Positions 1 through 64,000 of a stretch of DNA of 64,000 nt are shown here, in pieces. The notes beneath the pieces were generated by a model. That model had not been told where the DNA came from, did not search any database, and worked only from the letters and a program-made list of their open reading frames with translations. Made by a program: the position numbers and the translations under genes. The stretch is from Haloglomus halophilum (GTDB lineage Archaea > Halobacteriota > Halobacteria > Halobacteriales > Haloarculaceae): contig NZ_CP101166.1 of NCBI RefSeq assembly GCF_024298885.1, forward strand, positions 3,285,149-3,349,148. The letters are read 5' to 3'. Each line of letters begins with the position of its first letter. Position 1 is the stretch's first letter.

Positions 1-1
1 C

Positions 2-928
2 TCCCACCACCCCCGTCTTTCCGAGGCGGGCACTGACACCGACACTGCCGAGGCGTATATCACACCTGGGGTCCCCGTTGGGATTACACCGCCACCGGAG
101 ATTGCGGCGCTCAACGAGCAGGATGCCATTCAGCTGGGGGCTGACTGGAACCGGCGCGGCGGCACGTACGCCCCGCCGACACGGATGTCGCTCGAGGAGA
201 CGATCACACCGGTAAGTGCCCACAGCCGGATCGTCTATCGTGGCTCCCTCACAACCGAGCTTGCAGGCCACGCAGTCACCTTCCATACACCGCCGAATGA
301 GTTCCAGGTCAATCAGCAGGTCTTCGCGAGCGGCGCCACGCCTGACTCACGGGCTGTCTCTGCGATCGATCTCGATGCGCTCAGCGCGGATGCCCACGCG
401 AATTGGCTCGCGTTCGAGGCCGATGAGATCCTTCGGCCGAGTGTCGTGTTGGGGCCAGACCGCTCGATCGAGATGCGCGTCACAGTCGGCGATGACCGCT
501 ACGACACGTCACAGCGGTATCCCGTCTATAGTGGTGAGCAGCTATTCTTGATTCCGCTGTTTGGGCGCCATCTCGATGTCGGGGACACAACCCGACTGCT
601 CCTGCAGTGCTCGATCGCGAATGGGCCAGCAACCTATGGTTCGGCCGCGCTCAGCACGGAGCTCTCATATGATCGACAATCGAACGGCCTCCAGCAGCTC
701 ATCACCGATTCGACTGGCAAGCGGCGACAAGCCGTCCCGATTGCCGATCAGCCAGGCACGAAACTGCCCAGCCTTGATCGCTATCGAGACTTCATTCATG
801 GAAACGACTTAGAGAGTTATCTCGAGGCGAATCCCGCATTCCGAGTCGATGAGCGAACGGCGACGACGCTCGTAATTGAAGCGCTCGACACCACGGTCCT
901 GCATCTCGGACCGTATCCGACGGGGTAG
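2..928 (+). CDS. Hypothetical protein, 5'-truncated by window edge
   Basis: The reading frame is open from base 2 through the first in-frame ATG at 185 to the stop at 928. The 61 codons before that ATG use the same GC-rich third positions as the rest, so the gene probably begins outside the window and the ATG at 185 is internal. The visible 308 residues are acidic and rich in beta-type segments, with no signal peptide, membrane helix or metal motif that I can see. I do not recognise the family. It is separated from the next gene by about 170 bases. The stretch after the stop contains the small gene starting at 1097 and nothing that looks like a continuation. Function is unknown; only the coding call is supported. 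Confidence 0.6.
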   Translation, partial: SHHPRLSEAGTDTDTAEAYITPGVPVGITPPPEIAALNEQDAIQLGADWNRRGGTYAPPTRMSLEETITPVSAHSRIVYRGSLTTELAGHAVTFHTPPNEFQVNQQVFASGATPDSRAVSAIDLDALSADAHANWLAFEADEILRPSVVLGPDRSIEMRVTVGDDRYDTSQRYPVYSGEQLFLIPLFGRHLDVGDTTRLLLQCSIANGPATYGSAALSTELSYDRQSNGLQQLITDSTGKRRQAVPIADQPGTKLPSLDRYRDFIHGNDLESYLEANPAFRVDERTATTLVIEALDTTVLHLGPYPTG

Positions 929-1062
929 TGCTCGTACGGCGTGGACCCAGATAGCGGCGCCGGGAGTATGGAGTGGCTCTCCGACAGCAGCCGGGCCACT
1001 GCGCGATGATAAGCGGTGAGTGACTCGATGGGAAGCCTCCGGCTATGGGCTCGAGGAATAGC

Positions 1063-1069
1063 TTTATAT
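1063..1069 (+). promoter_or_regulatory. TATA-like box for the small gene at 1097
   Basis: The heptamer tttatat is centred about 31 bases before the ATG at 1097. This is the spacing expected for an archaeal TATA box driving a leaderless mRNA, which is common in haloarchaea. No Shine-Dalgarno-like sequence sits before the ATG, in agreement. Confidence 0.45.
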
Positions 1070-1096
1070 CTTCCAGGAATATCTATCGTCAATAAA

Positions 1097-1264
1097 ATGC
1101 GGCGAACAACGACGGTCTCAACGTTTGTCGACCCGGACGCCGATGAGACCGAATGTCATGAGTTCGGCGAGATGATTCAGATCGCCGACGATGAGTTAGT
1201 GTTCGACGCCATCGTTCGGCACTACCAGAATGTGCATGATATGTTGACGGGAGATGGAGAGTAA
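1097..1264 (+). CDS. Small acidic hypothetical protein (55 aa)
   Basis: This 55-residue acidic protein begins at the ATG just after an AT-rich leader. The frame is open further upstream to 1016, but that part overlaps the TATA-like box, so I chose the internal ATG. After a short N-terminal strand (RRTTTVSTFV) the sequence is Asp/Glu-rich, with a helix-like second half ending in DMLTGDGE. There is no cysteine pair or membrane segment, and I do not recognise the family. It stands alone about 340 bases before the large ATPase gene and points the same way. Small acidic genes of this kind are frequent next to defence genes in haloarchaea, but no function can be read from it. Confidence 0.45.
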   Translation: MRRTTTVSTFVDPDADETECHEFGEMIQIADDELVFDAIVRHYQNVHDMLTGDGE

Positions 1265-1604
1265 CGACCAGTGAACCCCAATTGCTTGACCGTCCTCGAG
1301 AGTATGGGGAAAGCGTGCTGTAACAAGAAGCTCAGAAGGGGATCAACGCTACAGATGTTCATCAATTCGATCAGCCCTATCGAGGCGTCCACTTCCCGAT
1401 TATCCAGTTCTGACTTGCCACTTCGCTTTTCCCCATTGACTACTAGAGGATGATAATGGGTCTACGGGGGGACACGAAATTGGAGGTGTCATCTAACGAT
1501 CAAGTAATCAGTCCTAGCACCTACTGGGACTGGAGTGATGGCCGGCATCTGAAGAGATTATCTGTCAATGGAGTACTATCACCGGATTCTGCACGGGGGA
1601 ACCT
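1265..1604. other. Intergenic stretch upstream of the large ATPase gene
   Basis: About 340 bases with moderate AT content. A 60-codon open frame from 1271 has no coding character and is not called. The stretch should hold the promoter of the gene starting at 1605, but no convincing TATA box is placed 25-30 bases before its start. No inverted repeat stood out. Confidence 0.4.
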
Positions 1605-4600
1605 GTGAGAGAGACCAGCGAGTCGAGTGCGCCAGGTAGCGTCCCCACTAGTACGGATCTGAAGGCTGTCTTCAGGAACCACTACCGCCATTTCAAGGAA
1701 ACGAGCGGGGAAGTGGCATACCAACAGCTGCAGGATGAAGCATCCATACGGCGACAGTACTCAGGCCGGGTTCTGTATGAACTGCTCCAGAATGCCCTCG
1801 ATCGTGCCGATTCGACGGTACGGGTACGAGTTATCGGAGGGGAAGACGCAGACCACCAGCCCGCGCTCGTAGTGACGAATGACGGCGACCCTCTGCGCGC
1901 AGATCCAGAGTATGACTATCAGGATCCACCTGAGACTTCGGATGGGAAGCGACCCGATTTCAATGCTCTCTGCACCCTGCACGTGTCGAATAAGTCACCT
2001 GAGGAGAGCGTCGGCAACAAGGGGGTTGGATTCCGATCGGTATTTTCGCTCGGCGACCATGTCCGTGTTTGGAGTCGATTCGCCGACGAGCCAGGGTGGT
2101 GGGGCCTGGAGATGCACTCACCGATCAGTAGTGCGACCTGGAAGAGCCGGATGGAGACAGCCGCTGTTGGGGAGGGATTCCGAGAGTTACTGGAACTACC
2201 TGAAGTACTGCTCGAAGATGGTGAGAAACGTCCGAGCTTTCATTTCCCGCTCCCGATCTATTCGGAGAATTCTCCGGCCCCGATCGCTGGACTCGACGAT
2301 GTTGAAACTGCTGTTGTAGTTCCCATCCGGGACGAACACTACCAGTCCCTGATCGATTCCATCCAACAGTTCGAATCAAGCCATCTCCTCTTTGTCGGAC
2401 TGTTCCCTGACCGACGCAACCTCGACGTGCAGTTCGAGACACCAGATGATGCGTTCCGGCGGGGGACTTGGCCAGAAACCTCGACCGCAGAGGCCGATGA
2501 GGGATGGTCGCTTACTCACTGGCAATCCCCGGAGCTGTACTCGCTGGCCGCACAGGCTGAACATGAGCTGTCAGCACCGGGTGCAGCAGTCGCTTGGCCC
2601 CCAGAGCGGGGGCCACAGCAGCGCGCAGCCTGTTCCCGGAGTGGACAGATATATGGGTATTTGCCTACGCTGGTCGACGGGCCGTTCGGAGTAGATCTCC
2701 ACGGTGACTTTCAGTTACGGACTGATCGGACGGGACTGAAACTGGATGATGACCTTGTCGGGGACTACAATACAGCGCTATTGGAGGCGGCTGCTGAGCT
2801 GCACCTGCTGAAACTTCTGCAGCACGTCCACACGAAAGGTATCCAGGCGCCCGAAATTGAGCCAGCAACGATCGATTGGAAATGGGTTGACTGTGAAACT
2901 GCGCAGAGTGCTGGTGGTTCAGCAGATGAGACACTCAGAGCAGACCTCTGGAGGTTTCTGAACCCCCATTCCGGGACCTCTGCCGCCGCAAAGGTAGCAA
3001 TCGAACACGTCGCGTCACTGCTATTCAAGGATGCCCACAGCCGGACATCGGATCGGTACGATCGATGGGCGGCATTAGCGGATTCATATTTCTCATCTCG
3101 GGACCGCTGGCCTATCGAGACGTACAACGAATTCTGGCGTGCCTCGAAAGGCTGGGTTGATCGCTTCGCTACCTATAGTGACAGTAGCCAGAATTGGCGA
3201 AAGACTGCGACGGCCCTTTGTAATGCTCTTCGAGAGCACGGAGTCCACGTCGCTCCCGTGACTGAACGGCGTAATCCTGGCGCCGAAGTGGAGGTGCCAG
3301 CCGTGCTGCTGGCACCACAAGGGAGTACCGTGGCAGAAGGTGGGGGAGCACAGCGGCACTCTGAGACCCTATTCATCCGTGATACTGATACTGCGTCATT
3401 TACACTTCCAACAGCACTTCGTGAAGCCGATCGTGCAGTCACGGCGTTCGAGTTCCCGTCGGCATTCAAAAACCGACCTCCACAACCGCTTGGCGCCAGT
3501 AGATTCAGGCGATGGGAGGTGCTCGCAGAGCTTCGGCAGCTCCCGGATTCGCTGGATGGAGGGAGATACGAGCCGTTAGCCTCCGACCCGGAAGTAGCTG
3601 CAGAACAGCAGCGCGGCCTGATCCGATTCGCCGCGGACCTGTATCGTGCCGACTTCGGCGGGAATAGCAACCCGCCCGCAGACGTAGATGGATACAAGAC
3701 AGGGTGGCGGGTTCTCGAAGGAAAGCTCTATCCCCAGGATGCGCGGAGGGCCGGGCGTTCGATTGCGACGTTATTCCTCCCCACGGAGAATAACCAGTGG
3801 GCACCGGCACGGCAACTGTCCCGAGAGGAAATCGACGATCACCGGCTGGGAACTCTTCCCGATTCGATCGATATCGATGACTTCCTCCAGTTCCTTGGAG
3901 TCGCCCCTGAAACGCCGGCTGACGCGCCGAAACTGACCCTTATTGAAGGGGGCGAACGAGGGAAGGTCGCGCCACGAGACGCCCCACCGGCATTAGCAGC
4001 GGCCGGTCAGGGTGGAGGGAAACGGCCTACGCTTGGACAGCTTCCGGCTACTGATCGAACGCACACAACCTATACAGCAGACCAGTGGCGTGCGGGAATC
4101 CGAGCAGCGTGGGATGACTGGCTGGCACCACTGGTCGCCGCAGAACAGGCCGCCAGAGAGACCGGGGAGCAAGCGATCAGAACGGACCTCCTTGAGGCGC
4201 TACAAACGCGACCGTGGTATCCTGTTGGAACGGATGAAACGGAGGCACGGCCGCCAAAAGTAGGCAACGAGGGAGGTGGTCGGATTGAACCGAACCGGCT
4301 GACGATCGTATCACGCCGGCAGCAACAGTTCCCTGCGGTTCTCTGGACCGTGCCGCGCGACTCCGATGATACAGAGTTGCTTGAGGCTCTCGGAGCCATC
4401 CCGGGGACTGACGAGGACACGCTCAGTCAGGATGGGGCAGCCCCTGCAATCCACCTCCTGAGCCAACTCCGGGAACTCAATCTCGACGTCGTCCAGAGAA
4501 CACCGATGGCAAGGCAGGGGCTTATCAGTCTCTTCAATCGGCTTCTCAATACGATCGCCCGCGAATCCGCTGACGAATCACCGACCACTGGGCTACCCTT

Positions 4601-6587
4601 GTTGACGTATGCACCGACGCACGAATCGATAGCCCTCGAAGAGCGGCAGCTCGAATGGGTCGACTCTGATCACGGTGACGCGTGGCTTCCCACGAATAAC
4701 GCGACTCGTGAGCGAATTCGCCGACATTTCCCGGACGTCCGCCTCATCACGGCAGTTGTCGGCTCGGGAACTATCTCCGGATTTGCACCGTTATCGGATC
4801 GCGGAGTCGAGGTCATCCCGACTGTCCGCCGTGACGAAGTTGTCGACAAGGACGGAGAATCAACGCTCGTTACAGAGTTTGCCGAGGTACTGGAGCCCGC
4901 AATTCCGTACTTGTTGGCGGTAGCCGGGACAACCCATCAGATAAACGTCGATCCGACGAAGGCAGCTCGACGATGGCGGCAGGCAGACGTGCAGCACGTG
5001 CACGATGCATGGATCGAATTCCAGGTTGAGCTGGGTCGCGAGACTCGAACTGCAACCCGCTTCCGGAGCATGTACAATGATGCGTTTTTCCGGAGTCAGA
5101 GGCCCCCAGCAATTATCTTTGATACGCCCCCTGGTCAGCATGAACTCCCACCATTGGCCGAGTTTGGCGAGCCACTGGCACGGTTGCTGCTCGATGATGA
5201 CAGCCAGAGCGCTGGGTCACTATTTGCGAGGATGCTAGGCGACTACGAGCGAGCTCGCGGCGAGGAGGGCGACGGCGAAGGGCGCCTCCAACGATTTACT
5301 GAGCGAAAAGATGCGATGAGCCTCGTTGAACCGTATCGCCGACTCTTCAAGCCACTTGATGAAGCTGAAGAAGCTGACCTTCGCCGCCAAGTCACAGAGG
5401 CACTTGATGAGTTAGGGCTCGAGCTCCGTGATGACTCGATGAGCCTTACCAAGCTCTGTAATTTGGGGCCGGACGACATCGAAGCGCCACATGCATCATC
5501 GAGCCTCACAGAGAATCGCATCAACCAGGCGTTCCAAGAACTCGAACTCAGCGAGACCCAAGACTCGTTTCGGCCGCAGTTCTCATGTAAGCAGAAGCAT
5601 CTGGCTGAGTGGCACTCCTGGTTCGACCAAATCAAGGATCGACTTCTCCCATACCTACTCCATCTCCACAAATCCGACGGGAAAGAGGATACCGATCAAT
5701 CCGATCTCGCTGAAGATCTCGAGGTGTACGTTCGAGATCGACGGTGTCCACGTCTTGCCTTCGATCCAGAGGGGGCAGTTGTTGAGTGGTTGAAGAGCGA
5801 ACCAATTCCAAACGAGGAACTTCCGACCCAGGAGATGCTCCTGGATGAGGTTAGTGAGTACTCTCCCCTGTACGACCCCGTCGAGAGGATCGACTCAGCA
5901 GAAGATCTGGAATGGGATCAGCCAAGGTTGGCCGATTCAGGGCCATCAGAAGACGAAACAGGAACTGTCGACACGTCCGATGTCGCCAGCAGGATGCACG
6001 CACAGAGCGCCGTTGGAGAGGAAGCAGAACAAGCCGCACTGAAGAAGGTGACAACGGAAACAGCAACCTGTCTTGAGACAGCTCAGGAAGAGGGCAGAGT
6101 TGAGCAAGCCTGGGCAAAGCTGGAGGCTGCGATTCCGTCGAATGGGGCGACAGCAAAAAGCCTGAAACGGGGCCGGCAAGGGTGGGAGGAAAGTCGTGAT
6201 TTAGATGCCCTCGCAGATGGATTACATATCTCGAATGTTTGGGATGGTGCTGGCTACGATCTCCTCGGACTGGAGTCGGACGGAGATGAAATCATGGCCG
6301 TTCGGTACGAGATCAAGGCCCTGCCAGGGCAAACAGAGAGAGAAGATACGGTAAAGGTCCACCTTTCGGGGAATCAAATTGCGGTCTATCAGAGTGTCTG
6401 CCTCGACAAAGCTGCTGGCACGAATCGCCGATACCAGGGAGACTGGAAGCTGGTCGGTGTCGAACCGGACGGTCGAGCGGTTGACCTAACGGTCCATCTT
6501 GACGGCCTGCCAGAGCTAATCGGCCAACTCCAGACAGAAGGCTTCGATCATGACGGGGTTGTGGTGTTCGTTGACCGGAGCCACTGA
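1605..6587 (+). CDS. Giant Hsp90/sacsin-like ATPase with DUF3883-like C-terminus, putative BREX-associated defence protein
   Basis: A 1660-residue protein. The N-terminus carries a GHKL/Hsp90-type ATP-binding domain: the N box ELLQNALDRAD (residues about 59-69), a G1-like segment VVTNDGDPL (about 89-97) and the lid motif GNKGVGFRSVF (about 137-147). This arrangement is typical of the sacsin N-terminal ATP-binding-like family. The last 130 residues, with GYDLLG near 1548 and a YEIKA core near 1567 followed by VHLSGNQ, resemble DUF3883 (Protein NO VEIN C-terminal domain), a PD-(D/E)XK-like fold that often accompanies restriction systems. The roughly 1300 residues between are unrecognised. The start is a GTG; the next ATG would delete much of the N-terminus. 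It converges on the helicase gene with 48 bases between stops. Proteins with this combination are known near phage-defence genes. A role as a BREX-linked effector or sensor is inferred from position, not shown. Confidence 0.8.
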   Translation: MRETSESSAPGSVPTSTDLKAVFRNHYRHFKETSGEVAYQQLQDEASIRRQYSGRVLYELLQNALDRADSTVRVRVIGGEDADHQPALVVTNDGDPLRADPEYDYQDPPETSDGKRPDFNALCTLHVSNKSPEESVGNKGVGFRSVFSLGDHVRVWSRFADEPGWWGLEMHSPISSATWKSRMETAAVGEGFRELLELPEVLLEDGEKRPSFHFPLPIYSENSPAPIAGLDDVETAVVVPIRDEHYQSLIDSIQQFESSHLLFVGLFPDRRNLDVQFETPDDAFRRGTWPETSTAEADEGWSLTHWQSPELYSLAAQAEHELSAPGAAVAWPPERGPQQRAACSRSGQIYGYLPTLVDGPFGVDLHGDFQLRTDRTGLKLDDDLVGDYNTALLEAAAELHLLKLLQHVHTKGIQAPEIEPATIDWKWVDCETAQSAGGSADETLRADLWRFLNPHSGTSAAAKVAIEHVASLLFKDAHSRTSDRYDRWAALADSYFSSRDRWPIETYNEFWRASKGWVDRFATYSDSSQNWRKTATALCNALREHGVHVAPVTERRNPGAEVEVPAVLLAPQGSTVAEGGGAQRHSETLFIRDTDTASFTLPTALREADRAVTAFEFPSAFKNRPPQPLGASRFRRWEVLAELRQLPDSLDGGRYEPLASDPEVAAEQQRGLIRFAADLYRADFGGNSNPPADVDGYKTGWRVLEGKLYPQDARRAGRSIATLFLPTENNQWAPARQLSREEIDDHRLGTLPDSIDIDDFLQFLGVAPETPADAPKLTLIEGGERGKVAPRDAPPALAAAGQGGGKRPTLGQLPATDRTHTTYTADQWRAGIRAAWDDWLAPLVAAEQAARETGEQAIRTDLLEALQTRPWYPVGTDETEARPPKVGNEGGGRIEPNRLTIVSRRQQQFPAVLWTVPRDSDDTELLEALGAIPGTDEDTLSQDGAAPAIHLLSQLRELNLDVVQRTPMARQGLISLFNRLLNTIARESADESPTTGLPLLTYAPTHESIALEERQLEWVDSDHGDAWLPTNNATRERIRRHFPDVRLITAVVGSGTISGFAPLSDRGVEVIPTVRRDEVVDKDGESTLVTEFAEVLEPAIPYLLAVAGTTHQINVDPTKAARRWRQADVQHVHDAWIEFQVELGRETRTATRFRSMYNDAFFRSQRPPAIIFDTPPGQHELPPLAEFGEPLARLLLDDDSQSAGSLFARMLGDYERARGEEGDGEGRLQRFTERKDAMSLVEPYRRLFKPLDEAEEADLRRQVTEALDELGLELRDDSMSLTKLCNLGPDDIEAPHASSSLTENRINQAFQELELSETQDSFRPQFSCKQKHLAEWHSWFDQIKDRLLPYLLHLHKSDGKEDTDQSDLAEDLEVYVRDRRCPRLAFDPEGAVVEWLKSEPIPNEELPTQEMLLDEVSEYSPLYDPVERIDSAEDLEWDQPRLADSGPSEDETGTVDTSDVASRMHAQSAVGEEAEQAALKKVTTETATCLETAQEEGRVEQAWAKLEAAIPSNGATAKSLKRGRQGWEESRDLDALADGLHISNVWDGAGYDLLGLESDGDEIMAVRYEIKALPGQTEREDTVKVHLSGNQIAVYQSVCLDKAAGTNRRYQGDWKLVGVEPDGRAVDLTVHLDGLPELIGQLQTEGFDHDGVVVFVDRSH

Positions 6588-6635
6588 CCCTGGCACGCCT
6601 CTCAGAACATCCTTCGTAGTGTGGCTGGCAACACC

Positions 6636-9557
6636 TCACTGGCCATCGCCAACTGGGAGGGTGAGACACCAGCCAGCCAGCTCCGGTGCGAGCGAGATAA
6701 CCTTTCCACGGCGCTCGAGTTCGGCCATTCGCTGCTCTTTACGCGATTCAAGCTGGTCGAGGCGCTGGCGCTGATTCCGGATGGAAATATCCATGTCCTG
6801 GCCACTGGCGGCTTGTGACTGGTAGTCCTCGATGAACGCCTCAATGCGCTCGCGTTCAGCGGCGGCATAGGCCTCGAGGTCACTCCGTTTCTGCTCGATA
6901 TCAACCAACCGACGCTCGCGGATCTCGGCGCGGCTGGCATCGATGACGTTGGCGAGATACTGCTCGGCCGCAGTCTCAAGCCGGTCGCGATCCGTGAGGA
7001 GCTGCCGAACCGTCGCACCGTCGGGCATAGCATGGACGCTCTCGGCCTGTAGTACCTGCTCACCCACCGGGCGCTGTGGGTTGGCCTGTGCCTGGTCGAC
7101 GAATACGGGAATCCGCTCTTCGCGAATCAGCTCACCGGTCCCGTCTTCGAATCCCGCACGATAGACGAACGTGATCCCCGGCTGCTCGACGCTGGGGACG
7201 AGCTTCAGACCAAGTCGCCCCTGATCGTCGGCGAGGAGTCGCTCGCGGAGCTGCCGGACCAGCTGATCATCGGGCGAGAGATGCTCGATCCCCTCGTGGT
7301 CCATAGCGAACTCGCGATCGAAGGTGACCGGGCCACGTTCGGTCGCCGATCCGGATGCACTGAACGACGCCGGCAAATGGGCGGTATAGAGCTGATTGCC
7401 CGTCTTCTCGAGGCGGCCTTCGAATGACTCGAGCCCACGCTCCACGAACCGACGGATATCAGCGGGCGTCCCGAAGACGTCGGCGGAATCGTCGATCACC
7501 TCCTGAATGCGCCGGCGGCTCTCCGCGTCGAACGTGCTCGGGTCGATAAGGCTCCGTTCGTACCACTCCATCAGTGTCTGCTCGCGCTCGGCGAGCAGCT
7601 CCTCGAGCTCATCGGCGGTCGCCTCGGGCGGCTCGTCGTTCCGGACCGAGCGCATGATGAGCCCATCCAGGTCGACATCGTCGAGCATGCCGAGGACGTC
7701 CGCCGTCGAGCCGACCTTCGACCGAATCGCCTCGACCTTCTCTTGGAGTAGCTCGAAGATCTCGTTCTCCCGGGTGCCGTCAAACTGGAAGTTCCACACC
7801 TTCACCTCTTGATCTTGCCCGTAGCGATGGATACGGCCGATCCGCTGCTCGAGGCGGTTGGGATTCCACGGCAGCTCGTAGTTGATCATGATGTGGCAGC
7901 TGTGCTGGAGGTCAATCCCTTCGCTTGCGGCATCCGTCGCGAGCAAGAGTCGTTCCTCGCCATGATTGAACGCATCCTCGATGGCCTGGCGCTCGTCTTT
8001 CGGGACGTCCCCATGGATGACGAGGATCTCATCAGCCCAGGGTTGATCGGCGAGTTCCCCGCGCAGGTACTCCAGCGTATCGCGGTACTCGGTGAACAGT
8101 AGCAGCTTCTCCTCGGGATGCTCGTCGAACAGCTGCTGGATATACCGTTTCACCTTCCGAGCCTTCGTATCGACCGGGAGGTCCTCGGCAAGAGCGACGA
8201 GGTCCTGTAGCGTATCGATCTCCCGCTGGAGCTCCGCATCGCCCTCGGTGACGGTGAGCCGCTCGAGTTCGTGCTCGGCAGCTTCGCGGTCGTCTTCTTC
8301 GAGATCTTCACCATCGAGGTAGGCCCGGGCATCCTGGCTTAGATCGCCATCGGCGCCCCCTTGCTCCAGCAGGGCGCGCAGGCGCCGGCGAAGCGTTTCA
8401 CGAATGGCGCCGACGCTGGAGACCAGCCGCTTTTGCATCAGTGCCATCGCGAAGCCGACTGCAGGTTTGTTGAGCTCCGCGGAGCGGTTGTACACCTCCT
8501 GGACGTACTCGGTCACGCCGTCATACAGTTCCTGCTCGGCCGGTGACATCGATACCGGAACGGTCTGGACATCACGGTCGGGGAAGATCCGCTCGCCATC
8601 ATCATCGTAGATAGTGGTCTTTCCCCGACGGATCATCACCCGATCCACGGTCTCCCGGGTGAGGTCCTGGTCCTCGGCGACGAGGAACGGGTCGACGTAC
8701 GAGATCAGCGAGCGAAAGCCCTCACCCTTGCCGTCGTGGGGTGTCGCACTCAACAGCAGCAGTGACTCTGAGTTCTGGACAACCCGTTCGGCCATCCGGG
8801 CGGTCTTCGAGCTGTCGTCGCCCCGGCCGGCGGCCTTGTGGGCCTCGTCGACGATGACGATGTCCCAGAAGGCCTCCTCGAGGGCGGGCTGGAACTCGTC
8901 CTGCCGGAGGAAGGCCATGCTCGTGACGAGCTGCAGGTCGTCCTGCGCCCAGATGTTGGCCGCCTCGCCGAGCCGTCGGCGCTCGCCCTCGACCCACGCC
9001 CGGTCAGCAACGGTCAGGTCGATGCCGAAGAAGCGGTCCATGTCCCGGATCCACTTCTTCTGCAGGTGGGCGGGGACGACGAACAGGACGCCCTCAGCGC
9101 GGTTCCGCGCCCGGAGCTCTTTGAGTATCAGCCCGGCTTCGATGGTCTTGCCCAGCCCAACGTCATCGGCGATGAGGTAGCGCTGTCGCAGTGACTGCAT
9201 CACCTCGTTCACACAATCCAGCTGGTAGGGCTCCAACCGGACCAGCGAGTTCGAGATCGAGAGGAGCTGGCCCTGCTCGTGGGCGATGGTGAGATTCAGG
9301 GCCTCCATCCGGAGGTCGAACCGGTCGGCGGCGACGGCCTCGTGGCGTGGGTGGAGTTCCTCGGCCTGTGCGACCAGCGTATCGGCCTGATCGGTCACCG
9401 GCTCGACGGTCACGTCAGCCAGTGAGACCGTCTTCACGCCAGTGTCTTCGATATACGCCCGGAGGTAGTCGATATCGCCGACGCTGTACGTGCGGATGAC
9501 CTCCGCCGGCTGACCGTCGATGCGGACCTGCTGGCCCGGTTCGAGGTCCATCACCAT
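6636..9557 (-). CDS. brxHII: SNF2/DEAD-like helicase, BrxHII type
   Basis: A 973-residue superfamily 2 helicase of the SNF2/RapA-like group. Motif I is DDVGLGKT (about residues 130-137), motif II is DEAH (about 237-240) and motif III is SATPHDGKGEGF. The C-terminal helicase lobe has LLLATDAASEGIDL (about 540) and the arginine-rich motif QRIGRIHRYGQ. A long charged, probably coiled-coil tail follows. The gene begins four bases after the stop of pglX on the same strand, so the two are probably one transcript. In BREX nomenclature a helicase of this kind beside PglX, with two PglY-like proteins and PglZ nearby, is BrxHII of type 5 systems. Its role in BREX is not well defined; DNA translocation during phage exclusion is the family-based expectation. 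The type 5 assignment rests on gene content. Confidence 0.85.
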   Translation of the reverse strand: MVMDLEPGQQVRIDGQPAEVIRTYSVGDIDYLRAYIEDTGVKTVSLADVTVEPVTDQADTLVAQAEELHPRHEAVAADRFDLRMEALNLTIAHEQGQLLSISNSLVRLEPYQLDCVNEVMQSLRQRYLIADDVGLGKTIEAGLILKELRARNRAEGVLFVVPAHLQKKWIRDMDRFFGIDLTVADRAWVEGERRRLGEAANIWAQDDLQLVTSMAFLRQDEFQPALEEAFWDIVIVDEAHKAAGRGDDSSKTARMAERVVQNSESLLLLSATPHDGKGEGFRSLISYVDPFLVAEDQDLTRETVDRVMIRRGKTTIYDDDGERIFPDRDVQTVPVSMSPAEQELYDGVTEYVQEVYNRSAELNKPAVGFAMALMQKRLVSSVGAIRETLRRRLRALLEQGGADGDLSQDARAYLDGEDLEEDDREAAEHELERLTVTEGDAELQREIDTLQDLVALAEDLPVDTKARKVKRYIQQLFDEHPEEKLLLFTEYRDTLEYLRGELADQPWADEILVIHGDVPKDERQAIEDAFNHGEERLLLATDAASEGIDLQHSCHIMINYELPWNPNRLEQRIGRIHRYGQDQEVKVWNFQFDGTRENEIFELLQEKVEAIRSKVGSTADVLGMLDDVDLDGLIMRSVRNDEPPEATADELEELLAEREQTLMEWYERSLIDPSTFDAESRRRIQEVIDDSADVFGTPADIRRFVERGLESFEGRLEKTGNQLYTAHLPASFSASGSATERGPVTFDREFAMDHEGIEHLSPDDQLVRQLRERLLADDQGRLGLKLVPSVEQPGITFVYRAGFEDGTGELIREERIPVFVDQAQANPQRPVGEQVLQAESVHAMPDGATVRQLLTDRDRLETAAEQYLANVIDASRAEIRERRLVDIEQKRSDLEAYAAAERERIEAFIEDYQSQAASGQDMDISIRNQRQRLDQLESRKEQRMAELERRGKVISLAPELAGWCLTLPVGDGQ

Positions 9558-9561
9558 GAGC

Positions 9562-12500
9562 TTACAGCAGCACGTCCTCCTCGACGATTTCGGGGACGAT
9601 GTTCTGCACCGCGAGGGGGCGGATATTGACTGCGACGCCGTGCTTCGTGACAGGATCGTACCCGTCAGTCATGATCTCATCCAGTGCCCGTCCCTCCCAG
9701 TCCGAGGAGCAGCCTTCGTCCCAGGTGACTTCGACCATCGATTGGAGTTCCTTACACTGCTCTTTGACTCGGTTGCCGATTTCCACATCACGGTCAATAC
9801 CTGCGGCAAGGCGAGCCAGGAGCGTCTCCTGTTCGTCCATCCCCTCCCGTGGCTCACCATCCTCGACCAGTCCTCGGAACTCGTCGTCGCCGAAGTAATA
9901 ATGCAGGAAGAGCAGACCGTTCCGGTGGTAGGAAGTGGTGCCGATGTTGTCTTCGCAGTAGCCGAGATAATCGTAGAGATGGGGTTCCACAGGAGTATCG
10001 ACACTCTCTGCGTACCCCCCCGCTGCCTTAATACCACAATCGAGGGCCGTGAACCACTCCTCTTGCTCGTCTATTACGTAGTCGGTGAATGTGTCGGTGA
10101 ACGTGTCAGCGAGCCATTCCTCACCAGATATCTCGACTAGCTCTTCGAATGCTTCCATTCGATCAGCCAGTCGCGCCCTGAGGAGTTCGATGTCCTCTGA
10201 TAGTTCGCTCGCGAACTCTTGAGTTTCCGGGCTACATTCCCGCTCTCGTGACCGGGTAAGTTCTAACAGCCGGTCCTCAAACGCGTCAACTTGGCGTCGC
10301 TCGTTCTCATATCGGTCAAACTCTGCCTGAGCAGCGGCGCGTTCGGTGCTAGCCAGCGATTCATCATTCCGCCGCCGGTTCGCAGACGACTGGAGGTCGT
10401 TTAGAACGCTCTTACGCTCTTCGAGGTAGTCGGACTGAATACGATCGAAGGTTGATTGATCGAACCGGTGGTAGTCGATGTAGCAGCCGAACCCCTCTGT
10501 GTCACCATCAGAGGTCAACCGTTGGCTGGTCAATCGCCATAGTATAGGGACGTTCTCAAACTGGTCGAGGTGATACTCAAACAGATCCTCCCGAATCCAT
10601 CGTCGCAGATTTGGATACGCGACATCTGTTACCTCCTGATCGCCAAGCTGGTCGTCAGCCTCTTCCAATCGTTCGTGGGCATGACCGCCCCAAACCCGCT
10701 CAAAGTGGCGTATTATGAGTTCTACTAATGAATCATATTCCTCTTGATTTGACTGTATAGGGGCGATACCATGGTCTGATTCCAGAACAGATTGTAATGC
10801 AAAATGAAGGATCAGGTCTTTAATTAGTCCTTCATACTCCTTCGGTTCATCAGGGTCTTCTATATCGAAGTTTGGCTCGAACTCTGGGTTCTCATTAGTC
10901 CTGAGCGATACCTCTTTTAATATTTCTTTTCGAATCTCAGTATCGAGATCAAAATAATCGAAAATGATACTATCAATGTTGTGGGCATGGCGCTCAAGTT
11001 TTGAATCGATCTTGTTATCGATTTTCGAGGCACCTAACGCCAATTCATATAGGGTGGAGGTAGGATCAAATTCTGTATCGAAATCTGGCACCCTAGAATC
11101 GGCAATCAATTCTCGGTGGGGATGAGATGCATAGTGTGGCAAAGGAGTCTCATCAACGACGAGGCGTAGTATCTGCGGTGCTACATAATACGGAGAGTCG
11201 AAGTTAGACATACGTCTATAGATCACGAGACCAACAATTGCGCGAGCATGATCCTCTAGCCGGGAATCATTCGTAATTTCGGGGTACCAGGGTAATTTAG
11301 CGACATTTCCGACTTCCCAGTGGCGACCTGGGTCAAGACCAGTCATCAAATATGTTACCAAATTAGAATTTCCATAACTGAGAATTGACCACGTATCTGA
11401 CTCAGGGATGAAAACACTTCCAGCACGGCCAAATATCGAATCTGGATGAAGATAACCGAATCTTTTTCCACTACTTTTCATATAGGTATAAGTCAGCGCC
11501 TCAGAAAAGTAATACTGCGTATTCTGAGGTCGACCTTTGCCTGTAGCCCTAATCTCCCTCCCATCTTCCTCCCAGAGTACCTCAAGGTTCACCGGTGGAA
11601 CAGCCCAAGCATCCTCTCCCCCCTTTGCAAATGGAACCCAAATATCTGAATCTGTCTCCCAGAATTGCCTAGTAAATCTATCATTGTATCCAGTTATGAG
11701 CCCTTGCTTAACAACACCCTGCCCAGGTTTGTCAACATTACAATTCCCAGAATCAAAAACAATATCCGAATCGAATAAGTCTCTTATCTCCTCCGGCATC
11801 CAGTAAGACATATGACTGCCCGGAATTTTATCAAAATGCCGAAGGTTTTTGCTGTAAACTCTTTCTATTTCATTACTCGTTCGGTCATATAGAGATGACA
11901 ACAGTACACTTTCTTTCTTGTCTTTCTCTACGTCATGGAGGCGAATAAACGTACCATCTGTCTCTATCTCGGATTCTGTATCAATCCGAACCACTGTCCC
12001 TGCGTTACGGACTTTTGCCTTATCCAGTACCCCTTCTCCAAATTCGGCTAGGAAATCGAATGTACCTTGTTGTCCTATGAAATCTTCTCTGAAGGGAGCG
12101 AGTTTATTTTTGAACATGAACTCTCTTTTCACCAACATTCCCACCCGGCCGTTCCTTTTTGATAGCTGGTTACATACTTCAAAGAAATTAATATAATACT
12201 CTGCGGGGTATTTCCATTGCCGGTCCACATATTCACGCACCGGCTCTGGCATTCTAGATTGGGCCCCATACGGCGGGTTCATCAGGGCAACATCGTATTC
12301 CTGAGTGAGAATCACCAGAAGCCGCAGGAAGCTCCTGAGCTCCTGCGCATCGAACGAATCATCATCAAATCGATCATCAACGTTTTGGCGGAGATTCTCA
12401 AGGACCGAATGCAAATCACCGGTCCCATTTATTGACTCCAGTAGCGTTTGCTGTTTTCCGGTATCGAACACTTCCCCAAGGGTACCCTTGGCATCTAACA

Positions 12501-13821
12501 GAGTCCCAAGTGCTTCGATATTCTCAAACGAATCCAAGATAGTCTGAAGAGCTTCCTCGAGCTCATCATGGTCCCCAGAGAGTTCCTCGAAAATCTCGCC
12601 AATATTGTCTGTGTTAGTTACCTTGGCATCCGCCGTGACGATCCCCATCCGTGGCAGATCAAAGTCAGTATTCCCCTCAGCTTCAGCGCGGCCACGAGCT
12701 TTGAGATAGAGGTTGAATGTCGCTAGTTGGCAGGCACGGAGGTCGAGATCAACACCGAACAGATTGTACTCTAGTATCTTCCGTGGGATCTCTCCGCTAT
12801 CTAATTCGGGACATTCCCGGTGCCAAATTCGCTCCAGTATGTCGAAGGCATAAAGAAGGAAGTGACCGCTCCCACAGGCAGGGTCAAAGACTCGAAGTTC
12901 CTCAGGATGGTCGAATTCCGTCGGTTCTCCTGATTTCTGATCGGGCAACAGGTACGTGCAAAAGTCCGCGATACTGTCTGTCTCCGCGAAAGTGGTGGGG
13001 CGTTTCTTCCGCTCGTCGGTAGTTAAACCAGACTGCGCTTCGACGACTTCGTCCACCTCCTCTTTCTTCTCCAGGTAGAGTCGGCCGAGGCTGTTGTCGG
13101 TCAGGAGCCGAACAACCCAGTGAGGGGTGTAGAACTGGTTCGCTGGTGCGACTTCCTCGGCTTCAAGCGAATTCTTGTCGTCGAGCCGCTCTACAACCGG
13201 CCTGTTGTAGTACTCGTATACCCACCCCAGGACGTCGTCGGCCCGCCAGACATCATCGGAAATCTCGTCCAGCTTGGCGATAAGTTCCCGAAAGAGGTCG
13301 GGGTCAGGGTCGATGACGCTGTAGCGTGACTCGGGATCGAAGAGAATCTCAATCTCTTCGGCCATCGCCTCGCATTCTTCGTGGTAGGCCGCTATCAGGG
13401 CCTCCTCCCGTCCCAAATCGAATCGGTCGGTCAGCGACTGCTCTGCCGCGGGAGTAAGTCCGGAATCTCCGACCTGCGTGACCGGCAGGTCAATGAAATC
13501 ACGGACCTCCATACACCGGAAGGCAGCCAGTCGGTTGACGATGGTATATCCGACGCCAGTAATGTACTGCTCATAACACCATGCCCAGGATTTGCCCCCT
13601 GGATCCTCATAATCAATCGCCTCGGCGAGCCGCGCCCGGGTCGCTCGCATCTCCTCTGAGAGATCTTCGCCCCCCTCCCGGTCGGTCAGGTCGTACCGGT
13701 GTTCCAGTTCGTATTCGATCTCCTCTTCGACAGCTTCACGAAGATCAACGACGACGTCCTCGAGCTGCTCTCGCTCTGCCTTATCGAGCTGCGCTTTCCG
13801 CGATGAATCCCCCAGAGACAT
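9562..13821 (-). CDS. pglX: PglX-family adenine-specific DNA methyltransferase (BREX)
   Basis: A 1419-residue N6-adenine methyltransferase. Motif I, the S-adenosylmethionine site, is DPACGSGHF (about residues 310-318), and catalytic motif IV is NPPY (about 514-517) followed by the EYYINFFEVC region of PglX. The C-terminal half holds the target-recognition and coiled-coil segments. In BREX this enzyme marks the host genome at a non-palindromic site so that foreign DNA can be distinguished. The frame is open to 14025, but the upstream part is low-complexity Ser/Pro/Arg and overlaps brxA, so I chose the ATG giving MSLGDSSRK. The gene is divergent from brxA and lies four bases before the helicase. 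Bases about 10,740-12,450, covering the post-NPPY region, are visibly AT-richer than both ends, suggesting exchange of the specificity region. Confidence 0.88.
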   Translation of the reverse strand: MSLGDSSRKAQLDKAEREQLEDVVVDLREAVEEEIEYELEHRYDLTDREGGEDLSEEMRATRARLAEAIDYEDPGGKSWAWCYEQYITGVGYTIVNRLAAFRCMEVRDFIDLPVTQVGDSGLTPAAEQSLTDRFDLGREEALIAAYHEECEAMAEEIEILFDPESRYSVIDPDPDLFRELIAKLDEISDDVWRADDVLGWVYEYYNRPVVERLDDKNSLEAEEVAPANQFYTPHWVVRLLTDNSLGRLYLEKKEEVDEVVEAQSGLTTDERKKRPTTFAETDSIADFCTYLLPDQKSGEPTEFDHPEELRVFDPACGSGHFLLYAFDILERIWHRECPELDSGEIPRKILEYNLFGVDLDLRACQLATFNLYLKARGRAEAEGNTDFDLPRMGIVTADAKVTNTDNIGEIFEELSGDHDELEEALQTILDSFENIEALGTLLDAKGTLGEVFDTGKQQTLLESINGTGDLHSVLENLRQNVDDRFDDDSFDAQELRSFLRLLVILTQEYDVALMNPPYGAQSRMPEPVREYVDRQWKYPAEYYINFFEVCNQLSKRNGRVGMLVKREFMFKNKLAPFREDFIGQQGTFDFLAEFGEGVLDKAKVRNAGTVVRIDTESEIETDGTFIRLHDVEKDKKESVLLSSLYDRTSNEIERVYSKNLRHFDKIPGSHMSYWMPEEIRDLFDSDIVFDSGNCNVDKPGQGVVKQGLITGYNDRFTRQFWETDSDIWVPFAKGGEDAWAVPPVNLEVLWEEDGREIRATGKGRPQNTQYYFSEALTYTYMKSSGKRFGYLHPDSIFGRAGSVFIPESDTWSILSYGNSNLVTYLMTGLDPGRHWEVGNVAKLPWYPEITNDSRLEDHARAIVGLVIYRRMSNFDSPYYVAPQILRLVVDETPLPHYASHPHRELIADSRVPDFDTEFDPTSTLYELALGASKIDNKIDSKLERHAHNIDSIIFDYFDLDTEIRKEILKEVSLRTNENPEFEPNFDIEDPDEPKEYEGLIKDLILHFALQSVLESDHGIAPIQSNQEEYDSLVELIIRHFERVWGGHAHERLEEADDQLGDQEVTDVAYPNLRRWIREDLFEYHLDQFENVPILWRLTSQRLTSDGDTEGFGCYIDYHRFDQSTFDRIQSDYLEERKSVLNDLQSSANRRRNDESLASTERAAAQAEFDRYENERRQVDAFEDRLLELTRSRERECSPETQEFASELSEDIELLRARLADRMEAFEELVEISGEEWLADTFTDTFTDYVIDEQEEWFTALDCGIKAAGGYAESVDTPVEPHLYDYLGYCEDNIGTTSYHRNGLLFLHYYFGDDEFRGLVEDGEPREGMDEQETLLARLAAGIDRDVEIGNRVKEQCKELQSMVEVTWDEGCSSDWEGRALDEIMTDGYDPVTKHGVAVNIRPLAVQNIVPEIVEEDVLL
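10740..12450. other. AT-rich segment inside pglX (specificity region)
   Basis: By eye, GC drops to roughly 40-45% over this 1.7 kb and returns to about 60% on both sides, while the reading frame stays open. It corresponds to about residues 457-1027 of PglX, from just before NPPY through the probable target-recognition domain. This is the pattern expected when a specificity module has been replaced by recombination. Composition was judged by eye, not computed. Confidence 0.55.
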
Positions 13822-13936
13822 ATCGATACCGCCCCTCACCAAGGGGGCCAACATCAACCTTGTCCCGGCACCCGCTTGCGATTCCATCTGGGGTTCGACG
13901 CGAACCTCTAAGTGGCCACCCGTCGGGATTCGGGCC
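13822..13936. promoter_or_regulatory. Divergent intergenic region between pglX and brxA
   Basis: These 115 bases separate the two divergent BREX transcription units and must contain or adjoin both promoters if the chosen starts are right. I see no strong TATA box at the right distance from either start, so either the promoters are weak or one start codon is misplaced. A perfect 9-bp inverted repeat lies just to the right, in the first codons of brxA. Confidence 0.35.
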
Positions 13937-14776
13937 ATGTCCGCTGGTCGGAACGGGGGGCTCGACCAGGAGCTTCCCTCGCTAAACGGAAGCCTCGCCG
14001 AGGGTGAGGCTTCCCTCGACCTCAACGCGGCCGGGATCCTCCTCGAGCAGACTCGCGCGATCGCGGAGCTCTATCTTCAGGAGGAAGACTGGAATCGAGT
14101 TGAGGAGGTCTGGCTCGAGGAGCGACACGCCGAGCGCTCGACACGGGGGAGTGCACGCCGCACGTTCGTCGTCATCCGCTCACGGCTGCAGCAGGCCGGC
14201 GGTGGGCTACCACCGCTCCGGCACCTCCCTGGAATCCTTGATGCCTGCCGGAAGGACCGCGATCGACACCAGGTACTCTATTGCTATCTCGTCGCTGATG
14301 ACGGCCTGTTTCGCTACGTCCTCCACGAGCAACTCCGACGGCTCGCGAGGGGTAGTATCGAGCAGCTGGAGTTTGCTGATGCGGCCATCGACGACCTGCT
14401 CACTGACTTCCGATTCGATACCGGCGCCCCCCTCGATGCCGCAGAATCGACGCGGGGGCGCTGGGCGAAGGGCTACCGATCCGTCCTTCGCTCGATCGGT
14501 GTGATCCCGTCCAAACAGAGCATGACTGCTGAAATCCCCTCCATCGGCGATATTCCGCTCGAAGTGGCTGCTTACTGGTCCTGGCAGACCCACGGTGATG
14601 AGTGGTTAGTACATCCCACTGGCTGGCGGTATCTCTTCCAGCCGGAACCCTTCTGGGAGCCACAGAGTCAGCGACTGACTCGCTCAACGCGCTGGACCTC
14701 ACATCAGGCCCATGGCCGGCGCTGGTACGAGCCCGCCGACGACTTCCACGCGCGGCTCGCGGGGGCCGAGGGATGA
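13937..14776 (+). CDS. brxA: BrxA-like protein (DUF1819 family)
   Basis: A 279-residue protein with the features of BrxA/DUF1819. Near the N-terminus is a helical segment of the type AGILLEQTRAIAELYL, then a basic ERSTRGSARRTF segment and a long helical middle, ending in a C-terminal wHTH-like region. BrxA is a small, nucleic-acid-binding component conserved in BREX; its exact role is not settled. It is the first gene of the + strand operon, and its TGA overlaps the ATG of the next gene as ATGA. The family homology seems to begin around residue 28. The first 25 residues are variable and encode a perfect inverted repeat, so a later start cannot be excluded. The family call relies on this short conserved segment and on the gene order. 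Confidence 0.7.
   Translation: MSAGRNGGLDQELPSLNGSLAEGEASLDLNAAGILLEQTRAIAELYLQEEDWNRVEEVWLEERHAERSTRGSARRTFVVIRSRLQQAGGGLPPLRHLPGILDACRKDRDRHQVLYCYLVADDGLFRYVLHEQLRRLARGSIEQLEFADAAIDDLLTDFRFDTGAPLDAAESTRGRWAKGYRSVLRSIGVIPSKQSMTAEIPSIGDIPLEVAAYWSWQTHGDEWLVHPTGWRYLFQPEPFWEPQSQRLTRSTRWTSHQAHGRRWYEPADDFHARLAGAEG
13988..14014. repeat. Perfect 9-bp inverted repeat at the 5' end of brxA
   Basis: GGAAGCCTC and GAGGCTTCC are separated by nine bases. The repeat lies within the first 26 codons of the called brxA, or in its leader if translation starts later, and about 167 bases upstream of the pglX start. It could be an mRNA hairpin or an operator for a dimeric regulator of the divergent operons; neither is shown. 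Confidence 0.5.
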
Positions 14777-17700
14777 TCGAGGACACTGAGCTCTTCGCCG
14801 AGCCCGATCCGGGCTTCGAGGAATCCATCCGTATTGATCGCGATTTCGACACGGAGGCCCCCGCAGAGCGCCGTGAATACCGGTACGAGCGATACCTCGA
14901 TACGTACCATCTCACCGATGCGTCGGTCGACTTCCTCGAAGACCTGTTCACCCGCATCCAGGACGACAATCCGGATTCAGAGGAACTCAATCACTGGCTC
15001 TACGGCTACTTCGGCAGCGGCAAGAGCCACCTGCTGACCGCGCTTGATCTGCTCCTTGATTCGGCAGCCCTCGCCGAGGAGGACATGGCGACCGTTTGGA
15101 ATCGATTCGATAGCCGGGCCGACGCGAGCGACAGCCTGGCCGATACCTGGCGGTCGCTTCACGAGGAGTATCTCATCGTCCCGGTGCCGATCAACCTATT
15201 GCGGTATCAGGGCGTCCGCGAGCAGAATTTCAGCGAGATCATCCTCCAGACCATCTATCAGCGCCGCGGGTTTTCCGATCGGCTCGATGTCGCGTTCTTC
15301 GAAGAGGAGTTCCAGCGCCCCGGCGGCCTCTTCGATACGCAGGCGGTCTGGGAGGATCGCGAGCAGCTCGTTAACGAGATCCTCCGCGAGGCGGGGGTCT
15401 CCGATCCGGAGTACGACTGGGCAGCTGTCCAGCGGTATCGCATCCTCTCGGATCTCGTCCTCGAGGGGATGACCGAGCGAGCGACTGGAATGACCGAAAA
15501 CCTCGCCGACATCCAGGCGAAAAACATCGGCCAGGAGCTCGCGGTGCGGACGCTCGAGGAGTACCGGCAGGAGCTGGCAGCACGGTACGACCGGCCGACG
15601 AAGCTCGTTCTCCTGATGGACGAGGTGACGCTGTTCATGGGCGATGACGACCGCCGGATCGGGGAGTTGAACGCGTTGGCAGAGAGCATCGAGAGCGTTG
15701 GCGGTGACATCCTGTCGGTGGTGACCGCCCAGTCAGCGATCGAGGAGGCCCAACCCGGGACAGCGACGAAGACCAACGAGATCGGCTGGCTCAAAGACCG
15801 CTTCCCACAACAGTACGCACTGCCGAGCCGGCATGTCGGGGAGATCGTCCAGCAGCGACTGCTGGCGAAGTCGCCAGCGGGCGCGGACTGGGTCCGGACG
15901 AACGCTCTCGAGGCGACGGTCCGCCCACGAACGATGCTGGTGTACAACGACGGGAACCAGAACACGACGCCGCCGCTGGACGACATCGATCAGGCGGACT
16001 TCATCGACTATTATCCGCTGCTCCCATACCAGCCCGCGCTGTTTCTGGAGATCCTCTCGAATCTCCGGACCGAACTGGCGGATCGCAGCAAGTCCATCTT
16101 CTCCGGCACCGCCCGCGCGATCCTCGCGCTCGTCGCCGGGCTCCGCGAAGAGATGGCTCGTACGGACCGCGAGCTGCCGATCGTCAGCCTGGTCGACTTC
16201 TATGATCTCATTCGATACGAGCTGGAAGACATCATCCCCGATGAGACCGAAGTCATCGAGACCATTGCTGAGGATCCCGCTACCTCTGCGTTCGACCTGA
16301 AGGTCGCGAAGGCGGTCCTGCTGTTGTCGTATGTTCCGGACCTCGTCCCCCAAAACGAGGCAAACCTGGCTGTCGCGGTGATGGATGATCTCGACGGCGC
16401 TCCACGCGCGCAGGTTCGGACCCAGGTGCGGGAGGCGCTGGATGGGGAGCTCGAGCGGTATATCCGACCCGATACGGCGACGGACGGCGCCAAGCTCCGT
16501 ATCAGCACGCCCGATGAACAGCGGATGCTGGCCGACGCCCGCGAGCGCGAAACCGACCCGGACTGGGACGCCATCATCGAGGCGGTCGACCAGGAGTTAT
16601 GGGCGGAGATCATCGCGGAGCTGGATCTCCCCTCGACGTACACCTATGACGATGCGGCCGATGCGAGCGCCTACCCGGTCGGCTACGGCTTTGCGATCGA
16701 TGGGCAGCCACTCTCGACAAGGACCGACGAGGACGCGGTCTTCGCAGTCGATGTCGTCATCCGTGGATTGCGCCCCGATGTCGACACCGATACGATCGCC
16801 GAAGAGACACTTTACTGGCTGCTTGAAGGGGATGGGCTCGATGAGCTCCGGTCGCAGCTCGTTGATTGGTGGGCCCTCTGGGAGGCCACCCAAGCGACGA
16901 CGCCACCGGAATCCGTCGCGCGCGATCTCGATGACGCGGCCACCAGCGCCATCAGCAAGCTCGTCGCTGCCCTCGAAGCAGCGACGTTCCGCGTTGAAGC
17001 CTCCAGTTTCAGCGGCTTCGACGCGGCGCTCGAGGACTACATCGATGAGGCCTATCCCGACTACTTCCATCCCGAGTTGCTCCGGATCGACGAGAGCCAC
17101 CTCAGGGAACTCGAACGGCTCGATGATGATGACGCCCTGCCGGAGTGGGCGGGAACAATCGGCATCCCTCCAGCGTCGGCCGATATCGCTGACATTAGCG
17201 AGATCGGCTTTCAGGTCCGCAAGCTCGTCGGGAGCGAGCTCCAGAGCGCTGCCGGAGAGATTGACCTTGCAACCACGCTCGATCGTGTGACGGCGTCCGA
17301 GCCGCTGTTCGCGGTTGAAACGAACGGGCAACAGCACCCATCACCCGCGTTGTTGGCCGTGCTCTGGGGACTCTGCCGCGCCGGCGTCTTCCGCGTCGTG
17401 ACGATCGAGGGCGACCCCGCATCGGTCGATGACCTGCTCGATACCGGAACACACCCCGAATTGGCACTCCGCCCGGTTACGCCGGGGCGACGGGCGAAGG
17501 AGGTCTTCGTCGAGCATGATCTCATCCCTCCGACCGGCAGCGAGAATCGTGGCTATCTCGAATTGGATACCCTCCTCGAAACGACTGAGCGGCGCGCTGC
17601 GACGCTGGCCGAGGACGTGACGGTCCAGGCAGAGACGACCTTCGAGACCGACACCCTGTCGACGCTCGTCGAGGCGCTGGCCGAGGCAGCGGAGGGCGTC

Positions 17701-18519
17701 GGTGAGCGGGCAGCAACCCGGCGCAGCACTGCATCGGCCGCTGATGTCTCCGAGCTCGAGGAGCTCGTTGCTGGCGCTACTGACGACGCTGCCTGGCTCG
17801 AAACCGCCCAGGAACGCTGGACGAAACAGATGGCATACCTCCTCCAGCTCGAGGGGCTCGTCCGGCTTGGTCGACATGATATCGCGTGGCTCGATGACGC
17901 CTATACCGAGGCGATCGAGGCTTTGACCGAGCAGCTCACATCGCAGGCCGAGACTGAATGGTGGACCCAGGAGGGCTGGCGCGAACTGGTCCGGAGTCTA
18001 GATGCCCGCGAAACCGCCATTGAATCGCTTGAGGCCTCCTGGACAGCCCAACAGGAAGCCGCGGAGCTCCCGGCACTACGACAGACCCTGGCCGGCCACC
18101 CGTGGCTCCTTGACCCGATGGAGCTGCCCGATCGGAGCGTCCATGACGGCTTCCGGGTGCAGTATCTCGACCCGCTCCGAAACACCCGGTCGGCCCTCGA
18201 GCGTATCGAGGCCGCCATCGAGGCCCTCACTGAGCGAGAGCCGCGTGCCGATGACGAGGAGCGCCTCACTGAGGCCCTCGGCCGGCTCGATGATCTCGAC
18301 TGGGCAGCGGCGACGACGGCGACCGCCGACACCCAGCGCGAGCTCGCAGCCACGCTCGAATCGGTCGTCGGCGAGCGAACACCGAGCGAGGTGACCGGCA
18401 TCGGGGTGCTCCATACTGATGCTGATGCGCTTGAAGCCCAGCTTGAGCGCCTCGATCTGAGCGAGGATCGCCCCGAGGTCGTAACGGTCGGTGATGGCCA
18501 GGGGGTGCTCATCCAATGA
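14773..18519 (+). CDS. brxC: BrxC/PglY-like ATPase (first copy)
   Basis: A 1248-residue P-loop ATPase. Walker A is GYFGSGKSH (about residues 77-85). A Walker B-like segment, LVLLMDEVTLF, lies near 277-287. Long helical regions follow, with alternating acidic and Arg/Leu-rich segments towards the C-terminus that look coiled-coil. BrxC/PglY proteins are the large ATPases of BREX and are required for both methylation and exclusion in characterised systems. The start is the ATG overlapping the brxA stop; the frame is open upstream to 14602, but that part duplicates brxA coding sequence. The stop overlaps the brxB start as ATGA. Two different BrxC/PglY-like genes in one locus is a trait of BREX types 5 and 6. 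Confidence 0.82.
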   Translation: MIEDTELFAEPDPGFEESIRIDRDFDTEAPAERREYRYERYLDTYHLTDASVDFLEDLFTRIQDDNPDSEELNHWLYGYFGSGKSHLLTALDLLLDSAALAEEDMATVWNRFDSRADASDSLADTWRSLHEEYLIVPVPINLLRYQGVREQNFSEIILQTIYQRRGFSDRLDVAFFEEEFQRPGGLFDTQAVWEDREQLVNEILREAGVSDPEYDWAAVQRYRILSDLVLEGMTERATGMTENLADIQAKNIGQELAVRTLEEYRQELAARYDRPTKLVLLMDEVTLFMGDDDRRIGELNALAESIESVGGDILSVVTAQSAIEEAQPGTATKTNEIGWLKDRFPQQYALPSRHVGEIVQQRLLAKSPAGADWVRTNALEATVRPRTMLVYNDGNQNTTPPLDDIDQADFIDYYPLLPYQPALFLEILSNLRTELADRSKSIFSGTARAILALVAGLREEMARTDRELPIVSLVDFYDLIRYELEDIIPDETEVIETIAEDPATSAFDLKVAKAVLLLSYVPDLVPQNEANLAVAVMDDLDGAPRAQVRTQVREALDGELERYIRPDTATDGAKLRISTPDEQRMLADARERETDPDWDAIIEAVDQELWAEIIAELDLPSTYTYDDAADASAYPVGYGFAIDGQPLSTRTDEDAVFAVDVVIRGLRPDVDTDTIAEETLYWLLEGDGLDELRSQLVDWWALWEATQATTPPESVARDLDDAATSAISKLVAALEAATFRVEASSFSGFDAALEDYIDEAYPDYFHPELLRIDESHLRELERLDDDDALPEWAGTIGIPPASADIADISEIGFQVRKLVGSELQSAAGEIDLATTLDRVTASEPLFAVETNGQQHPSPALLAVLWGLCRAGVFRVVTIEGDPASVDDLLDTGTHPELALRPVTPGRRAKEVFVEHDLIPPTGSENRGYLELDTLLETTERRAATLAEDVTVQAETTFETDTLSTLVEALAEAAEGVGERAATRRSTASAADVSELEELVAGATDDAAWLETAQERWTKQMAYLLQLEGLVRLGRHDIAWLDDAYTEAIEALTEQLTSQAETEWWTQEGWRELVRSLDARETAIESLEASWTAQQEAAELPALRQTLAGHPWLLDPMELPDRSVHDGFRVQYLDPLRNTRSALERIEAAIEALTEREPRADDEERLTEALGRLDDLDWAAATTATADTQRELAATLESVVGERTPSEVTGIGVLHTDADALEAQLERLDLSEDRPEVVTVGDGQGVLIQ

Positions 18520-19157
18520 GTGCGCCCAGTGGGAACCCGTTAGCGCGATTCACACAGGAGCTGGTCGATTTCGCCGGTGGAGAGCGCCGCGGGATCCGGA
18601 ACCCGTTCGTGATGGTCCCGGTCGACCCGCCGATCGAGCGACGTGTCATCACCCGGCTTGAGCGCTGGGCGGCGCATGGTGAGCCCGGCAGACTGGCTGA
18701 CTGGGAGGCAGTCACCGATGCTAGTGGCACTCCCATCACCGTGACCAGCGTCCGCCTCGATGGCCTCCTGCCGGACACATCGGTATTCGGCACCTGTACG
18801 GACCTTGGGCCGCTCGACAGCGTCGACACGGAGGCGGTAGAACGGACCCTCCAACGGAATCTCGCCTCGGAGCTGGTCTCCGAACTCATCAGCACCGAAC
18901 TCGGCGCCAACGGTGTGGTAAACGAACAGACCTCCGTGCTGGTGCTGCTCGGGCTGGGTGGGCTCTACCCCTTCACTCGGGCATCGGAGCTCCTAGACGC
19001 GCTTGACCGCCGGAACGTGAATACAACCGTCGGCATCCCCTTCCCGGGTTCGGTCATCGGCGGCCGACTCAGCTTCTTCAATGAAGATGCACGGCACTAC
19101 TATCCAGCGCACCGTATCGATGAACAGATCGTGGCGGGGGTGTTGACCGATGTCTGA
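18516..19157 (+). CDS. brxB: BrxB-like protein (DUF1788 family)
   Basis: A 213-residue protein lying between the two large ATPase genes and overlapping both (ATGA at 18516; 8 bases at 19150). It contains VPVDPPIERRVITRLERW near the start, LGLGGLYPFTRASELLDAL in the middle and PFPGSVIGGRLSFFNED near the end. This matches the layout of BrxB/DUF1788, where a segment describing a region near the top of an ATPase-like Rossmann fold ends in a conserved PG...G.L.FF pattern. BrxB is a conserved small component of BREX with no established enzymatic role. Length is near the usual 200 residues for the family. The tight overlaps imply translational coupling with its neighbours. Confidence 0.75.
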   Translation: MSAPSGNPLARFTQELVDFAGGERRGIRNPFVMVPVDPPIERRVITRLERWAAHGEPGRLADWEAVTDASGTPITVTSVRLDGLLPDTSVFGTCTDLGPLDSVDTEAVERTLQRNLASELVSELISTELGANGVVNEQTSVLVLLGLGGLYPFTRASELLDALDRRNVNTTVGIPFPGSVIGGRLSFFNEDARHYYPAHRIDEQIVAGVLTDV

Positions 19158-22100
19158 GTTCGAGACGATCGCCGACCTCTTCCCGGCCGGCCGTCACCCG
19201 ACTCGCCCGCTCGAACCGATCCAGAAGGTCGATCAAGTCGATCAGATCGAACGAGACATCGAGGAATTCTATGAGACACCGAGCGTCCGAGCCGTCCTCG
19301 AGGCGACCGAGGAGATCATCTCACCCGGACTCCAGGAGCGATTCCTGTACATCCATGCGACGTTCGGCTCCGGGAAGTCACACCTCCTGAAACTCATTGG
19401 TGTCGCGACCGGGGCGATGGACGGGCTCGAGGCCGCAACGCATAAGCTCGCGACCGAGATCCCACGCTTTGGAGCCTTCAGAGAGACGCTCGAGGAGTCA
19501 GGCATCGACCAGCTGCACCCGCTGTTGATGAACCTCCTCGACCGCGATCGGCCGGATGCTGGGCTTCCCCTCCTCCTGTTCGAGGAGCTCGGTCGTCGAC
19601 GAGAATACCCGACCGATCGACCCTGGTTGCTTGAGTTTTGCTGGCGGCTGGATATCGTGCATGACCTGTGGGAGCCACTCCAGGCGGCCACCCATGAGGG
19701 GTTGAGCTTCAACGACATCGTTGATCGCCCGGCGTCGCTGCGAGCCTGGCTACGAGCCGTCATTCCCGCTCTCGATGGGGCGGCCGACGCCGGCTTTGCG
19801 ACAGGTGCCGATGTCGATGCCGCCATTGAGACGGCCACCGCTGCGGTCGCATCCGACGCGTTCGGCCCCGACGACATCGTTGATCGCCTCGCCCGGACTC
19901 GATCCCAGATGCAACAGCCCGAGGCGACGCACGAGTTCCTCATCGCGCTCGATGAAGTCGCCATCTATGTCGGTGACCAACCCCGTCGATACGACGAGGT
20001 CGTCGCGACCATCGAGGCGCTCTTGGAGGAGCTTGGCGCACCGATCATCGCAACCGGGCAGTGGCCGATGCGGGACATGCAGCGAGACTTCATCGGCGAC
20101 GTCGACGAGGATGCCTGGTACACCAACGAGGTCCAGCTCGAGGGGGCAGACACCGAGACGATCGTCCGGAAGCGGTGGCTCCAGAAATCCACCGCCGGGG
20201 CGGAGTATATCGACTCGGAATTGCTTGCCGAGGCGCCGTCGCTCGAACCGCCGCTTCCCGATGACGCGGATATCACCGTCCATGACAACCCGGCCGAGGC
20301 CTATCCGTTCCGTGACCGAGATCTCTGGTTGCTTCGGGCAGCGATGCAGGGCCTCATCGAAGGCGATCGAACTGCCGACCGGGAGTACGTCCAGGGCCGC
20401 GCCCTCCTGGTCCGGGTTCGCTCAGTGTTCGCCACTCATGGCTGGGCCGAACGGGCCCCGGGGGCTATCGTCCCATGGGACGTGCTCTACGATGTCCTTG
20501 ATTCGGATACCGGGCTCATCCCGAGCTGGGCCCGTGATCTCATCAAACGGGTCGAAAGCAGTCTTGAGGACGCCCTCGCCGTCCGGACGGCCAAGGCGCT
20601 GTTCCTGCTGAGTCAAGTCGAGGAGCTCACCCGGACCGCCGAGACCGTCGCGCGGCTCCTCGTCGCTGATGTAACGACCGATCTCGACGCATTCACCGAC
20701 GACGTCGAGGCGCAACTGGAGGAGCTGGAGGACCGGAACCTCATCCGCTCGGATGTCGACACCGAGCCCACACAATACACGATTCTCTCGGAGGAGGATA
20801 TCCAGTTCTGGCAGCAGGTCGGTGAGGCAGCGGCCGATATCCCCCACCCCCAGTTCCGTGCCCAGGTCAGAGAGTACCTCCGTGAGCTCGGGGATGATCG
20901 GTTGACCGGGGATGATTCGACGGTAATCCGTGACTTCGGCGACTATGATGAGGTCCCATACACCGTCCGGTACACCATTGACCAGTCGATCCCCGACTCA
21001 ACGACCGAGCGGTACGATGCCATTGTCGCGCGACTGCTCGTGGCGGATGGCGATGATATCGGCACTGATCGGCAGCGGTGGCAAGAGACCCATGGCGGTC
21101 CACAAGGGACCGAAGAACTCCTGGTCGCCGTCGAGCTCCCCGAAGGAACCCGGCGACAAATCCGACGCCTCATGGGAATGCGAGAGGTTCTGGGGACGAT
21201 GGCTGATCCTCGGCCAGAGCTCCGACTCGAGCGCCAGACCCAAGAAGAGTCCATCGAGGACAAGCTCGCCGAACAGCTCGAGACCGCAGCAGTGTATCTT
21301 CCGAACCGCGCAGAGCCCTACGGCACCTATCTGGAATCGTTCGATGATGCCGTCGCCGGACGGGTCGAGGAGAAGTTCCCCAATCGTCGGAGTATCGAGA
21401 CCCCCATTCAGCGTGAGGATCTTGAAGCCCTCAGCCAGTTCTTCGACCAGAATGGGGGCTGGCCGCTCAGCAGCGCTGATGCTGAGGAACTCGGGATTCA
21501 GACCGTCACCCACGCGATCGCTGATGAGGGCTGGGCCGCTACCTTCCTCGATCTGTTCGCCGACGAAGACCGGGTGCACGGTGATCGTATCCTCGAGACC
21601 ATCGAAGGCCGTCGGGGAGCGTTCCTCGGCACCCCAGAGAACGCCCTGCACGCGCTGTTGTTCGTGCTCGTCGCGGCCGATCGCATCGCAGTCCGGGTCG
21701 ACGGCGAGCGACTGACCGACACGCAGACCATCGGCGAGACCCTGATGGCGCGCGGGCGACTCAGAGATGCGCTCATCACCTTCGATCCTGAGCCACCAGC
21801 CGAAGGATTAGACGAGGTCTACACGGCCCTGCTCGGCACGTCACCGTCGACGGACGATACAGCCGTGCTCTGCTCAGAGATCGCAGACTGGGCCGCAGCC
21901 AACGGGTCGACAATACGATCGGTCGTTGCCCGGACGAACATGGCATTCGGCGCCGGCACCTCCCTGGGCAATCTCGAGACCGCACTTGAGCCGGCCCTCT
22001 CCGGCGAGGAGCTCGATGCGGATCTCCTGAGCAATCCGACCATCGTCGACCAGGCCAACCTCTACGCAACGGTCGCCCCGCTGTTCACGACCGAGACCGG

Positions 22101-22845
22101 GGGCGATACGCTCTGGGAACAGTATCAGGCAACCTACGAGACGGTCGAGGATCTCTATCCGACGGCGACAGAGGTCAAGCAGATGCGCCCCTACGCGGTT
22201 GGCAACAAGGTCCCGGACGTCGAGACGGTCGAATCCCAACTGGCTGCCGTCGCCGAACTTCGGGTCGAAAAGCTCCAGGACCGCTACCGGCAGCTGACCG
22301 GCACGGAGACGAACACGGCCGATCTCGACACCCTCCGAGCGGAGGTAACCACCGCGCTCGCCGACTCAGACCTGCCGAGCACGCTCGATACCATCGCCGA
22401 GCGATACGAGACGGTTTCATTCGAAGCCCTTCGGTCGCTTGCGGCGCAGGCTCGCGATGCCGAAGATGCCCTCACAGAGGCCACACTGGCGGCTGAGGAG
22501 GTTCATTCCGAGGCTGCAACCCTGGCGGCCGCCCGGCAGCTACTCAGGGCTGATGGCACGGAGGGCTCACTCTACGCAGAGCTGCAGACCGTCTATGACG
22601 ACCTTGTGGAATCACACCCGGATGCCTTCGCCACCAGCCAACTCGAACGCGCACTCACCGGGGCCGCCATTCCAGCGCCGGAACGCGCACGCCGGCTGCT
22701 GACACAGGCGCGGTCACTGCTCGACAGTGAGGGCGATGACGAGGAACCAGGCGACGAGGCGCCGCACGAGCAGCTCTGGCGCTCCGTCGCGGCTCATGAC
22801 GACGGAACGATCGTCGTCATCGACACGGAGGACGATGCTCGATGA
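19150..22845 (+). CDS. Second BrxC/PglY-like ATPase
   Basis: A 1231-residue P-loop ATPase. Walker A is ATFGSGKSHLL (about residues 69-79) and a Walker B-like FLIALDEVAIYVGD lies near 260-273. The first 25 residues hold a Pro-rich, Gln-rich linker (RPLEPIQKVDQVDQ). It is clearly in the same broad class as the gene at 14773 but diverged: the motifs around the P-loop and the spacing to Walker B differ, and end-to-end similarity is not obvious by eye. It probably works together with the first copy and PglZ. The start overlaps brxB by 8 bases and the stop overlaps pglZ as ATGA. The presence of two such ATPases supports BREX type 5. Confidence 0.8.
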   Translation: MSEFETIADLFPAGRHPTRPLEPIQKVDQVDQIERDIEEFYETPSVRAVLEATEEIISPGLQERFLYIHATFGSGKSHLLKLIGVATGAMDGLEAATHKLATEIPRFGAFRETLEESGIDQLHPLLMNLLDRDRPDAGLPLLLFEELGRRREYPTDRPWLLEFCWRLDIVHDLWEPLQAATHEGLSFNDIVDRPASLRAWLRAVIPALDGAADAGFATGADVDAAIETATAAVASDAFGPDDIVDRLARTRSQMQQPEATHEFLIALDEVAIYVGDQPRRYDEVVATIEALLEELGAPIIATGQWPMRDMQRDFIGDVDEDAWYTNEVQLEGADTETIVRKRWLQKSTAGAEYIDSELLAEAPSLEPPLPDDADITVHDNPAEAYPFRDRDLWLLRAAMQGLIEGDRTADREYVQGRALLVRVRSVFATHGWAERAPGAIVPWDVLYDVLDSDTGLIPSWARDLIKRVESSLEDALAVRTAKALFLLSQVEELTRTAETVARLLVADVTTDLDAFTDDVEAQLEELEDRNLIRSDVDTEPTQYTILSEEDIQFWQQVGEAAADIPHPQFRAQVREYLRELGDDRLTGDDSTVIRDFGDYDEVPYTVRYTIDQSIPDSTTERYDAIVARLLVADGDDIGTDRQRWQETHGGPQGTEELLVAVELPEGTRRQIRRLMGMREVLGTMADPRPELRLERQTQEESIEDKLAEQLETAAVYLPNRAEPYGTYLESFDDAVAGRVEEKFPNRRSIETPIQREDLEALSQFFDQNGGWPLSSADAEELGIQTVTHAIADEGWAATFLDLFADEDRVHGDRILETIEGRRGAFLGTPENALHALLFVLVAADRIAVRVDGERLTDTQTIGETLMARGRLRDALITFDPEPPAEGLDEVYTALLGTSPSTDDTAVLCSEIADWAAANGSTIRSVVARTNMAFGAGTSLGNLETALEPALSGEELDADLLSNPTIVDQANLYATVAPLFTTETGGDTLWEQYQATYETVEDLYPTATEVKQMRPYAVGNKVPDVETVESQLAAVAELRVEKLQDRYRQLTGTETNTADLDTLRAEVTTALADSDLPSTLDTIAERYETVSFEALRSLAAQARDAEDALTEATLAAEEVHSEAATLAAARQLLRADGTEGSLYAELQTVYDDLVESHPDAFATSQLERALTGAAIPAPERARRLLTQARSLLDSEGDDEEPGDEAPHEQLWRSVAAHDDGTIVVIDTEDDAR

Positions 22846-24968
22846 ACCAGCAACCGAACACCACGCTGACTGAACTGGCGACCCAGCGCATTGAACAGGC
22901 CTTCCCCGATCAGTATGCCGGCCCCGTCCGGATTGTCTGGTGGGACGATGGTGGGTACCTCGAGGAGATCGTCCGGCGGGCAACCGAGGCAATCGGCGGC
23001 GAGATCGGATTCCGCGCTGCCGAGGAATTCCCGTTAGACCTTCGGACAGGAGCCGTCGCTGAGGAACACGACGGGGCCACACCACAGGTCTGGTACATCG
23101 GCGAGGCCAAGGCGGGCCGGGATTGGTTCCGTGATATTCGGGAGACGGGCGGCGAGGTGACGACCAGTATCGAGGGGCTGACCGCGGCCCTCTACGACGT
23201 CGACCCGTGGGATATCTTCGACGCGGAGCGACACGATCCAGCCGATCGTGACGAGGTTGCAAACATCATCCTCGACCGGTTCGATGGCATGGGAATTCCG
23301 CGTTTAGATGACCTCCGCGGAGAGATTCTTACCAAGGGGAAAGGCCAGCTGCTCGACCATCTGCTCCGGCGGGGCTGGCCGGATATCGACCGCGATGCGG
23401 ATACCATTGCGACCGCCATCGAGCAGCTGCAAAAGAGCGGCATCCCGGTCGCTGCTGATGCAGCTCCGGAAGCCATCACGGACACTGTCCGTCGGTGGGC
23501 AGTGGCTTGCTGGCTCATCGACGCCGGCGTTCCGGCTGCTCGATTCCCGGACGCCATGGCCCTCACCGACGAGGCCCCGAACCCACTGCAGAGTCTGCTC
23601 CGGACTCGTGGCTCGCCCGCGGCCGCCGATATCTACCTTGGGGGCCCGTACTGGTCGGCGATCATCGACGGACTCGACGATCCCTGGGCATACGCTGAGT
23701 GCCCGGTCGATGGCGCGCTCGATGCGGCGCTCTGGACGGAGTGGGTCGAGTGGTTCGAAGCCGAGGACTTCGAGCAGTGCATCGAGGCGGCGGAGCGACG
23801 GCAGGCAGCGGTAGCGCTCTACTCCACTGAAAGCGCCTGGGTCGGCCTCTGGGACCAAGCCGCACATCTCGCTCAACTGCAGCAGTATCTGCATGAGTGG
23901 GAGCAGCGCGCGACCGGTGCCGACCCGTTCGCAACCTATGCCGATCCAGAGGATGGGAGCTGGCGGATCGACGACCAGATTCTCCGCCTCGAGCTCACCG
24001 GCACTCCCGAAGCCGGGCTCAACGATTCGCACCCGGCGACTGAGTGGCTCCCTGAGACGCGCTCGACCCTGCTTCACGAGCGGTACCGGGACTACCTCGA
24101 GACCCTTGGTGACCAGGTCGAGACGGCGATGCAACTCGGCAACCCGTTGGACGACCAGCAGCTGGCCTTCCGCTGGTGGAGCGATATGGCGCCGGAGTTC
24201 GATGAGACAGCGACTGTCGCGGTCCTCCTCATCGATGCGCTGCGGTATGACCTGGCCCAGGAACTCGCCGGCCGGTTGGACGATCAGTACGAAGTCCGAC
24301 GTGAGACCCGCCTCTCGGTGCTCCCGTCCGAGACGCGATTCGGGATGGCGGCACTCACTCCCGGGAAGGCCTTCCGATTCAGCGTCGGCATGGATGACGG
24401 GACGCTCTCGGTCGATCGCGGTGGGCGGTCGCTGGGGCTCAAGCCCAACCGCGTCCGAGCGCTCGAAGAGCAGGGCTGGGAAGTCCCCACCGAGGCCGAA
24501 GGCGGCTGGGAGCACCACCGCATCGCCTACTACGATAAGGAACTCGACGATGTCGGCGAGGGGGAGATCGGCGATATCGAGGCCCACTTCCGCGGCTACA
24601 TCGACGATCTTCACGACCTCATCGAGCACAAACTGGAAACAGAGAACTGGGACCGGATCTACGTTGTCACCGATCACGGCTTCGTCCTGTTCCCCGATGA
24701 GCCCACGATGGAATCGATCGATGCCAATGCCGAGTCGGAGATGGAAGTGAAGTACCGACGGGTCGCCGGTGATGCCGTCGAGAGCGGTGGCAGCGGGGTA
24801 CTAGTCGAGGCGAGTACGCCGGGAGCGAACTACCTCGACACGAATCTCCGGTTGCTGACCGATCCACGCCAGCACTTCAGCAAGCAGGGCTATGATGCGC
24901 GGCGGTACTACCATGGCGGGCTCCTGCCCCAGGAGTGTATGCTCTCGTTCCTCCGCGTGGAGAAATAA
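22842..24968 (+). CDS. pglZ: PglZ-family protein (alkaline-phosphatase-like)
   Basis: A 708-residue protein and the last gene of the + strand BREX operon. The core of the PglZ domain is seen as VAVLLIDALRYDLAQELA (about residues 459-476), giving the first metal-binding Asp, and VVTDHGFVLFPDE (about 608-620), giving the Asp-His pair of alkaline-phosphatase-superfamily enzymes. The N-terminal 400 residues are helical and carry a short RIVWWDDGGYLEE segment typical of PglZ N-termini. PglZ is the signature gene of BREX and is needed for both modification and exclusion; its substrate is not fixed. It overlaps the upstream ATPase gene (ATGA) and ends 50 bases before the converging Mrr-like gene. 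Confidence 0.88.
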   Translation: MNQQPNTTLTELATQRIEQAFPDQYAGPVRIVWWDDGGYLEEIVRRATEAIGGEIGFRAAEEFPLDLRTGAVAEEHDGATPQVWYIGEAKAGRDWFRDIRETGGEVTTSIEGLTAALYDVDPWDIFDAERHDPADRDEVANIILDRFDGMGIPRLDDLRGEILTKGKGQLLDHLLRRGWPDIDRDADTIATAIEQLQKSGIPVAADAAPEAITDTVRRWAVACWLIDAGVPAARFPDAMALTDEAPNPLQSLLRTRGSPAAADIYLGGPYWSAIIDGLDDPWAYAECPVDGALDAALWTEWVEWFEAEDFEQCIEAAERRQAAVALYSTESAWVGLWDQAAHLAQLQQYLHEWEQRATGADPFATYADPEDGSWRIDDQILRLELTGTPEAGLNDSHPATEWLPETRSTLLHERYRDYLETLGDQVETAMQLGNPLDDQQLAFRWWSDMAPEFDETATVAVLLIDALRYDLAQELAGRLDDQYEVRRETRLSVLPSETRFGMAALTPGKAFRFSVGMDDGTLSVDRGGRSLGLKPNRVRALEEQGWEVPTEAEGGWEHHRIAYYDKELDDVGEGEIGDIEAHFRGYIDDLHDLIEHKLETENWDRIYVVTDHGFVLFPDEPTMESIDANAESEMEVKYRRVAGDAVESGGSGVLVEASTPGANYLDTNLRLLTDPRQHFSKQGYDARRYYHGGLLPQECMLSFLRVEK

Positions 24969-25018
24969 CCGCCAGGTGATATCGGGCCCATCGCGCTCCG
25001 CTCTCGGTGACGGTCGCT

Positions 25019-25996
25019 TCAGGCGGGTTTGATAGCAGGTGGCTGTATTTCGAGGCCGAGCTGGTTGAGTTCCTGCTCAGTGTAGTTCTGGAGATCTTCG
25101 AACAGGAGTTCGGTGAACTCCTCTCCGTCAATGATACCGATATGATGGTCGGACGCAGCAGCAGCCGCTTCCGCCCCCTCACTGACAGAGGTGCTCGTAA
25201 CGACGATTCCATGATCTCCAGGAGTCATCGAGGCAGCCAATTGCTCGACAGCACCAGCACCCAGCTCGCCCCGATCCGGATAGAAATGTTTCACCTGGAC
25301 TCTGATCGTGACATCGCCAGGAAGCTCTGCGAGGAGGTCAGTATCCCCGGACTCATCACTGGTCGTCGCTTCGCGTGAGATACTGGGGAAGTAGTTGTCC
25401 AGCACCGTCTTCACGACCGCTCCTTCGAAGCTATTTGCATTGATGCCAGGGATAGCTCCGTCCTGAAGTCGTTCGAGATACTCCTGCTGAAGCTCGCCGA
25501 ACCGGTCCCGCTCGCGGACGACGAGCTCAGATTCAACGAGGTCAGCAACACGGTCCCCATCCACAGAAAACACTGTTAGCCTGCCTTTCAGACTGTCGTG
25601 GATCCGTCCGGGAAGCGAGGAGCGACTGACGGCGCCGCCATCAAACTGCCACTCGACATCTCGCTGATGAGGGTAGCCCTTGCCCGCTTCCTGACTCGGT
25701 TCCCACCGGTACTCGCTGGTTACCTGGCCGATATACACGTCACCACCGGATGGAACCAAGATGTGATCGCCCTTTGAGATCTCGTTGGCGAATCGGTTGA
25801 CCTGACCAACAGCTTGGCCCTCTTTGTAGACGCTCCAATCGTAGGCGTCCTCGATCCGGCTCCGGATCTCAGCCTCTGTGGCCTCACTCAGATCGCCGAC
25901 CGAGTTCCAGCCAATAGCGACGATATCCTGATCGAGAAACTCATCTAGTCGGTTGATTCCGTGGGGTTTGGGTCGGACCACCCAGGCGTTCGCCAT
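25019..25996 (-). CDS. Mrr-like restriction endonuclease
   Basis: A 325-residue protein with an N-terminal EVE/PUA-like region (WVVRPKPHGINRL at residues 5-17, ISKGDHILVPSGG at 73-85) and a C-terminal Mrr-type PD-(D/E)XK domain. Catalytic-type residues are E191 in SFEGAVV, D220 in GDTDLL, and Q234-V-K236 in the Q-x-K form characteristic of Mrr, followed by IVVTSTSVSEGA and the typical IDGEEFTELL end. Such two-domain proteins are usually type IV, modification-dependent nucleases, with the N-terminal domain reading a modified base. It lies convergent to pglZ and has its own TATA-like box at 26019-26028. A nuclease beside BREX probably broadens protection to phage with modified DNA; this is inference. 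Confidence 0.75.
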   Translation of the reverse strand: MANAWVVRPKPHGINRLDEFLDQDIVAIGWNSVGDLSEATEAEIRSRIEDAYDWSVYKEGQAVGQVNRFANEISKGDHILVPSGGDVYIGQVTSEYRWEPSQEAGKGYPHQRDVEWQFDGGAVSRSSLPGRIHDSLKGRLTVFSVDGDRVADLVESELVVRERDRFGELQQEYLERLQDGAIPGINANSFEGAVVKTVLDNYFPSISREATTSDESGDTDLLAELPGDVTIRVQVKHFYPDRGELGAGAVEQLAASMTPGDHGIVVTSTSVSEGAEAAAAASDHHIGIIDGEEFTELLFEDLQNYTEQELNQLGLEIQPPAIKPA

Positions 25997-26298
25997 GGTA
26001 TAATTTTCTCCACAGACCGTTTAAAATCATTCACTACCGTATGTGACCGTGGTGCCTTCTAGGCATTGACGATACGGTTCATCGACGCCCGCCGGTGAGG
26101 ACTGCTTCCGCTCTCATTCTTCGAAGAGTTGTTCGGGGCAAACTCGGAGATAGCCCGTGATTCACTCCCATGCAGAATTAGGGTCGATGCGAAGCTACCT
26201 ACGAGATCCTCGAGCACTGCCTGGAATCCGCCGGGGCCAGATCGGAAATCCATCACCACAGAGCGAACCTTCTTGACACACGCCTCGGTGGCATCACC
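25997..26298. other. Intergenic region between the Mrr-like and CARF-like genes
   Basis: About 300 bases separating two divergent genes. Apart from the TATA-like box of the Mrr-like gene it contains open frames without coding character. No clear TATA box was found for the CARF-like gene, and no CRISPR-like repeats are present. Confidence 0.4.
26019..26028 (-). promoter_or_regulatory. TATA-like box for the Mrr-like gene
   Basis: On the minus strand the sequence gattttaaac is centred about 27 bases before the ATG at 25996, the expected spacing for a leaderless archaeal transcript. Confidence 0.45.
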
Positions 26299-26775
26299 AT
26301 GGCTCGACTCTGGGTAACGACGATGAGTACGCACCCGGAGTCAGTGGTCAACCCACTCATTGCTGCCTGCGAAGCCGGCTACGTTCCAACCGAGATTCGA
26401 TTGCTCTCAAACCCCAGTGTCGAAGGCTATGTTGCGACTGTTCGTGAGCTGTTTGCAGCCGTCACGACTGCTTACGGCCGTCAAAACACGGACATAGCGA
26501 TCACTGAGCTCGAAACAGAGACTGATTTCAAACGGATCGTCGACCATTTTCGCGACCCAATCCCCGACGAGGATGACGACGGCCCGACTGTCGCCGTGGA
26601 CGTCACACCAGGCCGGAAATTCATGTCGGCCATCGCGTTTCAGGCCGGCATCCAGTTCGGCGCTGATCACGTCTATTATCTCCACCTCGATTCGGGCGAC
26701 TACTTCGGGCAGGTCTACTCAACGATCCCCCGCTCAGCAACCGACCTCATCGACTTCCAGGAGCTGTTCGACTAA
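26299..26775 (+). CDS. Stand-alone CARF-like ligand-sensor protein
   Basis: A 158-residue single-domain Rossmann-like protein. It opens with a strand and a polar loop, RLWVTTMSTHPESVVNPLI (residues 3-21), continues with a second strand EIRLLSN (32-38) and an alpha helix, and ends with VAVDVTPGRKFMS (98-110) and HVYYLHL (124-130). The D-V-T-P-G-R-K-F-M motif corresponds to the conserved D-x-T-G-G-x-K-x-M segment that binds the ligand in CARF domains. No HEPN or other effector is fused. The following gene, three bases later and probably co-transcribed, encodes a PIN-like nuclease, so this looks like a sensor with an effector in trans. Known CARF domains bind cyclic oligoadenylates, but no synthase is visible here. 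A SAVED-like or other Rossmann regulator is the alternative. Confidence 0.65.
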   Translation: MARLWVTTMSTHPESVVNPLIAACEAGYVPTEIRLLSNPSVEGYVATVRELFAAVTTAYGRQNTDIAITELETETDFKRIVDHFRDPIPDEDDDGPTVAVDVTPGRKFMSAIAFQAGIQFGADHVYYLHLDSGDYFGQVYSTIPRSATDLIDFQELFD

Positions 26776-26778
26776 CCC

Positions 26779-27831
26779 ATGCATCTCCGTCGCCAGCACC
26801 TCATGACCTTGCTGAACGCGCTTTACAGCGAGGGCGTCACTACACTCACAGTCGAGCATCCGAGCCCCCAGATCGACACGTTACTCCGGATCGACCTGGG
26901 CGATGACGCGACCGCAACGGTCCGGTTCCCGACACCGTTGGATGAGTATCGCGAGACACGCGAACAGATCCAACTGGAGCATGGGGATGCTCCATACAGC
27001 GATCTGCCCGACCCGCACGAGTTCGTGGCCGCGCTCACCGGCTGTGGGCTGGTTGAGCTCGCCAATCGCGAAGCGGTTGATGAATACCTTGAGCAGGTTT
27101 GCTACCCGGCGATCGAGGCCGGCGACGCGCCATTGATGATCGGTATTGACGCGAATATCTTCCCCTGGGGGTTTCCCGAGCAGTTGGGAATCGACCACGT
27201 AACTGGCGCGGAAGATGCCAAGGGCCGAACCCCGACAAACGGCTACGCACTCTCGAATGGCGTCGTAGAGGAACTCCGCTGGCAGTACACCCAACACCAC
27301 GCGGATGCGTTAGTCGCCGCGTTTGGCGACGAGTTCGAGCGGCTCGCGGAGCAGCCGGGTGGGGCAAAGCGAGCTGGGCGACTCGGAATCCGCGCGTATC
27401 AGTCACTCATCGCGACCCGGAACGTCGATCTCGTCCATAGTGAGAAGGGTGACAGCGCGATCGTCGATGGGTATGTCCGCTACGACGAGGCTCACTACAA
27501 GGAGCCACTCCTGCTCAGCAACGATCGCGGCTTCATCAACCAGGCAACGGAGGCCGGTCTTGCAGCCCAACGCCTGGCGTTTAAATCCACGCTGCCCCAC
27601 CGGACGAGCGTCTCCTGGCGTACGGTGGCTGAGGCGTTGTACTCCCTGGCGATGCAGTTCGGGGTGGTACGGCTGCCGAAGGTGACACTCTATGGGGTCT
27701 GGACGGAGAAAGACGACCAGCATTGGCGAAACGACGAGGTCGATATCACGTTCCGTGGCAGCCAGTCCTCAGTTCGACGCCCCATCGTGCGCCATCGCCG
27801 TATCGCGACTGAGTACGACCGCCTGATGTGA
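26779..27831 (+). CDS. PIN-like ribonuclease paired with CARF-like protein
   Basis: A 350-residue protein. From about residue 120 it carries a PIN-type arrangement of acidic residues: D124 in MIGIDANIF, E164/E165 in GVVEELRW, D225 or D230 in KGDSAIVDGY, and D249 in LLLSNDRGF, each after a hydrophobic strand or in a helix as in the PIN fold. The first 115 residues form a separate domain, with VRFPTPLDEYRETREQI, that I do not recognise; it may contact the CARF partner. The gene begins three bases after the CARF-like stop. PIN domains are usually single-strand RNA-cleaving toxins. A ligand-gated RNase acting during infection would fit, but is inference. The four-acid pattern was found by eye and not tested by structure prediction. 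Confidence 0.6.
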   Translation: MHLRRQHLMTLLNALYSEGVTTLTVEHPSPQIDTLLRIDLGDDATATVRFPTPLDEYRETREQIQLEHGDAPYSDLPDPHEFVAALTGCGLVELANREAVDEYLEQVCYPAIEAGDAPLMIGIDANIFPWGFPEQLGIDHVTGAEDAKGRTPTNGYALSNGVVEELRWQYTQHHADALVAAFGDEFERLAEQPGGAKRAGRLGIRAYQSLIATRNVDLVHSEKGDSAIVDGYVRYDEAHYKEPLLLSNDRGFINQATEAGLAAQRLAFKSTLPHRTSVSWRTVAEALYSLAMQFGVVRLPKVTLYGVWTEKDDQHWRNDEVDITFRGSQSSVRRPIVRHRRIATEYDRLM

Positions 27832-28026
27832 GCGACGTACCGCACTGGTCCCGTACCAGATTCTAAGTGAGATGCCGCCAGGGGATCCTCGCGGCGGCAG
27901 TTGCCCGTCACCAGCACCGGCGTTTGGGCAGAGAGTCAAAACAGCAGTTAAGCAGATCAGCCCTCCACGGTTGTGGTGGTCACCAAGATAGATACCCGGA
28001 GAAGCCGAAATGGGGGTAGTTTCAGA

Positions 28027-29148
28027 ATGGCCACGGACGAGTCTCTCGCCAGCCTCCTTGATCCTACCGCACAACAGGAGCTCGACGCCTTCATCGCTGC
28101 CTGTGAGGATGACTCCCTTCCGACCCCGAGCCAAGCCGACGTGCTGGCCGACCTCATCGAGTGGATGTGGAGGAAGCTCTCTCGACGCGCGTACCAACTC
28201 GCTGACCACCCGGATTTCGTAGCCCTCGATTCGATCGACCCAGCATACGCCGCCAAACAGGTTTCCGAGCCACCGGAGCCAATGTCGGCACAGTGTGATA
28301 CTGCTGACTGGACGCTGCTCGATTCGTTGCCGGATTCCGCTCACTCCCGACTTGCGGCGTTCTACGCGTACCGCTACGAGGGAAAGCAAGTGTTGTTCGC
28401 ACCAACCGAGTTGGTATCGGAACTTTGCCACCGGTTCCTCGACGAGATGCAGGCCGCCAGACGACAACGCAGAACGCGACACCTCGTTGAGACATGCCCG
28501 GCCGGCGAGGCAGTGCACGCGTGTCTCGGCTTCGACGGAGAGGCACATCTCCTCAGCACTCTGATCGACCGCCACACCTTCCCAGCAGAGGCTAGTGAGG
28601 CAGAAATGGAAGATGTCTCGTGGACCCTGACTTCGAAGGACTTGGCAGCGACCCGCGAGCACCACCGACAGCGCATCCGGTACACCACAGCCGCGTTCCA
28701 AGTCTATGCGGAGATAGCTGTCGAGTTACACTCACGCGAGATCCCTGAGATCGCACATGTGGAGTTCGAAGCTTCCGACCGCCCGGATGGCTATTTGCTT
28801 CCGTTCTATGTTCCACAGCGCGACGGTCTCGACTGGGTGCATGGGTACGAGCCTACACTTCGCTTCGTAACGGCCTACGCGGAGGAACTGGTTCCCGAGC
28901 AGTTCGAAGCGGCGAGTGCTGCCTATGACGACGTGGCAAGCGGGCGGGCCCACCTCGTACTCGTTGCAGACACGGAACGGCTGGCCGTCGGGGCGGAGTT
29001 ATCTGCCGGGGGAAAAGGCGACCAGCCGCCCTGGTTGGTCAACGCGCTCGCTCGTGTCCGTGATCATCCGTACGACGATGGGCATGGGGGACGGGACGGC
29101 CCGTTCGAGGAGGGCCGGGATTGGAATCCGTTCGCCAAACCGACCTGA
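28027..29148 (+). CDS. Hypothetical protein (373 aa)
   Basis: A 373-residue acidic protein with normal haloarchaeal codon use. I chose the ATG giving MATDESLASLL; an upstream start at 27973 would add 18 basic residues unlike the rest. The N-terminal half is helical and the C-terminal half alternates strands and helices, with a segment LLPFYVPQRDGLDWVHGYEP and a strand HLVLVADTERLAVGAEL. No cysteine pair, membrane helix or known catalytic motif was seen. It follows the PIN-like gene on the same strand after about 195 bases, so it could be a late member of that unit or independent. I do not recognise the family. Confidence 0.55.
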   Translation: MATDESLASLLDPTAQQELDAFIAACEDDSLPTPSQADVLADLIEWMWRKLSRRAYQLADHPDFVALDSIDPAYAAKQVSEPPEPMSAQCDTADWTLLDSLPDSAHSRLAAFYAYRYEGKQVLFAPTELVSELCHRFLDEMQAARRQRRTRHLVETCPAGEAVHACLGFDGEAHLLSTLIDRHTFPAEASEAEMEDVSWTLTSKDLAATREHHRQRIRYTTAAFQVYAEIAVELHSREIPEIAHVEFEASDRPDGYLLPFYVPQRDGLDWVHGYEPTLRFVTAYAEELVPEQFEAASAAYDDVASGRAHLVLVADTERLAVGAELSAGGKGDQPPWLVNALARVRDHPYDDGHGGRDGPFEEGRDWNPFAKPT

Positions 29149-29264
29149 GGTGCCCACTACCACGGGTCGCTCTCTTCGAGTCACTTGGACTGTGAGTACG
29201 AGAGCACGCACCCGACCACGGAAGCGGTTGCGACAGCCCTCTCACTGGCGCGATCGGCTGCCGA

Positions 29265-30002
29265 TCATCCCAATTGCATTCCGTCAACATCGACGGAGCC
29301 ACCCGAGATGAGCAAGCGGGTCGGATTCCGTGCTGTTCCAGGGCAGAGGGTGTTCAGTGACCGCTTCGCCAAACGCGTTAGGTCTCGTCGGTCCGGCGTC
29401 GGCAGGTGAGTTGCTTCCAGGTGAAGGCGTGCGGTATTGGCAAGCACCACCGGTGAGACCGAAGACGATGCATCGAATCCAGCCGCCCTGAATGCGGCTT
29501 CCGTTTCGGGCCCCGGTTGGAGCGAGGATGGCAGGGTCGCTGCCGCATACTCAATGTCGATCCAGTAGAGATTCCCGGTGGGGCCGATACAAAGCGGGAG
29601 CACAACCGCCGACCCGGGCTGTCGGGAGGTAGGGAACGCCGTACGCGGAAGGTTGAGCGATGTTTCCATGGTGGCTTCTTCGACCAGAATCTGCAGTGCG
29701 GCAAGCGACGCGCGCTGCGCCCGAATCCAGTCCCGCCGAGGGCGGGTCTCGAGCAGCTCGATCGGGAGCTCCCGCGGGACTCGTGAGTCGCTGTCGGGCG
29801 CAGGGGTTTCAACAGCGTGCGCAGACAGGACTGCCCCCACGGCGGCCTCGGTCGCTCCATAGAGGTCCAGAATCGCCCGCCCCGGGTCCGACGTGACCAG
29901 CGCCCGATACCGCTCCTCGGCGACTGCTGAATCCGCTCCGAGTGGCTCGTGCGCCGCCAGATACGCCTCGCGAGTTTCAGCGTCGAGATCGGCCCCAGAC
30001 AT
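29265..30002 (-). CDS. Hypothetical protein (245 aa)
   Basis: A 245-residue protein. It is alanine-rich and helical in the first 130 residues. A stretch with strands follows, PGSAVVLPLCIGPTGNLYWIDIEY (shown in part, about 132-155), then another strand ending in TRLLISGG near the C-terminus. There is no signal peptide, membrane segment or metal motif. The frame has GC-rich third positions, so I consider it real. It converges on the preceding gene with 116 bases between stops. The family is not recognised. Confidence 0.5.
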   Translation of the reverse strand: MSGADLDAETREAYLAAHEPLGADSAVAEERYRALVTSDPGRAILDLYGATEAAVGAVLSAHAVETPAPDSDSRVPRELPIELLETRPRRDWIRAQRASLAALQILVEEATMETSLNLPRTAFPTSRQPGSAVVLPLCIGPTGNLYWIDIEYAAATLPSSLQPGPETEAAFRAAGFDASSSVSPVVLANTARLHLEATHLPTPDRRDLTRLAKRSLNTLCPGTARNPTRLLISGGSVDVDGMQLG

Positions 30003-30385
30003 GCGTGCTTCCGTCGTTCTCGTGATTTCCTACAAGAAGCTGGCGCTATACTGAGTTAGCCCCTCGAAATCGGGCGGAAGAGCCGGTCCGGTATCAATCG
30101 GCGTCCGGTCATACTAACCGGCCCAGGAACCACTACTCGTTCCGGAAGGTCCACGAACGGTACTCGAAGCAGCCGTTGGATGGTGTTGATAGGAGCGAGA
30201 GCGTCCCCCAGGACCGAGGCTGGAATCCCGTCGTCGGCACAGATAAGCCAACAAATCACCGGTCTTCTCGGTCGCTTGGTCCACCCATAGAGCACTCGGG
30301 TAGTCACGAATGTTGGAGTCGGACAACAACGCCCGAGGTTGAGACAAGCCATTATCTGCCACGTGTCGGAGGCACGAACGCAGCT
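30003..30385. other. Intergenic region with a possible frameshifted remnant on the minus strand
   Basis: About 380 bases between divergent genes. On the minus strand two overlapping frames (ending at 30114 and 30056) can be joined near 30235 to read as one coherent peptide, with SALWVDQATEKTGDLLAYL continuing as ADDGIPASVLGDALAP and ending RLIPDRLFRPISRG. This could be a broken gene of about 95 codons, but overlapping open frames are common in GC-rich DNA. Promoters for both flanking genes should also be here; none was clear. Confidence 0.25.
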
Positions 30386-30979
30386 ATGCCCTCACAGACC
30401 GCTTCATCAGGTACGTTCGAACTCTCGTGTCCGGAGTGTGGGTTCACCTACTCGGCGGGCTCGTACGAGGAGGCAGCGGAGTACAGCCGTGGGCACCGAA
30501 CGCATACTGGCCACGATTGCTGCTGGGAGCTTCCGGCGGAGTTCACCTCGCGTGGCCGGGAGATTCGACACTGTGTGGTCCGGTGTGCGGAATGCGGAAC
30601 CGAGACTCGGTTTCACGGACGAACAGAAGCGGAGTCGTTCGCTGCTGATCACGAGCGGTTCACTAATCATGGACTGCCGGAGCTCGTGCCGATTCCTCAG
30701 GATGGGGCTGATTTCCTCTCCATACCGGAGCTCGTCTCGAAGCTTCGAATGCAGGGGATTGGTGATGCGATGGGTGTGCCCGAATCCGTCGTGTTCGCGT
30801 CCTCGGTTCGCCGTGAGAATTCCCCCCAGCAGGTCGACCGCCAAATCGACGAGGCCCTTGCGTCGGGAGCGGTGTACTATTCTTCTGAGTTCTATCTGGC
30901 TACGACATTTGATACCGAGTCGGGTTCGGAACCGGGGTTCGAGTATGAGGCCGGCGAGGAGCCCGAGCACAGTCGTTAA
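30386..30979 (+). CDS. Zinc-finger protein with two CxxCG...H...H motifs
   Basis: A 197-residue protein. Two copies of a zinc-binding pattern are seen: CPECGF, then EAAEYSRGHRTHTGH (residues about 12-46), and CAECGT, then EAESFAADHERFTNHG (about 67-101). Each has a CxxCG knuckle followed about 20 residues later by His-x4/5-(T/N)-(G/H)-H. The C-terminal half is helical and acidic, without a recognised domain. I chose the ATG at MPSQTASSG; the open frame upstream is low in coding character. A similar single motif occurs in the membrane protein encoded at 31148-31765. A nucleic-acid- or protein-binding role is likely for the finger, but the function is unknown. Confidence 0.55.
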   Translation: MPSQTASSGTFELSCPECGFTYSAGSYEEAAEYSRGHRTHTGHDCCWELPAEFTSRGREIRHCVVRCAECGTETRFHGRTEAESFAADHERFTNHGLPELVPIPQDGADFLSIPELVSKLRMQGIGDAMGVPESVVFASSVRRENSPQQVDRQIDEALASGAVYYSSEFYLATTFDTESGSEPGFEYEAGEEPEHSR

Positions 30980-31147
30980 GGTAGACAATTCGGAGAGGCA
31001 TTCCTTCGTACCGACGATCCAGAGTGCCGTTGGGCGATTGTTGCGCAGCTAGAGAACTTGCTGCGGCAACGGTGCGGATATGTCAAAGTCATCCAGCCCC
31101 ACCGATTCTGGGCATACAGAGTCGGGTTGGAAGCCCACGATCGAGTA

Positions 31148-31765
31148 TCAGAACTCATCCGAGAGTGGTACCGAAGTATAGCCCGCGAAGACCGGCTTAA
31201 GCAGCTGTTCTTCTCCGATATCGGCGTATTGCAGTATGCAAGAGGAAATGAAAAGACAGCCAATCAGAGTCGAAGCGACCCCGAGGACGACGAAATTCTC
31301 GTAATGAGCTGGCTGATGAATCGCATTGGCGAGCGCGATGATGTAGATTAGCAGAAGAGTGCTGAAAATCCCCACCGAATGACGCATCGCACGCTCTAAT
31401 CCACGGGTATCGAAGCGAATGAACAGAGAGCGCAGGATGCTCTTTTGAGATGTGTTCAAGATTCGTATCTCGGTCGGGCGACTGATCTCAGCATCACCCA
31501 CAGAATCGTTCTCACATTCCTGCTGTGCGACCACTGCGGCACGCTGAGAAGCATAAACAACGGGGTGCCAGTGGTTCGGAGACTCGGCAACGTAGAGCGT
31601 TTTACTTCGTACACCCCGTGGCGGTTCCTTCGGCTCGACCCAGGTCATGTAGTGGCCGGCGTTATTGGCGAAGTGATTCCGCCAGAGGCACCGCGATTTC
31701 TCCAGCGTCGGTGCAGATACTCGGTGGCCACAGATAACGCACTCAAGAACGTACGTGTCAATCAT
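31148..31765 (-). CDS. Membrane protein with N-terminal CxxCG zinc-finger-like motif
   Basis: A 205-residue protein. It begins MIDTYVLECVICGHRV, and the segment CVICGH...RNHFANNAGH (residues about 9-38) resembles the zinc motif of the gene at 30386. Two transmembrane helices lie near the C-terminus (about residues 129-149, HSVGIFSTLLLIYIIALAN, and 157-180, VLGVASTLIGCLFISSCIL). The layout suggests a cytoplasmic sensing domain tied to the membrane by a two-helix anchor. The start overlaps the end of the upstream gene (31758-32558, also a two-helix protein) by 8 bases, so the two are probably one operon and perhaps one complex. The family is not recognised. A membrane-anchored effector is a possible but untested reading. 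Confidence 0.55.
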   Translation of the reverse strand: MIDTYVLECVICGHRVSAPTLEKSRCLWRNHFANNAGHYMTWVEPKEPPRGVRSKTLYVAESPNHWHPVVYASQRAAVVAQQECENDSVGDAEISRPTEIRILNTSQKSILRSLFIRFDTRGLERAMRHSVGIFSTLLLIYIIALANAIHQPAHYENFVVLGVASTLIGCLFISSCILQYADIGEEQLLKPVFAGYTSVPLSDEF

Positions 31766-32558
31766 CGTCCCGCCATGCATACGCCGCAGGAACCAGAAAC
31801 GATGCAATCACTAGGAGCATGAATCCCGCAGCAGAAACCCAAAGCAACGGATTATCGAGGTTAACGGGAGGATTCCCGAGAAGGTATACTACACCACCCG
31901 TCGTCAATATGTATGGCCCCACGAAGATGAGGCCGGCCCAGCCGAGTTTGCGGAACGCTGTCCGAAGCGTCGGGTAGGTCTGCTCGTCGACAGTCCACTC
32001 CTGCCGGTTCACTGGCTCCCAGCTCGGTCCGAGATGCCGGACCACGTCAGCATCGCCAGTCGGGTTCGTACTCTTGGCGATTGGCACGATTTCACCGATC
32101 GCATCGGCGACATTGCCCGGTGAAACGCCAGCCACCTCGACCAGTCGGCAGAAGGTATGCTGGTCGTTCCACGCCGCTTCGGGAAGCACATACGTCCGGA
32201 CGATTGTGTCCAGGTTCGGTAACGTGAACTGGACGGTGACACGGCCAGGGTCGGGGTCATCGACCTGTGGGATCCTGGCAGCACTGGTGTGATCATGTGG
32301 ATAGATGCCTGTAATCCAGGCCTCCTTCCGTTCCTCCACTAAATGGTCGAGGACGAGCTCCTCCTCGAACGCGTCGAAGCCCTGCTCGTTGAGGGAGATG
32401 TCACAACACCCCTGAATGAGCGCTGGCCACTCGTCTTCGGGGATCGAGGCAGCACCGCTGTCGGATGTCGACTGTGTGGGTATCGGTTCCGAATGGGTCG
32501 GTGCGGATGTTGGGTCGGAGGGCGGTTCCCCATCTTGTTCCGTACCGTTGAGATGCAT
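31758..32558 (-). CDS. Hypothetical membrane protein (266 aa)
   Basis: A 266-residue protein with a disordered, Ser/Thr/Pro-rich first 40 residues, a soluble middle domain with strands (VTVQFTLPNLDTIVRTYVL), and two transmembrane helices at the C-terminus (about 209-232, WAGLIFVGPYILTTGGVVYLL, and 238-262). It is followed immediately by the two-helix zinc-finger-like protein, overlapping by 8 bases, so the two genes are very likely co-expressed. No signal peptide or catalytic motif is visible. I do not recognise the family; a membrane partner for the downstream protein is the simplest inference. Confidence 0.55.
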   Translation of the reverse strand: MHLNGTEQDGEPPSDPTSAPTHSEPIPTQSTSDSGAASIPEDEWPALIQGCCDISLNEQGFDAFEEELVLDHLVEERKEAWITGIYPHDHTSAARIPQVDDPDPGRVTVQFTLPNLDTIVRTYVLPEAAWNDQHTFCRLVEVAGVSPGNVADAIGEIVPIAKSTNPTGDADVVRHLGPSWEPVNRQEWTVDEQTYPTLRTAFRKLGWAGLIFVGPYILTTGGVVYLLGNPPVNLDNPLLWVSAAGFMLLVIASFLVPAAYAWRDDD

Positions 32559-32829
32559 GAGGATTCCTGGGTGAAGGGGTGCACAGCGCAGTCAGCGAGC
32601 GGTGCTTGCCTCGTCGGAGGGGAGTTCCAATCGACCTCCTGATTCACCACCAATCGGGTGAGTGGGATCATCCACGAGGAAGGCGTACCAACGTCACAAC
32701 AGAGGTTGTTTCCTGGAACTTCGATTACCGCTTGATTCGTGCTGATTTCCACATCACTACGGCTCCTACCCGTTCGTCATTGAGGGCAGCGACCCACCGA
32801 CCTCTTCCCGAACTAATGGCCGGTGCTGG

Positions 32830-33261
32830 TCAATGCCCCTTTGCGGAGACCGCCTCTACGAACTGTCGTGCGTGGGTAAGCACCTGTTCTGTTGGCCGCC
32901 GGTCATGAGTGGCGAGCCGGTCCACCCATTCGTCGACAGTACCTCCAGCGTGGACCGCCAGCGCGGCGGCAGCGACGCCGACACTTCTCGAGGCACCCAT
33001 CGTGCAGTGAACGAGGAGTGTTTCGTTGGTCTCCCGCAGTAAGTGGAGCACCCGGGCAGCGCCTCTGACGAACGCTTCATAGCGGTTGCGAGAGCCGTCA
33101 TCCATCGGATGGGAGTGGATCGTGACGCCGTCCGGGTAGCCCTCGCGAGGCCAGCGGTCCGTGACCCGAACGACCGCCTCGATGCCGTACTCCTGGTAGA
33201 GTTCTCTCAGCCCTGCCCTGCGTATGCCGCCGATAACGATCCGCTCCGTCGATTCGCTCAT
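32830..33261 (-). CDS. Dual-specificity/tyrosine-type protein phosphatase
   Basis: A 143-residue phosphatase. The P-loop is VHCTMGASRS (residues 84-93), the C(X)5R signature with catalytic Cys86 and Arg92. The general-acid Asp would be D54 or D55 in HPMDDGS. The order of elements (strand IVIGGIRR, strand AVVRVTDRW, acid loop, P-loop, C-terminal helices) is that of compact archaeal DSPc enzymes. It should remove phosphate from Tyr, Ser or Thr in cytoplasmic proteins. It stands alone between unknown genes on the minus strand, so no substrate is suggested by context. The length is typical of a catalytic domain with no extra module. Confidence 0.85.
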   Translation of the reverse strand: MSESTERIVIGGIRRAGLRELYQEYGIEAVVRVTDRWPREGYPDGVTIHSHPMDDGSRNRYEAFVRGAARVLHLLRETNETLLVHCTMGASRSVGVAAAALAVHAGGTVDEWVDRLATHDRRPTEQVLTHARQFVEAVSAKGH

Positions 33262-33454
33262 AATGGTGCTCTCAGGAGCCGCGCCCAGGCAGATTCTCTC
33301 GTGCTGGTTCGGGGTAGTACTGAGGCTGGACTAATCTCCGGGGTAGCGACAATTCAGTCGTGATATCCTCGACTCAAAGGGTGGCACCAGGACACAACGA
33401 TCGTTGTTGGTATTGGCGAGCGGTAGCGGTGGAAATGACTCCAACAGCCAAAGA

Positions 33455-33462
33455 ATTATATA
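33455..33462 (+). promoter_or_regulatory. TATA-like box for the TrmB-like gene
   Basis: The sequence attatata lies about 62 bases before the ATG at 33521. Initiation about 25 bases downstream would give a leader of about 35 bases. Confidence 0.4.
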
Positions 33463-33520
33463 GCAGGTTGCCAAAAGCGCTGGAATTTAATACCAGAACC
33501 GAGTCGACCCGGGTCCGGTC

Positions 33521-34294
33521 ATGTCGTCGGCAAACAACTCAGAGCCGCTGGACGCGGCACGACTCTCGGAGTATCTACAGGAGGTCATGGGGTGGGGGAA
33601 GTACGAGGCTGCCGCCTACATCACTCTCGTTCGGATGGGGACACTGGAGGCCAGCGAAATCGTCGCACGGACGGCGGTACCGCAGGGCCGCGTCTACGAT
33701 GTGCTGGAAGGACTCGAAGGCGAGGCCGTCCGGGTACAGGGACGGCAGCCCAAGCGGTACCAGGCGCTGCACCCGCGCCAGGTCATCACCGACCGCAAGG
33801 AGCGTTTCACCACCCGTGCGGATACACTAACCGACCAGCTCGAACAGGACTACGAAATCGAACGCGAGCGCTCATCTGACCGATATCCGGCCTGGGTCCA
33901 CGCCGGCATCAACGGGACGCTGAAGGATCTCCGCGAGCGGATGGATGCTGCTGAGGAGCGGATCTGGCTCGTCGAAGAGACTGGCCAGTGGATCGACGAC
34001 ACGGACGTGCGTGAGCTCAACTGCTACGCCACGCACGGTATCGACGTCCAGATCGTCGGCACGACGGGCTGGGAACAGACACTCGCCACCATCGCGGAGA
34101 CAGCGGCAACTGCATACCAGGCGTCGGATGTCGACCTCTCCTATGCGCTGGTCGACGCCACCGTGATTCTCCGAGTCGGGCGGGGCGATACCGGCGTCAC
34201 GATCGCCGACGATGGTATGACCGCGCTGTTGGAACGAGATGTTACCCGCCGTGTTGCTGCCGCGACCCGGCTTGAGGGTGATGGGACGGCCTAA
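33521..34294 (+). CDS. TrmB-like transcriptional regulator
   Basis: A 257-residue protein. The N-terminus (about residues 12-85) is a winged helix of the TrmB type, with LQEVMGWGKYEAAAYITLVRM, ASEIVARTAVPQGRVYDVLEGLE and the following wing GRQPKRYQAL. A helical linker (TDQLEQDYEIERERS) and a C-terminal ligand-binding-like domain, with ERIWLVEETGQWI, follow. TrmB proteins in haloarchaea control sugar, central-carbon and other genes in response to a small molecule. The C-terminal domain is shorter than in sugar-binding TrmB proteins, so the ligand is open. A TATA-like box lies upstream. The next gene starts on the same strand after about 135 bases; its regulation by this protein is only a possibility. 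Confidence 0.8.
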   Translation: MSSANNSEPLDAARLSEYLQEVMGWGKYEAAAYITLVRMGTLEASEIVARTAVPQGRVYDVLEGLEGEAVRVQGRQPKRYQALHPRQVITDRKERFTTRADTLTDQLEQDYEIERERSSDRYPAWVHAGINGTLKDLRERMDAAEERIWLVEETGQWIDDTDVRELNCYATHGIDVQIVGTTGWEQTLATIAETAATAYQASDVDLSYALVDATVILRVGRGDTGVTIADDGMTALLERDVTRRVAAATRLEGDGTA

Positions 34295-34429
34295 CGGACT
34301 CAGAGCGCCTCCTAACGTTTGAATCGAGAGCTCGATTCCTCTGGGGGAATATTGGCTCCGAACTACCACAATAGAGGTGGAGGATGGCGCGATTCACCCT
34401 CGCTCTACGCTCTATTTGAACCGGTATCT

Positions 34430-35341
34430 ATGAACGAGGAGTCCTCGGAGTGGTCACGGCGTGAACTGCTGAAAGGTAGCAGCACGGCGGGCTTGATCGG
34501 GTTGGCTGGAGGCCGGCCACACAATACAGCGGCGGCCGGAGAGATCGCCGAACCGGTCTCAGGCACCCTCTCTACCGACGTGCTGGAGCTACTGGAGACA
34601 ACACGAGACCTGCGGCGTGCTATTCCCTGGTTGTCGGCAGTTACGGAAGACATCCTCCGACAGCAACTCGAAGCCCATATCGACGAGATCGAATTGGAAG
34701 CCAAACTGTGCCGGTGGGACGCACACTTGTTCGAGACTCCTGCAGCACAGGCCGCGTTCGCGTACTTCGACCGGACGGATAGAACACACGACCATGCTGA
34801 TGGGGTCCTCGAATCGTGGCGCCAAACGCCAGACCGATCCCCAGGGGCCCCAGCGCCCGAAGCCGCTGATCGCCATCTCGTCCGTGGCATCGCCGCGAAT
34901 CAGTTGGCTGCGGAACTCTCGGAGACGCTCTCAGAGCTGTCAATTCCGGATGAAGCACTGATCCGTGATGGCGAGTCCATCGCCTCGGTACTCCTTCCGA
35001 TAGCCAAGAACCATCGATGGGCCCGTGCACTGTACGGGCAGAACAGACCGCCAGATCTCGTTGCAGATGACCGTTGGCAACGGGTTCACGAAGCGTACAT
35101 CGCCCATCCGGATGTCCACTATAGTGAGGCATTGAGTGGCTTGCAGAAGCTCGCACTCATCGTCAATACGCCACGGTTGGATATCCGACCAGACCCGAGT
35201 ACGGAGCCGGTCGGGACGCGAGCGAGAACGCTTGCCTCGTGGGATCGGTTCTACGCACAGTATTCGATAACCACAGAATGTACGTCGGAAACCGAGTCGG
35301 AGCGATACAACCACAACCCGATCTCGTGCCTCCTCAGGTGA
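34430..35341 (+). CDS. Tat-exported hypothetical protein
   Basis: A 303-residue protein that begins MNEESSEWSRRELLKGSSTAGLIG, carrying the twin-arginine motif SRRELL followed by a short hydrophobic stretch, so it is probably exported folded by the Tat pathway. The mature part is helical, with many His/Trp and Asp/Glu residues and no cysteine cluster, and I do not recognise it. The open frame extends upstream to 34319, but that part does not look like a signal peptide; the start at 34430 puts the Tat motif in the right place. It follows the TrmB-like gene. Confidence 0.6.
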   Translation: MNEESSEWSRRELLKGSSTAGLIGLAGGRPHNTAAAGEIAEPVSGTLSTDVLELLETTRDLRRAIPWLSAVTEDILRQQLEAHIDEIELEAKLCRWDAHLFETPAAQAAFAYFDRTDRTHDHADGVLESWRQTPDRSPGAPAPEAADRHLVRGIAANQLAAELSETLSELSIPDEALIRDGESIASVLLPIAKNHRWARALYGQNRPPDLVADDRWQRVHEAYIAHPDVHYSEALSGLQKLALIVNTPRLDIRPDPSTEPVGTRARTLASWDRFYAQYSITTECTSETESERYNHNPISCLLR

Positions 35342-35497
35342 GCTGGTGAGGGGCCAGTACCGCTAGAGCCGCCAGTTTCATATAGCAAACTATCACAGCC
35401 ACGAGTCCATGGCGCGATGCTCCGTCGGTGGGTTGCCGGCCTGTACGTGGCCAGTTCGGCCGCTACTCGACACCACGATACCTCGTGGGGGTGCGCC

Positions 35498-35806
35498 GTG
35501 AGCAGGGTGGAATGGGAGGTGGTGAACGGCGACGATTACTACCGGTCGTCAGGCCCGCCGGAGATGGAAGTCGGGATGGTCAACGAGACCGTGCTCAAGT
35601 GGCTCCAAGATCGCGACCTCCGCGATTGGGACGAGGCGGATCTCGAAACACTCGCTGGGATTCTCCAGCGGTGGGGGCGCGTGTCGCCACGCCAAGCGGC
35701 GGGACTTCTCGGGGTCGAGTGGGCCTTCGCCCGACAAGCCCCCGACCCCGGGCCTCGGCGGCGATGGCGGCTGGATGGGTGGCGGATCGAACGGCGGAGC
35801 AAATGA
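35498..35806 (+). CDS. Small hypothetical protein
   Basis: A protein of 102 residues if the GTG at 35498 is the start; the frame is open from an ATG at 35417, which would give 129 residues. The core reads as a helix MVNETVLKWLQDRDLRDWDEADLETLAGIL (shown in part), then RWGRVSPRQAAGLLGVEW, which looks like a helix-turn-helix, and a basic end RRRWRLDGWRIERR. A small DNA-binding protein is plausible but not certain. GC-rich third positions in this frame, rather than in the longer overlapping frame from 35428, decide the choice. The gene is followed by the divergently oriented MCM-like gene, with 55 bases between stops. Confidence 0.4.
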   Translation: MSRVEWEVVNGDDYYRSSGPPEMEVGMVNETVLKWLQDRDLRDWDEADLETLAGILQRWGRVSPRQAAGLLGVEWAFARQAPDPGPRRRWRLDGWRIERRSK

Positions 35807-35861
35807 GGAACGGGGGCTCCCATTGGTCGTACTCCGGGAGAGCGCGTGGCACGCCCGCTTA

Positions 35862-36710
35862 TCAACTCCTTCCGCCCTCGAACGGTAGGGAAGTGCCCGG
35901 TGCTGCTAGGGATTCGATCGACGAACAGTGGAGGTAGGGCCCGGAAATAGTGAGTGGGCTCTGGGTATCGGGCCGCTCGCATCGGATGCCGGTCACCGCT
36001 GCCTCATCTCCCTCGACAACGCCCAATGCGAGATGGTCGGCCAGAACGATGGGAACGGATGCTGCCGGAGCGGATTCCTCGCCATCCGTGGGTCGTTCGA
36101 GTCGGGCGGTTTGAATCGGTCTGTAGAGCGAGTGTTCAGGCTCAAACTGCCACGGATCGTCGGCCGTACACGCTGTACAGGGGCCGATGTCCGGTGGGCC
36201 CTCATCCAGCGTTCCGATCGAGATGAGTTGCTCGCTTCCACAATCCTCACACCGCATCGCCGCTTCGTACAGCGATAGTTCGACCCGTGAGGCTTCCTGA
36301 ACCACGCCTTCGAGGCGGCAGAGTCGCTCTGGCGAAACCGCTCCGAATTGCCCGCCGACGGATGGTCCTTGGTAGACCTCGAAGTTCGTCGCCTCGATGA
36401 GGCGGCCAGCACCCTCTCTGTCGGTGAACACCTGATACGCGAGGCGAGCCATCGAAATCGTCGTCGCAGGATCCTCCCGAAGTCGGCTCGCAAGTTGGGG
36501 ATGGACTCGAGCGACTGCATCGTAGTTGAGGCGAGCCGTACGGAATCCGTCGACTGCCTCGGCCGACCAGGGGTCGAGCGGCCAGGTTCCGGTGACGGGT
36601 GTCTCCGCGTCGGCCCCGTGGTACAATCGCGACTCGGTCGGTCGCGAGACCGTTTCCAGTCCTGTCGGATATAGTTCCGTGAATTCCTCGATGAGGTCGT
36701 TTTGTGACAT
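35862..36710 (-). CDS. MCM N-terminal-domain-like protein lacking the AAA+ module
   Basis: A 282-residue protein whose whole length follows the non-ATPase part of archaeal MCM. The start MSQNDLIEEFTELY and the NYDAVARVHPQLASRLREDP segment (62-81) resemble MCM domain A. The OB fold follows: CRLEGVVQEASRVE (131-144), a zinc-binding pair of CxxC knuckles (C154/C157 and C178/C181), then RPIQTARLERP (197-207), SVPIVLADHL (218-227) and GDEAAVTGI (234-242), matching MCM's inserted Q-x-x-x-x-x-E and GDxVxVTGI elements. No Walker A or sensor motif is present and the gene ends soon after the OB fold. The start is the ATG giving MSQN; upstream open sequence does not resemble MCM. MCM uses this region for hexamer contacts and single-strand binding. 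Here it may bind single-stranded DNA or interfere with replication, which is inference. Confidence 0.7.
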   Translation of the reverse strand: MSQNDLIEEFTELYPTGLETVSRPTESRLYHGADAETPVTGTWPLDPWSAEAVDGFRTARLNYDAVARVHPQLASRLREDPATTISMARLAYQVFTDREGAGRLIEATNFEVYQGPSVGGQFGAVSPERLCRLEGVVQEASRVELSLYEAAMRCEDCGSEQLISIGTLDEGPPDIGPCTACTADDPWQFEPEHSLYRPIQTARLERPTDGEESAPAASVPIVLADHLALGVVEGDEAAVTGIRCERPDTQSPLTISGPYLHCSSIESLAAPGTSLPFEGGRS

Positions 36711-37255
36711 ATCGTTCCGTGCCGGACGAGTGGAAAGCCAGAGGCAAGGTATCGCCCTACGAGCGATGCCGACTGTTCTGATTTCGACGTCCGGCTCAAT
36801 TCTGCTATCAAAGGCTGATTTAGTCAACGCGGGCATCATTAGCGAGTGTAGAGAGAATAAACAACATCAATCGTTGAGGCTCTCCTGAAGGCACCACTCC
36901 GGGAATAGTGTCGGCCGCTTCAAATGGCCACCTTGTCGATCGTCATTCACATGTATGACAGCCCATCGACAGACAGTATCGGTCTTGCCAGGGACCGTAA
37001 CTCCCGGTCATGCTCTCCAGCCGCGCGCTGTGGACAGAGAGGGAATCAGCCTCCGGACACCACCTACCCCGTACCACAGAGTCCGTTTGATGCCGCGGAA
37101 CGCGGTTCTAATCCGGATACGGTGGCCACAGAGAACGGGACGATCCGGTGATCACCTCGTGATTAAGAACTCGTGCAGTGTCTGATCCAACACATCACTT
37201 TTGATAGCTGAGGTGGCCGAAATAATATTTAGGCAGACATACAATAGCGAGAATC
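36711..37255. other. Intergenic region before the AT-rich gene
   Basis: About 545 bases. The part nearest 36,711 should contain the promoter of the MCM-like gene, but no clear box was seen. The palindrome GGTGATCACC lies at 37147-37156. From about 37,180 the DNA becomes AT-rich. A TATA-like box precedes the next gene. Short open frames here have no coding character. Confidence 0.4.
37220..37231 (+). promoter_or_regulatory. TATA-like box for the AT-rich gene
   Basis: The sequence aaataatattta is centred about 30 bases before the ATG at 37256, the spacing expected for a leaderless transcript. Confidence 0.45.
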
Positions 37256-38410
37256 ATGGTAGATGTTCCAGATACAGCGTATATAAACCATGCATGGTCA
37301 AAGGATAAATGGAAGCCAATTATCGCTGCACTTTATAGAAGTAAGATCGCAGCAATTCATTTTGGAGACTTCCCAGTAAGTCTAACTGAATCGGAGTGGG
37401 CTGATGCGGGTCATAAGAATTCAAATAAAAGCTCAATCGGGAGACTATCCGAATATGCTCGTGAGGGTCGCATTTTAGCAGTTTCATACTCGGGACATCC
37501 GGCTCTTTCTGGAGGGCGATACGTCGGGACAGTGGGGTCACCGGAGTCTGCGTCTAGTGACTCTGACCGGATGCTCCTGTTAGTTTGTGAATATGGAGAG
37601 GAGGTAGAGCCTCAGAACGCGATTGTGGACTATATTTCTGTCCCGATTGGTGCAAATCAAGACCAGATTGAATCACAGGTGGACGATCTCAATAACGAGG
37701 CAGCTCAGTATGTTCATTCCGTAATCGAAAATAGGGGAAGTGTCGATTCTGACGGCCCGAGCTACAAGATTCTCAAAGGAATACAGTTAAACAAAAATGA
37801 TGTAGAGTGGGTTTGGAACCAAGACTTCCCTGGGCTTTGGGCAGCGAATAAGCGCGGAACCATCATGGGATGGAATACGGGGGATCAGCACCTCTATGCA
37901 GCATACTATAGTGCAGTTTCCGACCACGTGGATATCGACCGACTTGACGATGTCTATGATATAATCGGGAGGGACAAATCGAGCGTTTGGGCTCTATCAG
38001 AAGGCCAGCTTGAAGCACTCTGTGGAGAGTACCTCCGGCGGCAAAACGATAGTTACGTAGAGCTAATATCGGCGGGCGGTTCATTATCTGAAGCAGATAT
38101 ATTTGCCGGAATAGAGAACGATGATCGAGAGATCGTCGCACAAGTTACATTTGAAAAGAAAGTAGATGATGCTGAGAGTAAATTAAGAAAATTATTATCC
38201 TATAGCCAGGATGACCCAGCTGTTGAGCTTATCTTTTTCGGTCCCAAAGAGGTAGAGTCGAAATTGCCTGATACGGTCGAGGATACCAAAGTTAGCGACA
38301 TATATACACCCATAGAAGAAGTTCTTCAGAAATTTGAGTCAGGGATGGGGACAGAATTCGTTGAAATGTTACTCAGTATCAAATTATCTGGTGGTAATCC
38401 GAAGATATAG
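37256..38410 (+). CDS. AT-rich hypothetical protein with possible Mrr-like nuclease C-terminus
   Basis: A 384-residue protein whose codons are clearly AT-richer than any neighbour (many AAA, ATA and TTA), a sign of recent arrival. N-terminal part: WKPIIAALYRSKIAAIHFGDFPV and GRLSEYAREGRILAVSYSG resemble EVE/PUA-like modules found before type IV nucleases. C-terminal part: LSEGQLEALCGEYLRRQND at about residues 247-265, then LSEADIFAGIEND and IVAQVTF, which follow the order of an Mrr-like core (helix, D, strand with Q-x-K), except that the lysine is replaced by threonine. The domain may therefore be inactive or use a different residue, or the resemblance may be accidental. The TATA-like box suggests an autonomous gene. 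The upstream and downstream neighbours are more than 300 bases away. Confidence 0.55.
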   Translation: MVDVPDTAYINHAWSKDKWKPIIAALYRSKIAAIHFGDFPVSLTESEWADAGHKNSNKSSIGRLSEYAREGRILAVSYSGHPALSGGRYVGTVGSPESASSDSDRMLLLVCEYGEEVEPQNAIVDYISVPIGANQDQIESQVDDLNNEAAQYVHSVIENRGSVDSDGPSYKILKGIQLNKNDVEWVWNQDFPGLWAANKRGTIMGWNTGDQHLYAAYYSAVSDHVDIDRLDDVYDIIGRDKSSVWALSEGQLEALCGEYLRRQNDSYVELISAGGSLSEADIFAGIENDDREIVAQVTFEKKVDDAESKLRKLLSYSQDDPAVELIFFGPKEVESKLPDTVEDTKVSDIYTPIEEVLQKFESGMGTEFVEMLLSIKLSGGNPKI

Positions 38411-38741
38411 GATATTCTGAAAGCAACATTTAAAATAAACCCGATATAATCAAAATAGTCCGTACATACCCTGAAATACCGATTTACTACTTTTGCAAGA
38501 ATCAATCGCAGCGTACGAGGGTTCAATACCAAACTTCGTGGTAAATATTTATTTTCTACCCTACAAGATGAGTGGACGGTACACTGTTGGGTAGGGAACA
38601 GATCAAGAGCCCACAGATACAATCCATAGCGGAAGAAGCTATTCGTCAGCAGTGAGTAAAGAAACTAACCACCAGCGTTCAGCAATCCGTTCTAGCCAGC
38701 AGTTCGCCACACAAAATCTTGGAAGCTACTCAACGACGCTG
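38411..38741. other. AT-rich intergenic stretch between converging genes
   Basis: About 330 bases, AT-rich at the left and more balanced at the right. It contains no open frame with coding character, no repeat array and no strong hairpin that I noticed. It probably holds only the transcription ends of the two flanking genes. Confidence 0.4.
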
Positions 38742-39944
38742 CTAGTCAGCGCCAGCTTTGCTCAGCTCTGCTTCGATCGTTCCAAGCCGCGCTGTGATAT
38801 CGCGCTCAATCTCTGAGAGCGTCGTCTCAATCCGCTCGCGAGAGTTCTTGATCTCGGTACACTGTCCTCGAATAGCTTTGAAGCGGTCGAGGTCACTTTC
38901 AATCTCATTCAATTCGGCCCGCAAGTCCTCAGGGTCGAAGTCACTGCCAACCTCTGCATGTGCCTGTACTGCCCGCATCCGTGCCCAGCTCATGGCGATC
39001 CGGAGATAACCGGGCTCAATCTCGTCTTCAGCGGTCTCGCTCAACGCAACGACAACCGTATTCTGATCGGGGAATTCGTGGAACCAGCCTGTCTTCGTGG
39101 AGGGAAGATTCTCAAGCGTATCAGTGACGAAGACGCCATATGCCGCATCCCGATTCTGGATCGCAGCCTCCATTTCGTCCTTGATGTCCTGTGTCGGATA
39201 GTACTCTGTCTTCGCCTCAACAGCGATCTTCTGGTCAGTATCAGCCAGGTTGAAAACGAAGTCACCGACCTCGCGTCCGGTCTCGCCAGTCGTATCGCCA
39301 GTGAACTCCACGTTGTTTGGCGTTTGTCGAACGATCTCGTTGAGGATATCATGCACGGAGTCTTCGAAATCGCCACCCTTGAGATAAGTTCGACTCCGGA
39401 GGTCAGCCTCTGTCTCTTCCTCGACGATTTTGTCCCGGATCGACTCGATCTCGTTCTTTAGCCGCTGTTCGAGCCGGTGGGTAGGTGAGCCCTCTTTGTC
39501 CGGATCGAGCGCTGCCTGAATTCGTTCCCCATCCTCTCCCAGTTCCTCGTTCAGTCGTTCGACAAAGGGGCCATCATCGTCGAAGGCAGCCTCGATCCGG
39601 CTTTCAAGCGTTCCCTCTTCACCCATATGCTCGTCGAGAGCTTGGTGGAGCTCCCCATCATCTCCCAACTTGCGCTGGAGTTCGTCCTGGAACGCCTCGA
39701 CCTGAGCGGTCAAGCTATCTTCGAGATTGCTCAGTCGCCGTTCGACATATTCGACTTCCTGCGAGGTGTCCATGAGCTGCATCGTCTTCATGCCGATCGT
39801 GAGCGCCTGAGAGACTTTCTCAGGATACTCAGATTCCTCGTGCTGCAGCAAGAATTCGCACAGCTCCTCGTCTTCGATTTGGAGTGAGTCGATCGTAACG
39901 CTACCCCCCGCTTCGTCGATTGAAACTGACCCCACAGTCGACAT
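38742..39944 (-). CDS. Coiled-coil protein with PD-(D/E)XK nuclease-like core
   Basis: A 400-residue acidic protein. Residues about 60-185 and 320-398 are heptad-like, highly charged segments (for example VEYVERRLSNLEDSLTAQVE), predicted coiled coil. Between them lies a nuclease-like core: FEDSVHDIL (193-201), D228 in REVGDFVF, E243-x-K245 in AVEAKTE, then YGVFVTDTLENL (269-280). The D...ExK order with a helix before it matches the PD-(D/E)XK fold. RmuC and DUF2130 proteins show the same layout of a coiled coil plus nuclease core, so a DNA-processing role is plausible, but the family was not assigned. It is divergent from the AddB-like gene, with about 200 bases between starts. Confidence 0.6.
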   Translation of the reverse strand: MSTVGSVSIDEAGGSVTIDSLQIEDEELCEFLLQHEESEYPEKVSQALTIGMKTMQLMDTSQEVEYVERRLSNLEDSLTAQVEAFQDELQRKLGDDGELHQALDEHMGEEGTLESRIEAAFDDDGPFVERLNEELGEDGERIQAALDPDKEGSPTHRLEQRLKNEIESIRDKIVEEETEADLRSRTYLKGGDFEDSVHDILNEIVRQTPNNVEFTGDTTGETGREVGDFVFNLADTDQKIAVEAKTEYYPTQDIKDEMEAAIQNRDAAYGVFVTDTLENLPSTKTGWFHEFPDQNTVVVALSETAEDEIEPGYLRIAMSWARMRAVQAHAEVGSDFDPEDLRAELNEIESDLDRFKAIRGQCTEIKNSRERIETTLSEIERDITARLGTIEAELSKAGAD

Positions 39945-40152
39945 ACAATGAACCCCGTGGGCCCATGCTACCTAATTCTATCCACGAACACACTGAATCA
40001 AGACCCATCTACACTGCCGCCATCCGTCGCTTGCGGGGTGACGTGTCACCCAGAACTGTGCCCCCGGAAAATCGGGACTGATCACCACCACATGTGTCAC
40101 GTCATCGAGCTGGCCCCTATTTTGAAGGACACCCCACTCTTCAAGCAATGAA

Positions 40153-43100
40153 ATGACACGGCAGGTCCACACTGCCCCCACGGTTGCTGACGCCGAGCGA
40201 GCAGCGCTCACAGCGGCAGCATCGGAGGCGGGCACCCAGCCGGGGGCAATCCTCTACCTTGCGCCCGGTGGTCGTCCAGCAGCGGACGTCAAATCACGGT
40301 GGGAGGAGCTTGGTACGCCGATTCGACTCCGGACCTCGGATTTCGATACGGTTGTCACCGAAGCGATCGAACAGCTCGACTACGAACCGCGGAGTCGAGG
40401 ACTGTCCTTGGAGCAACGGCAACGGATCGTCGAAGCGGCCGTCGATGGGCTGGACGGGCAGGATCACCCGCTCGCGATGCGGGACGGACCAGCAGGACCT
40501 GAGGCATGTGCACAGGCAGAGGACCTCCTCTCGCTACTGGAGTTCGCCGGGCTCGTGGACTCGGCCGCCATTCGGACCGATGAACGGCTCGAGCCGGTCT
40601 CAACCCCAGTCCGAGATGCAATCACCGCACTCTCTGCTGAATTCGATTCTCGACGCGATGTCTTTGCCGATGAGCGTGGCCAGAAGACGCTGCAGAGCGA
40701 ACGGTATCAGCGTGTCTGTACGGCCGACAATGGGCTGGCAGCCGTGCTTGATCCGGTCGATGCGGTAGTTCTAGGCCCGCATCCATTCTACTCCCCACTC
40801 GAGGCAGACCTGATTGACGCGATCGCCAGCGAGGTCGAGATCATGACGGCCGCGCTACCGCTGGCGGCCGCTGCACTCGATGCTCCGCCAGCGCTTGGGG
40901 AGTCGCTCGCTGGGATTGACGTTGGTGCCAGCCGGGCGTGGCAGCGGTACGCCGATCTGAACTTCGCTCATAAGCCCCCCGCGGAGCCAAGCCGAGCCTC
41001 GGGGACCGACATTGCGGCGGCCTGCTATCGCTATCAGACGGGGACGGAGCTCCGACCGGCCGCAGTCGAGGCAGCCGGCATCGACTGGCAAACCTACCCC
41101 ACGCCCGCCCACGAAACTCGTGGTGCGGCCCGAACGGTGCGAACGGCACTCGAAGCTGGGCGTGACACGGATGAGATCGGGGTCGTGGTGACGAACCTTG
41201 CCGACCGGCGCCGGGAGTTCTTCGAAGTGTTCAGCCAGTACGGCATCCCAACACAGACGACCGAGGAAGGGGCACTCGACCAGACGGAGCTCGGGGCCGT
41301 ACTGTCGGATGCGATACGAATCGGGAGTGGCGAGGGTCGGCTTCGAGACATCCTCCGACTGCTCGATAACCCCCTGACGGACCTCTCATGGCCGGCGGCA
41401 ACGATGACAGCCGCGGAGCTCGGCACCATCGTCGGTCAGCTCGAGGTGAGCAGTATCGCGGCCGCCCAGCAGCTCCTCGAACGAGAGGGGCAGGACGACC
41501 GTGCCGCCTCGCTGGAATGGCTCACAGCGCTCTGTGCAGAGTTCGTCGATGCTCCAACGAGCGAGGTCCACGAGCAGACGTATGCCCTGTTGGAGACGCT
41601 CGGCGTGGTGACACAGGCTGCTGCCGAGGACGCCTGGGAACTGGATACAACAGCCGAGCGGCCGAAGTGGGCCCGAGACCAAGCGCAGGCTGCGCGACGC
41701 GAACTGGATCGGGTCCTTGACTCCCTAGCTGCGACCACAGCGCTCGATGCCCGGAACGTCGGCGAGCGACTGCCACGCGCACTAGCAACGGCGGCTGTCG
41801 AGGCATCGATCGGCGATCCCGACGGAATCGTCCTCTGCTCGCCAACGGATGTGCTTCAGCATGAGTTCGCCGTCACCGTCGTGGCCGGCCTGACAACAGA
41901 GGCGTTCCCGTCTCCGCCAACACGACTGGCATTCACGCGTGAAATCAACGACTCCCACCCCGATTTCGAGCCCGGCGATACCACGCTTCGCGCCCGGTAT
42001 GCGCTCGGGCTACTGGCGAGTGCCAGCGATCGGCTCGTCCTTTCACACCCGGACCAAACGCCAGAGGGCGACCAGTCAGTGATTGCTGACTTCCTCGCTG
42101 AGCTACAGCGGCTATGTGATGGTGACCTGGAGCCGACCCAGCACGATGACGGCGACCAGCTCCATTCCCGAGAAGATATTCAGCGGCAGGTTGGCCGGGT
42201 GCTGGGCGCCCGATCACAGCCGGATGAGGACGTCGCAACCACCGCCGCAGAGAGTGGGGCGTTCGAAACAGGGCCCGGGACACCCGCAACACGGCTTCAA
42301 GCCGGGATTACCTGCGCGGCCGCACGTCGCGACGCCTCGACAACGCGGTATGACGGGCGCCTCTCTCCGGAAACGGTCGAAGAGTTCGCGGCCAGCGAGG
42401 CCCCACTCAGCCCGAGTCGAATCGATACGTACGCTGCTTGCGGGTTCAAGTTCTTCGCGAGCTACCTCCTCGATTTCGAGTCGCCAGAGACCATCGCGAC
42501 CGAACCCGATACTGGGGTACGCGGACACTTCATCCACGAAACGGTGGGCCGCTTCTTCAAATCTCTTCAGGCAACGCCGGGTGAACCCGTTCATATCGCA
42601 GATCCGGACCCGTATCATGACGCCCTCTTCGAGGCGGCACAGACGGAACTGAACCAAGCCTACGTTGCGGAGTACGAATCCACCTTCCACGACGGCTGGC
42701 TCCAGCGCCTCTTTTCGGGCCTCGAGCCCTCATCGCACACGAACCCATATCAGGGGCCACCTGCCCATCGGGGGCTCTTCATCCGATTCCTGGAATCGTT
42801 GGCCGAGGAGGAAGCGCTAACGAGCGTCTCTCCGGCATTCTTCGAGGCGGCAATTGGCCTCAGTCGCCAGCGAAGTGATGTCACGACGCTGCTGCATGAG
42901 GAGCCGGTTGAGTTGGTCGATGGCATCAAGGTTCGAGGCAAAGTCGATCGGGTGGACATCGATCCAAGTGCAAGCCCCGCCGAATTCGCTGCGATCGATT
43001 ACAAAACCGGTAGCAGCCCCAGCATTAGCAACGTTCGGTCGGGGCTCAGTTTCCAGCTCCCACTCTATCTGCGGCTCCTCGACGCGGTGCTTGATGAAGA

Positions 43101-43518
43101 GACGGACTGGCGGCCGGTTGGGGCCGCATACTACGACCTAAAGCCACCTGCAACTGCGGCGATCCAGAAGAGTCCGCTTGCGTCGAAGGACCATACGGAG
43201 CACTTTGGCACGGGTGGGGAAGCACTGCTCCGGGCGCAGAAAGACTCACTCTTTGAAACCCAAGAGGGCGAAGACTCGCTGGAGGAGTTCCTCTTCGAGA
43301 CGATAGACGAACGCCTCCAAACGATTGGGGCAGCGCTTGCTGAGGGCATCTACCACCCGACGCTGTTAGCTGCGGATGATGCGGGCTGTGAGCATTGTGA
43401 TTTCGCACATGTTTGTGACGTTCGCCACCATCGACGCGCAGAGCGGCTGGAGCAGCACGGGCTGGAGACAGCCTACGTCCCACCAGGTGCCACCGATTCA
43501 ATGGGGGCAGAGCAATGA
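40153..43518 (+). CDS. AddB-like protein with iron-sulfur-type PD-(D/E)XK nuclease domain
   Basis: A 1121-residue protein encoded directly before the AddA-like gene and overlapping it by 4 bases (ATGA). The N-terminal part is helicase-like but has no classical Walker A, as is usual for AddB partners. The C-terminal domain (about residues 755-1095) has a single Cys (C763 in YAACGFKFF) paired with C1079-x2-C1082-x5-C1088 (CEHCDFAHVC), the arrangement of the 4Fe-4S-stapled nucleases of AddB, Cas4 and Dna2. Within it are GHFIHETVGRFF and D949/K951 in AIDYKTG. With the next gene it should form an AddAB-like helicase-nuclease that processes double-strand DNA ends. Archaeal homologues of this pair are found in haloarchaea; whether they replace or supplement RadA-linked resection is not known. 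Confidence 0.8.
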   Translation: MTRQVHTAPTVADAERAALTAAASEAGTQPGAILYLAPGGRPAADVKSRWEELGTPIRLRTSDFDTVVTEAIEQLDYEPRSRGLSLEQRQRIVEAAVDGLDGQDHPLAMRDGPAGPEACAQAEDLLSLLEFAGLVDSAAIRTDERLEPVSTPVRDAITALSAEFDSRRDVFADERGQKTLQSERYQRVCTADNGLAAVLDPVDAVVLGPHPFYSPLEADLIDAIASEVEIMTAALPLAAAALDAPPALGESLAGIDVGASRAWQRYADLNFAHKPPAEPSRASGTDIAAACYRYQTGTELRPAAVEAAGIDWQTYPTPAHETRGAARTVRTALEAGRDTDEIGVVVTNLADRRREFFEVFSQYGIPTQTTEEGALDQTELGAVLSDAIRIGSGEGRLRDILRLLDNPLTDLSWPAATMTAAELGTIVGQLEVSSIAAAQQLLEREGQDDRAASLEWLTALCAEFVDAPTSEVHEQTYALLETLGVVTQAAAEDAWELDTTAERPKWARDQAQAARRELDRVLDSLAATTALDARNVGERLPRALATAAVEASIGDPDGIVLCSPTDVLQHEFAVTVVAGLTTEAFPSPPTRLAFTREINDSHPDFEPGDTTLRARYALGLLASASDRLVLSHPDQTPEGDQSVIADFLAELQRLCDGDLEPTQHDDGDQLHSREDIQRQVGRVLGARSQPDEDVATTAAESGAFETGPGTPATRLQAGITCAAARRDASTTRYDGRLSPETVEEFAASEAPLSPSRIDTYAACGFKFFASYLLDFESPETIATEPDTGVRGHFIHETVGRFFKSLQATPGEPVHIADPDPYHDALFEAAQTELNQAYVAEYESTFHDGWLQRLFSGLEPSSHTNPYQGPPAHRGLFIRFLESLAEEEALTSVSPAFFEAAIGLSRQRSDVTTLLHEEPVELVDGIKVRGKVDRVDIDPSASPAEFAAIDYKTGSSPSISNVRSGLSFQLPLYLRLLDAVLDEETDWRPVGAAYYDLKPPATAAIQKSPLASKDHTEHFGTGGEALLRAQKDSLFETQEGEDSLEEFLFETIDERLQTIGAALAEGIYHPTLLAADDAGCEHCDFAHVCDVRHHRRAERLEQHGLETAYVPPGATDSMGAEQ

Positions 43519-46500
43519 TCGATGACAGTCGGTTAGAGCGAGAACAGCTAACCGCAAAGGAGACGCTGGACGCCAACGTGACTCTTCGGGCGGGGGCTGG
43601 AACGGGGAAGACAACGACACTGACGGCCCGGTATCTCGAGATTCTAGAGCGCGAACTCGATGCGATCGAAGGGCACCCAGAGCAGGAGGAACTGGCCGCA
43701 GCGTTACCACAGCAGATCCTTACGACAACATTCACAGAGCGAGCAGCAGCTGATCTACAGGAAAGTGTTCGTGAGGAAGTGAATGCGCGGCTGACAGCGG
43801 CCGAGAGCGACCGGCGGTTCACGCTTTGGCGTGAGGTAGCCGACGGGCTCGAGGAAGGCTATATCCACACCCTCCACGGCCTGTGCCACCGCATCCTGGC
43901 CGAGCATGCGGTCGGGACAGCCCGCGACCCGACCGTCGCAGACACCAGCCCGCTCGCACGGTATGGCGTTACCTACGACGACATCGGCCCCGGGTTCGAT
44001 GTCGTCGAGGAGGCCGACGCCGATGCACTCGTGGGAGAGTCCGTGAGTGCAGCTGTGCGGGCCAATGAAGAGACGGACGCTGTCCAGACACTCGCACGGC
44101 GATTCGATCGGAGCACGATCGAAGCGGCATTGGAGGATCTCCTCTCATACAATCCGCGTCGCACCGCGTTTGCGTGGTTGGACCAGGTCGCGAGCTACGA
44201 TGACGCCGCCACGTACGCCCAGGATCACATCGCGCAGTATTTCGATGTCGTGCGGCCGGACTTCGACCCGGCGTGGATCGACGAGGCGGTCGAGGCAGCG
44301 GTTCCGGCTGCAGTCACTATCGCAGCGAACTACGAGGAGACACGGCCGGATCTCCATGGCCATCTCTGCATGTGGGCCTTGGATGGCCTCGTCGACAGCG
44401 TCGAGGAGCGGGGACTCGACGGAACCACATCGCTATCAGACCTGAGTGAACAGCGACAGCGGGATCTCGCGATCGAAGTCGTCGCGGCACTGCGGAGTAG
44501 CAGTGGTGGAGTCCACGATGGAATGCTCGATGCTGCGTATCCGGACGAGCTTGATCCGGAGAGTCCACTCTATCGCGTCTCAGCAGCCGTTGAAACCGTC
44601 ACTGAACACGCGCGACGAGGGCCCTGGGACGACGTCCTTGAACTACTGTATGAAGGGGAAGAGGAGTCCTTCGAATACGTACAGGCGTTCGCCACACTCG
44701 CACAGCATGCGTTCAGCGAGTACGCCCGCCGCAAGCGCGATGAGGAGATGCTGGACTATGGTGACCTCATCGCGCTCACCAACCATTTCCTCAACTCGCT
44801 ACGCCCGGCCGCTCGACGAGAGATCGGCTTCTTCGCAGGCGGCAACGATGACTCGCCTCTAGGAGCACACGTCATGGTGGATGAGTTTCAGGATACGAAC
44901 CCGGCCCAATGGGCAGTCATCAAGGGGCTCACCTGCGAAGACCCATCGAATCCGGAGGCGACGAATCTGTTTCTCGTGGGCGATGATAAGCAGAGCATCT
45001 ATCGCTTCCGGGGGGCCGATGTCTCTGTCTTCGGTGACGCAGAAACGGAGCTCGATCGAGCGAATCAGGAAGCTGGAATCGTAGACGAGCAGGAACCGCT
45101 CACACGGAACTTCCGGACACTCGACGCGCCCGTCAGCGCCATCAACGGGTTGTTCGATAGAGTGTTCGTCAGTGAGCGGGCCGCAACCCAAGAAGATCCT
45201 TGGTATGCCGAATATGGGGGCCAGCCAGCGCCATTCGAAGCCGACTCAGAGCCACTGCAAGCAGCTCGCGAGGATCAGGCCGCGATTGAGCCAGTCGTCG
45301 AGTATCTCCCAGTGCCAGTTGATGCATCGTTAGCCGACCGGTTGTTGCAGTCCGACGACGAGACCACGCACGATCTCCTCGACGGGCCGACATTCGATCG
45401 AGCGGCGATGGAGGCCGACGCCGTAACGAACCGGCTCACGAAGCTGCTCACGGACGGCACACAGGTGTATGAGGAACTCGAAGAGGATGATCCGGCGTAC
45501 GATCAGTGGGACGATGGCTCCGATGGGCCCGTTGAGCGACCGCGTGCCGTCCAACCGGACGACATCGCGATCCTCCTCCGGACACGGAGTGATTTAGGCG
45601 CCTACGAGCGCTCGCTGCGCGAGGCGGGCGTTCCCTACAGCGTCATCAAAGGGGGTGGCTTCCTCGAAGCCCCCGAGATCGAGACGTTACTGAATCTGCT
45701 CCGGGTGCTCGTGGACCCAACCGATGATCGGGCGCTGTATGCACTTCTCCGGTCACCGATGTTCGGGCAACCTGACGATGCACTCGCACAGCTCGCGCTT
45801 CGGATTCAGGACGAGCCAGAGCAATCGCTGTGGGACGCCCTCAGCGCGGCGACCGAATCGGAATGGACCGCGATTCATGATGACCTCACGCGATTCCGAG
45901 GGTATGCGGGTCAGACCGATGCCGAACCAGCGGTAGAGTCGTGGGGAGAGCTTCTCACCCGGGTGTATGATCAGACCGGCTACCTGGCAGCCGTCGCAGC
46001 TGACGAGCGGGGCGAAAAGGCGGTTGCCAATGTTGAGCGCTTCCGTGATCGGCTTCGGGCCTCGGGACCGGAGGAGCGACAGGGGCTCGCTGAGCTGGTG
46101 GCCACACTCGAGGAGCAACTCGAGAATAGCGATGATCCGGAAGCGAACGTCATCTCGTTCGACGAGCCAGACAGCGGCACGACGACGGGAAGCGTCGATA
46201 TCCTCACCATTCACGAGGCCAAGGGTGACGAGTATCCGGTTGTGGTGGTCCCAGGGATGGCCCGCAACTTCCGACAGGCGAGTGATACGCAGTCGGGGCT
46301 CGGGAGCCAAACGATGGAGTTCGAGACTGTTCCTGACCCCACAGACGAGGGGCGCGTCCCCATCCTGGGCCTCAAAGGCCCGAATCCGCTCGATCCCTAC
46401 GCTGACAGTGGCACAGCCGCACGAGCGCTGGCACGCCACCAGCGACGGGCCGAAGAGCGAGCCGAAGAAAAGCGGACACTCTACGTGGCCTGCACGCGAG

Positions 46501-47654
46501 CCAGAGACCACCTTATCCTGGCAGGGCAACACAAACAGGGTGATAGTGAGGATGATGAGCCGGCCGTGATGGAAGCCCCAGAGCCGGCGGAGGCAGATGC
46601 ATGGCGAGACTGGGTCCAAGCCGTGTTGCTGCCTGACGATGACTCGTCGGAAGATGAAGACGGCCGTCAGGAAACGACCGCCGCCATCGACCCCACAGCG
46701 CCACTCGAGCGGCTCATTAGTGCTGAGCAGTATGATCGCACCCTTCCGTTCAAGCTCCGGGACGGGAGCGAACGAACCGGCCGAATCACGGTCAGACTGC
46801 CTCCGGAAGCAACCGACTACCAGCCTGGCGCGACAGAGCCAACGCTGAACCCGGACGCATACGATCCAGAGCCCGCCCTGACTCGAGAGACGGTCTTAGC
46901 GATCTCACCCAGCCAGTGCTCACGAGTTCTCGATGGGAGTGGCACATTGGAGCGGACACAGGCCCATCGGATCGAGTACCACCCCGGCACTAACACTGGG
47001 ACTGACCAGGGAACAGCGGGGCCCACAAGCGTCCCCGGAGGCATTCCGTCACGTGTGTTCGGCACGCTGGTGCACCGCTTCTGTGAGCTCCAGCCACCGA
47101 CAGACAAACACGAGCAGCTCATCCGCGACTTGCTGCGTGAGGCCGAGCAGGAGGGACTGCTCGATACGTTGCCGGAGGATGCTGCTCTTCAGTCGATCAC
47201 CGAGGCAGTCAGGACGCGCATGGAGCGGGTTACGGATGCTCTCGACCACATAGTCGATCACGGAGCTGTCCATGCCCAGTATGACGAATATCGAGCCGAA
47301 GCGACATTCGAAGCGGAGACGCCGCTAGGGGTTGATCGAGTCGAACTGGCCGGCGAGATCGATTATCTGGCAGCGACTGCGGATACCTACTACGTCATCG
47401 ATTACAAAACAGACCGTCCGGGCGATCGCGACCACCAGGAGTTCGTCGAAGAGCAAGCCACGCACCACCGGCCACAGTTGCTCGCCTACGCTGCGATGTT
47501 GGCGGCACACGATCCTGAGCGAGAGGTCCGTGCCGCGTTGTTCTTCACTGAAGTCGATGATCCGATCCATGACTTCGGCACGTTCGAGGCGCCAGCTGCG
47601 GAGTTATTCGAGGCGCTAGACGGGGTAACAGTCGCAGCAGAGCATACTCAGTAA
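43515..47654 (+). CDS. AddA-like UvrD-family helicase-nuclease
   Basis: A 1379-residue superfamily 1A helicase. Motif I is AGAGTGKTTT (26-35), motif II VDEFQDTNP (about 455-463), motif III VGDDKQSIYRFRGAD, motif IV LTRNFRT, motif V VDILTIHEAKGDEYP, and motif VI LYVACTRARDHL. The C-terminus carries a RecB-type nuclease with GTLVHRFCELQ, a strand, then YYVIDYKTDRP (D and K about 1297-1299) and a final QLLAYAAML. The protein is therefore a fused helicase-nuclease of the AddA/RecB type. The ATG overlaps the AddB-like stop, giving translational coupling. It should translocate along and degrade linear DNA together with its partner. Position inside a defence-rich island raises the possibility that it is used against phage DNA. 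Confidence 0.85.
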   Translation: MIDDSRLEREQLTAKETLDANVTLRAGAGTGKTTTLTARYLEILERELDAIEGHPEQEELAAALPQQILTTTFTERAAADLQESVREEVNARLTAAESDRRFTLWREVADGLEEGYIHTLHGLCHRILAEHAVGTARDPTVADTSPLARYGVTYDDIGPGFDVVEEADADALVGESVSAAVRANEETDAVQTLARRFDRSTIEAALEDLLSYNPRRTAFAWLDQVASYDDAATYAQDHIAQYFDVVRPDFDPAWIDEAVEAAVPAAVTIAANYEETRPDLHGHLCMWALDGLVDSVEERGLDGTTSLSDLSEQRQRDLAIEVVAALRSSSGGVHDGMLDAAYPDELDPESPLYRVSAAVETVTEHARRGPWDDVLELLYEGEEESFEYVQAFATLAQHAFSEYARRKRDEEMLDYGDLIALTNHFLNSLRPAARREIGFFAGGNDDSPLGAHVMVDEFQDTNPAQWAVIKGLTCEDPSNPEATNLFLVGDDKQSIYRFRGADVSVFGDAETELDRANQEAGIVDEQEPLTRNFRTLDAPVSAINGLFDRVFVSERAATQEDPWYAEYGGQPAPFEADSEPLQAAREDQAAIEPVVEYLPVPVDASLADRLLQSDDETTHDLLDGPTFDRAAMEADAVTNRLTKLLTDGTQVYEELEEDDPAYDQWDDGSDGPVERPRAVQPDDIAILLRTRSDLGAYERSLREAGVPYSVIKGGGFLEAPEIETLLNLLRVLVDPTDDRALYALLRSPMFGQPDDALAQLALRIQDEPEQSLWDALSAATESEWTAIHDDLTRFRGYAGQTDAEPAVESWGELLTRVYDQTGYLAAVAADERGEKAVANVERFRDRLRASGPEERQGLAELVATLEEQLENSDDPEANVISFDEPDSGTTTGSVDILTIHEAKGDEYPVVVVPGMARNFRQASDTQSGLGSQTMEFETVPDPTDEGRVPILGLKGPNPLDPYADSGTAARALARHQRRAEERAEEKRTLYVACTRARDHLILAGQHKQGDSEDDEPAVMEAPEPAEADAWRDWVQAVLLPDDDSSEDEDGRQETTAAIDPTAPLERLISAEQYDRTLPFKLRDGSERTGRITVRLPPEATDYQPGATEPTLNPDAYDPEPALTRETVLAISPSQCSRVLDGSGTLERTQAHRIEYHPGTNTGTDQGTAGPTSVPGGIPSRVFGTLVHRFCELQPPTDKHEQLIRDLLREAEQEGLLDTLPEDAALQSITEAVRTRMERVTDALDHIVDHGAVHAQYDEYRAEATFEAETPLGVDRVELAGEIDYLAATADTYYVIDYKTDRPGDRDHQEFVEEQATHHRPQLLAYAAMLAAHDPEREVRAALFFTEVDDPIHDFGTFEAPAAELFEALDGVTVAAEHTQ

Positions 47655-47936
47655 CGGCTTCACAACCCCAGCCTCACCAGGAAGGGGATCCCCGTCGCCA
47701 ATACGAACTTGGTGACTCGACCGATGGCGAGGAGATTCGATTCGCCGCACAGTGTCATTCCTGCAGAGGTTCTGGGGTAGTCCATTTCGTCTCCAGGACA
47801 GGGCAATATGTCCGTGGGTGCAACTCTCGCACGCCCTAATGGCGTGAGATAGATTCGGTCAACCTGCTCGGCGCGGAACCAGGATTACTGCTCCAGATTT
47901 CTGCAACCCCCCGACAAAGGATTAAGAGGGTGGCTG

Positions 47937-48632
47937 GTGAGTCATTCTTCAGCTTGGGAATCAGTCGTGGAAGATAGCGCCGACGAAGCGGATGACGACG
48001 GGGGGAACGCAACCGACCAGTATCTCGTCGACGAGACACCGGAACAGCAACCATCCAGGCAACAGGAACGCGATCACGCTCCTGATTACTACACCACTGG
48101 GTACGATGCATTCGGAGACACCCGGGTGGGAATCGGCAGTGCTGGCGGGGATGTGACGAAGCTCATCCGGCACAACGAGGGTCGTCACCGCTCCGATGGC
48201 AACCACAGTGCCCGTGAAGCAGCCCGCGACAAGATGCGGATCACCGAATCGTTCTGCTCTGCGCTCGATATCCCAGCACATCAACAACGATTGGCGGTTA
48301 CCGCGATGGCGACGATGAATCTGGACCGGTTCGGACGGCAAAAACGACTCAGTAAGGTTGCACTGGCGACGATCAAGGTACTCGTTGAGTGGGATCGGTC
48401 TCGCCGATTCCCCGATGAGGCTCTCTCGGAACTCGATGAGGAAGACCTCCCTAAGGGACTGCTCCAGGAATCGGACTACCGAGAGTTGCTGGAGCAACAG
48501 GAGGTTTCGAAAGCGGATCTCTACAGCGTTTCCCAACTCGTCAAGCGTGAGCTGAAAGCAGCGAGTTTCTTCAGTACTGGCCCGCGCGATGCCACCGACA
48601 GAGAGGCCGATGACACGACGGGGGACGCCTAA
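47937..48632 (+). CDS. Haloarchaeal protein resembling those labelled RNA polymerase subunit epsilon
   Basis: A 231-residue protein. A disordered acidic first half ends in a basic segment AREAARDKMRITESFCSALDIP, followed by a helical domain with LAVTAMATMNLDRFGRQKRLSKVALATIKVLVEWDRSRRF (shown in part). This resembles, by eye, the cyclin-like helical domain of haloarchaeal plasmid- and chromosome-encoded proteins that are annotated as DNA-directed RNA polymerase subunit epsilon or as TFB-related. The start is a GTG at 47937 with a GA-rich segment nine bases before; internal starts are possible. It stands apart from the AddAB-like pair (about 280 bases). A transcription-related role is only suggested by this similarity. 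Confidence 0.45.
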   Translation: MSHSSAWESVVEDSADEADDDGGNATDQYLVDETPEQQPSRQQERDHAPDYYTTGYDAFGDTRVGIGSAGGDVTKLIRHNEGRHRSDGNHSAREAARDKMRITESFCSALDIPAHQQRLAVTAMATMNLDRFGRQKRLSKVALATIKVLVEWDRSRRFPDEALSELDEEDLPKGLLQESDYRELLEQQEVSKADLYSVSQLVKRELKAASFFSTGPRDATDREADDTTGDA

Positions 48633-48706
48633 TCCCCCCTCTTTCTTCGCCAAATATGCCCTATCGGACATATATTCTGCCACTTTCATGTATAATAGTA
48701 ATTTTC

Positions 48707-48714
48707 TTTTAACT
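48707..48714 (+). promoter_or_regulatory. TATA-like box upstream of a hairpin-rich stretch
   Basis: The sequence cttttaac at 48706-48713 sits in AT-rich DNA after the stop of the previous gene. Initiation about 25 bases downstream would start a + strand transcript at about 48,737, immediately before several hairpins. Confidence 0.3.
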
Positions 48715-48736
48715 GTTTCTTGCGACAATATGCGTA

Positions 48737-48870
48737 TTGAGGATCGCCGGTCGTCGGGTCCGCCGTAAGGCGGAGCCACGGCCTGGCTGCCAGGCATCGC
48801 GCCAATTGCGCGGGATAGCTGCCCCCTTTGAGGCCATGGGCTGCCCAGCCTTCACCTTCGGTCTTCGGGG
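48737..48870 (+). ncRNA. Candidate structured RNA (cluster of hairpins)
   Basis: Four near-perfect inverted repeats follow one another. TCCGCC-GTAA-GGCGGA (48759-48774) has a six-bp stem and a GNRA-type loop. GCCTGGC-T-GCCAGGC is at 48781-48795. CGCGC-CAATT-GCGCG is at 48798-48812. GGCTG-CC-CAGCC is near 48839-48850. The stretch has no gene with coding character on either strand, lies in a 547-base gap, and is preceded by a TATA-like box. The 3' end is not defined. It does not look like tRNA, 5S, SRP or RNase P RNA to me. The strand is chosen from the putative promoter only. Confidence 0.35.
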
Positions 48871-49179
48871 CTCTGTTTACAACACGCACATGGGGCAATG
48901 GGTTTGGCCCGTCGAACAACCCCTTCCCTCTGTGCCATCGTCCGCACGCGCGAATCGCGCCCGAATCGTTTCTCGCCGTTAGCCAGCGATACCTCGTCGA
49001 GAGTCTTCGGCCCATCGCCGAGAGGCATCCATCCTTGGTGAAGCTCCGCTTCGCCGACTCTCACTTGCTGTAGCACTATCAACGCGGCCAGTGGCAACGC
49101 TGGCCAGCGTTCGATATTCACGCTCGGCAGCCATTGGCTCCCAGACGGCGACGTCACACGCTGACCTGACTATTCAGAG
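48871..49179. other. Rest of the intergenic gap before the zinc-ribbon gene
   Basis: About 310 bases with open frames on both strands, none with convincing codon character. Repeated short words such as ggccag and gccagcg occur at 49090-49115. Nothing further is recognised; it could be part of a longer RNA or a decayed gene. Confidence 0.3.
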
Positions 49180-49566
49180 ATGTCCGTACAACACAACCTC
49201 GACCAGACGTATCTCCCGCTGATCAAACAACACGCCCGCGATCGCTGGCACGAACGGACCCCCGCAGAGCGGCCGCTCGAGGAAGCATGGCGCGTCGCCA
49301 AGCCCGTCGACGCTCCCGCAGCCAGGTGTAGCCACGCTCGCCTCTACGAACACACGGATGCGTTGCTGCTTGTCCGTGACGGCTGGCTGCGAACGGTCCT
49401 CATCAACGACGGTCGGTTGAACACCCCCGGGCTCGTGATGTGCAGGAGCTGCGATGATCTCGTTGATCCCATCACCGAGACGCGGTGCCCGGGCTGCGGT
49501 GAGGCACAGCCCAGCACACAGACGTGTGGGCAGATCACGATCGTCCGTGGGGGTGGAAACCGATGA
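49180..49566 (+). CDS. Small protein with C-terminal zinc ribbon, possible toxin-like N-terminal domain
   Basis: A 128-residue protein. The N-terminal 80 residues include HARDRWHERTPAERPLEEAW and ALLLVRDGWLRTVLI, an arrangement (HA..R..ER, then a beta hairpin ending in xTVL) that resembles DUF4258-like and RelE-like folds. The C-terminus has a four-Cys ribbon, CRSCDD and CPGCGEA (residues about 88-109). The ATG of the next gene overlaps its TGA, so the two are translated together. No established function; a toxin-antitoxin reading of the pair is conjecture based on size, overlap and fold impression. Confidence 0.5.
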   Translation: MSVQHNLDQTYLPLIKQHARDRWHERTPAERPLEEAWRVAKPVDAPAARCSHARLYEHTDALLLVRDGWLRTVLINDGRLNTPGLVMCRSCDDLVDPITETRCPGCGEAQPSTQTCGQITIVRGGGNR

Positions 49567-49871
49567 GCAGCCCGCCGTTCATCCACATCGACGAGTTCGA
49601 CGGCGCGGACCGGTTCATCAGGACGAAAGCGTTCGTCAACTACACCATCGACCTCCGAAGTCATGACCCACACCAGAAAGTGATGCTCGGGGATAGTGAT
49701 AGAGGGGAAGTCCAGCGACCCTGTGTCGTGTTCAACGAAGACATCACCCTGGAGGAAGGGTGTGGCTACCGTTTCGGCGGCTTCGACAACCAGTGGGATG
49801 CTGGTGAGGAGATCCAGCTGAAGCTCGCGAAGGGCGCTTGGGTGAACAAGTTCTACGACCCGAGCGATTAG
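49563..49871 (+). CDS. Small acidic beta-rich protein (OB-fold-like?)
   Basis: A 102-residue protein translated from an ATG overlapping the previous stop. It is mainly strands: PFIHIDEFD, KAFVNYTIDLRS, PCVVFNEDITLEEGCGYRFGGF, EIQLKLAKGAWVNKFYD. The strand-rich pattern with two Gly/Phe-Gly turns could be an OB fold, and an OB protein beside a small zinc-ribbon protein would suggest nucleic-acid binding. This is a weak structural guess. The codon character is good, so the gene itself is well supported. It is the last gene before the compositional change near 50.2 kb. Confidence 0.5.
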   Translation: MSSPPFIHIDEFDGADRFIRTKAFVNYTIDLRSHDPHQKVMLGDSDRGEVQRPCVVFNEDITLEEGCGYRFGGFDNQWDAGEEIQLKLAKGAWVNKFYDPSD

Positions 49872-50230
49872 GGAACGCCTGAACGAGCACCGTAGTCAGC
49901 GTGCCGAGGGATGTCATCACGGTGTGCTCGGTCGGCTAAGCGCCGGCCGATCTTCATCCGAGAAATTTAATCACTGAGGGTTCATAGAATAATTTAATCG
50001 GTCGAATCCGAGGCTTCGCGAAGGTTTCGAGGTGGATCTTCAGCGGCACCGAGTGGATAATGAGATGTTCGACTCGAGCCTGGAGATTTCTTAATCAGGA
50101 CGTAGCGCTCGGGCCAGCGTTGTGCCGTTCACCGCTCAAGGGGCGTACGGCCGAGGTCGTTGTCTGAGTATCAGACGGATCGTCAGCAGATCTATATCAG
50201 GGTCGGTTAGGATCGTTGTCAACGGCCTCC
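49872..50230. other. Intergenic region at the compositional boundary
   Basis: About 360 bases between the last island-type gene and the GC-rich right part. It has an AT-rich segment (gaaatttaatcact near 49,960 and aataatttaatc near 49,988) and a small hairpin-like cttcgcgaag at 50011-50020. No tRNA gene, direct repeat or attachment site was recognised. If the left part is an integrated element, its edge should be here or slightly right. Confidence 0.4.
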
Positions 50231-50695
50231 TCAGGGTGGGTCGGCCGCATCGTTGAACGGGTCGGCCGTCCCATCGTCGTACCCACTTCGCCACAGCTGA
50301 TGGACAGCCCGTGCGACGAGCACGAGTTCCGTAACCTCGATACAGGACGCTTCACCATCGTCATCGTCCTTCGAGGCATCCGGCGGCGGATGGTAGTGGC
50401 CATCCCCATCCGGATCGGTATACACGTGCGGATGCACATCCCACCGGAGGTTCCGATCCGCGTCGTCGCTGTAATGGATGTTATAGTCGTCTCGCACGGA
50501 CCATCGGACGGTGATGGTCGCAGCCGTCGCCTCACCGATACCGTCGTCCAGCTGAAGGCGCAGTTCGCCGGGACTCACTGGGTCGTCGAACGACCCGTTC
50601 GCGAGTGGCTCCAGACGCTCGAATTCGGTGCGAAAATCGTGAAGCGCACCGGCATCGATGGCACCTCGCAGCGCGTGTGACTCGGCGTCCTGCAT
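50231..50695 (-). CDS. Small haloarchaeal hypothetical protein, partner of an HTH protein
   Basis: A 154-residue acidic protein. After a helix there is a beta-rich domain with LRLQLDDGIGEATAATITVRWSVRDDYNIHYSDD (shown in part) and a His-rich turn HPHVYTDPDGDGHYHPP, then a helical end. It starts four bases after the stop of the HTH gene upstream, so both are one unit. In haloarchaea, DUF7342-type HTH proteins are often followed by a small protein of this kind, which suggests a two-gene module, possibly toxin-antitoxin-like. I am not able to assign a biochemical activity. Confidence 0.6.
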   Translation of the reverse strand: MQDAESHALRGAIDAGALHDFRTEFERLEPLANGSFDDPVSPGELRLQLDDGIGEATAATITVRWSVRDDYNIHYSDDADRNLRWDVHPHVYTDPDGDGHYHPPPDASKDDDDGEASCIEVTELVLVARAVHQLWRSGYDDGTADPFNDAADPP

Positions 50696-50699
50696 CCTG

Positions 50700-51257
50700 T
50701 CAGCCGATGATGCCTGCTGGCTCCCCGCGCTCGTCGGAGCCGAAGTCGTCGCCCACGACCTCCGTCGCGTCAGCGAGGGCGAGGGCGGCCCGAGCGAGTT
50801 TCAGGTTCCGTTCTGCCGTCTGCCACTCCGTCATCGCCTCCGCGTCCAACTCCGCGTCGGCGATAGCCGCGGCACGGGGCGATTCCGCGCCGGCCTCATC
50901 CTCGAACTCGCGAACCGTATCGCGGAGCTCGGTGACGCGGGCTGACAGCGTCTCGATGTCGACCGTGTCGAGTATCTGCTGAGCGCGTTCGAGGACGACC
51001 GAACGAGGGGCACGCTTGTACCAGGTCCCGCGCTCGTCCGCGGGTGAGACTGCTTCCACGAATCCGTCCTCGGCGAGGACGCCCAGATGCTTACGAGCGG
51101 TCGTCTCGGAGGTCAGCGCACGCTCGGCGATGGTAGCGACCGACTGCGGATCGTACGTCCGCTTCATGACGGTCCGGACCCGCTCGCCGGGGCTGGTGTC
51201 CGCCTTCCACTCCTCGGTGACGCGCTCGTTCACGTCGGCAGGGCGGTCCTCGGTCAT
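50700..51257 (-). CDS. ArsR-like HTH protein (DUF7342-type)
   Basis: A 185-residue protein. Residues about 30-85 form a winged helix, with VRTVMKRTYDPQSVATIAERALTSETTARKHLGVLAEDGFVEAV (shown in part) followed by a wing and WYKRAPRSV. A long helical C-terminus follows (ERAQQILDTVDIETL, RVTELRDTVREFEDEAG). This fits haloarchaeal HTH proteins of the DUF7342 group. It starts about 300 bases from the next gene upstream and is followed by its small partner after four bases. It is probably a transcription factor, most likely for its own two-gene unit. Confidence 0.7.
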   Translation of the reverse strand: MTEDRPADVNERVTEEWKADTSPGERVRTVMKRTYDPQSVATIAERALTSETTARKHLGVLAEDGFVEAVSPADERGTWYKRAPRSVVLERAQQILDTVDIETLSARVTELRDTVREFEDEAGAESPRAAAIADAELDAEAMTEWQTAERNLKLARAALALADATEVVGDDFGSDERGEPAGIIG

Positions 51258-51564
51258 AGCTGTTCTCGTTCACGCAAGGATATTACTCTTGGGAACAGTA
51301 TGTTGTCTTCTTATGTCGGTATAATGTATTGCTATGTGCTGGCGCGGGCGTCGCACATACGACTCGCCTTCGCCACGTCGATGGTGTCTAACTCGTATCG
51401 GTCGCTGTCTACACGGAGGTGATGGGGTGGGTGCTGAGGTTGGAAACTATTGTCTAGAGGGTGAAAGTGACAGAATTCTGGATTAGTGGACGAAACAGTC
51501 CTCTTTGCACTGTCGGCTGTTTTCAGTGATTCGTTCCCGAGATTCGGGGAGAATATTATACTAG
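51258..51564. other. Intergenic region upstream of the HTH gene
   Basis: About 300 bases. Just before the HTH gene an inverted pair, tgttc and gaaca, flanks an AT-rich segment with gtaatatcc on the minus strand, which could be its promoter and an autoregulatory site. A further AT-rich segment lies near 51,540-51,565. No gene or array was seen. Confidence 0.4.
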
Positions 51565-51846
51565 CTATCTGGTGTGGTCGTCCATCGCTCGGATTGCGTG
51601 AACCAGTTGTCGGTCCCCGGCGCTCTCGGCCTCGGCGACGGCCGCACGCGTGGCCGCCATCGTCGCGGCGTGGAGTGCGTCGTAGTAGTCGGCCGCGTCG
51701 TCGGCGTAGCCGTACTCGACCGCGGCGGCCGGCCAGTCGGCCGGGCCCTCGGCACGCCCGTCGCGGATGGCTGTGGCTCCGGCGTCGGTGTCGTCGCGGT
51801 CGACGCCCGCGAACCAGCCACCGTCCGCGGCGTCGTCTCCGTTCAT
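51565..51846 (-). CDS. Small acidic, alanine-rich hypothetical protein
   Basis: A 93-residue protein, very acidic and helix-forming, with AAVEYGYADDAADYYDALHAATMAATRAAVAEAES (shown in part). Third positions are almost all G or C in this frame, which decides it over the equally long overlapping frame. No domain is recognised. It stands between two unrelated genes and is separated from the lipoprotein gene by about 155 bases. Confidence 0.5.
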   Translation of the reverse strand: MNGDDAADGGWFAGVDRDDTDAGATAIRDGRAEGPADWPAAAVEYGYADDAADYYDALHAATMAATRAAVAEAESAGDRQLVHAIRAMDDHTR

Positions 51847-52002
51847 GCCACCCCGTTGCCGGGTGGCTCACATAGGCGTCCCGGTGCGAGCGGGTGAGAG
51901 TGAGCCACGGGGAGCGGCCGAGTGCAGCCCCGAACGCGTCGATGAAAGGGACGTTTGCGCCTCCAGAAAGGGTTTGCCTCCATGCCCGCCAGTGCTGCCC
52001 GT

Positions 52003-53517
52003 ATGCGACGACGCGCCCTCCTTGCCGGCCTCGCGGCCGGAATCGGTGGACTCGCGGGCTGTAGCGAAGTGATCGGGAACCGGACGGGCTCCCCGAACGG
52101 GGACTCGGGCGACCGGCCGACCGACTCGCCGACGGCCTCACCGACCGAGACGCCCGACCCGGACCCGGATACCGACAACGGGGCCCTCGGGGCGGCGAGT
52201 ATCGTCGACCTGGAAACGGTGGACCGAACGTACGCGCTCGCTCCGCTCCGGTATCGCTCCGACGACGGGGCGAGCGTCCGGATGCGTTTCACCGCGACCG
52301 CGACGGCCGACAGCCCCGCGACGGTCGAGGCGGAACTACGAAACGAGAACTCTTTCGAGAACACGTTCCGGCTGGAGTGGACGCCGCCGTTCGGCCGCCT
52401 CGCGAGCGACATCCCACAGCCACTGGGCCCCCGGCGAGTCGACCACACCTACCGGACGGCGCTCGTCTTCGCCCCGACGGCGAACCACGAGCTCGTCGAG
52501 GAGCCACCGGAGCTCGAACGCGCTGCCGACGGGCACTGGCGGCTCGCCGGCGACTCGTTCCCGCAACTCCCCGGGCGCGTCCGACTCGCCGCCGGCGAGA
52601 CCGTCCGCGGGGAGTACGCCCTGGTCGGTCGTGCCGAAGGTGCCGGCCGTGGTCGGCCGCCCGGGATGTACGAGTTCTCCCGGGCCGGCGAGCGCCCCGT
52701 CCGGGTGAGCGTCTGGCCCACCGATGCGCCCGGCCCGACGACCGATTCCCGGTTCACGGGGACCACCATCCCGGACCTCCCTGGCGAGTCGGAGACGGCG
52801 TGGTTCCACGATGCCGACGCGAGCACGCCCTCGTTCGTCAGACCTGGCGTCGAGCGGACCGATCTCCCGGCTCGCGTCGAGTTCACGTTCATCAACCGCT
52901 CGCTGGAGTCGACACGCTGTGGCCACTGGAACCTCTACAAGCTCGTGGACGGCGAGTGGTTCCACCTCGGACCCTACATTCACACGTCGGACTGCCGCGG
53001 CGTCTCGCCGGGGGGTTCGAAGACCTGGACGATGCGGGCAGCGACGGGCGAGATGGCCCCCTGCGAGGCCGAGAGCTATCCGTTCCTGGGTGGTGGCCGC
53101 TACGCTGCCGTGGCTGGCTACGGACACGCGACGGCACAGAGCGCCGCCCTGGTCCAGTTCGACGCCCCCGCGGTGTCGGTGGTCCCGACGGACGACGTGA
53201 CGACCGACCGAACCGACGGGCAGGTCACGGCCACGTCCGACCGCTGGCGGACCGCGCCCGACGCCGAGGACCGTTCACGGGTGCAGCTCGTGCTCGAACG
53301 GGCGGCGGGCGCCGACCGGACGCTCATCCCGGAACAGGTGATGCGTCGTCGGCGACGGGGGCTCCGGAACACGCTCGCCTTCGCCGCTCCCGATGTCGAG
53401 CGGGTCGTCCTGCGCACGGACGACCGGACGACGGCCTGGAGCGTCGGCTACGACGACGGCGCTGCCGAGTTCAGGTACGACGGCCAGGCGTATCGGGTCT
53501 CCGAGAGTAGTCGGTAA
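52003..53517 (+). CDS. Tat/Sec lipoprotein, hypothetical
   Basis: A 504-residue protein starting MRRRALLAGLAAGIGGLAGC, a short haloarchaeal signal peptide ending in a lipobox-type L-A-G-C, so the mature protein is probably anchored to the outer face of the membrane by a lipid on Cys20. ATG codons at 51982 and a TTG at 51955 are also in frame; I chose the one that gives the cleanest signal peptide. The mature part begins with a Ser/Thr/Pro/Asp linker, then two beta-rich domains, the second with CGHWNLYKLVDGEWFHLGP and GGGRYAAVAGYGHA. The same kind of architecture and wording recurs in the gene at 62305-63268, so the two are probably distant paralogues. Function unknown. Confidence 0.7.
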   Translation: MRRRALLAGLAAGIGGLAGCSEVIGNRTGSPNGDSGDRPTDSPTASPTETPDPDPDTDNGALGAASIVDLETVDRTYALAPLRYRSDDGASVRMRFTATATADSPATVEAELRNENSFENTFRLEWTPPFGRLASDIPQPLGPRRVDHTYRTALVFAPTANHELVEEPPELERAADGHWRLAGDSFPQLPGRVRLAAGETVRGEYALVGRAEGAGRGRPPGMYEFSRAGERPVRVSVWPTDAPGPTTDSRFTGTTIPDLPGESETAWFHDADASTPSFVRPGVERTDLPARVEFTFINRSLESTRCGHWNLYKLVDGEWFHLGPYIHTSDCRGVSPGGSKTWTMRAATGEMAPCEAESYPFLGGGRYAAVAGYGHATAQSAALVQFDAPAVSVVPTDDVTTDRTDGQVTATSDRWRTAPDAEDRSRVQLVLERAAGADRTLIPEQVMRRRRRGLRNTLAFAAPDVERVVLRTDDRTTAWSVGYDDGAAEFRYDGQAYRVSESSR

Positions 53518-53572
53518 ACCGGGCAGTCCTGCCCGCCCGGCGAGGGCGGTCAGCTTCTCACCGACCCGGTCG

Positions 53573-53854
53573 CTACGGCTCCTCGTCACGCAATCGAGCT
53601 ACGATGGCCTCCAGCTCCGCCTTCCGGAAGGACCGTTCGCCGTCCACGGCGTCGGGGTCGAGCCCCTCGACCCGTTCCCGCACGACGGCCCGCATCTCGC
53701 GCTTCGGCGGGAGCGGCTTCCCCGTCACCTCCTCGCCCAGGGCGCCACAGATGGCCGCGAGGGCCTCCTTCGTGAAGTCGGTCGAGACGGCGCGTTCGTA
53801 GCGGCCGACGGCCAGGCGGATCTCGTCCCGTAACTCGTCGACAGTGGGTGACAT
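53573..53854 (-). CDS. Small conserved haloarchaeal hypothetical protein
   Basis: A 93-residue, mostly helical protein: MSPTVDELRDEIRLAVGRYER at the start, then TKEALAAICGALG and a charged C-terminus ending RKAELEAIVARLRDEEP. The open frame reaches 54115, but the part before this ATG is basic and overlaps the next gene. The look is that of a short haloarchaeal family of unknown function. It follows the HTH gene at 53910 on the same strand, separated by 55 bases, and could share its transcript. Confidence 0.6.
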   Translation of the reverse strand: MSPTVDELRDEIRLAVGRYERAVSTDFTKEALAAICGALGEEVTGKPLPPKREMRAVVRERVEGLDPDAVDGERSFRKAELEAIVARLRDEEP

Positions 53855-53909
53855 ACCGGCCCTGTCCGGCGCCCGCGGGTGTAGCTTCCGGTTCGTGTGG
53901 CGCTGTCGG

Positions 53910-54359
53910 TCAGTCCTTGTTCCGACCCGCGTACACGCCCTCGGCGCCCTCGGCCTCCGTCTGCGATGCGGGCTCGATGTCGGCACCGAAATCATCGATA
54001 CGGTCCCGGGCACCGTCGGTCCACTCGGTGAGCGCCTCGTGCATCCGCTCTCGAACCACCGGGAGCGGTGTCGGGCTGTACCGGTAGACATGGCCACCCT
54101 CCTCCAGCAGGACACGGCGTCGCTCGGCGAACCCGCGGTCCCGGAGCGTCCGGAGCGAGCGGTTCACGTTCGAGCGGTCACGACCCAGTTCCTCGGCCAC
54201 CTCGGCGGCCGAGCTATCGGGGACTCGCAACAGACCCAGATACGCGCTACTCTCGCTCGCCCGAAGCCCGAAGACGGCGCTCAGAACGGTCTCGAGGTCG
54301 GGGACCTCGACAGGCACTCTCTCGGCCGTCGTCTCGGGGCCGGGCTCGGATACGGTCAT
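53910..54359 (-). CDS. TrmB-like winged-helix regulator
   Basis: A 149-residue protein with a winged helix at about residues 28-92: LSAVFGLRASESSAYLGLLRVPDSS, then AAEVAEELGRDRSNVNRSLRTLRDRGFAERRRVLL (shown in part), and a wing EGGHVYRYSP. A helical tail follows. It lacks the C-terminal ligand domain of large TrmB proteins, as in the shorter haloarchaeal members. I chose the ATG at 54359 (MTVSEPG) over 54386; both are possible. It is probably a DNA-binding regulator; targets are unknown. Nearest neighbours are the small gene at 53573 and a lipoprotein gene. Confidence 0.75.
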   Translation of the reverse strand: MTVSEPGPETTAERVPVEVPDLETVLSAVFGLRASESSAYLGLLRVPDSSAAEVAEELGRDRSNVNRSLRTLRDRGFAERRRVLLEEGGHVYRYSPTPLPVVRERMHEALTEWTDGARDRIDDFGADIEPASQTEAEGAEGVYAGRNKD

Positions 54360-54447
54360 GTCCGTTACTCCGTCAGCACTGCTCAAACCAGTTTTCCGGG
54401 CTCAGTGGGGATTCTCACCCAAGAGTCTCTAGAATCTCGCCGCACTC

Positions 54448-55011
54448 TCAGCCGTCGCCCCAGCAGTGTAGTGTCCGCCCCGACTGCGGGCCGACCGTCG
54501 GTGTCGCGTCGAACCGCCCCTCCGCGCGGACCAGTCGGCCGTCGGTCAGGGCGTACCGGACCGGGATGTACGCCCCGTCACCGTGGACGATGGTGGCGGT
54601 GCGGTTCCCCTCGGCGGGGCCGCCGTACCACGTGTTCGTCCGCGAGGTGAGGGTGACACGGTAGCCATCCGCCGTCCGCGCGACGGAGACATCCGAGACG
54701 GACACGGTCACGCGCTTCGTTGCCTCGCGGAGCTGCTGGTTCCGGGACCACGCCTGCTCGAACGCGACCACGTACGCCCGGACGGACGACTCGGTCCAGT
54801 TCGCGGGCCGGTCGGGATACGGACTCGGGTTCACGTTGTCGCGGGTCGGGTCGGTGACGGACAGGCGCTGTTCGGTGCACTCGGTCGCGGTCGGCGTCGC
54901 GTCCGGGGTGCTGTCGGGTGACCCGGGCGCGCCGCCCCCGGGCAGGCCACCCACACAGCCCGCAAGCGCCACCGCGACGAGCAACACGAGCATCGACAGT
55001 CTGGAGGGCAT
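54448..55011 (-). CDS. Small lipoprotein, hypothetical
   Basis: A 187-residue protein beginning MPSRLSMLVLLVAVALAGC, a Sec-type signal peptide with an L-A-G-C lipobox, so it is probably a membrane-anchored exported protein. A Gly/Pro/Thr-rich linker follows, then a beta-rich domain with VTKRVTVSVSDVSVARTADGYRVTLTS (shown in part) and NTWYGGPAEGNRTATIVHGDG. An upstream in-frame start at 55116 would hide the signal peptide, so 55011 was chosen. Three lipoprotein genes of this kind lie in this part of the window. Function unknown. Confidence 0.65.
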   Translation of the reverse strand: MPSRLSMLVLLVAVALAGCVGGLPGGGAPGSPDSTPDATPTATECTEQRLSVTDPTRDNVNPSPYPDRPANWTESSVRAYVVAFEQAWSRNQQLREATKRVTVSVSDVSVARTADGYRVTLTSRTNTWYGGPAEGNRTATIVHGDGAYIPVRYALTDGRLVRAEGRFDATPTVGPQSGRTLHCWGDG

Positions 55012-55184
55012 TGGGGAATCACTGGCAGCGCGCTGGAAAAGGCCTTCAGGAGGCACAAACGGGCGTTTGTGCCATACCACTCGATAACCCGGTGGCATAT
55101 CCGGTACCCACCCCATACCATCTCTAAAAATAGTTTACTGGATGTAATTGGGCATGTAGGTGAGTAATGCGCGGTTTCTGAGCC

Positions 55185-55349
55185 CTATGCCATCGCCTCG
55201 AACGACTCCTCGCATACGTTGCAGTAGTGGATGGACTTGCAGAGCGACGGCCCTCGCGGGTGTTCGCGTGTCGTCTCCTCGGACCCGCAGTACGGGCAGG
55301 TCACCGGGTCGTCCGCCTCGATGTCGACGCTGGGGTCGAGCCGTCTCAT
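55185..55349 (-). CDS. PaaD-type zinc ribbon protein of phenylacetyl-CoA epoxidase operon
   Basis: A 54-residue protein that ends the paa operon. It contains TCPYCGSEETTREHP and LCKSIHYCNVCEESFEAM, a four-Cys zinc ribbon that in bacterial PaaD is the C-terminal part of the same polypeptide. Its start overlaps the paaD stop. In haloarchaea PaaD is commonly split in this way. It probably acts with PaaD in iron-sulfur or metal-centre assembly of the epoxidase. The start at 55349 is fixed by the overlap and by the length of the domain; the longer open frame to 55829 lies antiparallel to nothing real and reads as low-complexity Arg-rich sequence. Confidence 0.75.
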   Translation of the reverse strand: MRRLDPSVDIEADDPVTCPYCGSEETTREHPRGPSLCKSIHYCNVCEESFEAMA

Positions 55350-55801
55350 ATCGCCACCCCGAACTCGCGGAGCGCCTCGCGGCCGTCTTCGGTCACCATC
55401 TCCACACTCCACTCGGGCGACCACAGCAGGTTGACCAGTACGTCCTCGACGCCGTCGACGTTCTCGACTGCCCGCTCGACGCTGCTCAGCAGGTAATCGC
55501 GCGCCGGGCAGCCCGTGTACGTCAGCGTCATGTCCACGCGGGCCTCGCCGCTCGTGCGGTCCACGTACACGTCGTAGATGAGGCCGAGGTCGACGACGGA
55601 GACGGGCATCTCCGGGTCCTCCACCTCGTACAGGGCGTCCCAGACACGCGCCTCGATGCCGCTGGCGCCCTCGCCTGTCCGCGGGAGGTCCGGATGCCCG
55701 CCCCCGGAGCGGTACTCGGTGTACCCACAGTACCGCGGTTCGTCCTCGAACGTCTCGTCCGGGAGGGCGTCGCCGTCCTCCGGGCGCTCGGCGTCGCTCA
55801 T
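55346..55801 (-). CDS. paaD: PaaD N-terminal (DUF59/MIP18-like) subunit
   Basis: A 151-residue protein. After an acidic first 45 residues it has the DUF59/MIP18 core: VWDALYEVEDPEMPVSVVDLGLIYDVYVD (shown in part), then VDMTLTYTGCPARDYL, with the conserved DPE, DLGLIY and T-x-x-C-P elements. PaaD is needed for activity of the phenylacetyl-CoA epoxidase, probably by helping to mature or deliver its metal centre. It overlaps paaC by 4 bases and the zinc ribbon gene by 4 bases. The zinc ribbon that belongs to the C-terminus of bacterial PaaD is encoded separately. Confidence 0.85.
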   Translation of the reverse strand: MSDAERPEDGDALPDETFEDEPRYCGYTEYRSGGGHPDLPRTGEGASGIEARVWDALYEVEDPEMPVSVVDLGLIYDVYVDRTSGEARVDMTLTYTGCPARDYLLSSVERAVENVDGVEDVLVNLLWSPEWSVEMVTEDGREALREFGVAI

Positions 55802-56721
55802 CGTGGCGCACCTCCGTCACCGTCGGCATCGTCCGGGTCGGCCATCAGCCGCGGTGCTTCCCGGCGGTCGAGTTGTCGGTAGGTGAACGTCAGCTCGTCG
55901 TAGAGGTCCGGCCACGCGTCGGTGTGACTCCCGTCGCGGCCCCGCTCGGCCGGCAGGAGCGTGTCGACCGCCTCCGGATGGGCGTCCGGCGCGACCGGAA
56001 CGGTGAACCCGAGGGCCTCCAGTTCGGGCACCACCGCGTCGAGCCACGCCTCGCGGAGTTCCGAGAGCGGTGTCGGACGCACGCCGAGTTCGACGATGTC
56101 GGGCTCGTACACCGTCGGCGCGAACAGCGTCAGCGCGTGCGGGAACAGGCGGTCGAGTGCCTCCTGTACCCGCCGGTGGCCGTTCGCCGGGTCGCCGTCG
56201 ACAGCGCCGGTAGCCAGCCGCTCCAGCCAGTTGCGGGCGTGCTCGCGGTGGTAGTGCTCCTCGCCCTGGACCTTGCCGACGCGGTCGGCGATGCGGGGGT
56301 ACTCCGTCTCCGTCAGGGCGTCGAGGCGGAGATGCTCGAACTCGTCGTAGAGGAACCCACGGACGATGGCGTCGGCCCAGTCACCGGTGTCGAAGGGGAG
56401 CTCCACCAGCGTCGCGTGCCGGAAGTCCTCGGGCGGGCGCTCCCAGATGAGCTCCGATTCCGTGTAGCCGAAGTCCTCCAGCAGGTCGTACCAGAGCCGC
56501 GCGTGGCCGAGTTCGTCCTGTGCGATGTTCGCGACCGCGAGGTCGCTCTCCAGGGTGGGCCCGCGGACCTGCCACTCCGTGTATCGCTCGGCGAGGACGA
56601 ACTCGTCGTCGGCGAGCGCGCGCAGGCAGGCCTCCACGGCCGCCTGCTCGCGCTCGGAGAGCTCGTCGGGGCCGCCGAGCGCGTACTCGCGGTCCCACGG
56701 GAGCGTCTCGTCGGTCGCCAT
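55798..56721 (-). CDS. paaC: Phenylacetyl-CoA epoxidase structural subunit PaaC
   Basis: A 307-residue ferritin-like protein. It has LADDEFVLAERYTEWQVRGPTLESDLAVANIAQDELGHARLWYDLLED (in part), the four-helix-bundle motif with E-x-x-H-like residues, and YLPRIADRV-like and GEEHYHREHARNWLERLAT further along, and the C-terminal VPVAPDAHPEAVDTLLP. In the known PaaABC complex PaaC is the structural partner of the catalytic PaaA. It overlaps paaB by one base and paaD by 4 bases, so the operon is translationally coupled. Confidence 0.88.
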   Translation of the reverse strand: MATDETLPWDREYALGGPDELSEREQAAVEACLRALADDEFVLAERYTEWQVRGPTLESDLAVANIAQDELGHARLWYDLLEDFGYTESELIWERPPEDFRHATLVELPFDTGDWADAIVRGFLYDEFEHLRLDALTETEYPRIADRVGKVQGEEHYHREHARNWLERLATGAVDGDPANGHRRVQEALDRLFPHALTLFAPTVYEPDIVELGVRPTPLSELREAWLDAVVPELEALGFTVPVAPDAHPEAVDTLLPAERGRDGSHTDAWPDLYDELTFTYRQLDRREAPRLMADPDDADGDGGAPR

Positions 56722-57071
56722 CAGTCGTCACCTCCGTCATCGCCCGCGGCGCTCGGCCGCCGGCGCCGTGACTCGGCCTCGGCCTGCTCGGCCTCGCTGG
56801 CCTCGATCTCCTCGGCCATCCGGCCCGTCGAGTAGTTGGTCGCCCAGCGGTACTCCTTCTGGGTGGTGCCCCCCATCGCGACGCCGGGGTCGTCGGCGTC
56901 GACCTCGGATATCTCCGCCTTCGGGACGACCCACAGCGAGTTCGCCGGCTTCCGCCGGGCGTGGGCCACCTGCGCGAACATGCGGGCCATCTCCGCGTCG
57001 GGCGCGTGGACGTTCCCGACGTGCGTGTGGTAGTCCGTCTCCGTCTCCTGGCGGAACACTTCGAATATCAT
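56721..57071 (-). CDS. paaB: Phenylacetyl-CoA epoxidase subunit PaaB
   Basis: A 116-residue protein starting MIFEVFRQETETDYHTHVGNVHAPD, then AEMARMFAQVAHARRKPANSLWVVPKAEI. This is the single-domain PaaB, a small subunit that bridges PaaAC heterodimers in the epoxidase. A disordered charged tail follows. It starts two bases after the paaA stop and its stop overlaps the paaC start. Confidence 0.88.
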   Translation of the reverse strand: MIFEVFRQETETDYHTHVGNVHAPDAEMARMFAQVAHARRKPANSLWVVPKAEISEVDADDPGVAMGGTTQKEYRWATNYSTGRMAEEIEASEAEQAEAESRRRRPSAAGDDGGDD

Positions 57072-57073
57072 GG

Positions 57074-58009
57074 TCAGTCGGCTGTCGCGGGCTGCCCGCC
57101 CGTGGGGGTGCTCTCGATGGCCTCACGAACCCACTCGACGGCGTCCTGGCTCCGCCGGCGCTTCGCTATCTGGCCGCGGCCGGTCGGCAACTCGTTGCGC
57201 GCGACGGTGAAGAACTCGTCCCAGTCGAGGTCCTCCTCGTACACCTCGTAGTGGTCCTCGGATTCGTGGTACTCGACGCGCGGGTACTCGGGAATCTCGA
57301 GGCCGTACTTCTCGGCCTTCGGGAGGTAGGCGTTGAGGAAGGCGTTGCGGAGTGCGTCGTTGCTCATCGTCTTCAGCCCGACCGTCTGCGAGAAGTCGTC
57401 GTGCGTCGACTGGTCGTCCGTCGGCCCGAAGAACTGCAGGATGCGGGGCCACCACTTCTCGAAGGCCTCCTGCAGTTTCTCCTGGTCGCGTCGGGTCCCG
57501 TTGGCCAGCTCCCGGAGGATGTCCTCGCCGTGCTTGATGTGGAACCCCTCCTCGAAGCAGATCTTGTCGATGGCGTGGGCGTACGGCTCCCAGGAGGTCC
57601 GCTTGAGCGACGCCTGCCGGCGCATCGCTGCGCCGTCGACGAAGAACATTATCATCGGCAGCTCGTACCAGTTGTCCAGCGGGTAGTGGAAGCAGTTGAG
57701 GAACTTCCCCTTCCCGTTCGCGAGTTCATCGAGCATCTCCTCGCGGGTCTTCACGCCGAGGTTCTCGGCCGCGCGGTAGAGCAACTGGCCGTGGCCGATC
57801 TCGTCCTGTACCTGCGCGCTGACCGCCAGCTTCCGGTCCAGGCTGGGCGCCTGCCGGATGAACGGGCGCTCGATGTACGCGCCCATGATCTCGCTGTTGG
57901 CGTGGAACTGGATCATCCGCGTCGCCGCCTCGCGGTACTCCAGTGGCATCTCGTCCGTGGGCCCGAACTGCCGGGGGCCCGCCCGCTCTTCAACCGTGGG
58001 CAGGTCCAT
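57074..58009 (-). CDS. paaA: Phenylacetyl-CoA epoxidase catalytic subunit PaaA
   Basis: A 311-residue ferritin-like diiron protein. Conserved regions are HANSEIMGAYIERPFIRQAPSLDRKLAVSAQVQDEIGHGQLLYRAAENLG (in part; iron ligands in the E-x-x-H motif), and ICFEEGFHIKHGEDIL with a second E-x-x-H. It catalyses epoxidation of phenylacetyl-CoA at the aromatic ring, the first oxidative step of the aerobic hybrid phenylacetate pathway in the cytoplasm. It is the first gene of the operon paaA-B-C-D-zinc ribbon. The reductase PaaE is not found in the window, so electrons would come from another gene. The start gives the family's usual length, and the adjacent HTH gene is divergent. Confidence 0.9.
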   Translation of the reverse strand: MDLPTVEERAGPRQFGPTDEMPLEYREAATRMIQFHANSEIMGAYIERPFIRQAPSLDRKLAVSAQVQDEIGHGQLLYRAAENLGVKTREEMLDELANGKGKFLNCFHYPLDNWYELPMIMFFVDGAAMRRQASLKRTSWEPYAHAIDKICFEEGFHIKHGEDILRELANGTRRDQEKLQEAFEKWWPRILQFFGPTDDQSTHDDFSQTVGLKTMSNDALRNAFLNAYLPKAEKYGLEIPEYPRVEYHESEDHYEVYEEDLDWDEFFTVARNELPTGRGQIAKRRRSQDAVEWVREAIESTPTGGQPATAD

Positions 58010-58060
58010 ACCGGCATCTATTTATGCTGGAAACGAACCGGTTGGCCCGTCCATGGGGCG

Positions 58061-58069
58061 GTTTTAAAT
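58061..58069. promoter_or_regulatory. TATA-like palindrome between paaA and the HTH gene
   Basis: gttttaaat contains the palindrome TTTAAA. For the HTH gene on the + strand it is about 29 bases before the ATG (leaderless spacing). For paaA on the minus strand it would give a leader of about 29 bases. It may serve one or both divergent genes. Confidence 0.35.
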
Positions 58070-58093
58070 GTCTACGCCACGTTACCGTGCCGC

Positions 58094-58732
58094 ATGCGCC
58101 CGGAGTGTCTCGTCGTCGAGTTCCGGGTCACCGGCGACGACTGCCCGCTCGCGGAGGCCTCCCGAGCGGCGGACGCGACGGTCGACGCCGCGCCGCCGCT
58201 CGCCCGGAGGGACGGGAACAGCCTCCTCCGTGCGAGTACGCCGAGCGAGGCCGTCGGCGACCTGCTCGACGAGGACGACCGGGTGCGCTACCTCCACGGG
58301 TCGCAGGTCGACGGCCGCTGGAACTACCGCTGCCTCTCGAAGGACCCCTGTGTCGTTCACGACCTGGTCGACGTGGGGTTCCTGGTCGAGTCCGTCCACC
58401 ACCACGAGGGTATCGAGCGCCACGTCGGCGCCGTGGTGGGATACGACGTGCTCGATAGCGTTCTCGAGGCGGCCGGCGACCGCGTCGGCGTCTCGCTCGA
58501 ACGCGTCACGACGCTGGGAGAGGAGGGGGACGTCCCCATCGCGCAACGGTGGGACCTCACGCCCGCTCAGGAGGAGGCCGTTCGCGCCGCGCTGGCCGCG
58601 GGCTACTTCACCGTGCCACGGAGCGCGACAGCGGCCGAGGTGGCCGAAACGCTGGACATCTCGAAGTCGGCGTTCCTGGAGCGTCTCCGGCGTGGACAGG
58701 GGTCGCTGTTCGCGCAACTGTTCGGCGAGTGA
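58094..58732 (+). CDS. Bat-type HTH regulator (HTH_10), likely paa regulator
   Basis: A 212-residue protein. The C-terminal 60 residues are the bacterio-opsin-activator HTH: DLTPAQEEAVRAALAAGYFTVPRSATAAEVAETLDISKSAFLERLRRG (in part), ending in FAQLF, the hallmark of HTH_10. The N-terminal domain (MRPECLVVEFRVTGDDCPLAEA) is the associated ligand-domain-like segment of haloarchaeal Bat-family proteins. It is divergent from paaA with 84 bases between starts, so it is likely to regulate the paa operon, although this is inferred from position. The frame is open upstream, but the ATG at 58094 is preceded at the right distance by a TATA-like box. Confidence 0.85.
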   Translation: MRPECLVVEFRVTGDDCPLAEASRAADATVDAAPPLARRDGNSLLRASTPSEAVGDLLDEDDRVRYLHGSQVDGRWNYRCLSKDPCVVHDLVDVGFLVESVHHHEGIERHVGAVVGYDVLDSVLEAAGDRVGVSLERVTTLGEEGDVPIAQRWDLTPAQEEAVRAALAAGYFTVPRSATAAEVAETLDISKSAFLERLRRGQGSLFAQLFGE

Positions 58733-58812
58733 CGCCGGGCGACACCCGAATCTGTGGGCCGACGACCACGTTCGCCGATAGTTTCAATGTCGCAGTCGGT
58801 GATACTCGGCCT

Positions 58813-59370
58813 ATGCGAGGCCAGGGTGGTGGTGAACGGGCGGTGTCACCGGTCATCGGCGTGATACTGATGGTGGCGATAACGGTCATCCTGGCTGCAC
58901 TGGTCGGCACCCTCGTCCTCGGCCTCGGCGACAAGACCGGGCAGTCGGGGCCGACGATATCGGTCTCGGCGGAGCCGCTGGAGGCTGGGGGGAGTCCGGG
59001 CCAGGTGGTGCGGTTCGTCCACGAGACCGGTGACCCGGTCGATGTCTCGGAGCTGGAGTTCGTGGTCACGCTGGAGGCGACCGGTGCCAGCACTCGACTC
59101 GTCGACCTGCCCGTCTCGTCGAACACCATCGGCCCGTCGAACGTCGAGGGTGACGACCTCCTTTCGAAGCAGTCCGGCGACACGACGGGCGCCATCTCGT
59201 CTAAATCCCCCGACACGGACGGTACGTGGAGCAGTGGGGGGTTCGTCAGGTTCCGCATCAAGGAGACCGACGACGGCTACGTGATGAGCCCCGGGGACGA
59301 GGTGACCGTCCGCATCGTCCACACCGGTTCGGGACAGGTCCTCGTCGAGCGGACGCTGGCCGCGACCTGA
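58813..59370 (+). CDS. Archaeal type IV pilin-like protein
   Basis: A 185-residue protein whose N-terminus is MRGQGGGERAVSPVIGVILMVAITVILAALVG (in part), the class III-type leader with AVSPVIG just after the charged residues and a hydrophobic helix, as in haloarchaeal pilins (archaeal Type IV pilin N-terminal domain). The rest is a beta-rich domain typical of the exposed part. It would be processed by a prepilin peptidase and form or cap an adhesion filament at the cell surface. It is not in a pilus operon here; neighbours are the paa regulator and a MaoC-type gene. Confidence 0.85.
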   Translation: MRGQGGGERAVSPVIGVILMVAITVILAALVGTLVLGLGDKTGQSGPTISVSAEPLEAGGSPGQVVRFVHETGDPVDVSELEFVVTLEATGASTRLVDLPVSSNTIGPSNVEGDDLLSKQSGDTTGAISSKSPDTDGTWSSGGFVRFRIKETDDGYVMSPGDEVTVRIVHTGSGQVLVERTLAAT

Positions 59371-59416
59371 CACCCGACGCCACGGACGGCCCCGGTGGAC
59401 CGTCGATGGGCCCGGT

Positions 59417-59881
59417 CTACGACTCCCGCCGCTTGAACAGGAACTTCATGTCCCCCTCGAACACCGACTCGTCGTCCTGATTGGTCATCGACGTGTCGAT
59501 GACGACCAGCCCAACGTCGTCTCGCGAATCCAGTTCCCGCTTCGTCGTACACTCGAAGGTGGCGCTCACGGTGTCGCCGATGTAGACGGGGTTCGGGATG
59601 TCCATGTAGTTCATCCCGATGAACGCCTCGACCGTTCGCTCGACGAACCCACAGCGCTGGACGAAGCCGGTGGCGAGGATGAACGTCATCGGTCCCTGGG
59701 CGATGCGCTCGCCGTAGGTCCCGTCCTGCGAGTACTCCTTGTTGGTGTGGAGTTCGGTCCAGTCGCCGGTGAACATGGAGTGGAAGACGAAGTCCGTCTC
59801 CGTCACCGTGCGGCCGGCGCTCTCGAACGTCTTGCCCTCCGCCATGTCCTCGAAGTGGTGCGGCTCGTAACTGTACGGCAT
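59417..59881 (-). CDS. MaoC-family (R)-specific enoyl-CoA hydratase-like protein
   Basis: A 154-residue single hot-dog-fold protein. Conserved elements are GRTVTETDFVFHSMFTGDWTELHTNKEYSQ (in part), with the hydratase D...H pair (D-W-x-x-L-H), then GERIAQGPMTFILATGFVQRCG. MaoC proteins hydrate or dehydrate enoyl-CoA or oxepin-CoA intermediates. Its position two genes away from the paa operon suggests a role in phenylacetate degradation beyond the epoxidase, such as the ring-opening steps carried out by PaaZ and its relatives, or in another acyl-CoA pathway. The flanking histidine kinase is divergent. Confidence 0.8.
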   Translation of the reverse strand: MPYSYEPHHFEDMAEGKTFESAGRTVTETDFVFHSMFTGDWTELHTNKEYSQDGTYGERIAQGPMTFILATGFVQRCGFVERTVEAFIGMNYMDIPNPVYIGDTVSATFECTTKRELDSRDDVGLVVIDTSMTNQDDESVFEGDMKFLFKRRES

Positions 59882-59933
59882 ACGCTACCGTGTCACAGTT
59901 CCGAGTGAAATATTTGCCGGCGAGTTCTCGGTC

Positions 59934-61508
59934 GTGTCCTCGTCGGACAGAGCGTTATATGCCTGGCAGCCGAAGGCGCGGTATGCAGCGTACCGAGGGT
60001 GGGAGCTGGTGACTGGCGAGACGCGTGAGGTGCCGGATGCCGGGGAGATTCTGGACCGGATGTCGGATGCCTTCCTGGCGCTCGACGAGGACTGGCGGTT
60101 CAGCTACCTGAACGAGCGGGCGCGGGACCTGATCTGCGAGGCAGCCGGCATCGAGGCGACGGTGGCGGAGCTCCGGGGTCGCCACATCTGGAACGTGGTC
60201 CCGGCCGCCGAGGACACCATCTTCGCCGAGCAGTACGTGCGGGCCGCCGAGACCGGCGAGTCGGTGAGTTTCAAGGCCGAGTACGGGCCCATCGACACCT
60301 GGTTCGAGGTCCGCGTATATCCCTCCGAGAGCGGCCTCTCCGTCTACCTCCGCGACATCTCCGACCGAAAGCGTCGCGAGGAACGCCGCGAGCGCGACCG
60401 GCAGGCCCTCCAGTCGCTGTATCGCATCGCGGCCGACGCCGAGCGCTCGTTCGACGAGAAGGTCGACGATGTCCTCGAACTGGGCTGTGACTACCTCGAT
60501 GTCCCGTTCGGGATGGTCAACGAGCTGACCGACGAGGGCCAGACCGTCGCCTACGCGCACGGGACGCCGGCGGGGCTGCGTCCGGGCGAGAGCATGCCCA
60601 GAGACGAGGCGTACTGCAAGGAGACCGTGGAGACCGACGACCTGCTGGCGATCGTCGACGCCGTCGAGGAGGGCTGGGGTGACGACCCCGCGTACGCGAA
60701 GCACGGACTCGGCTGCTACATCGGCGGCCGGATCGAAGTCGACGACGATGTCGACCGCACCCTCTGCTTCGCCGGCCCGTCCCCTCGCGAGTCATCGTTC
60801 ACGCCGACCGAGGAGACCGTGATGGAACTGCTGACCCAGTGGCTCACCTACGAGTTCAGCCGGCGGACCGACCGCCGTGAACTCGAACGGAAGAACGAGC
60901 GGCTGGAGAACTTCGCCTCCGTCGTCTCGCACGACCTTCGGAACCCGCTCGCCATCGCGAAGGGCCGCCTGGGCTTCCTCGACGAGGACGCACCCACCGA
61001 GCACGTTTCTGTCGTCGCCGATGCCCTCGACCGCATGGAGTCGCTCATCGACGACCTCTCGACGCTCGCGCGGCAGGGTGAGATCATCGACGAGCGGCGG
61101 GCAGTCGACCTGTCGACGGTCGTCTCCGACGCCTGGGGCGCGGTCCCGACGCCGGAGGCGACCCTGGACCGTCAGGGCGACCTGACGCTCCACGCCGACG
61201 AGAGTCGGCTCCGGCAGGCGCTCGAGAACCTGTTCACCAACGCGGTGGAACACGGGGGCGACGACGTCCGCGTCACCGTCGCCGTCACGGACGGAGGCTT
61301 CTACGTCGCCGACGACGGACCGGGTATCCCGCCCGAGCAGCGTGAGAACGTGTTCCGGATGGGGTACACCACCGACGACGACGGCTCCGGCATCGGGATG
61401 GCCATCGTCCGGGAGGTGGTCGAGGCCCACGGCTGGTCCATCGCCGTCGGCGAGAGCGCGTCCGGCGGCGCCCGCTTCGACGTGACCGGCGTCGAACCCC
61501 TGGAATAG
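59934..61508 (+). CDS. PAS-GAF histidine kinase
   Basis: A 524-residue protein. Residues about 40-145 form a PAS domain (MSDAFLALDEDWRFSYLN...), about 160-300 a GAF-type domain (LYRIAADAERSFDEKVDDVLELGCDYLDVPFGMVN, in part). The HisKA phosphoacceptor is VVSHDLRNPLAIA with H333, and the catalytic ATPase has N box NLFTNAVEHG, G1 DDGPGIPP and G2 GSGIGMAIV. No membrane segment is visible, so it is probably cytoplasmic and senses an internal signal. The annotated start is a GTG at 59934; an ATG at 60060 would remove the first 42 residues. No response regulator is next to it, as is frequent in haloarchaea. Confidence 0.85.
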   Translation: MSSSDRALYAWQPKARYAAYRGWELVTGETREVPDAGEILDRMSDAFLALDEDWRFSYLNERARDLICEAAGIEATVAELRGRHIWNVVPAAEDTIFAEQYVRAAETGESVSFKAEYGPIDTWFEVRVYPSESGLSVYLRDISDRKRREERRERDRQALQSLYRIAADAERSFDEKVDDVLELGCDYLDVPFGMVNELTDEGQTVAYAHGTPAGLRPGESMPRDEAYCKETVETDDLLAIVDAVEEGWGDDPAYAKHGLGCYIGGRIEVDDDVDRTLCFAGPSPRESSFTPTEETVMELLTQWLTYEFSRRTDRRELERKNERLENFASVVSHDLRNPLAIAKGRLGFLDEDAPTEHVSVVADALDRMESLIDDLSTLARQGEIIDERRAVDLSTVVSDAWGAVPTPEATLDRQGDLTLHADESRLRQALENLFTNAVEHGGDDVRVTVAVTDGGFYVADDGPGIPPEQRENVFRMGYTTDDDGSGIGMAIVREVVEAHGWSIAVGESASGGARFDVTGVEPLE

Positions 61509-61571
61509 TCCGCCTTCGGTCGACCGCTCGCCGCCGACAGAACCACGTCCCGTGCGCCCTTGCGTCCGGAT

Positions 61572-62252
61572 ATGTGCGGCCGCACCTCGCTGTTCCCCTC
61601 GCTCGAGGAACTCGAAGCTCGGCTCGACGCTACTACCCACGCCGACCCGGACGCGTACGAACCTCGGTACAACGTCGCCCCGCAGGACGACATCGAGGTC
61701 GTCACGGGCGCCGACCCGGACACCATCGAGCGCCACCACTGGGGGCTCCTGCCGGAGTGGGCCGACGGCCCCGGCGACGGGTTCATGAACGCCCGCGCCG
61801 AGACCGTCGCGGAGAAACCGGCTTTCAGCGAGTCGTGGACCGAGCGCCCCTGCCTCGTCCCGTCCTCGGGCTTCTACGAGTGGAAGGAGGCCGGCCACGG
61901 GACGGAACCGTGCCGCGTCCACCGCCCGGACGACCTGCTGCTGCTGGGCGGTGTCTGGCGCGAGTGGCAGGGCGAGAACCGAACCCTCCGGAGTGTCACG
62001 GTCCTCACGACCGAGCCGAACGACCTGATGCGCGACCTCCACGACCGGATGCCGGTCGTCCTGCGTCCGGGCGAGGAGACGACGTGGCTCCACGGCGACC
62101 CCGCGGAACGAGCCGACCTCTGCCGACCGTATCCCGACGACGACCTGGAGGCCTACCGCATCGGGACGGCCGTCAACGACCCGTCGAACGATTATCGCAG
62201 TATCATCGAGCGCGACGACACCGAGCAGTCGGGGCTCAGAGAGTTCGTCTGA
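61572..62252 (+). CDS. SRAP domain protein (YedK/HMCES-like)
   Basis: A 226-residue protein starting MCGRTSLFPSLEELEARL. The catalytic Cys2 after removal of Met, then PRYNVAPQDDIEV, RHHWGLLPEWADG, NARAETVAEKPAF, PSSGFYEWKE and HDRMPVVLRPGEE are the SRAP family motifs. SRAP proteins form a covalent thiazolidine with abasic sites in single-stranded DNA and shield them during replication. The expected conserved Asn and Glu occur in the NARAETV segment, and the His in HDRMPVVL. The converging lipoprotein gene ends 52 bases away. Confidence 0.9.
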   Translation: MCGRTSLFPSLEELEARLDATTHADPDAYEPRYNVAPQDDIEVVTGADPDTIERHHWGLLPEWADGPGDGFMNARAETVAEKPAFSESWTERPCLVPSSGFYEWKEAGHGTEPCRVHRPDDLLLLGGVWREWQGENRTLRSVTVLTTEPNDLMRDLHDRMPVVLRPGEETTWLHGDPAERADLCRPYPDDDLEAYRIGTAVNDPSNDYRSIIERDDTEQSGLREFV

Positions 62253-62304
62253 GCGGCGGGCCGACCGGTCACGGTATGGGGCCGTCGCAGCGGGTCGCGG
62301 CCGC

Positions 62305-63268
62305 TCAGGGCTGCTGGATGTCGAACCCCGTGGTGAACGAGAGCTCGGTCGACGGGCCGCCGAACTCCGTGCTGTGGCCCACCGACGCCGCGACCTCGTA
62401 GCGCCCCGGCCGCGGGGCCGTCAGGTCGGGATAGTGGTCCGTCGTCGAGGGGAGCACCTCGTATCGCCGGGCCACGCGCTCGCAGGGGGGGGATGCGCGT
62501 GACCTTCCCGATGTCGCAGCGGAGCCACCCCTCGTCGGTCCGGCTGAAACAGCCCTCCGCCTCGTAGTCCGCCCAGAGGAGGAACCGACCGCGCCCGGGC
62601 GTGGCCTCGGCGTGGAGCATCCCGAACGGCGGCACCGTCCCGGAGAACACCTCGCGGGGTTCGGACGCACGATTCCGCAGGCCGAACGCTATCTCGCCGG
62701 GGTCGTCCGGCGCGACGTACGGGTCCGTCACGCGGACCTCCGGGACGACCGCCGGCGGGCGGTCCGGGTGGAGTCGATACAGCTGGAGGCCGACGTGGGT
62801 GTAGGTCCCGCTACTGGCGCCGGTGAAGAAGTCCACCCGCTCGACGGTCTCCGCGAGGCCGGCCGGCAGCTCGTCGGCGCGCCAGCTCTCCTCCTGGATG
62901 GCCGTCGTGACGGCCGCCCGAACGTCCGGGGAGTCGAGTTCCTCGACGGCCATCACCACCGGGTCGGGGCCGGGCTCCGCCGCCTCGCGCTCGACAGCCT
63001 CGGCCGAGTAGAACGCCGACGGCTCCAGGACGTAGCGGTTGTCGGGGCCGTCGGCGGTGTACTCCACGGCGAGGTCGGCGATGCGGAACTCCGCGTCGGC
63101 CGGCGGCGCGGCCGCTGTGGCGGTCGCCGTCGGGGTGGAGCAGTTCTGGAGGGTCGATGCGTCCGTCGGGGCGCCGGGCGTCCGGTCACCGTCGCGGTCG
63201 GCCCTGTATCCCGAGGTACAGCCCGCGGCGACGGCGCCGAGTCCGGCGAGGAGGGCACGGCGGCGCAT
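62305..63268 (-). pseudogene. Lipoprotein gene with apparent frameshift in a run of eight G
   Basis: The product would begin MRRRALLAGLGAVAAGC, a lipoprotein signal with a Cys at about 17, then VEYTADGPDNRYVLEPSAFYS and further beta-rich segments up to ...SRTDEGWLRCDIGKVTRIPP. The upstream frame then continues as Arg/Pro/Gly-rich noise to 62192. In the next frame the sequence resumes as CERVARRYEVLPSTTD and ends GRYEVAASVGHSTEF...FDIQQP with a stop at 62305. The switch lies at the G8 run 62485-62492. The joined protein resembles the lipoprotein at 52003. Either the gene is broken or the run is a sequencing error; deleting or adding one base would restore about 320 residues. The product's function is not recognised. 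Confidence 0.7.
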
Positions 63269-63396
63269 GGCCGACGATTCACGAGTCACGGTAAGTGTCT
63301 TCGGTCAGCCGTTCGAGATGGCCCCCCGATGCCGAACGATCTGATGGGCTCCATCCGGGATAAATGTATTGTGTCGGATATTACTCTCGAAGTCCT

Positions 63397-64000
63397 TTAT
63401 TCTACTTCATAACCGTACTGTTCGCGTGCAGCCCCCACCGACAGTTTCTCCAGCCGCAGGTCACGCTCGATAGCGGAGCGCGAGCGGTCGGCGGGGTCGC
63501 CGTACCCGCCGCCGCCGGGCGACCGGATGCTCACCACGTCGCCGGGGTCGAGGTCGAGCGTCGTCTTCGGCGGCAGTCGGGTCGGTTCGTCCGCGCCGGC
63601 GGGCGTGTGGAACGCCGCGCCGGACGTTCCCGACTCACCGCCGGCCAGGCCGTACGGTCGGTGTCGATGCCGGTCCGCCAGCAGGGAGAACGCCGTCGGA
63701 CCGGTCCGACGGGACTCGCCCTCCGGGCTCACGGCCGCCTCTCCCCGGACCTCGATATCGCGCCGGAGCCCCAGGCCGCCCCGGTACTCGCCCGCGCCCC
63801 CGGAGTCCGGTCGGAGCGCGTATCGACGCACACGGAGCGGATACGCCGTTTCGAGCACCTCGACCGGCGTGTTGAGCGTGTTGGACATGTGGACGTGGAC
63901 GCCGTCCATCCCGTCGCCGCCCGCGTGGCCCCCGGCGCCGCCGCCCCCCGTCTCGTAGAACGCCCACGGCCGCCCCTCGCGGCCCTCACGGGGGTCGGTC
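63397..64000 (-). CDS. Hydantoinase B/oxoprolinase C-terminal part, truncated by window edge
   Basis: The frame is open to the right edge, so the gene continues outside. The visible 200 residues include FYETGGGGAGG, then GMDGVHVHMSNTLNTPVEVLETAYPLRVRRYALR (in part), the hallmark of HyuB/N-methylhydantoinase B and of the C-terminal half of 5-oxoprolinase. PPKTTLDLDPGDVVSIRSPGGGGYGDP near the end is also conserved. It would be the B subunit of an ATP-dependent amidohydrolase acting on hydantoins or similar lactams, usually with HyuA encoded nearby. The stop is fixed at 63397; the partner gene must lie beyond the window. Confidence 0.88.
   Translation of the reverse strand, partial: TDPREGREGRPWAFYETGGGGAGGHAGGDGMDGVHVHMSNTLNTPVEVLETAYPLRVRRYALRPDSGGAGEYRGGLGLRRDIEVRGEAAVSPEGESRRTGPTAFSLLADRHRHRPYGLAGGESGTSGAAFHTPAGADEPTRLPPKTTLDLDPGDVVSIRSPGGGGYGDPADRSRSAIERDLRLEKLSVGAAREQYGYEVE

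Follow-up and report, generated by a model that had tools for sequence, protein, structure and literature searches.

Archaea and eukaryotes replicate their DNA with the MCM helicase, and a gene of Haloglomus halophilum that encodes the N-terminal part of this helicase with no ATPase attached raises the question of what such a protein can do. The gene lies at 35862..36710 on the (-) strand (ATG at 36710, stop at 35862) of the window, i.e., the whole 64,000-nucleotide stretch of DNA analysed here, on the 4.18-Mb main contig, and encodes P0001, an ATPase-less MCM N-domain/OB protein of 282 amino acids. P0001 is acidic (pI 4.4), whereas the five remaining frames of the same stretch contain stops and would give basic products of pI 9-12, which marks this as a genuine haloarchaeal protein frame.

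An MCM N-tier without its motor

The preliminary description of a stand-alone MCM N-domain lacking the ATPase is borne out: the observation is confirmed, and the gene is real. P0001 matches MCM_OB, and an unfiltered search of the complete window in six-frame translation with an HMM built from eight full MCMs returned the P0001 ORF as its sole match, with no AAA+ module (Walker A/B, Arg finger) in any frame. A split or broken mcm, of which an ATPase module encoded downstream would be the sign, is ruled out at this locus, since no motor remnant exists anywhere in the window. Nor was a nuclease remnant found in any window frame, an HMM of the MCM-nuclease fusions described below matching just the N part of P0001, and Pfam gave no match in P0001 to the HSDR_N PD-(D/E)XK domain or to a C-terminal winged helix. 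A whole-genome search with MCM_OB recovered three loci, namely the host mcm (an intein-bearing 1955-aa frame located away from the P0001 locus), a plasmid-borne MCM-nuclease fusion and the P0001 gene itself.

P0001 also aligns to MCM profiles, the other point on which the initial assignment hung. The OB domain occupies residues 128-243 (35982..36329, (-) strand), as delimited by Pfam PF17207 (MCM_OB, E 9e-12, 45.3 bits against a cut-off of 24.8) and by an AF2 model searched with Foldseek. The NCBIfam MCM model NF040949 aligns to residues 61-249 with E 8.6e-8, and its 30.9 bits lie far below the whole-protein cut-off of 940, as those of a partial MCM should. Sequence matches in the PDB are archaeal MCMs, the best being 8x7t (E 7e-6), with PfMCM-N 4pof at 2.5e-4. 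Both CxxC pairs of the preliminary description are present as a zinc module, C154-x2-C157 ... C178-x2-C181 (36168..36251, (-) strand), whose four cysteines align with the invariant MCM cysteines. Domain A proved to be only partly recognisable: its weakly conserved remainder, residues ~58-110 (36381..36539, (-) strand), is covered by the NCBIfam match from residue 61 and by helices of the AF2 model, but Pfam MCM_N finds no match in P0001, and residues ~15-57 do not align with MCM and are modelled with low confidence (22-53 in AF2). The GDEAAVTGI motif is present at residues 234-242, yet the protein does not stop there: 40 further residues, including the last OB strand, bring the chain to where the OB domain naturally ends.

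The AF2 model (mean pLDDT 77) was built from an MCM-rich alignment and is thus not independent of homology; its Foldseek match is PfMCM-N (E 1.5e-17, TM 0.69). P0001 shares with the archaeal helicases PfMCM and MthMCM the zinc/OB fold of the N-tier, and differs from them in having neither AAA+ motor nor winged helix and in the loss of ssDNA contacts and of the communication loop. Judged from its sequence, P0001 is a highly diverged MCM paralogue that has lost the motor and the winged helix while keeping the zinc/OB N-tier.

Residues lost and residues kept

What the retained tier might do is best approached through the residues that serve it in full MCMs. MCM-N domains bind ssDNA; the tested contacts in PfMCM-N are R124, R186 and K129, and single alanine changes at R124 and K129 lower binding 7- and 4-fold, respectively (PMC3970758). 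Binding by PfMCM-N moreover requires the hexamer, and the protein becomes monomeric after deletion of the zinc finger or the change F179A (PMC4627082). In P0001, two of the three contacts are reversed in charge to glutamate (R124 to E139, K129 to E144; the segment from E139 to E144 lies at 36279..36296, (-) strand), while the arginine equivalent to R186 is retained as R203 (36102..36104, (-) strand). The allosteric communication loop (ACL) aligns with residues 203-224 (36039..36104, (-) strand), where it is degenerate and its GG motif is absent. The four zinc cysteines, the OB core and an aromatic residue (Tyr) at the position of F179 are kept. Across the near-invariant MCM positions, 18 of 46 are retained and 28 are lost.

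The same losses recur in other ATPase-less MCMs. In a sampled alignment, with kinship ignored, Lys or Arg occupies the R124 position in one of 27 ATPase-less rows versus 19 of 21 ATPase-bearing ones, and Asp or Glu in 21 of 27 versus none of 21. Phylogenetically independent pairs on the tree give 6:0 for loss of Lys/Arg at R124 (p 0.03) and 7:0 for loss of the communication-loop GG (p 0.016); P0001 was the discovery case for both traits. The zinc cysteines, on the other hand, are retained in every row of the alignment. The overlap between positions conserved in P0001 and in the solo MCM-N proteins described below showed no significant excess (p 0.12). In halophiles, unconstrained surface positions tend to drift to Asp or Glu, so that the safe inference is limited to release of the ssDNA contact, and the acidity of P0001 alone is no proof of a new one.

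It could be supposed that P0001 uses its MCM OB fold to bind ssDNA in the manner of RPA or SSB, given that MCM-N domains bind ssDNA (PMC3970758) and that R203 is kept. However, glutamate now stands at the two positions where alanine already reduces binding by PfMCM-N, and the latter needs a hexamer to bind at all, which makes this explanation distinctly improbable and disfavours the ssDNA-binding role first suggested for the protein. The joint loss of R124 and the ACL on a preserved scaffold argues more generally against ssDNA binding by motorless MCMs and points, by inference, to work on the protein faces of MCM rings instead. P0001, by its aligned residues, retains what MCMs use to form and pair N-tier rings and has lost the ssDNA grip and the coupling to a motor.

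Motorless MCMs across haloarchaea

The bare existence of N-only MCMs in haloarchaea has been known since 2014, when four "outliers" of 312-315 aa were listed as uncharacterised (Kristensen et al. 2014, PMC3972481); the statement that no role is established for such a protein holds, and P0001 adds a new and isolated form to a kind that was noted and never characterised. Genes on Haloterrigena turkmenica pHTUR05 and Halobiforma lacisalsi pHLAJ5I match two of these outliers by species and length, and together with relatives from Natronorubrum daqingense and Halorussus vallis they make up the plasmid clade sampled here. Like P0001, the outliers combine an MCM N-domain and zinc/OB region with the absence of AAA+, and the three Natrialbaceae members sampled have Asp or Glu in place of R124. 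These plasmid N-only MCMs lie directly downstream of a conserved protein of 555-826 aa with a P-loop-like motif (by eye), forming a cassette in which an N-only MCM bearing a tail of about 75 aa comes straight after the large protein (45-61% identity) (L206:999-4295, L207:3006-6427, L208:3118-5753 and L121:3419-6789). By analogy with this cassette, P0001 might be a plasmid-type replication accessory working with a separate P-loop ATPase. In contrast to the clade, however, P0001 is chromosomal, on a 4.18-Mb contig, has no C-terminal tail and no such large gene beside it, and no replication or integrase gene was recognised among its scanned neighbours; a role of this kind is very improbable.

A second clade consists of solo MCM-N proteins of 245-250 aa that end at the OB domain as P0001 does (support 99/98). 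Of 17 Halorussus genomes searched, 16 have one, and a second family has them too (loci L162-L168 and L169-L188). The Halorussus genes sit on replicons of 300-557 kb and, in each of the seven records with annotation, have a PadR-type gene downstream; their pairwise dN/dS values of 0.17-0.39 speak of purifying selection. This synteny and selection indicate that such N-only proteins are functional. In three genomes of the second family, the next gene downstream encodes aIF-2 beta, which is reported to neighbour full mcm in other archaea (PMC2643942). One solo copy, in genome G173, contains an in-frame TAG. With P0001 the clade shares the end at the OB domain, the missing ATPase and the loss of both R124 and the ACL, but P0001 has neither PadR nor aIF-2 beta genes beside it, its neighbours being unassigned or TrmB-type ORFs.

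P0001 itself groups with none of these clades. No close homologue was found in 59 relatives, 146 family genomes and 392 order genomes, nor in GTDB contigs, IMG/VR, plasmids and phages; the searches return MCMs alone, at 24-32% identity, the best matches being plasmid and virus-type MCMs (27-32%). Synteny of the 4-kb region around the gene is likewise missing in 38 relatives. In trees, P0001 forms a very long branch (3.5-5 changes per site) that none of them places with support: the solo clade (99/98) leaves it out, the plasmid clade of four reaches 100/100 without it, and no tree supports its grouping with the solo, plasmid or nuclease-fusion clades. A 304-aa protein in genome G244 (L060) was considered as a second stand-alone MCM-N and rejected as a pseudogene. 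This mcm pseudogene (L060:9376-10290) has an apparently frameshifted N-part, no motor and a transposase fragment nearby (by eye).

Such isolation invites the main rival explanation, namely that P0001 is what remains of a divergent mcm from a mobile element, cut off after its N domain, non-functional and in decay. Its best matches among plasmid and virus-type MCMs, its singleton status, the loss of 28 of 46 near-invariant positions and the existence of N-terminal mcm fragments, both L060 and one on a Natrinema salinisoli plasmid, all fit decay. Against it stand an open, acidic frame of 282 codons with intact zinc cysteines, the absence of an ATPase fragment from every window frame, a chain that stops where the OB domain naturally does, and ACL and R124 losses that are the same as in the selected solo proteins. 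We hold a relic to be less likely than not, but since P0001 has no orthologue, selection on it is not measurable and decay stays a real rival.

The third group is of a different make. Fusions of MCM-N/OB to HSDR_N, a PD-(D/E)XK domain, occur in seven of 392 genomes and on a Haloplanus plasmid. They lack the AAA+ motor. One is in the genome of P0001 (G000:C3:11555-13045, on the 140-kb contig C3; L147:11555-13048, L050 and L064); others are at L154, L155, L149, L151, L150 and L052:4411-5685. The MCM-N half is nearest to the chromosomal MCM of its own host, ranking first in six of seven cases, and in the tree it is sister to the host MCM in seven of seven (support 94-100); for the fusion of the P0001 genome, the top MCM-N matches are the MCMs of the genus. 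MCM-N was thus taken up on at least seven occasions, each time from the MCM of the host itself. The nuclease halves of the fusions stand apart from those of five free-standing HsdR_N proteins, and either one cassette has re-captured host MCM-N repeatedly or several separate fusions have arisen. The top Foldseek matches of a fusion model are to MCM-N, so the nuclease fold rests on the Pfam HSDR_N matches; a sequence search of the nuclease half against the PDB returned nothing. Just upstream of the fusion in genome G191 lie a nucleotidyltransferase-like ORF (CD-NTase-like by eye) and a possible membrane protein (L150:2666-4211), and downstream of it a recombinase-like ORF. The Haloplanus rubicundus fusion (L122:1084-13366, NZ_CP031149.1) is in an operon with relatives of the anti-phage DUF499, DUF1156 and PLD-helicase proteins, whose matches are below the NCBIfam cut-offs.

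Motorless MCMs thus fall into four groups or more: the plasmid clade, the syntenic solo clade, the nuclease fusions and the singleton P0001. The host-derived MCM-nuclease chimeras are more surprising than P0001, and the pattern of the class, these chimeras above all, is what is most worth following.

Genomic surroundings and a proposed role on MCM rings

P0001 lies in a low-GC, defence-rich island of the chromosome, in which a TmtA-like protein and a BREX type 5 system (BrxHII, PglX, two BrxC/PglY, BrxB and PglZ) occupy window positions 1605-24968. They are followed at 25019-27831 by a Mrr-type restriction endonuclease, a weakly matching Cas_NE0113/CARF protein and a weakly matching PIN protein. 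On the other side of P0001 there are a low-GC ORF (37256-38410) whose 384-aa product matches no family convincingly and, at 40153-47654, two large adjacent genes that resemble an AddAB helicase-nuclease pair, one for a PD-(D/E)XK protein and one for a UvrD helicase with PD-(D/E)XK. The neighbours that were scanned include no recognised gene for replication or integration, so the suggested part in replication of a mobile element finds no local support.

Sharing an island with BREX type 5 and TmtA, P0001 might be an accessory of these systems, and the nuclease-fused MCM of Haloplanus within an operon related to anti-phage DUF499/DUF1156/PLD systems gives the idea some colour. Yet the last BREX gene is 10.9 kb away with unrelated genes between, PADLOC gives no match for P0001, and the main text of a 2026 BREX survey (PMC12839542) describes no MCM N-domain accessory. 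Nothing ties P0001 to the neighbouring TmtA/BREX systems, and a defence-accessory role is improbable.

For a protein that has kept the scaffold but neither the DNA grip nor the motor coupling, contact with other MCM N-tiers is the simplest task left. It is tentatively proposed, at a strength somewhat short of probable, that P0001 docks on such tiers as a cap, decoy or assembly factor and not as an ssDNA binder. Through its zinc/OB surfaces it would bind the N-tiers of host MCM, or of the MCM of an invader, and thereby tune or block helicase loading, whether by capping the ring, by competing at the head-to-head zinc-finger interface or by aiding assembly. The capping or poisoning of MCM suggested in the preliminary description falls within this preferred class of explanation. 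Haloviruses and plasmids carry mcm, as virus and plasmid searches showed, and a target among the MCMs they encode would, speculatively, fit the defence-rich island. An analogue in this proposed mode of action, likened by function and not by sequence, may be eukaryotic MCMBP, an MCM-like protein without Walker A that assembles and handles MCM complexes (PMC9018068). Weighing against docking are the singleton status of P0001, its mere 18 of 46 near-invariant positions and its failure to group with any other ATPase-less clade.

It is tempting to extend docking to the class and to suppose that haloarchaea repeatedly make motorless MCMs as tools with which to attack or control MCM rings, a generalisation that we consider rather unlikely. 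Captured host N-tiers in which AAA+ was replaced by PD-(D/E)XK, at least seven times, would then act on the forks of host or invader, as would solo caps such as P0001, and ssDNA grip and motor coupling would have been lost convergently.

Recurrent motorless N-tiers that have convergently lost their ssDNA contacts would serve as separation-of-function variants made by nature, and could show what the N-tier does alone. They make it testable whether archaea possess MCMBP-like regulators or defence proteins that read replication rings, and nuclease fusions made in each case from the host's own MCM would offer a novel means of aiming a nuclease at replication.
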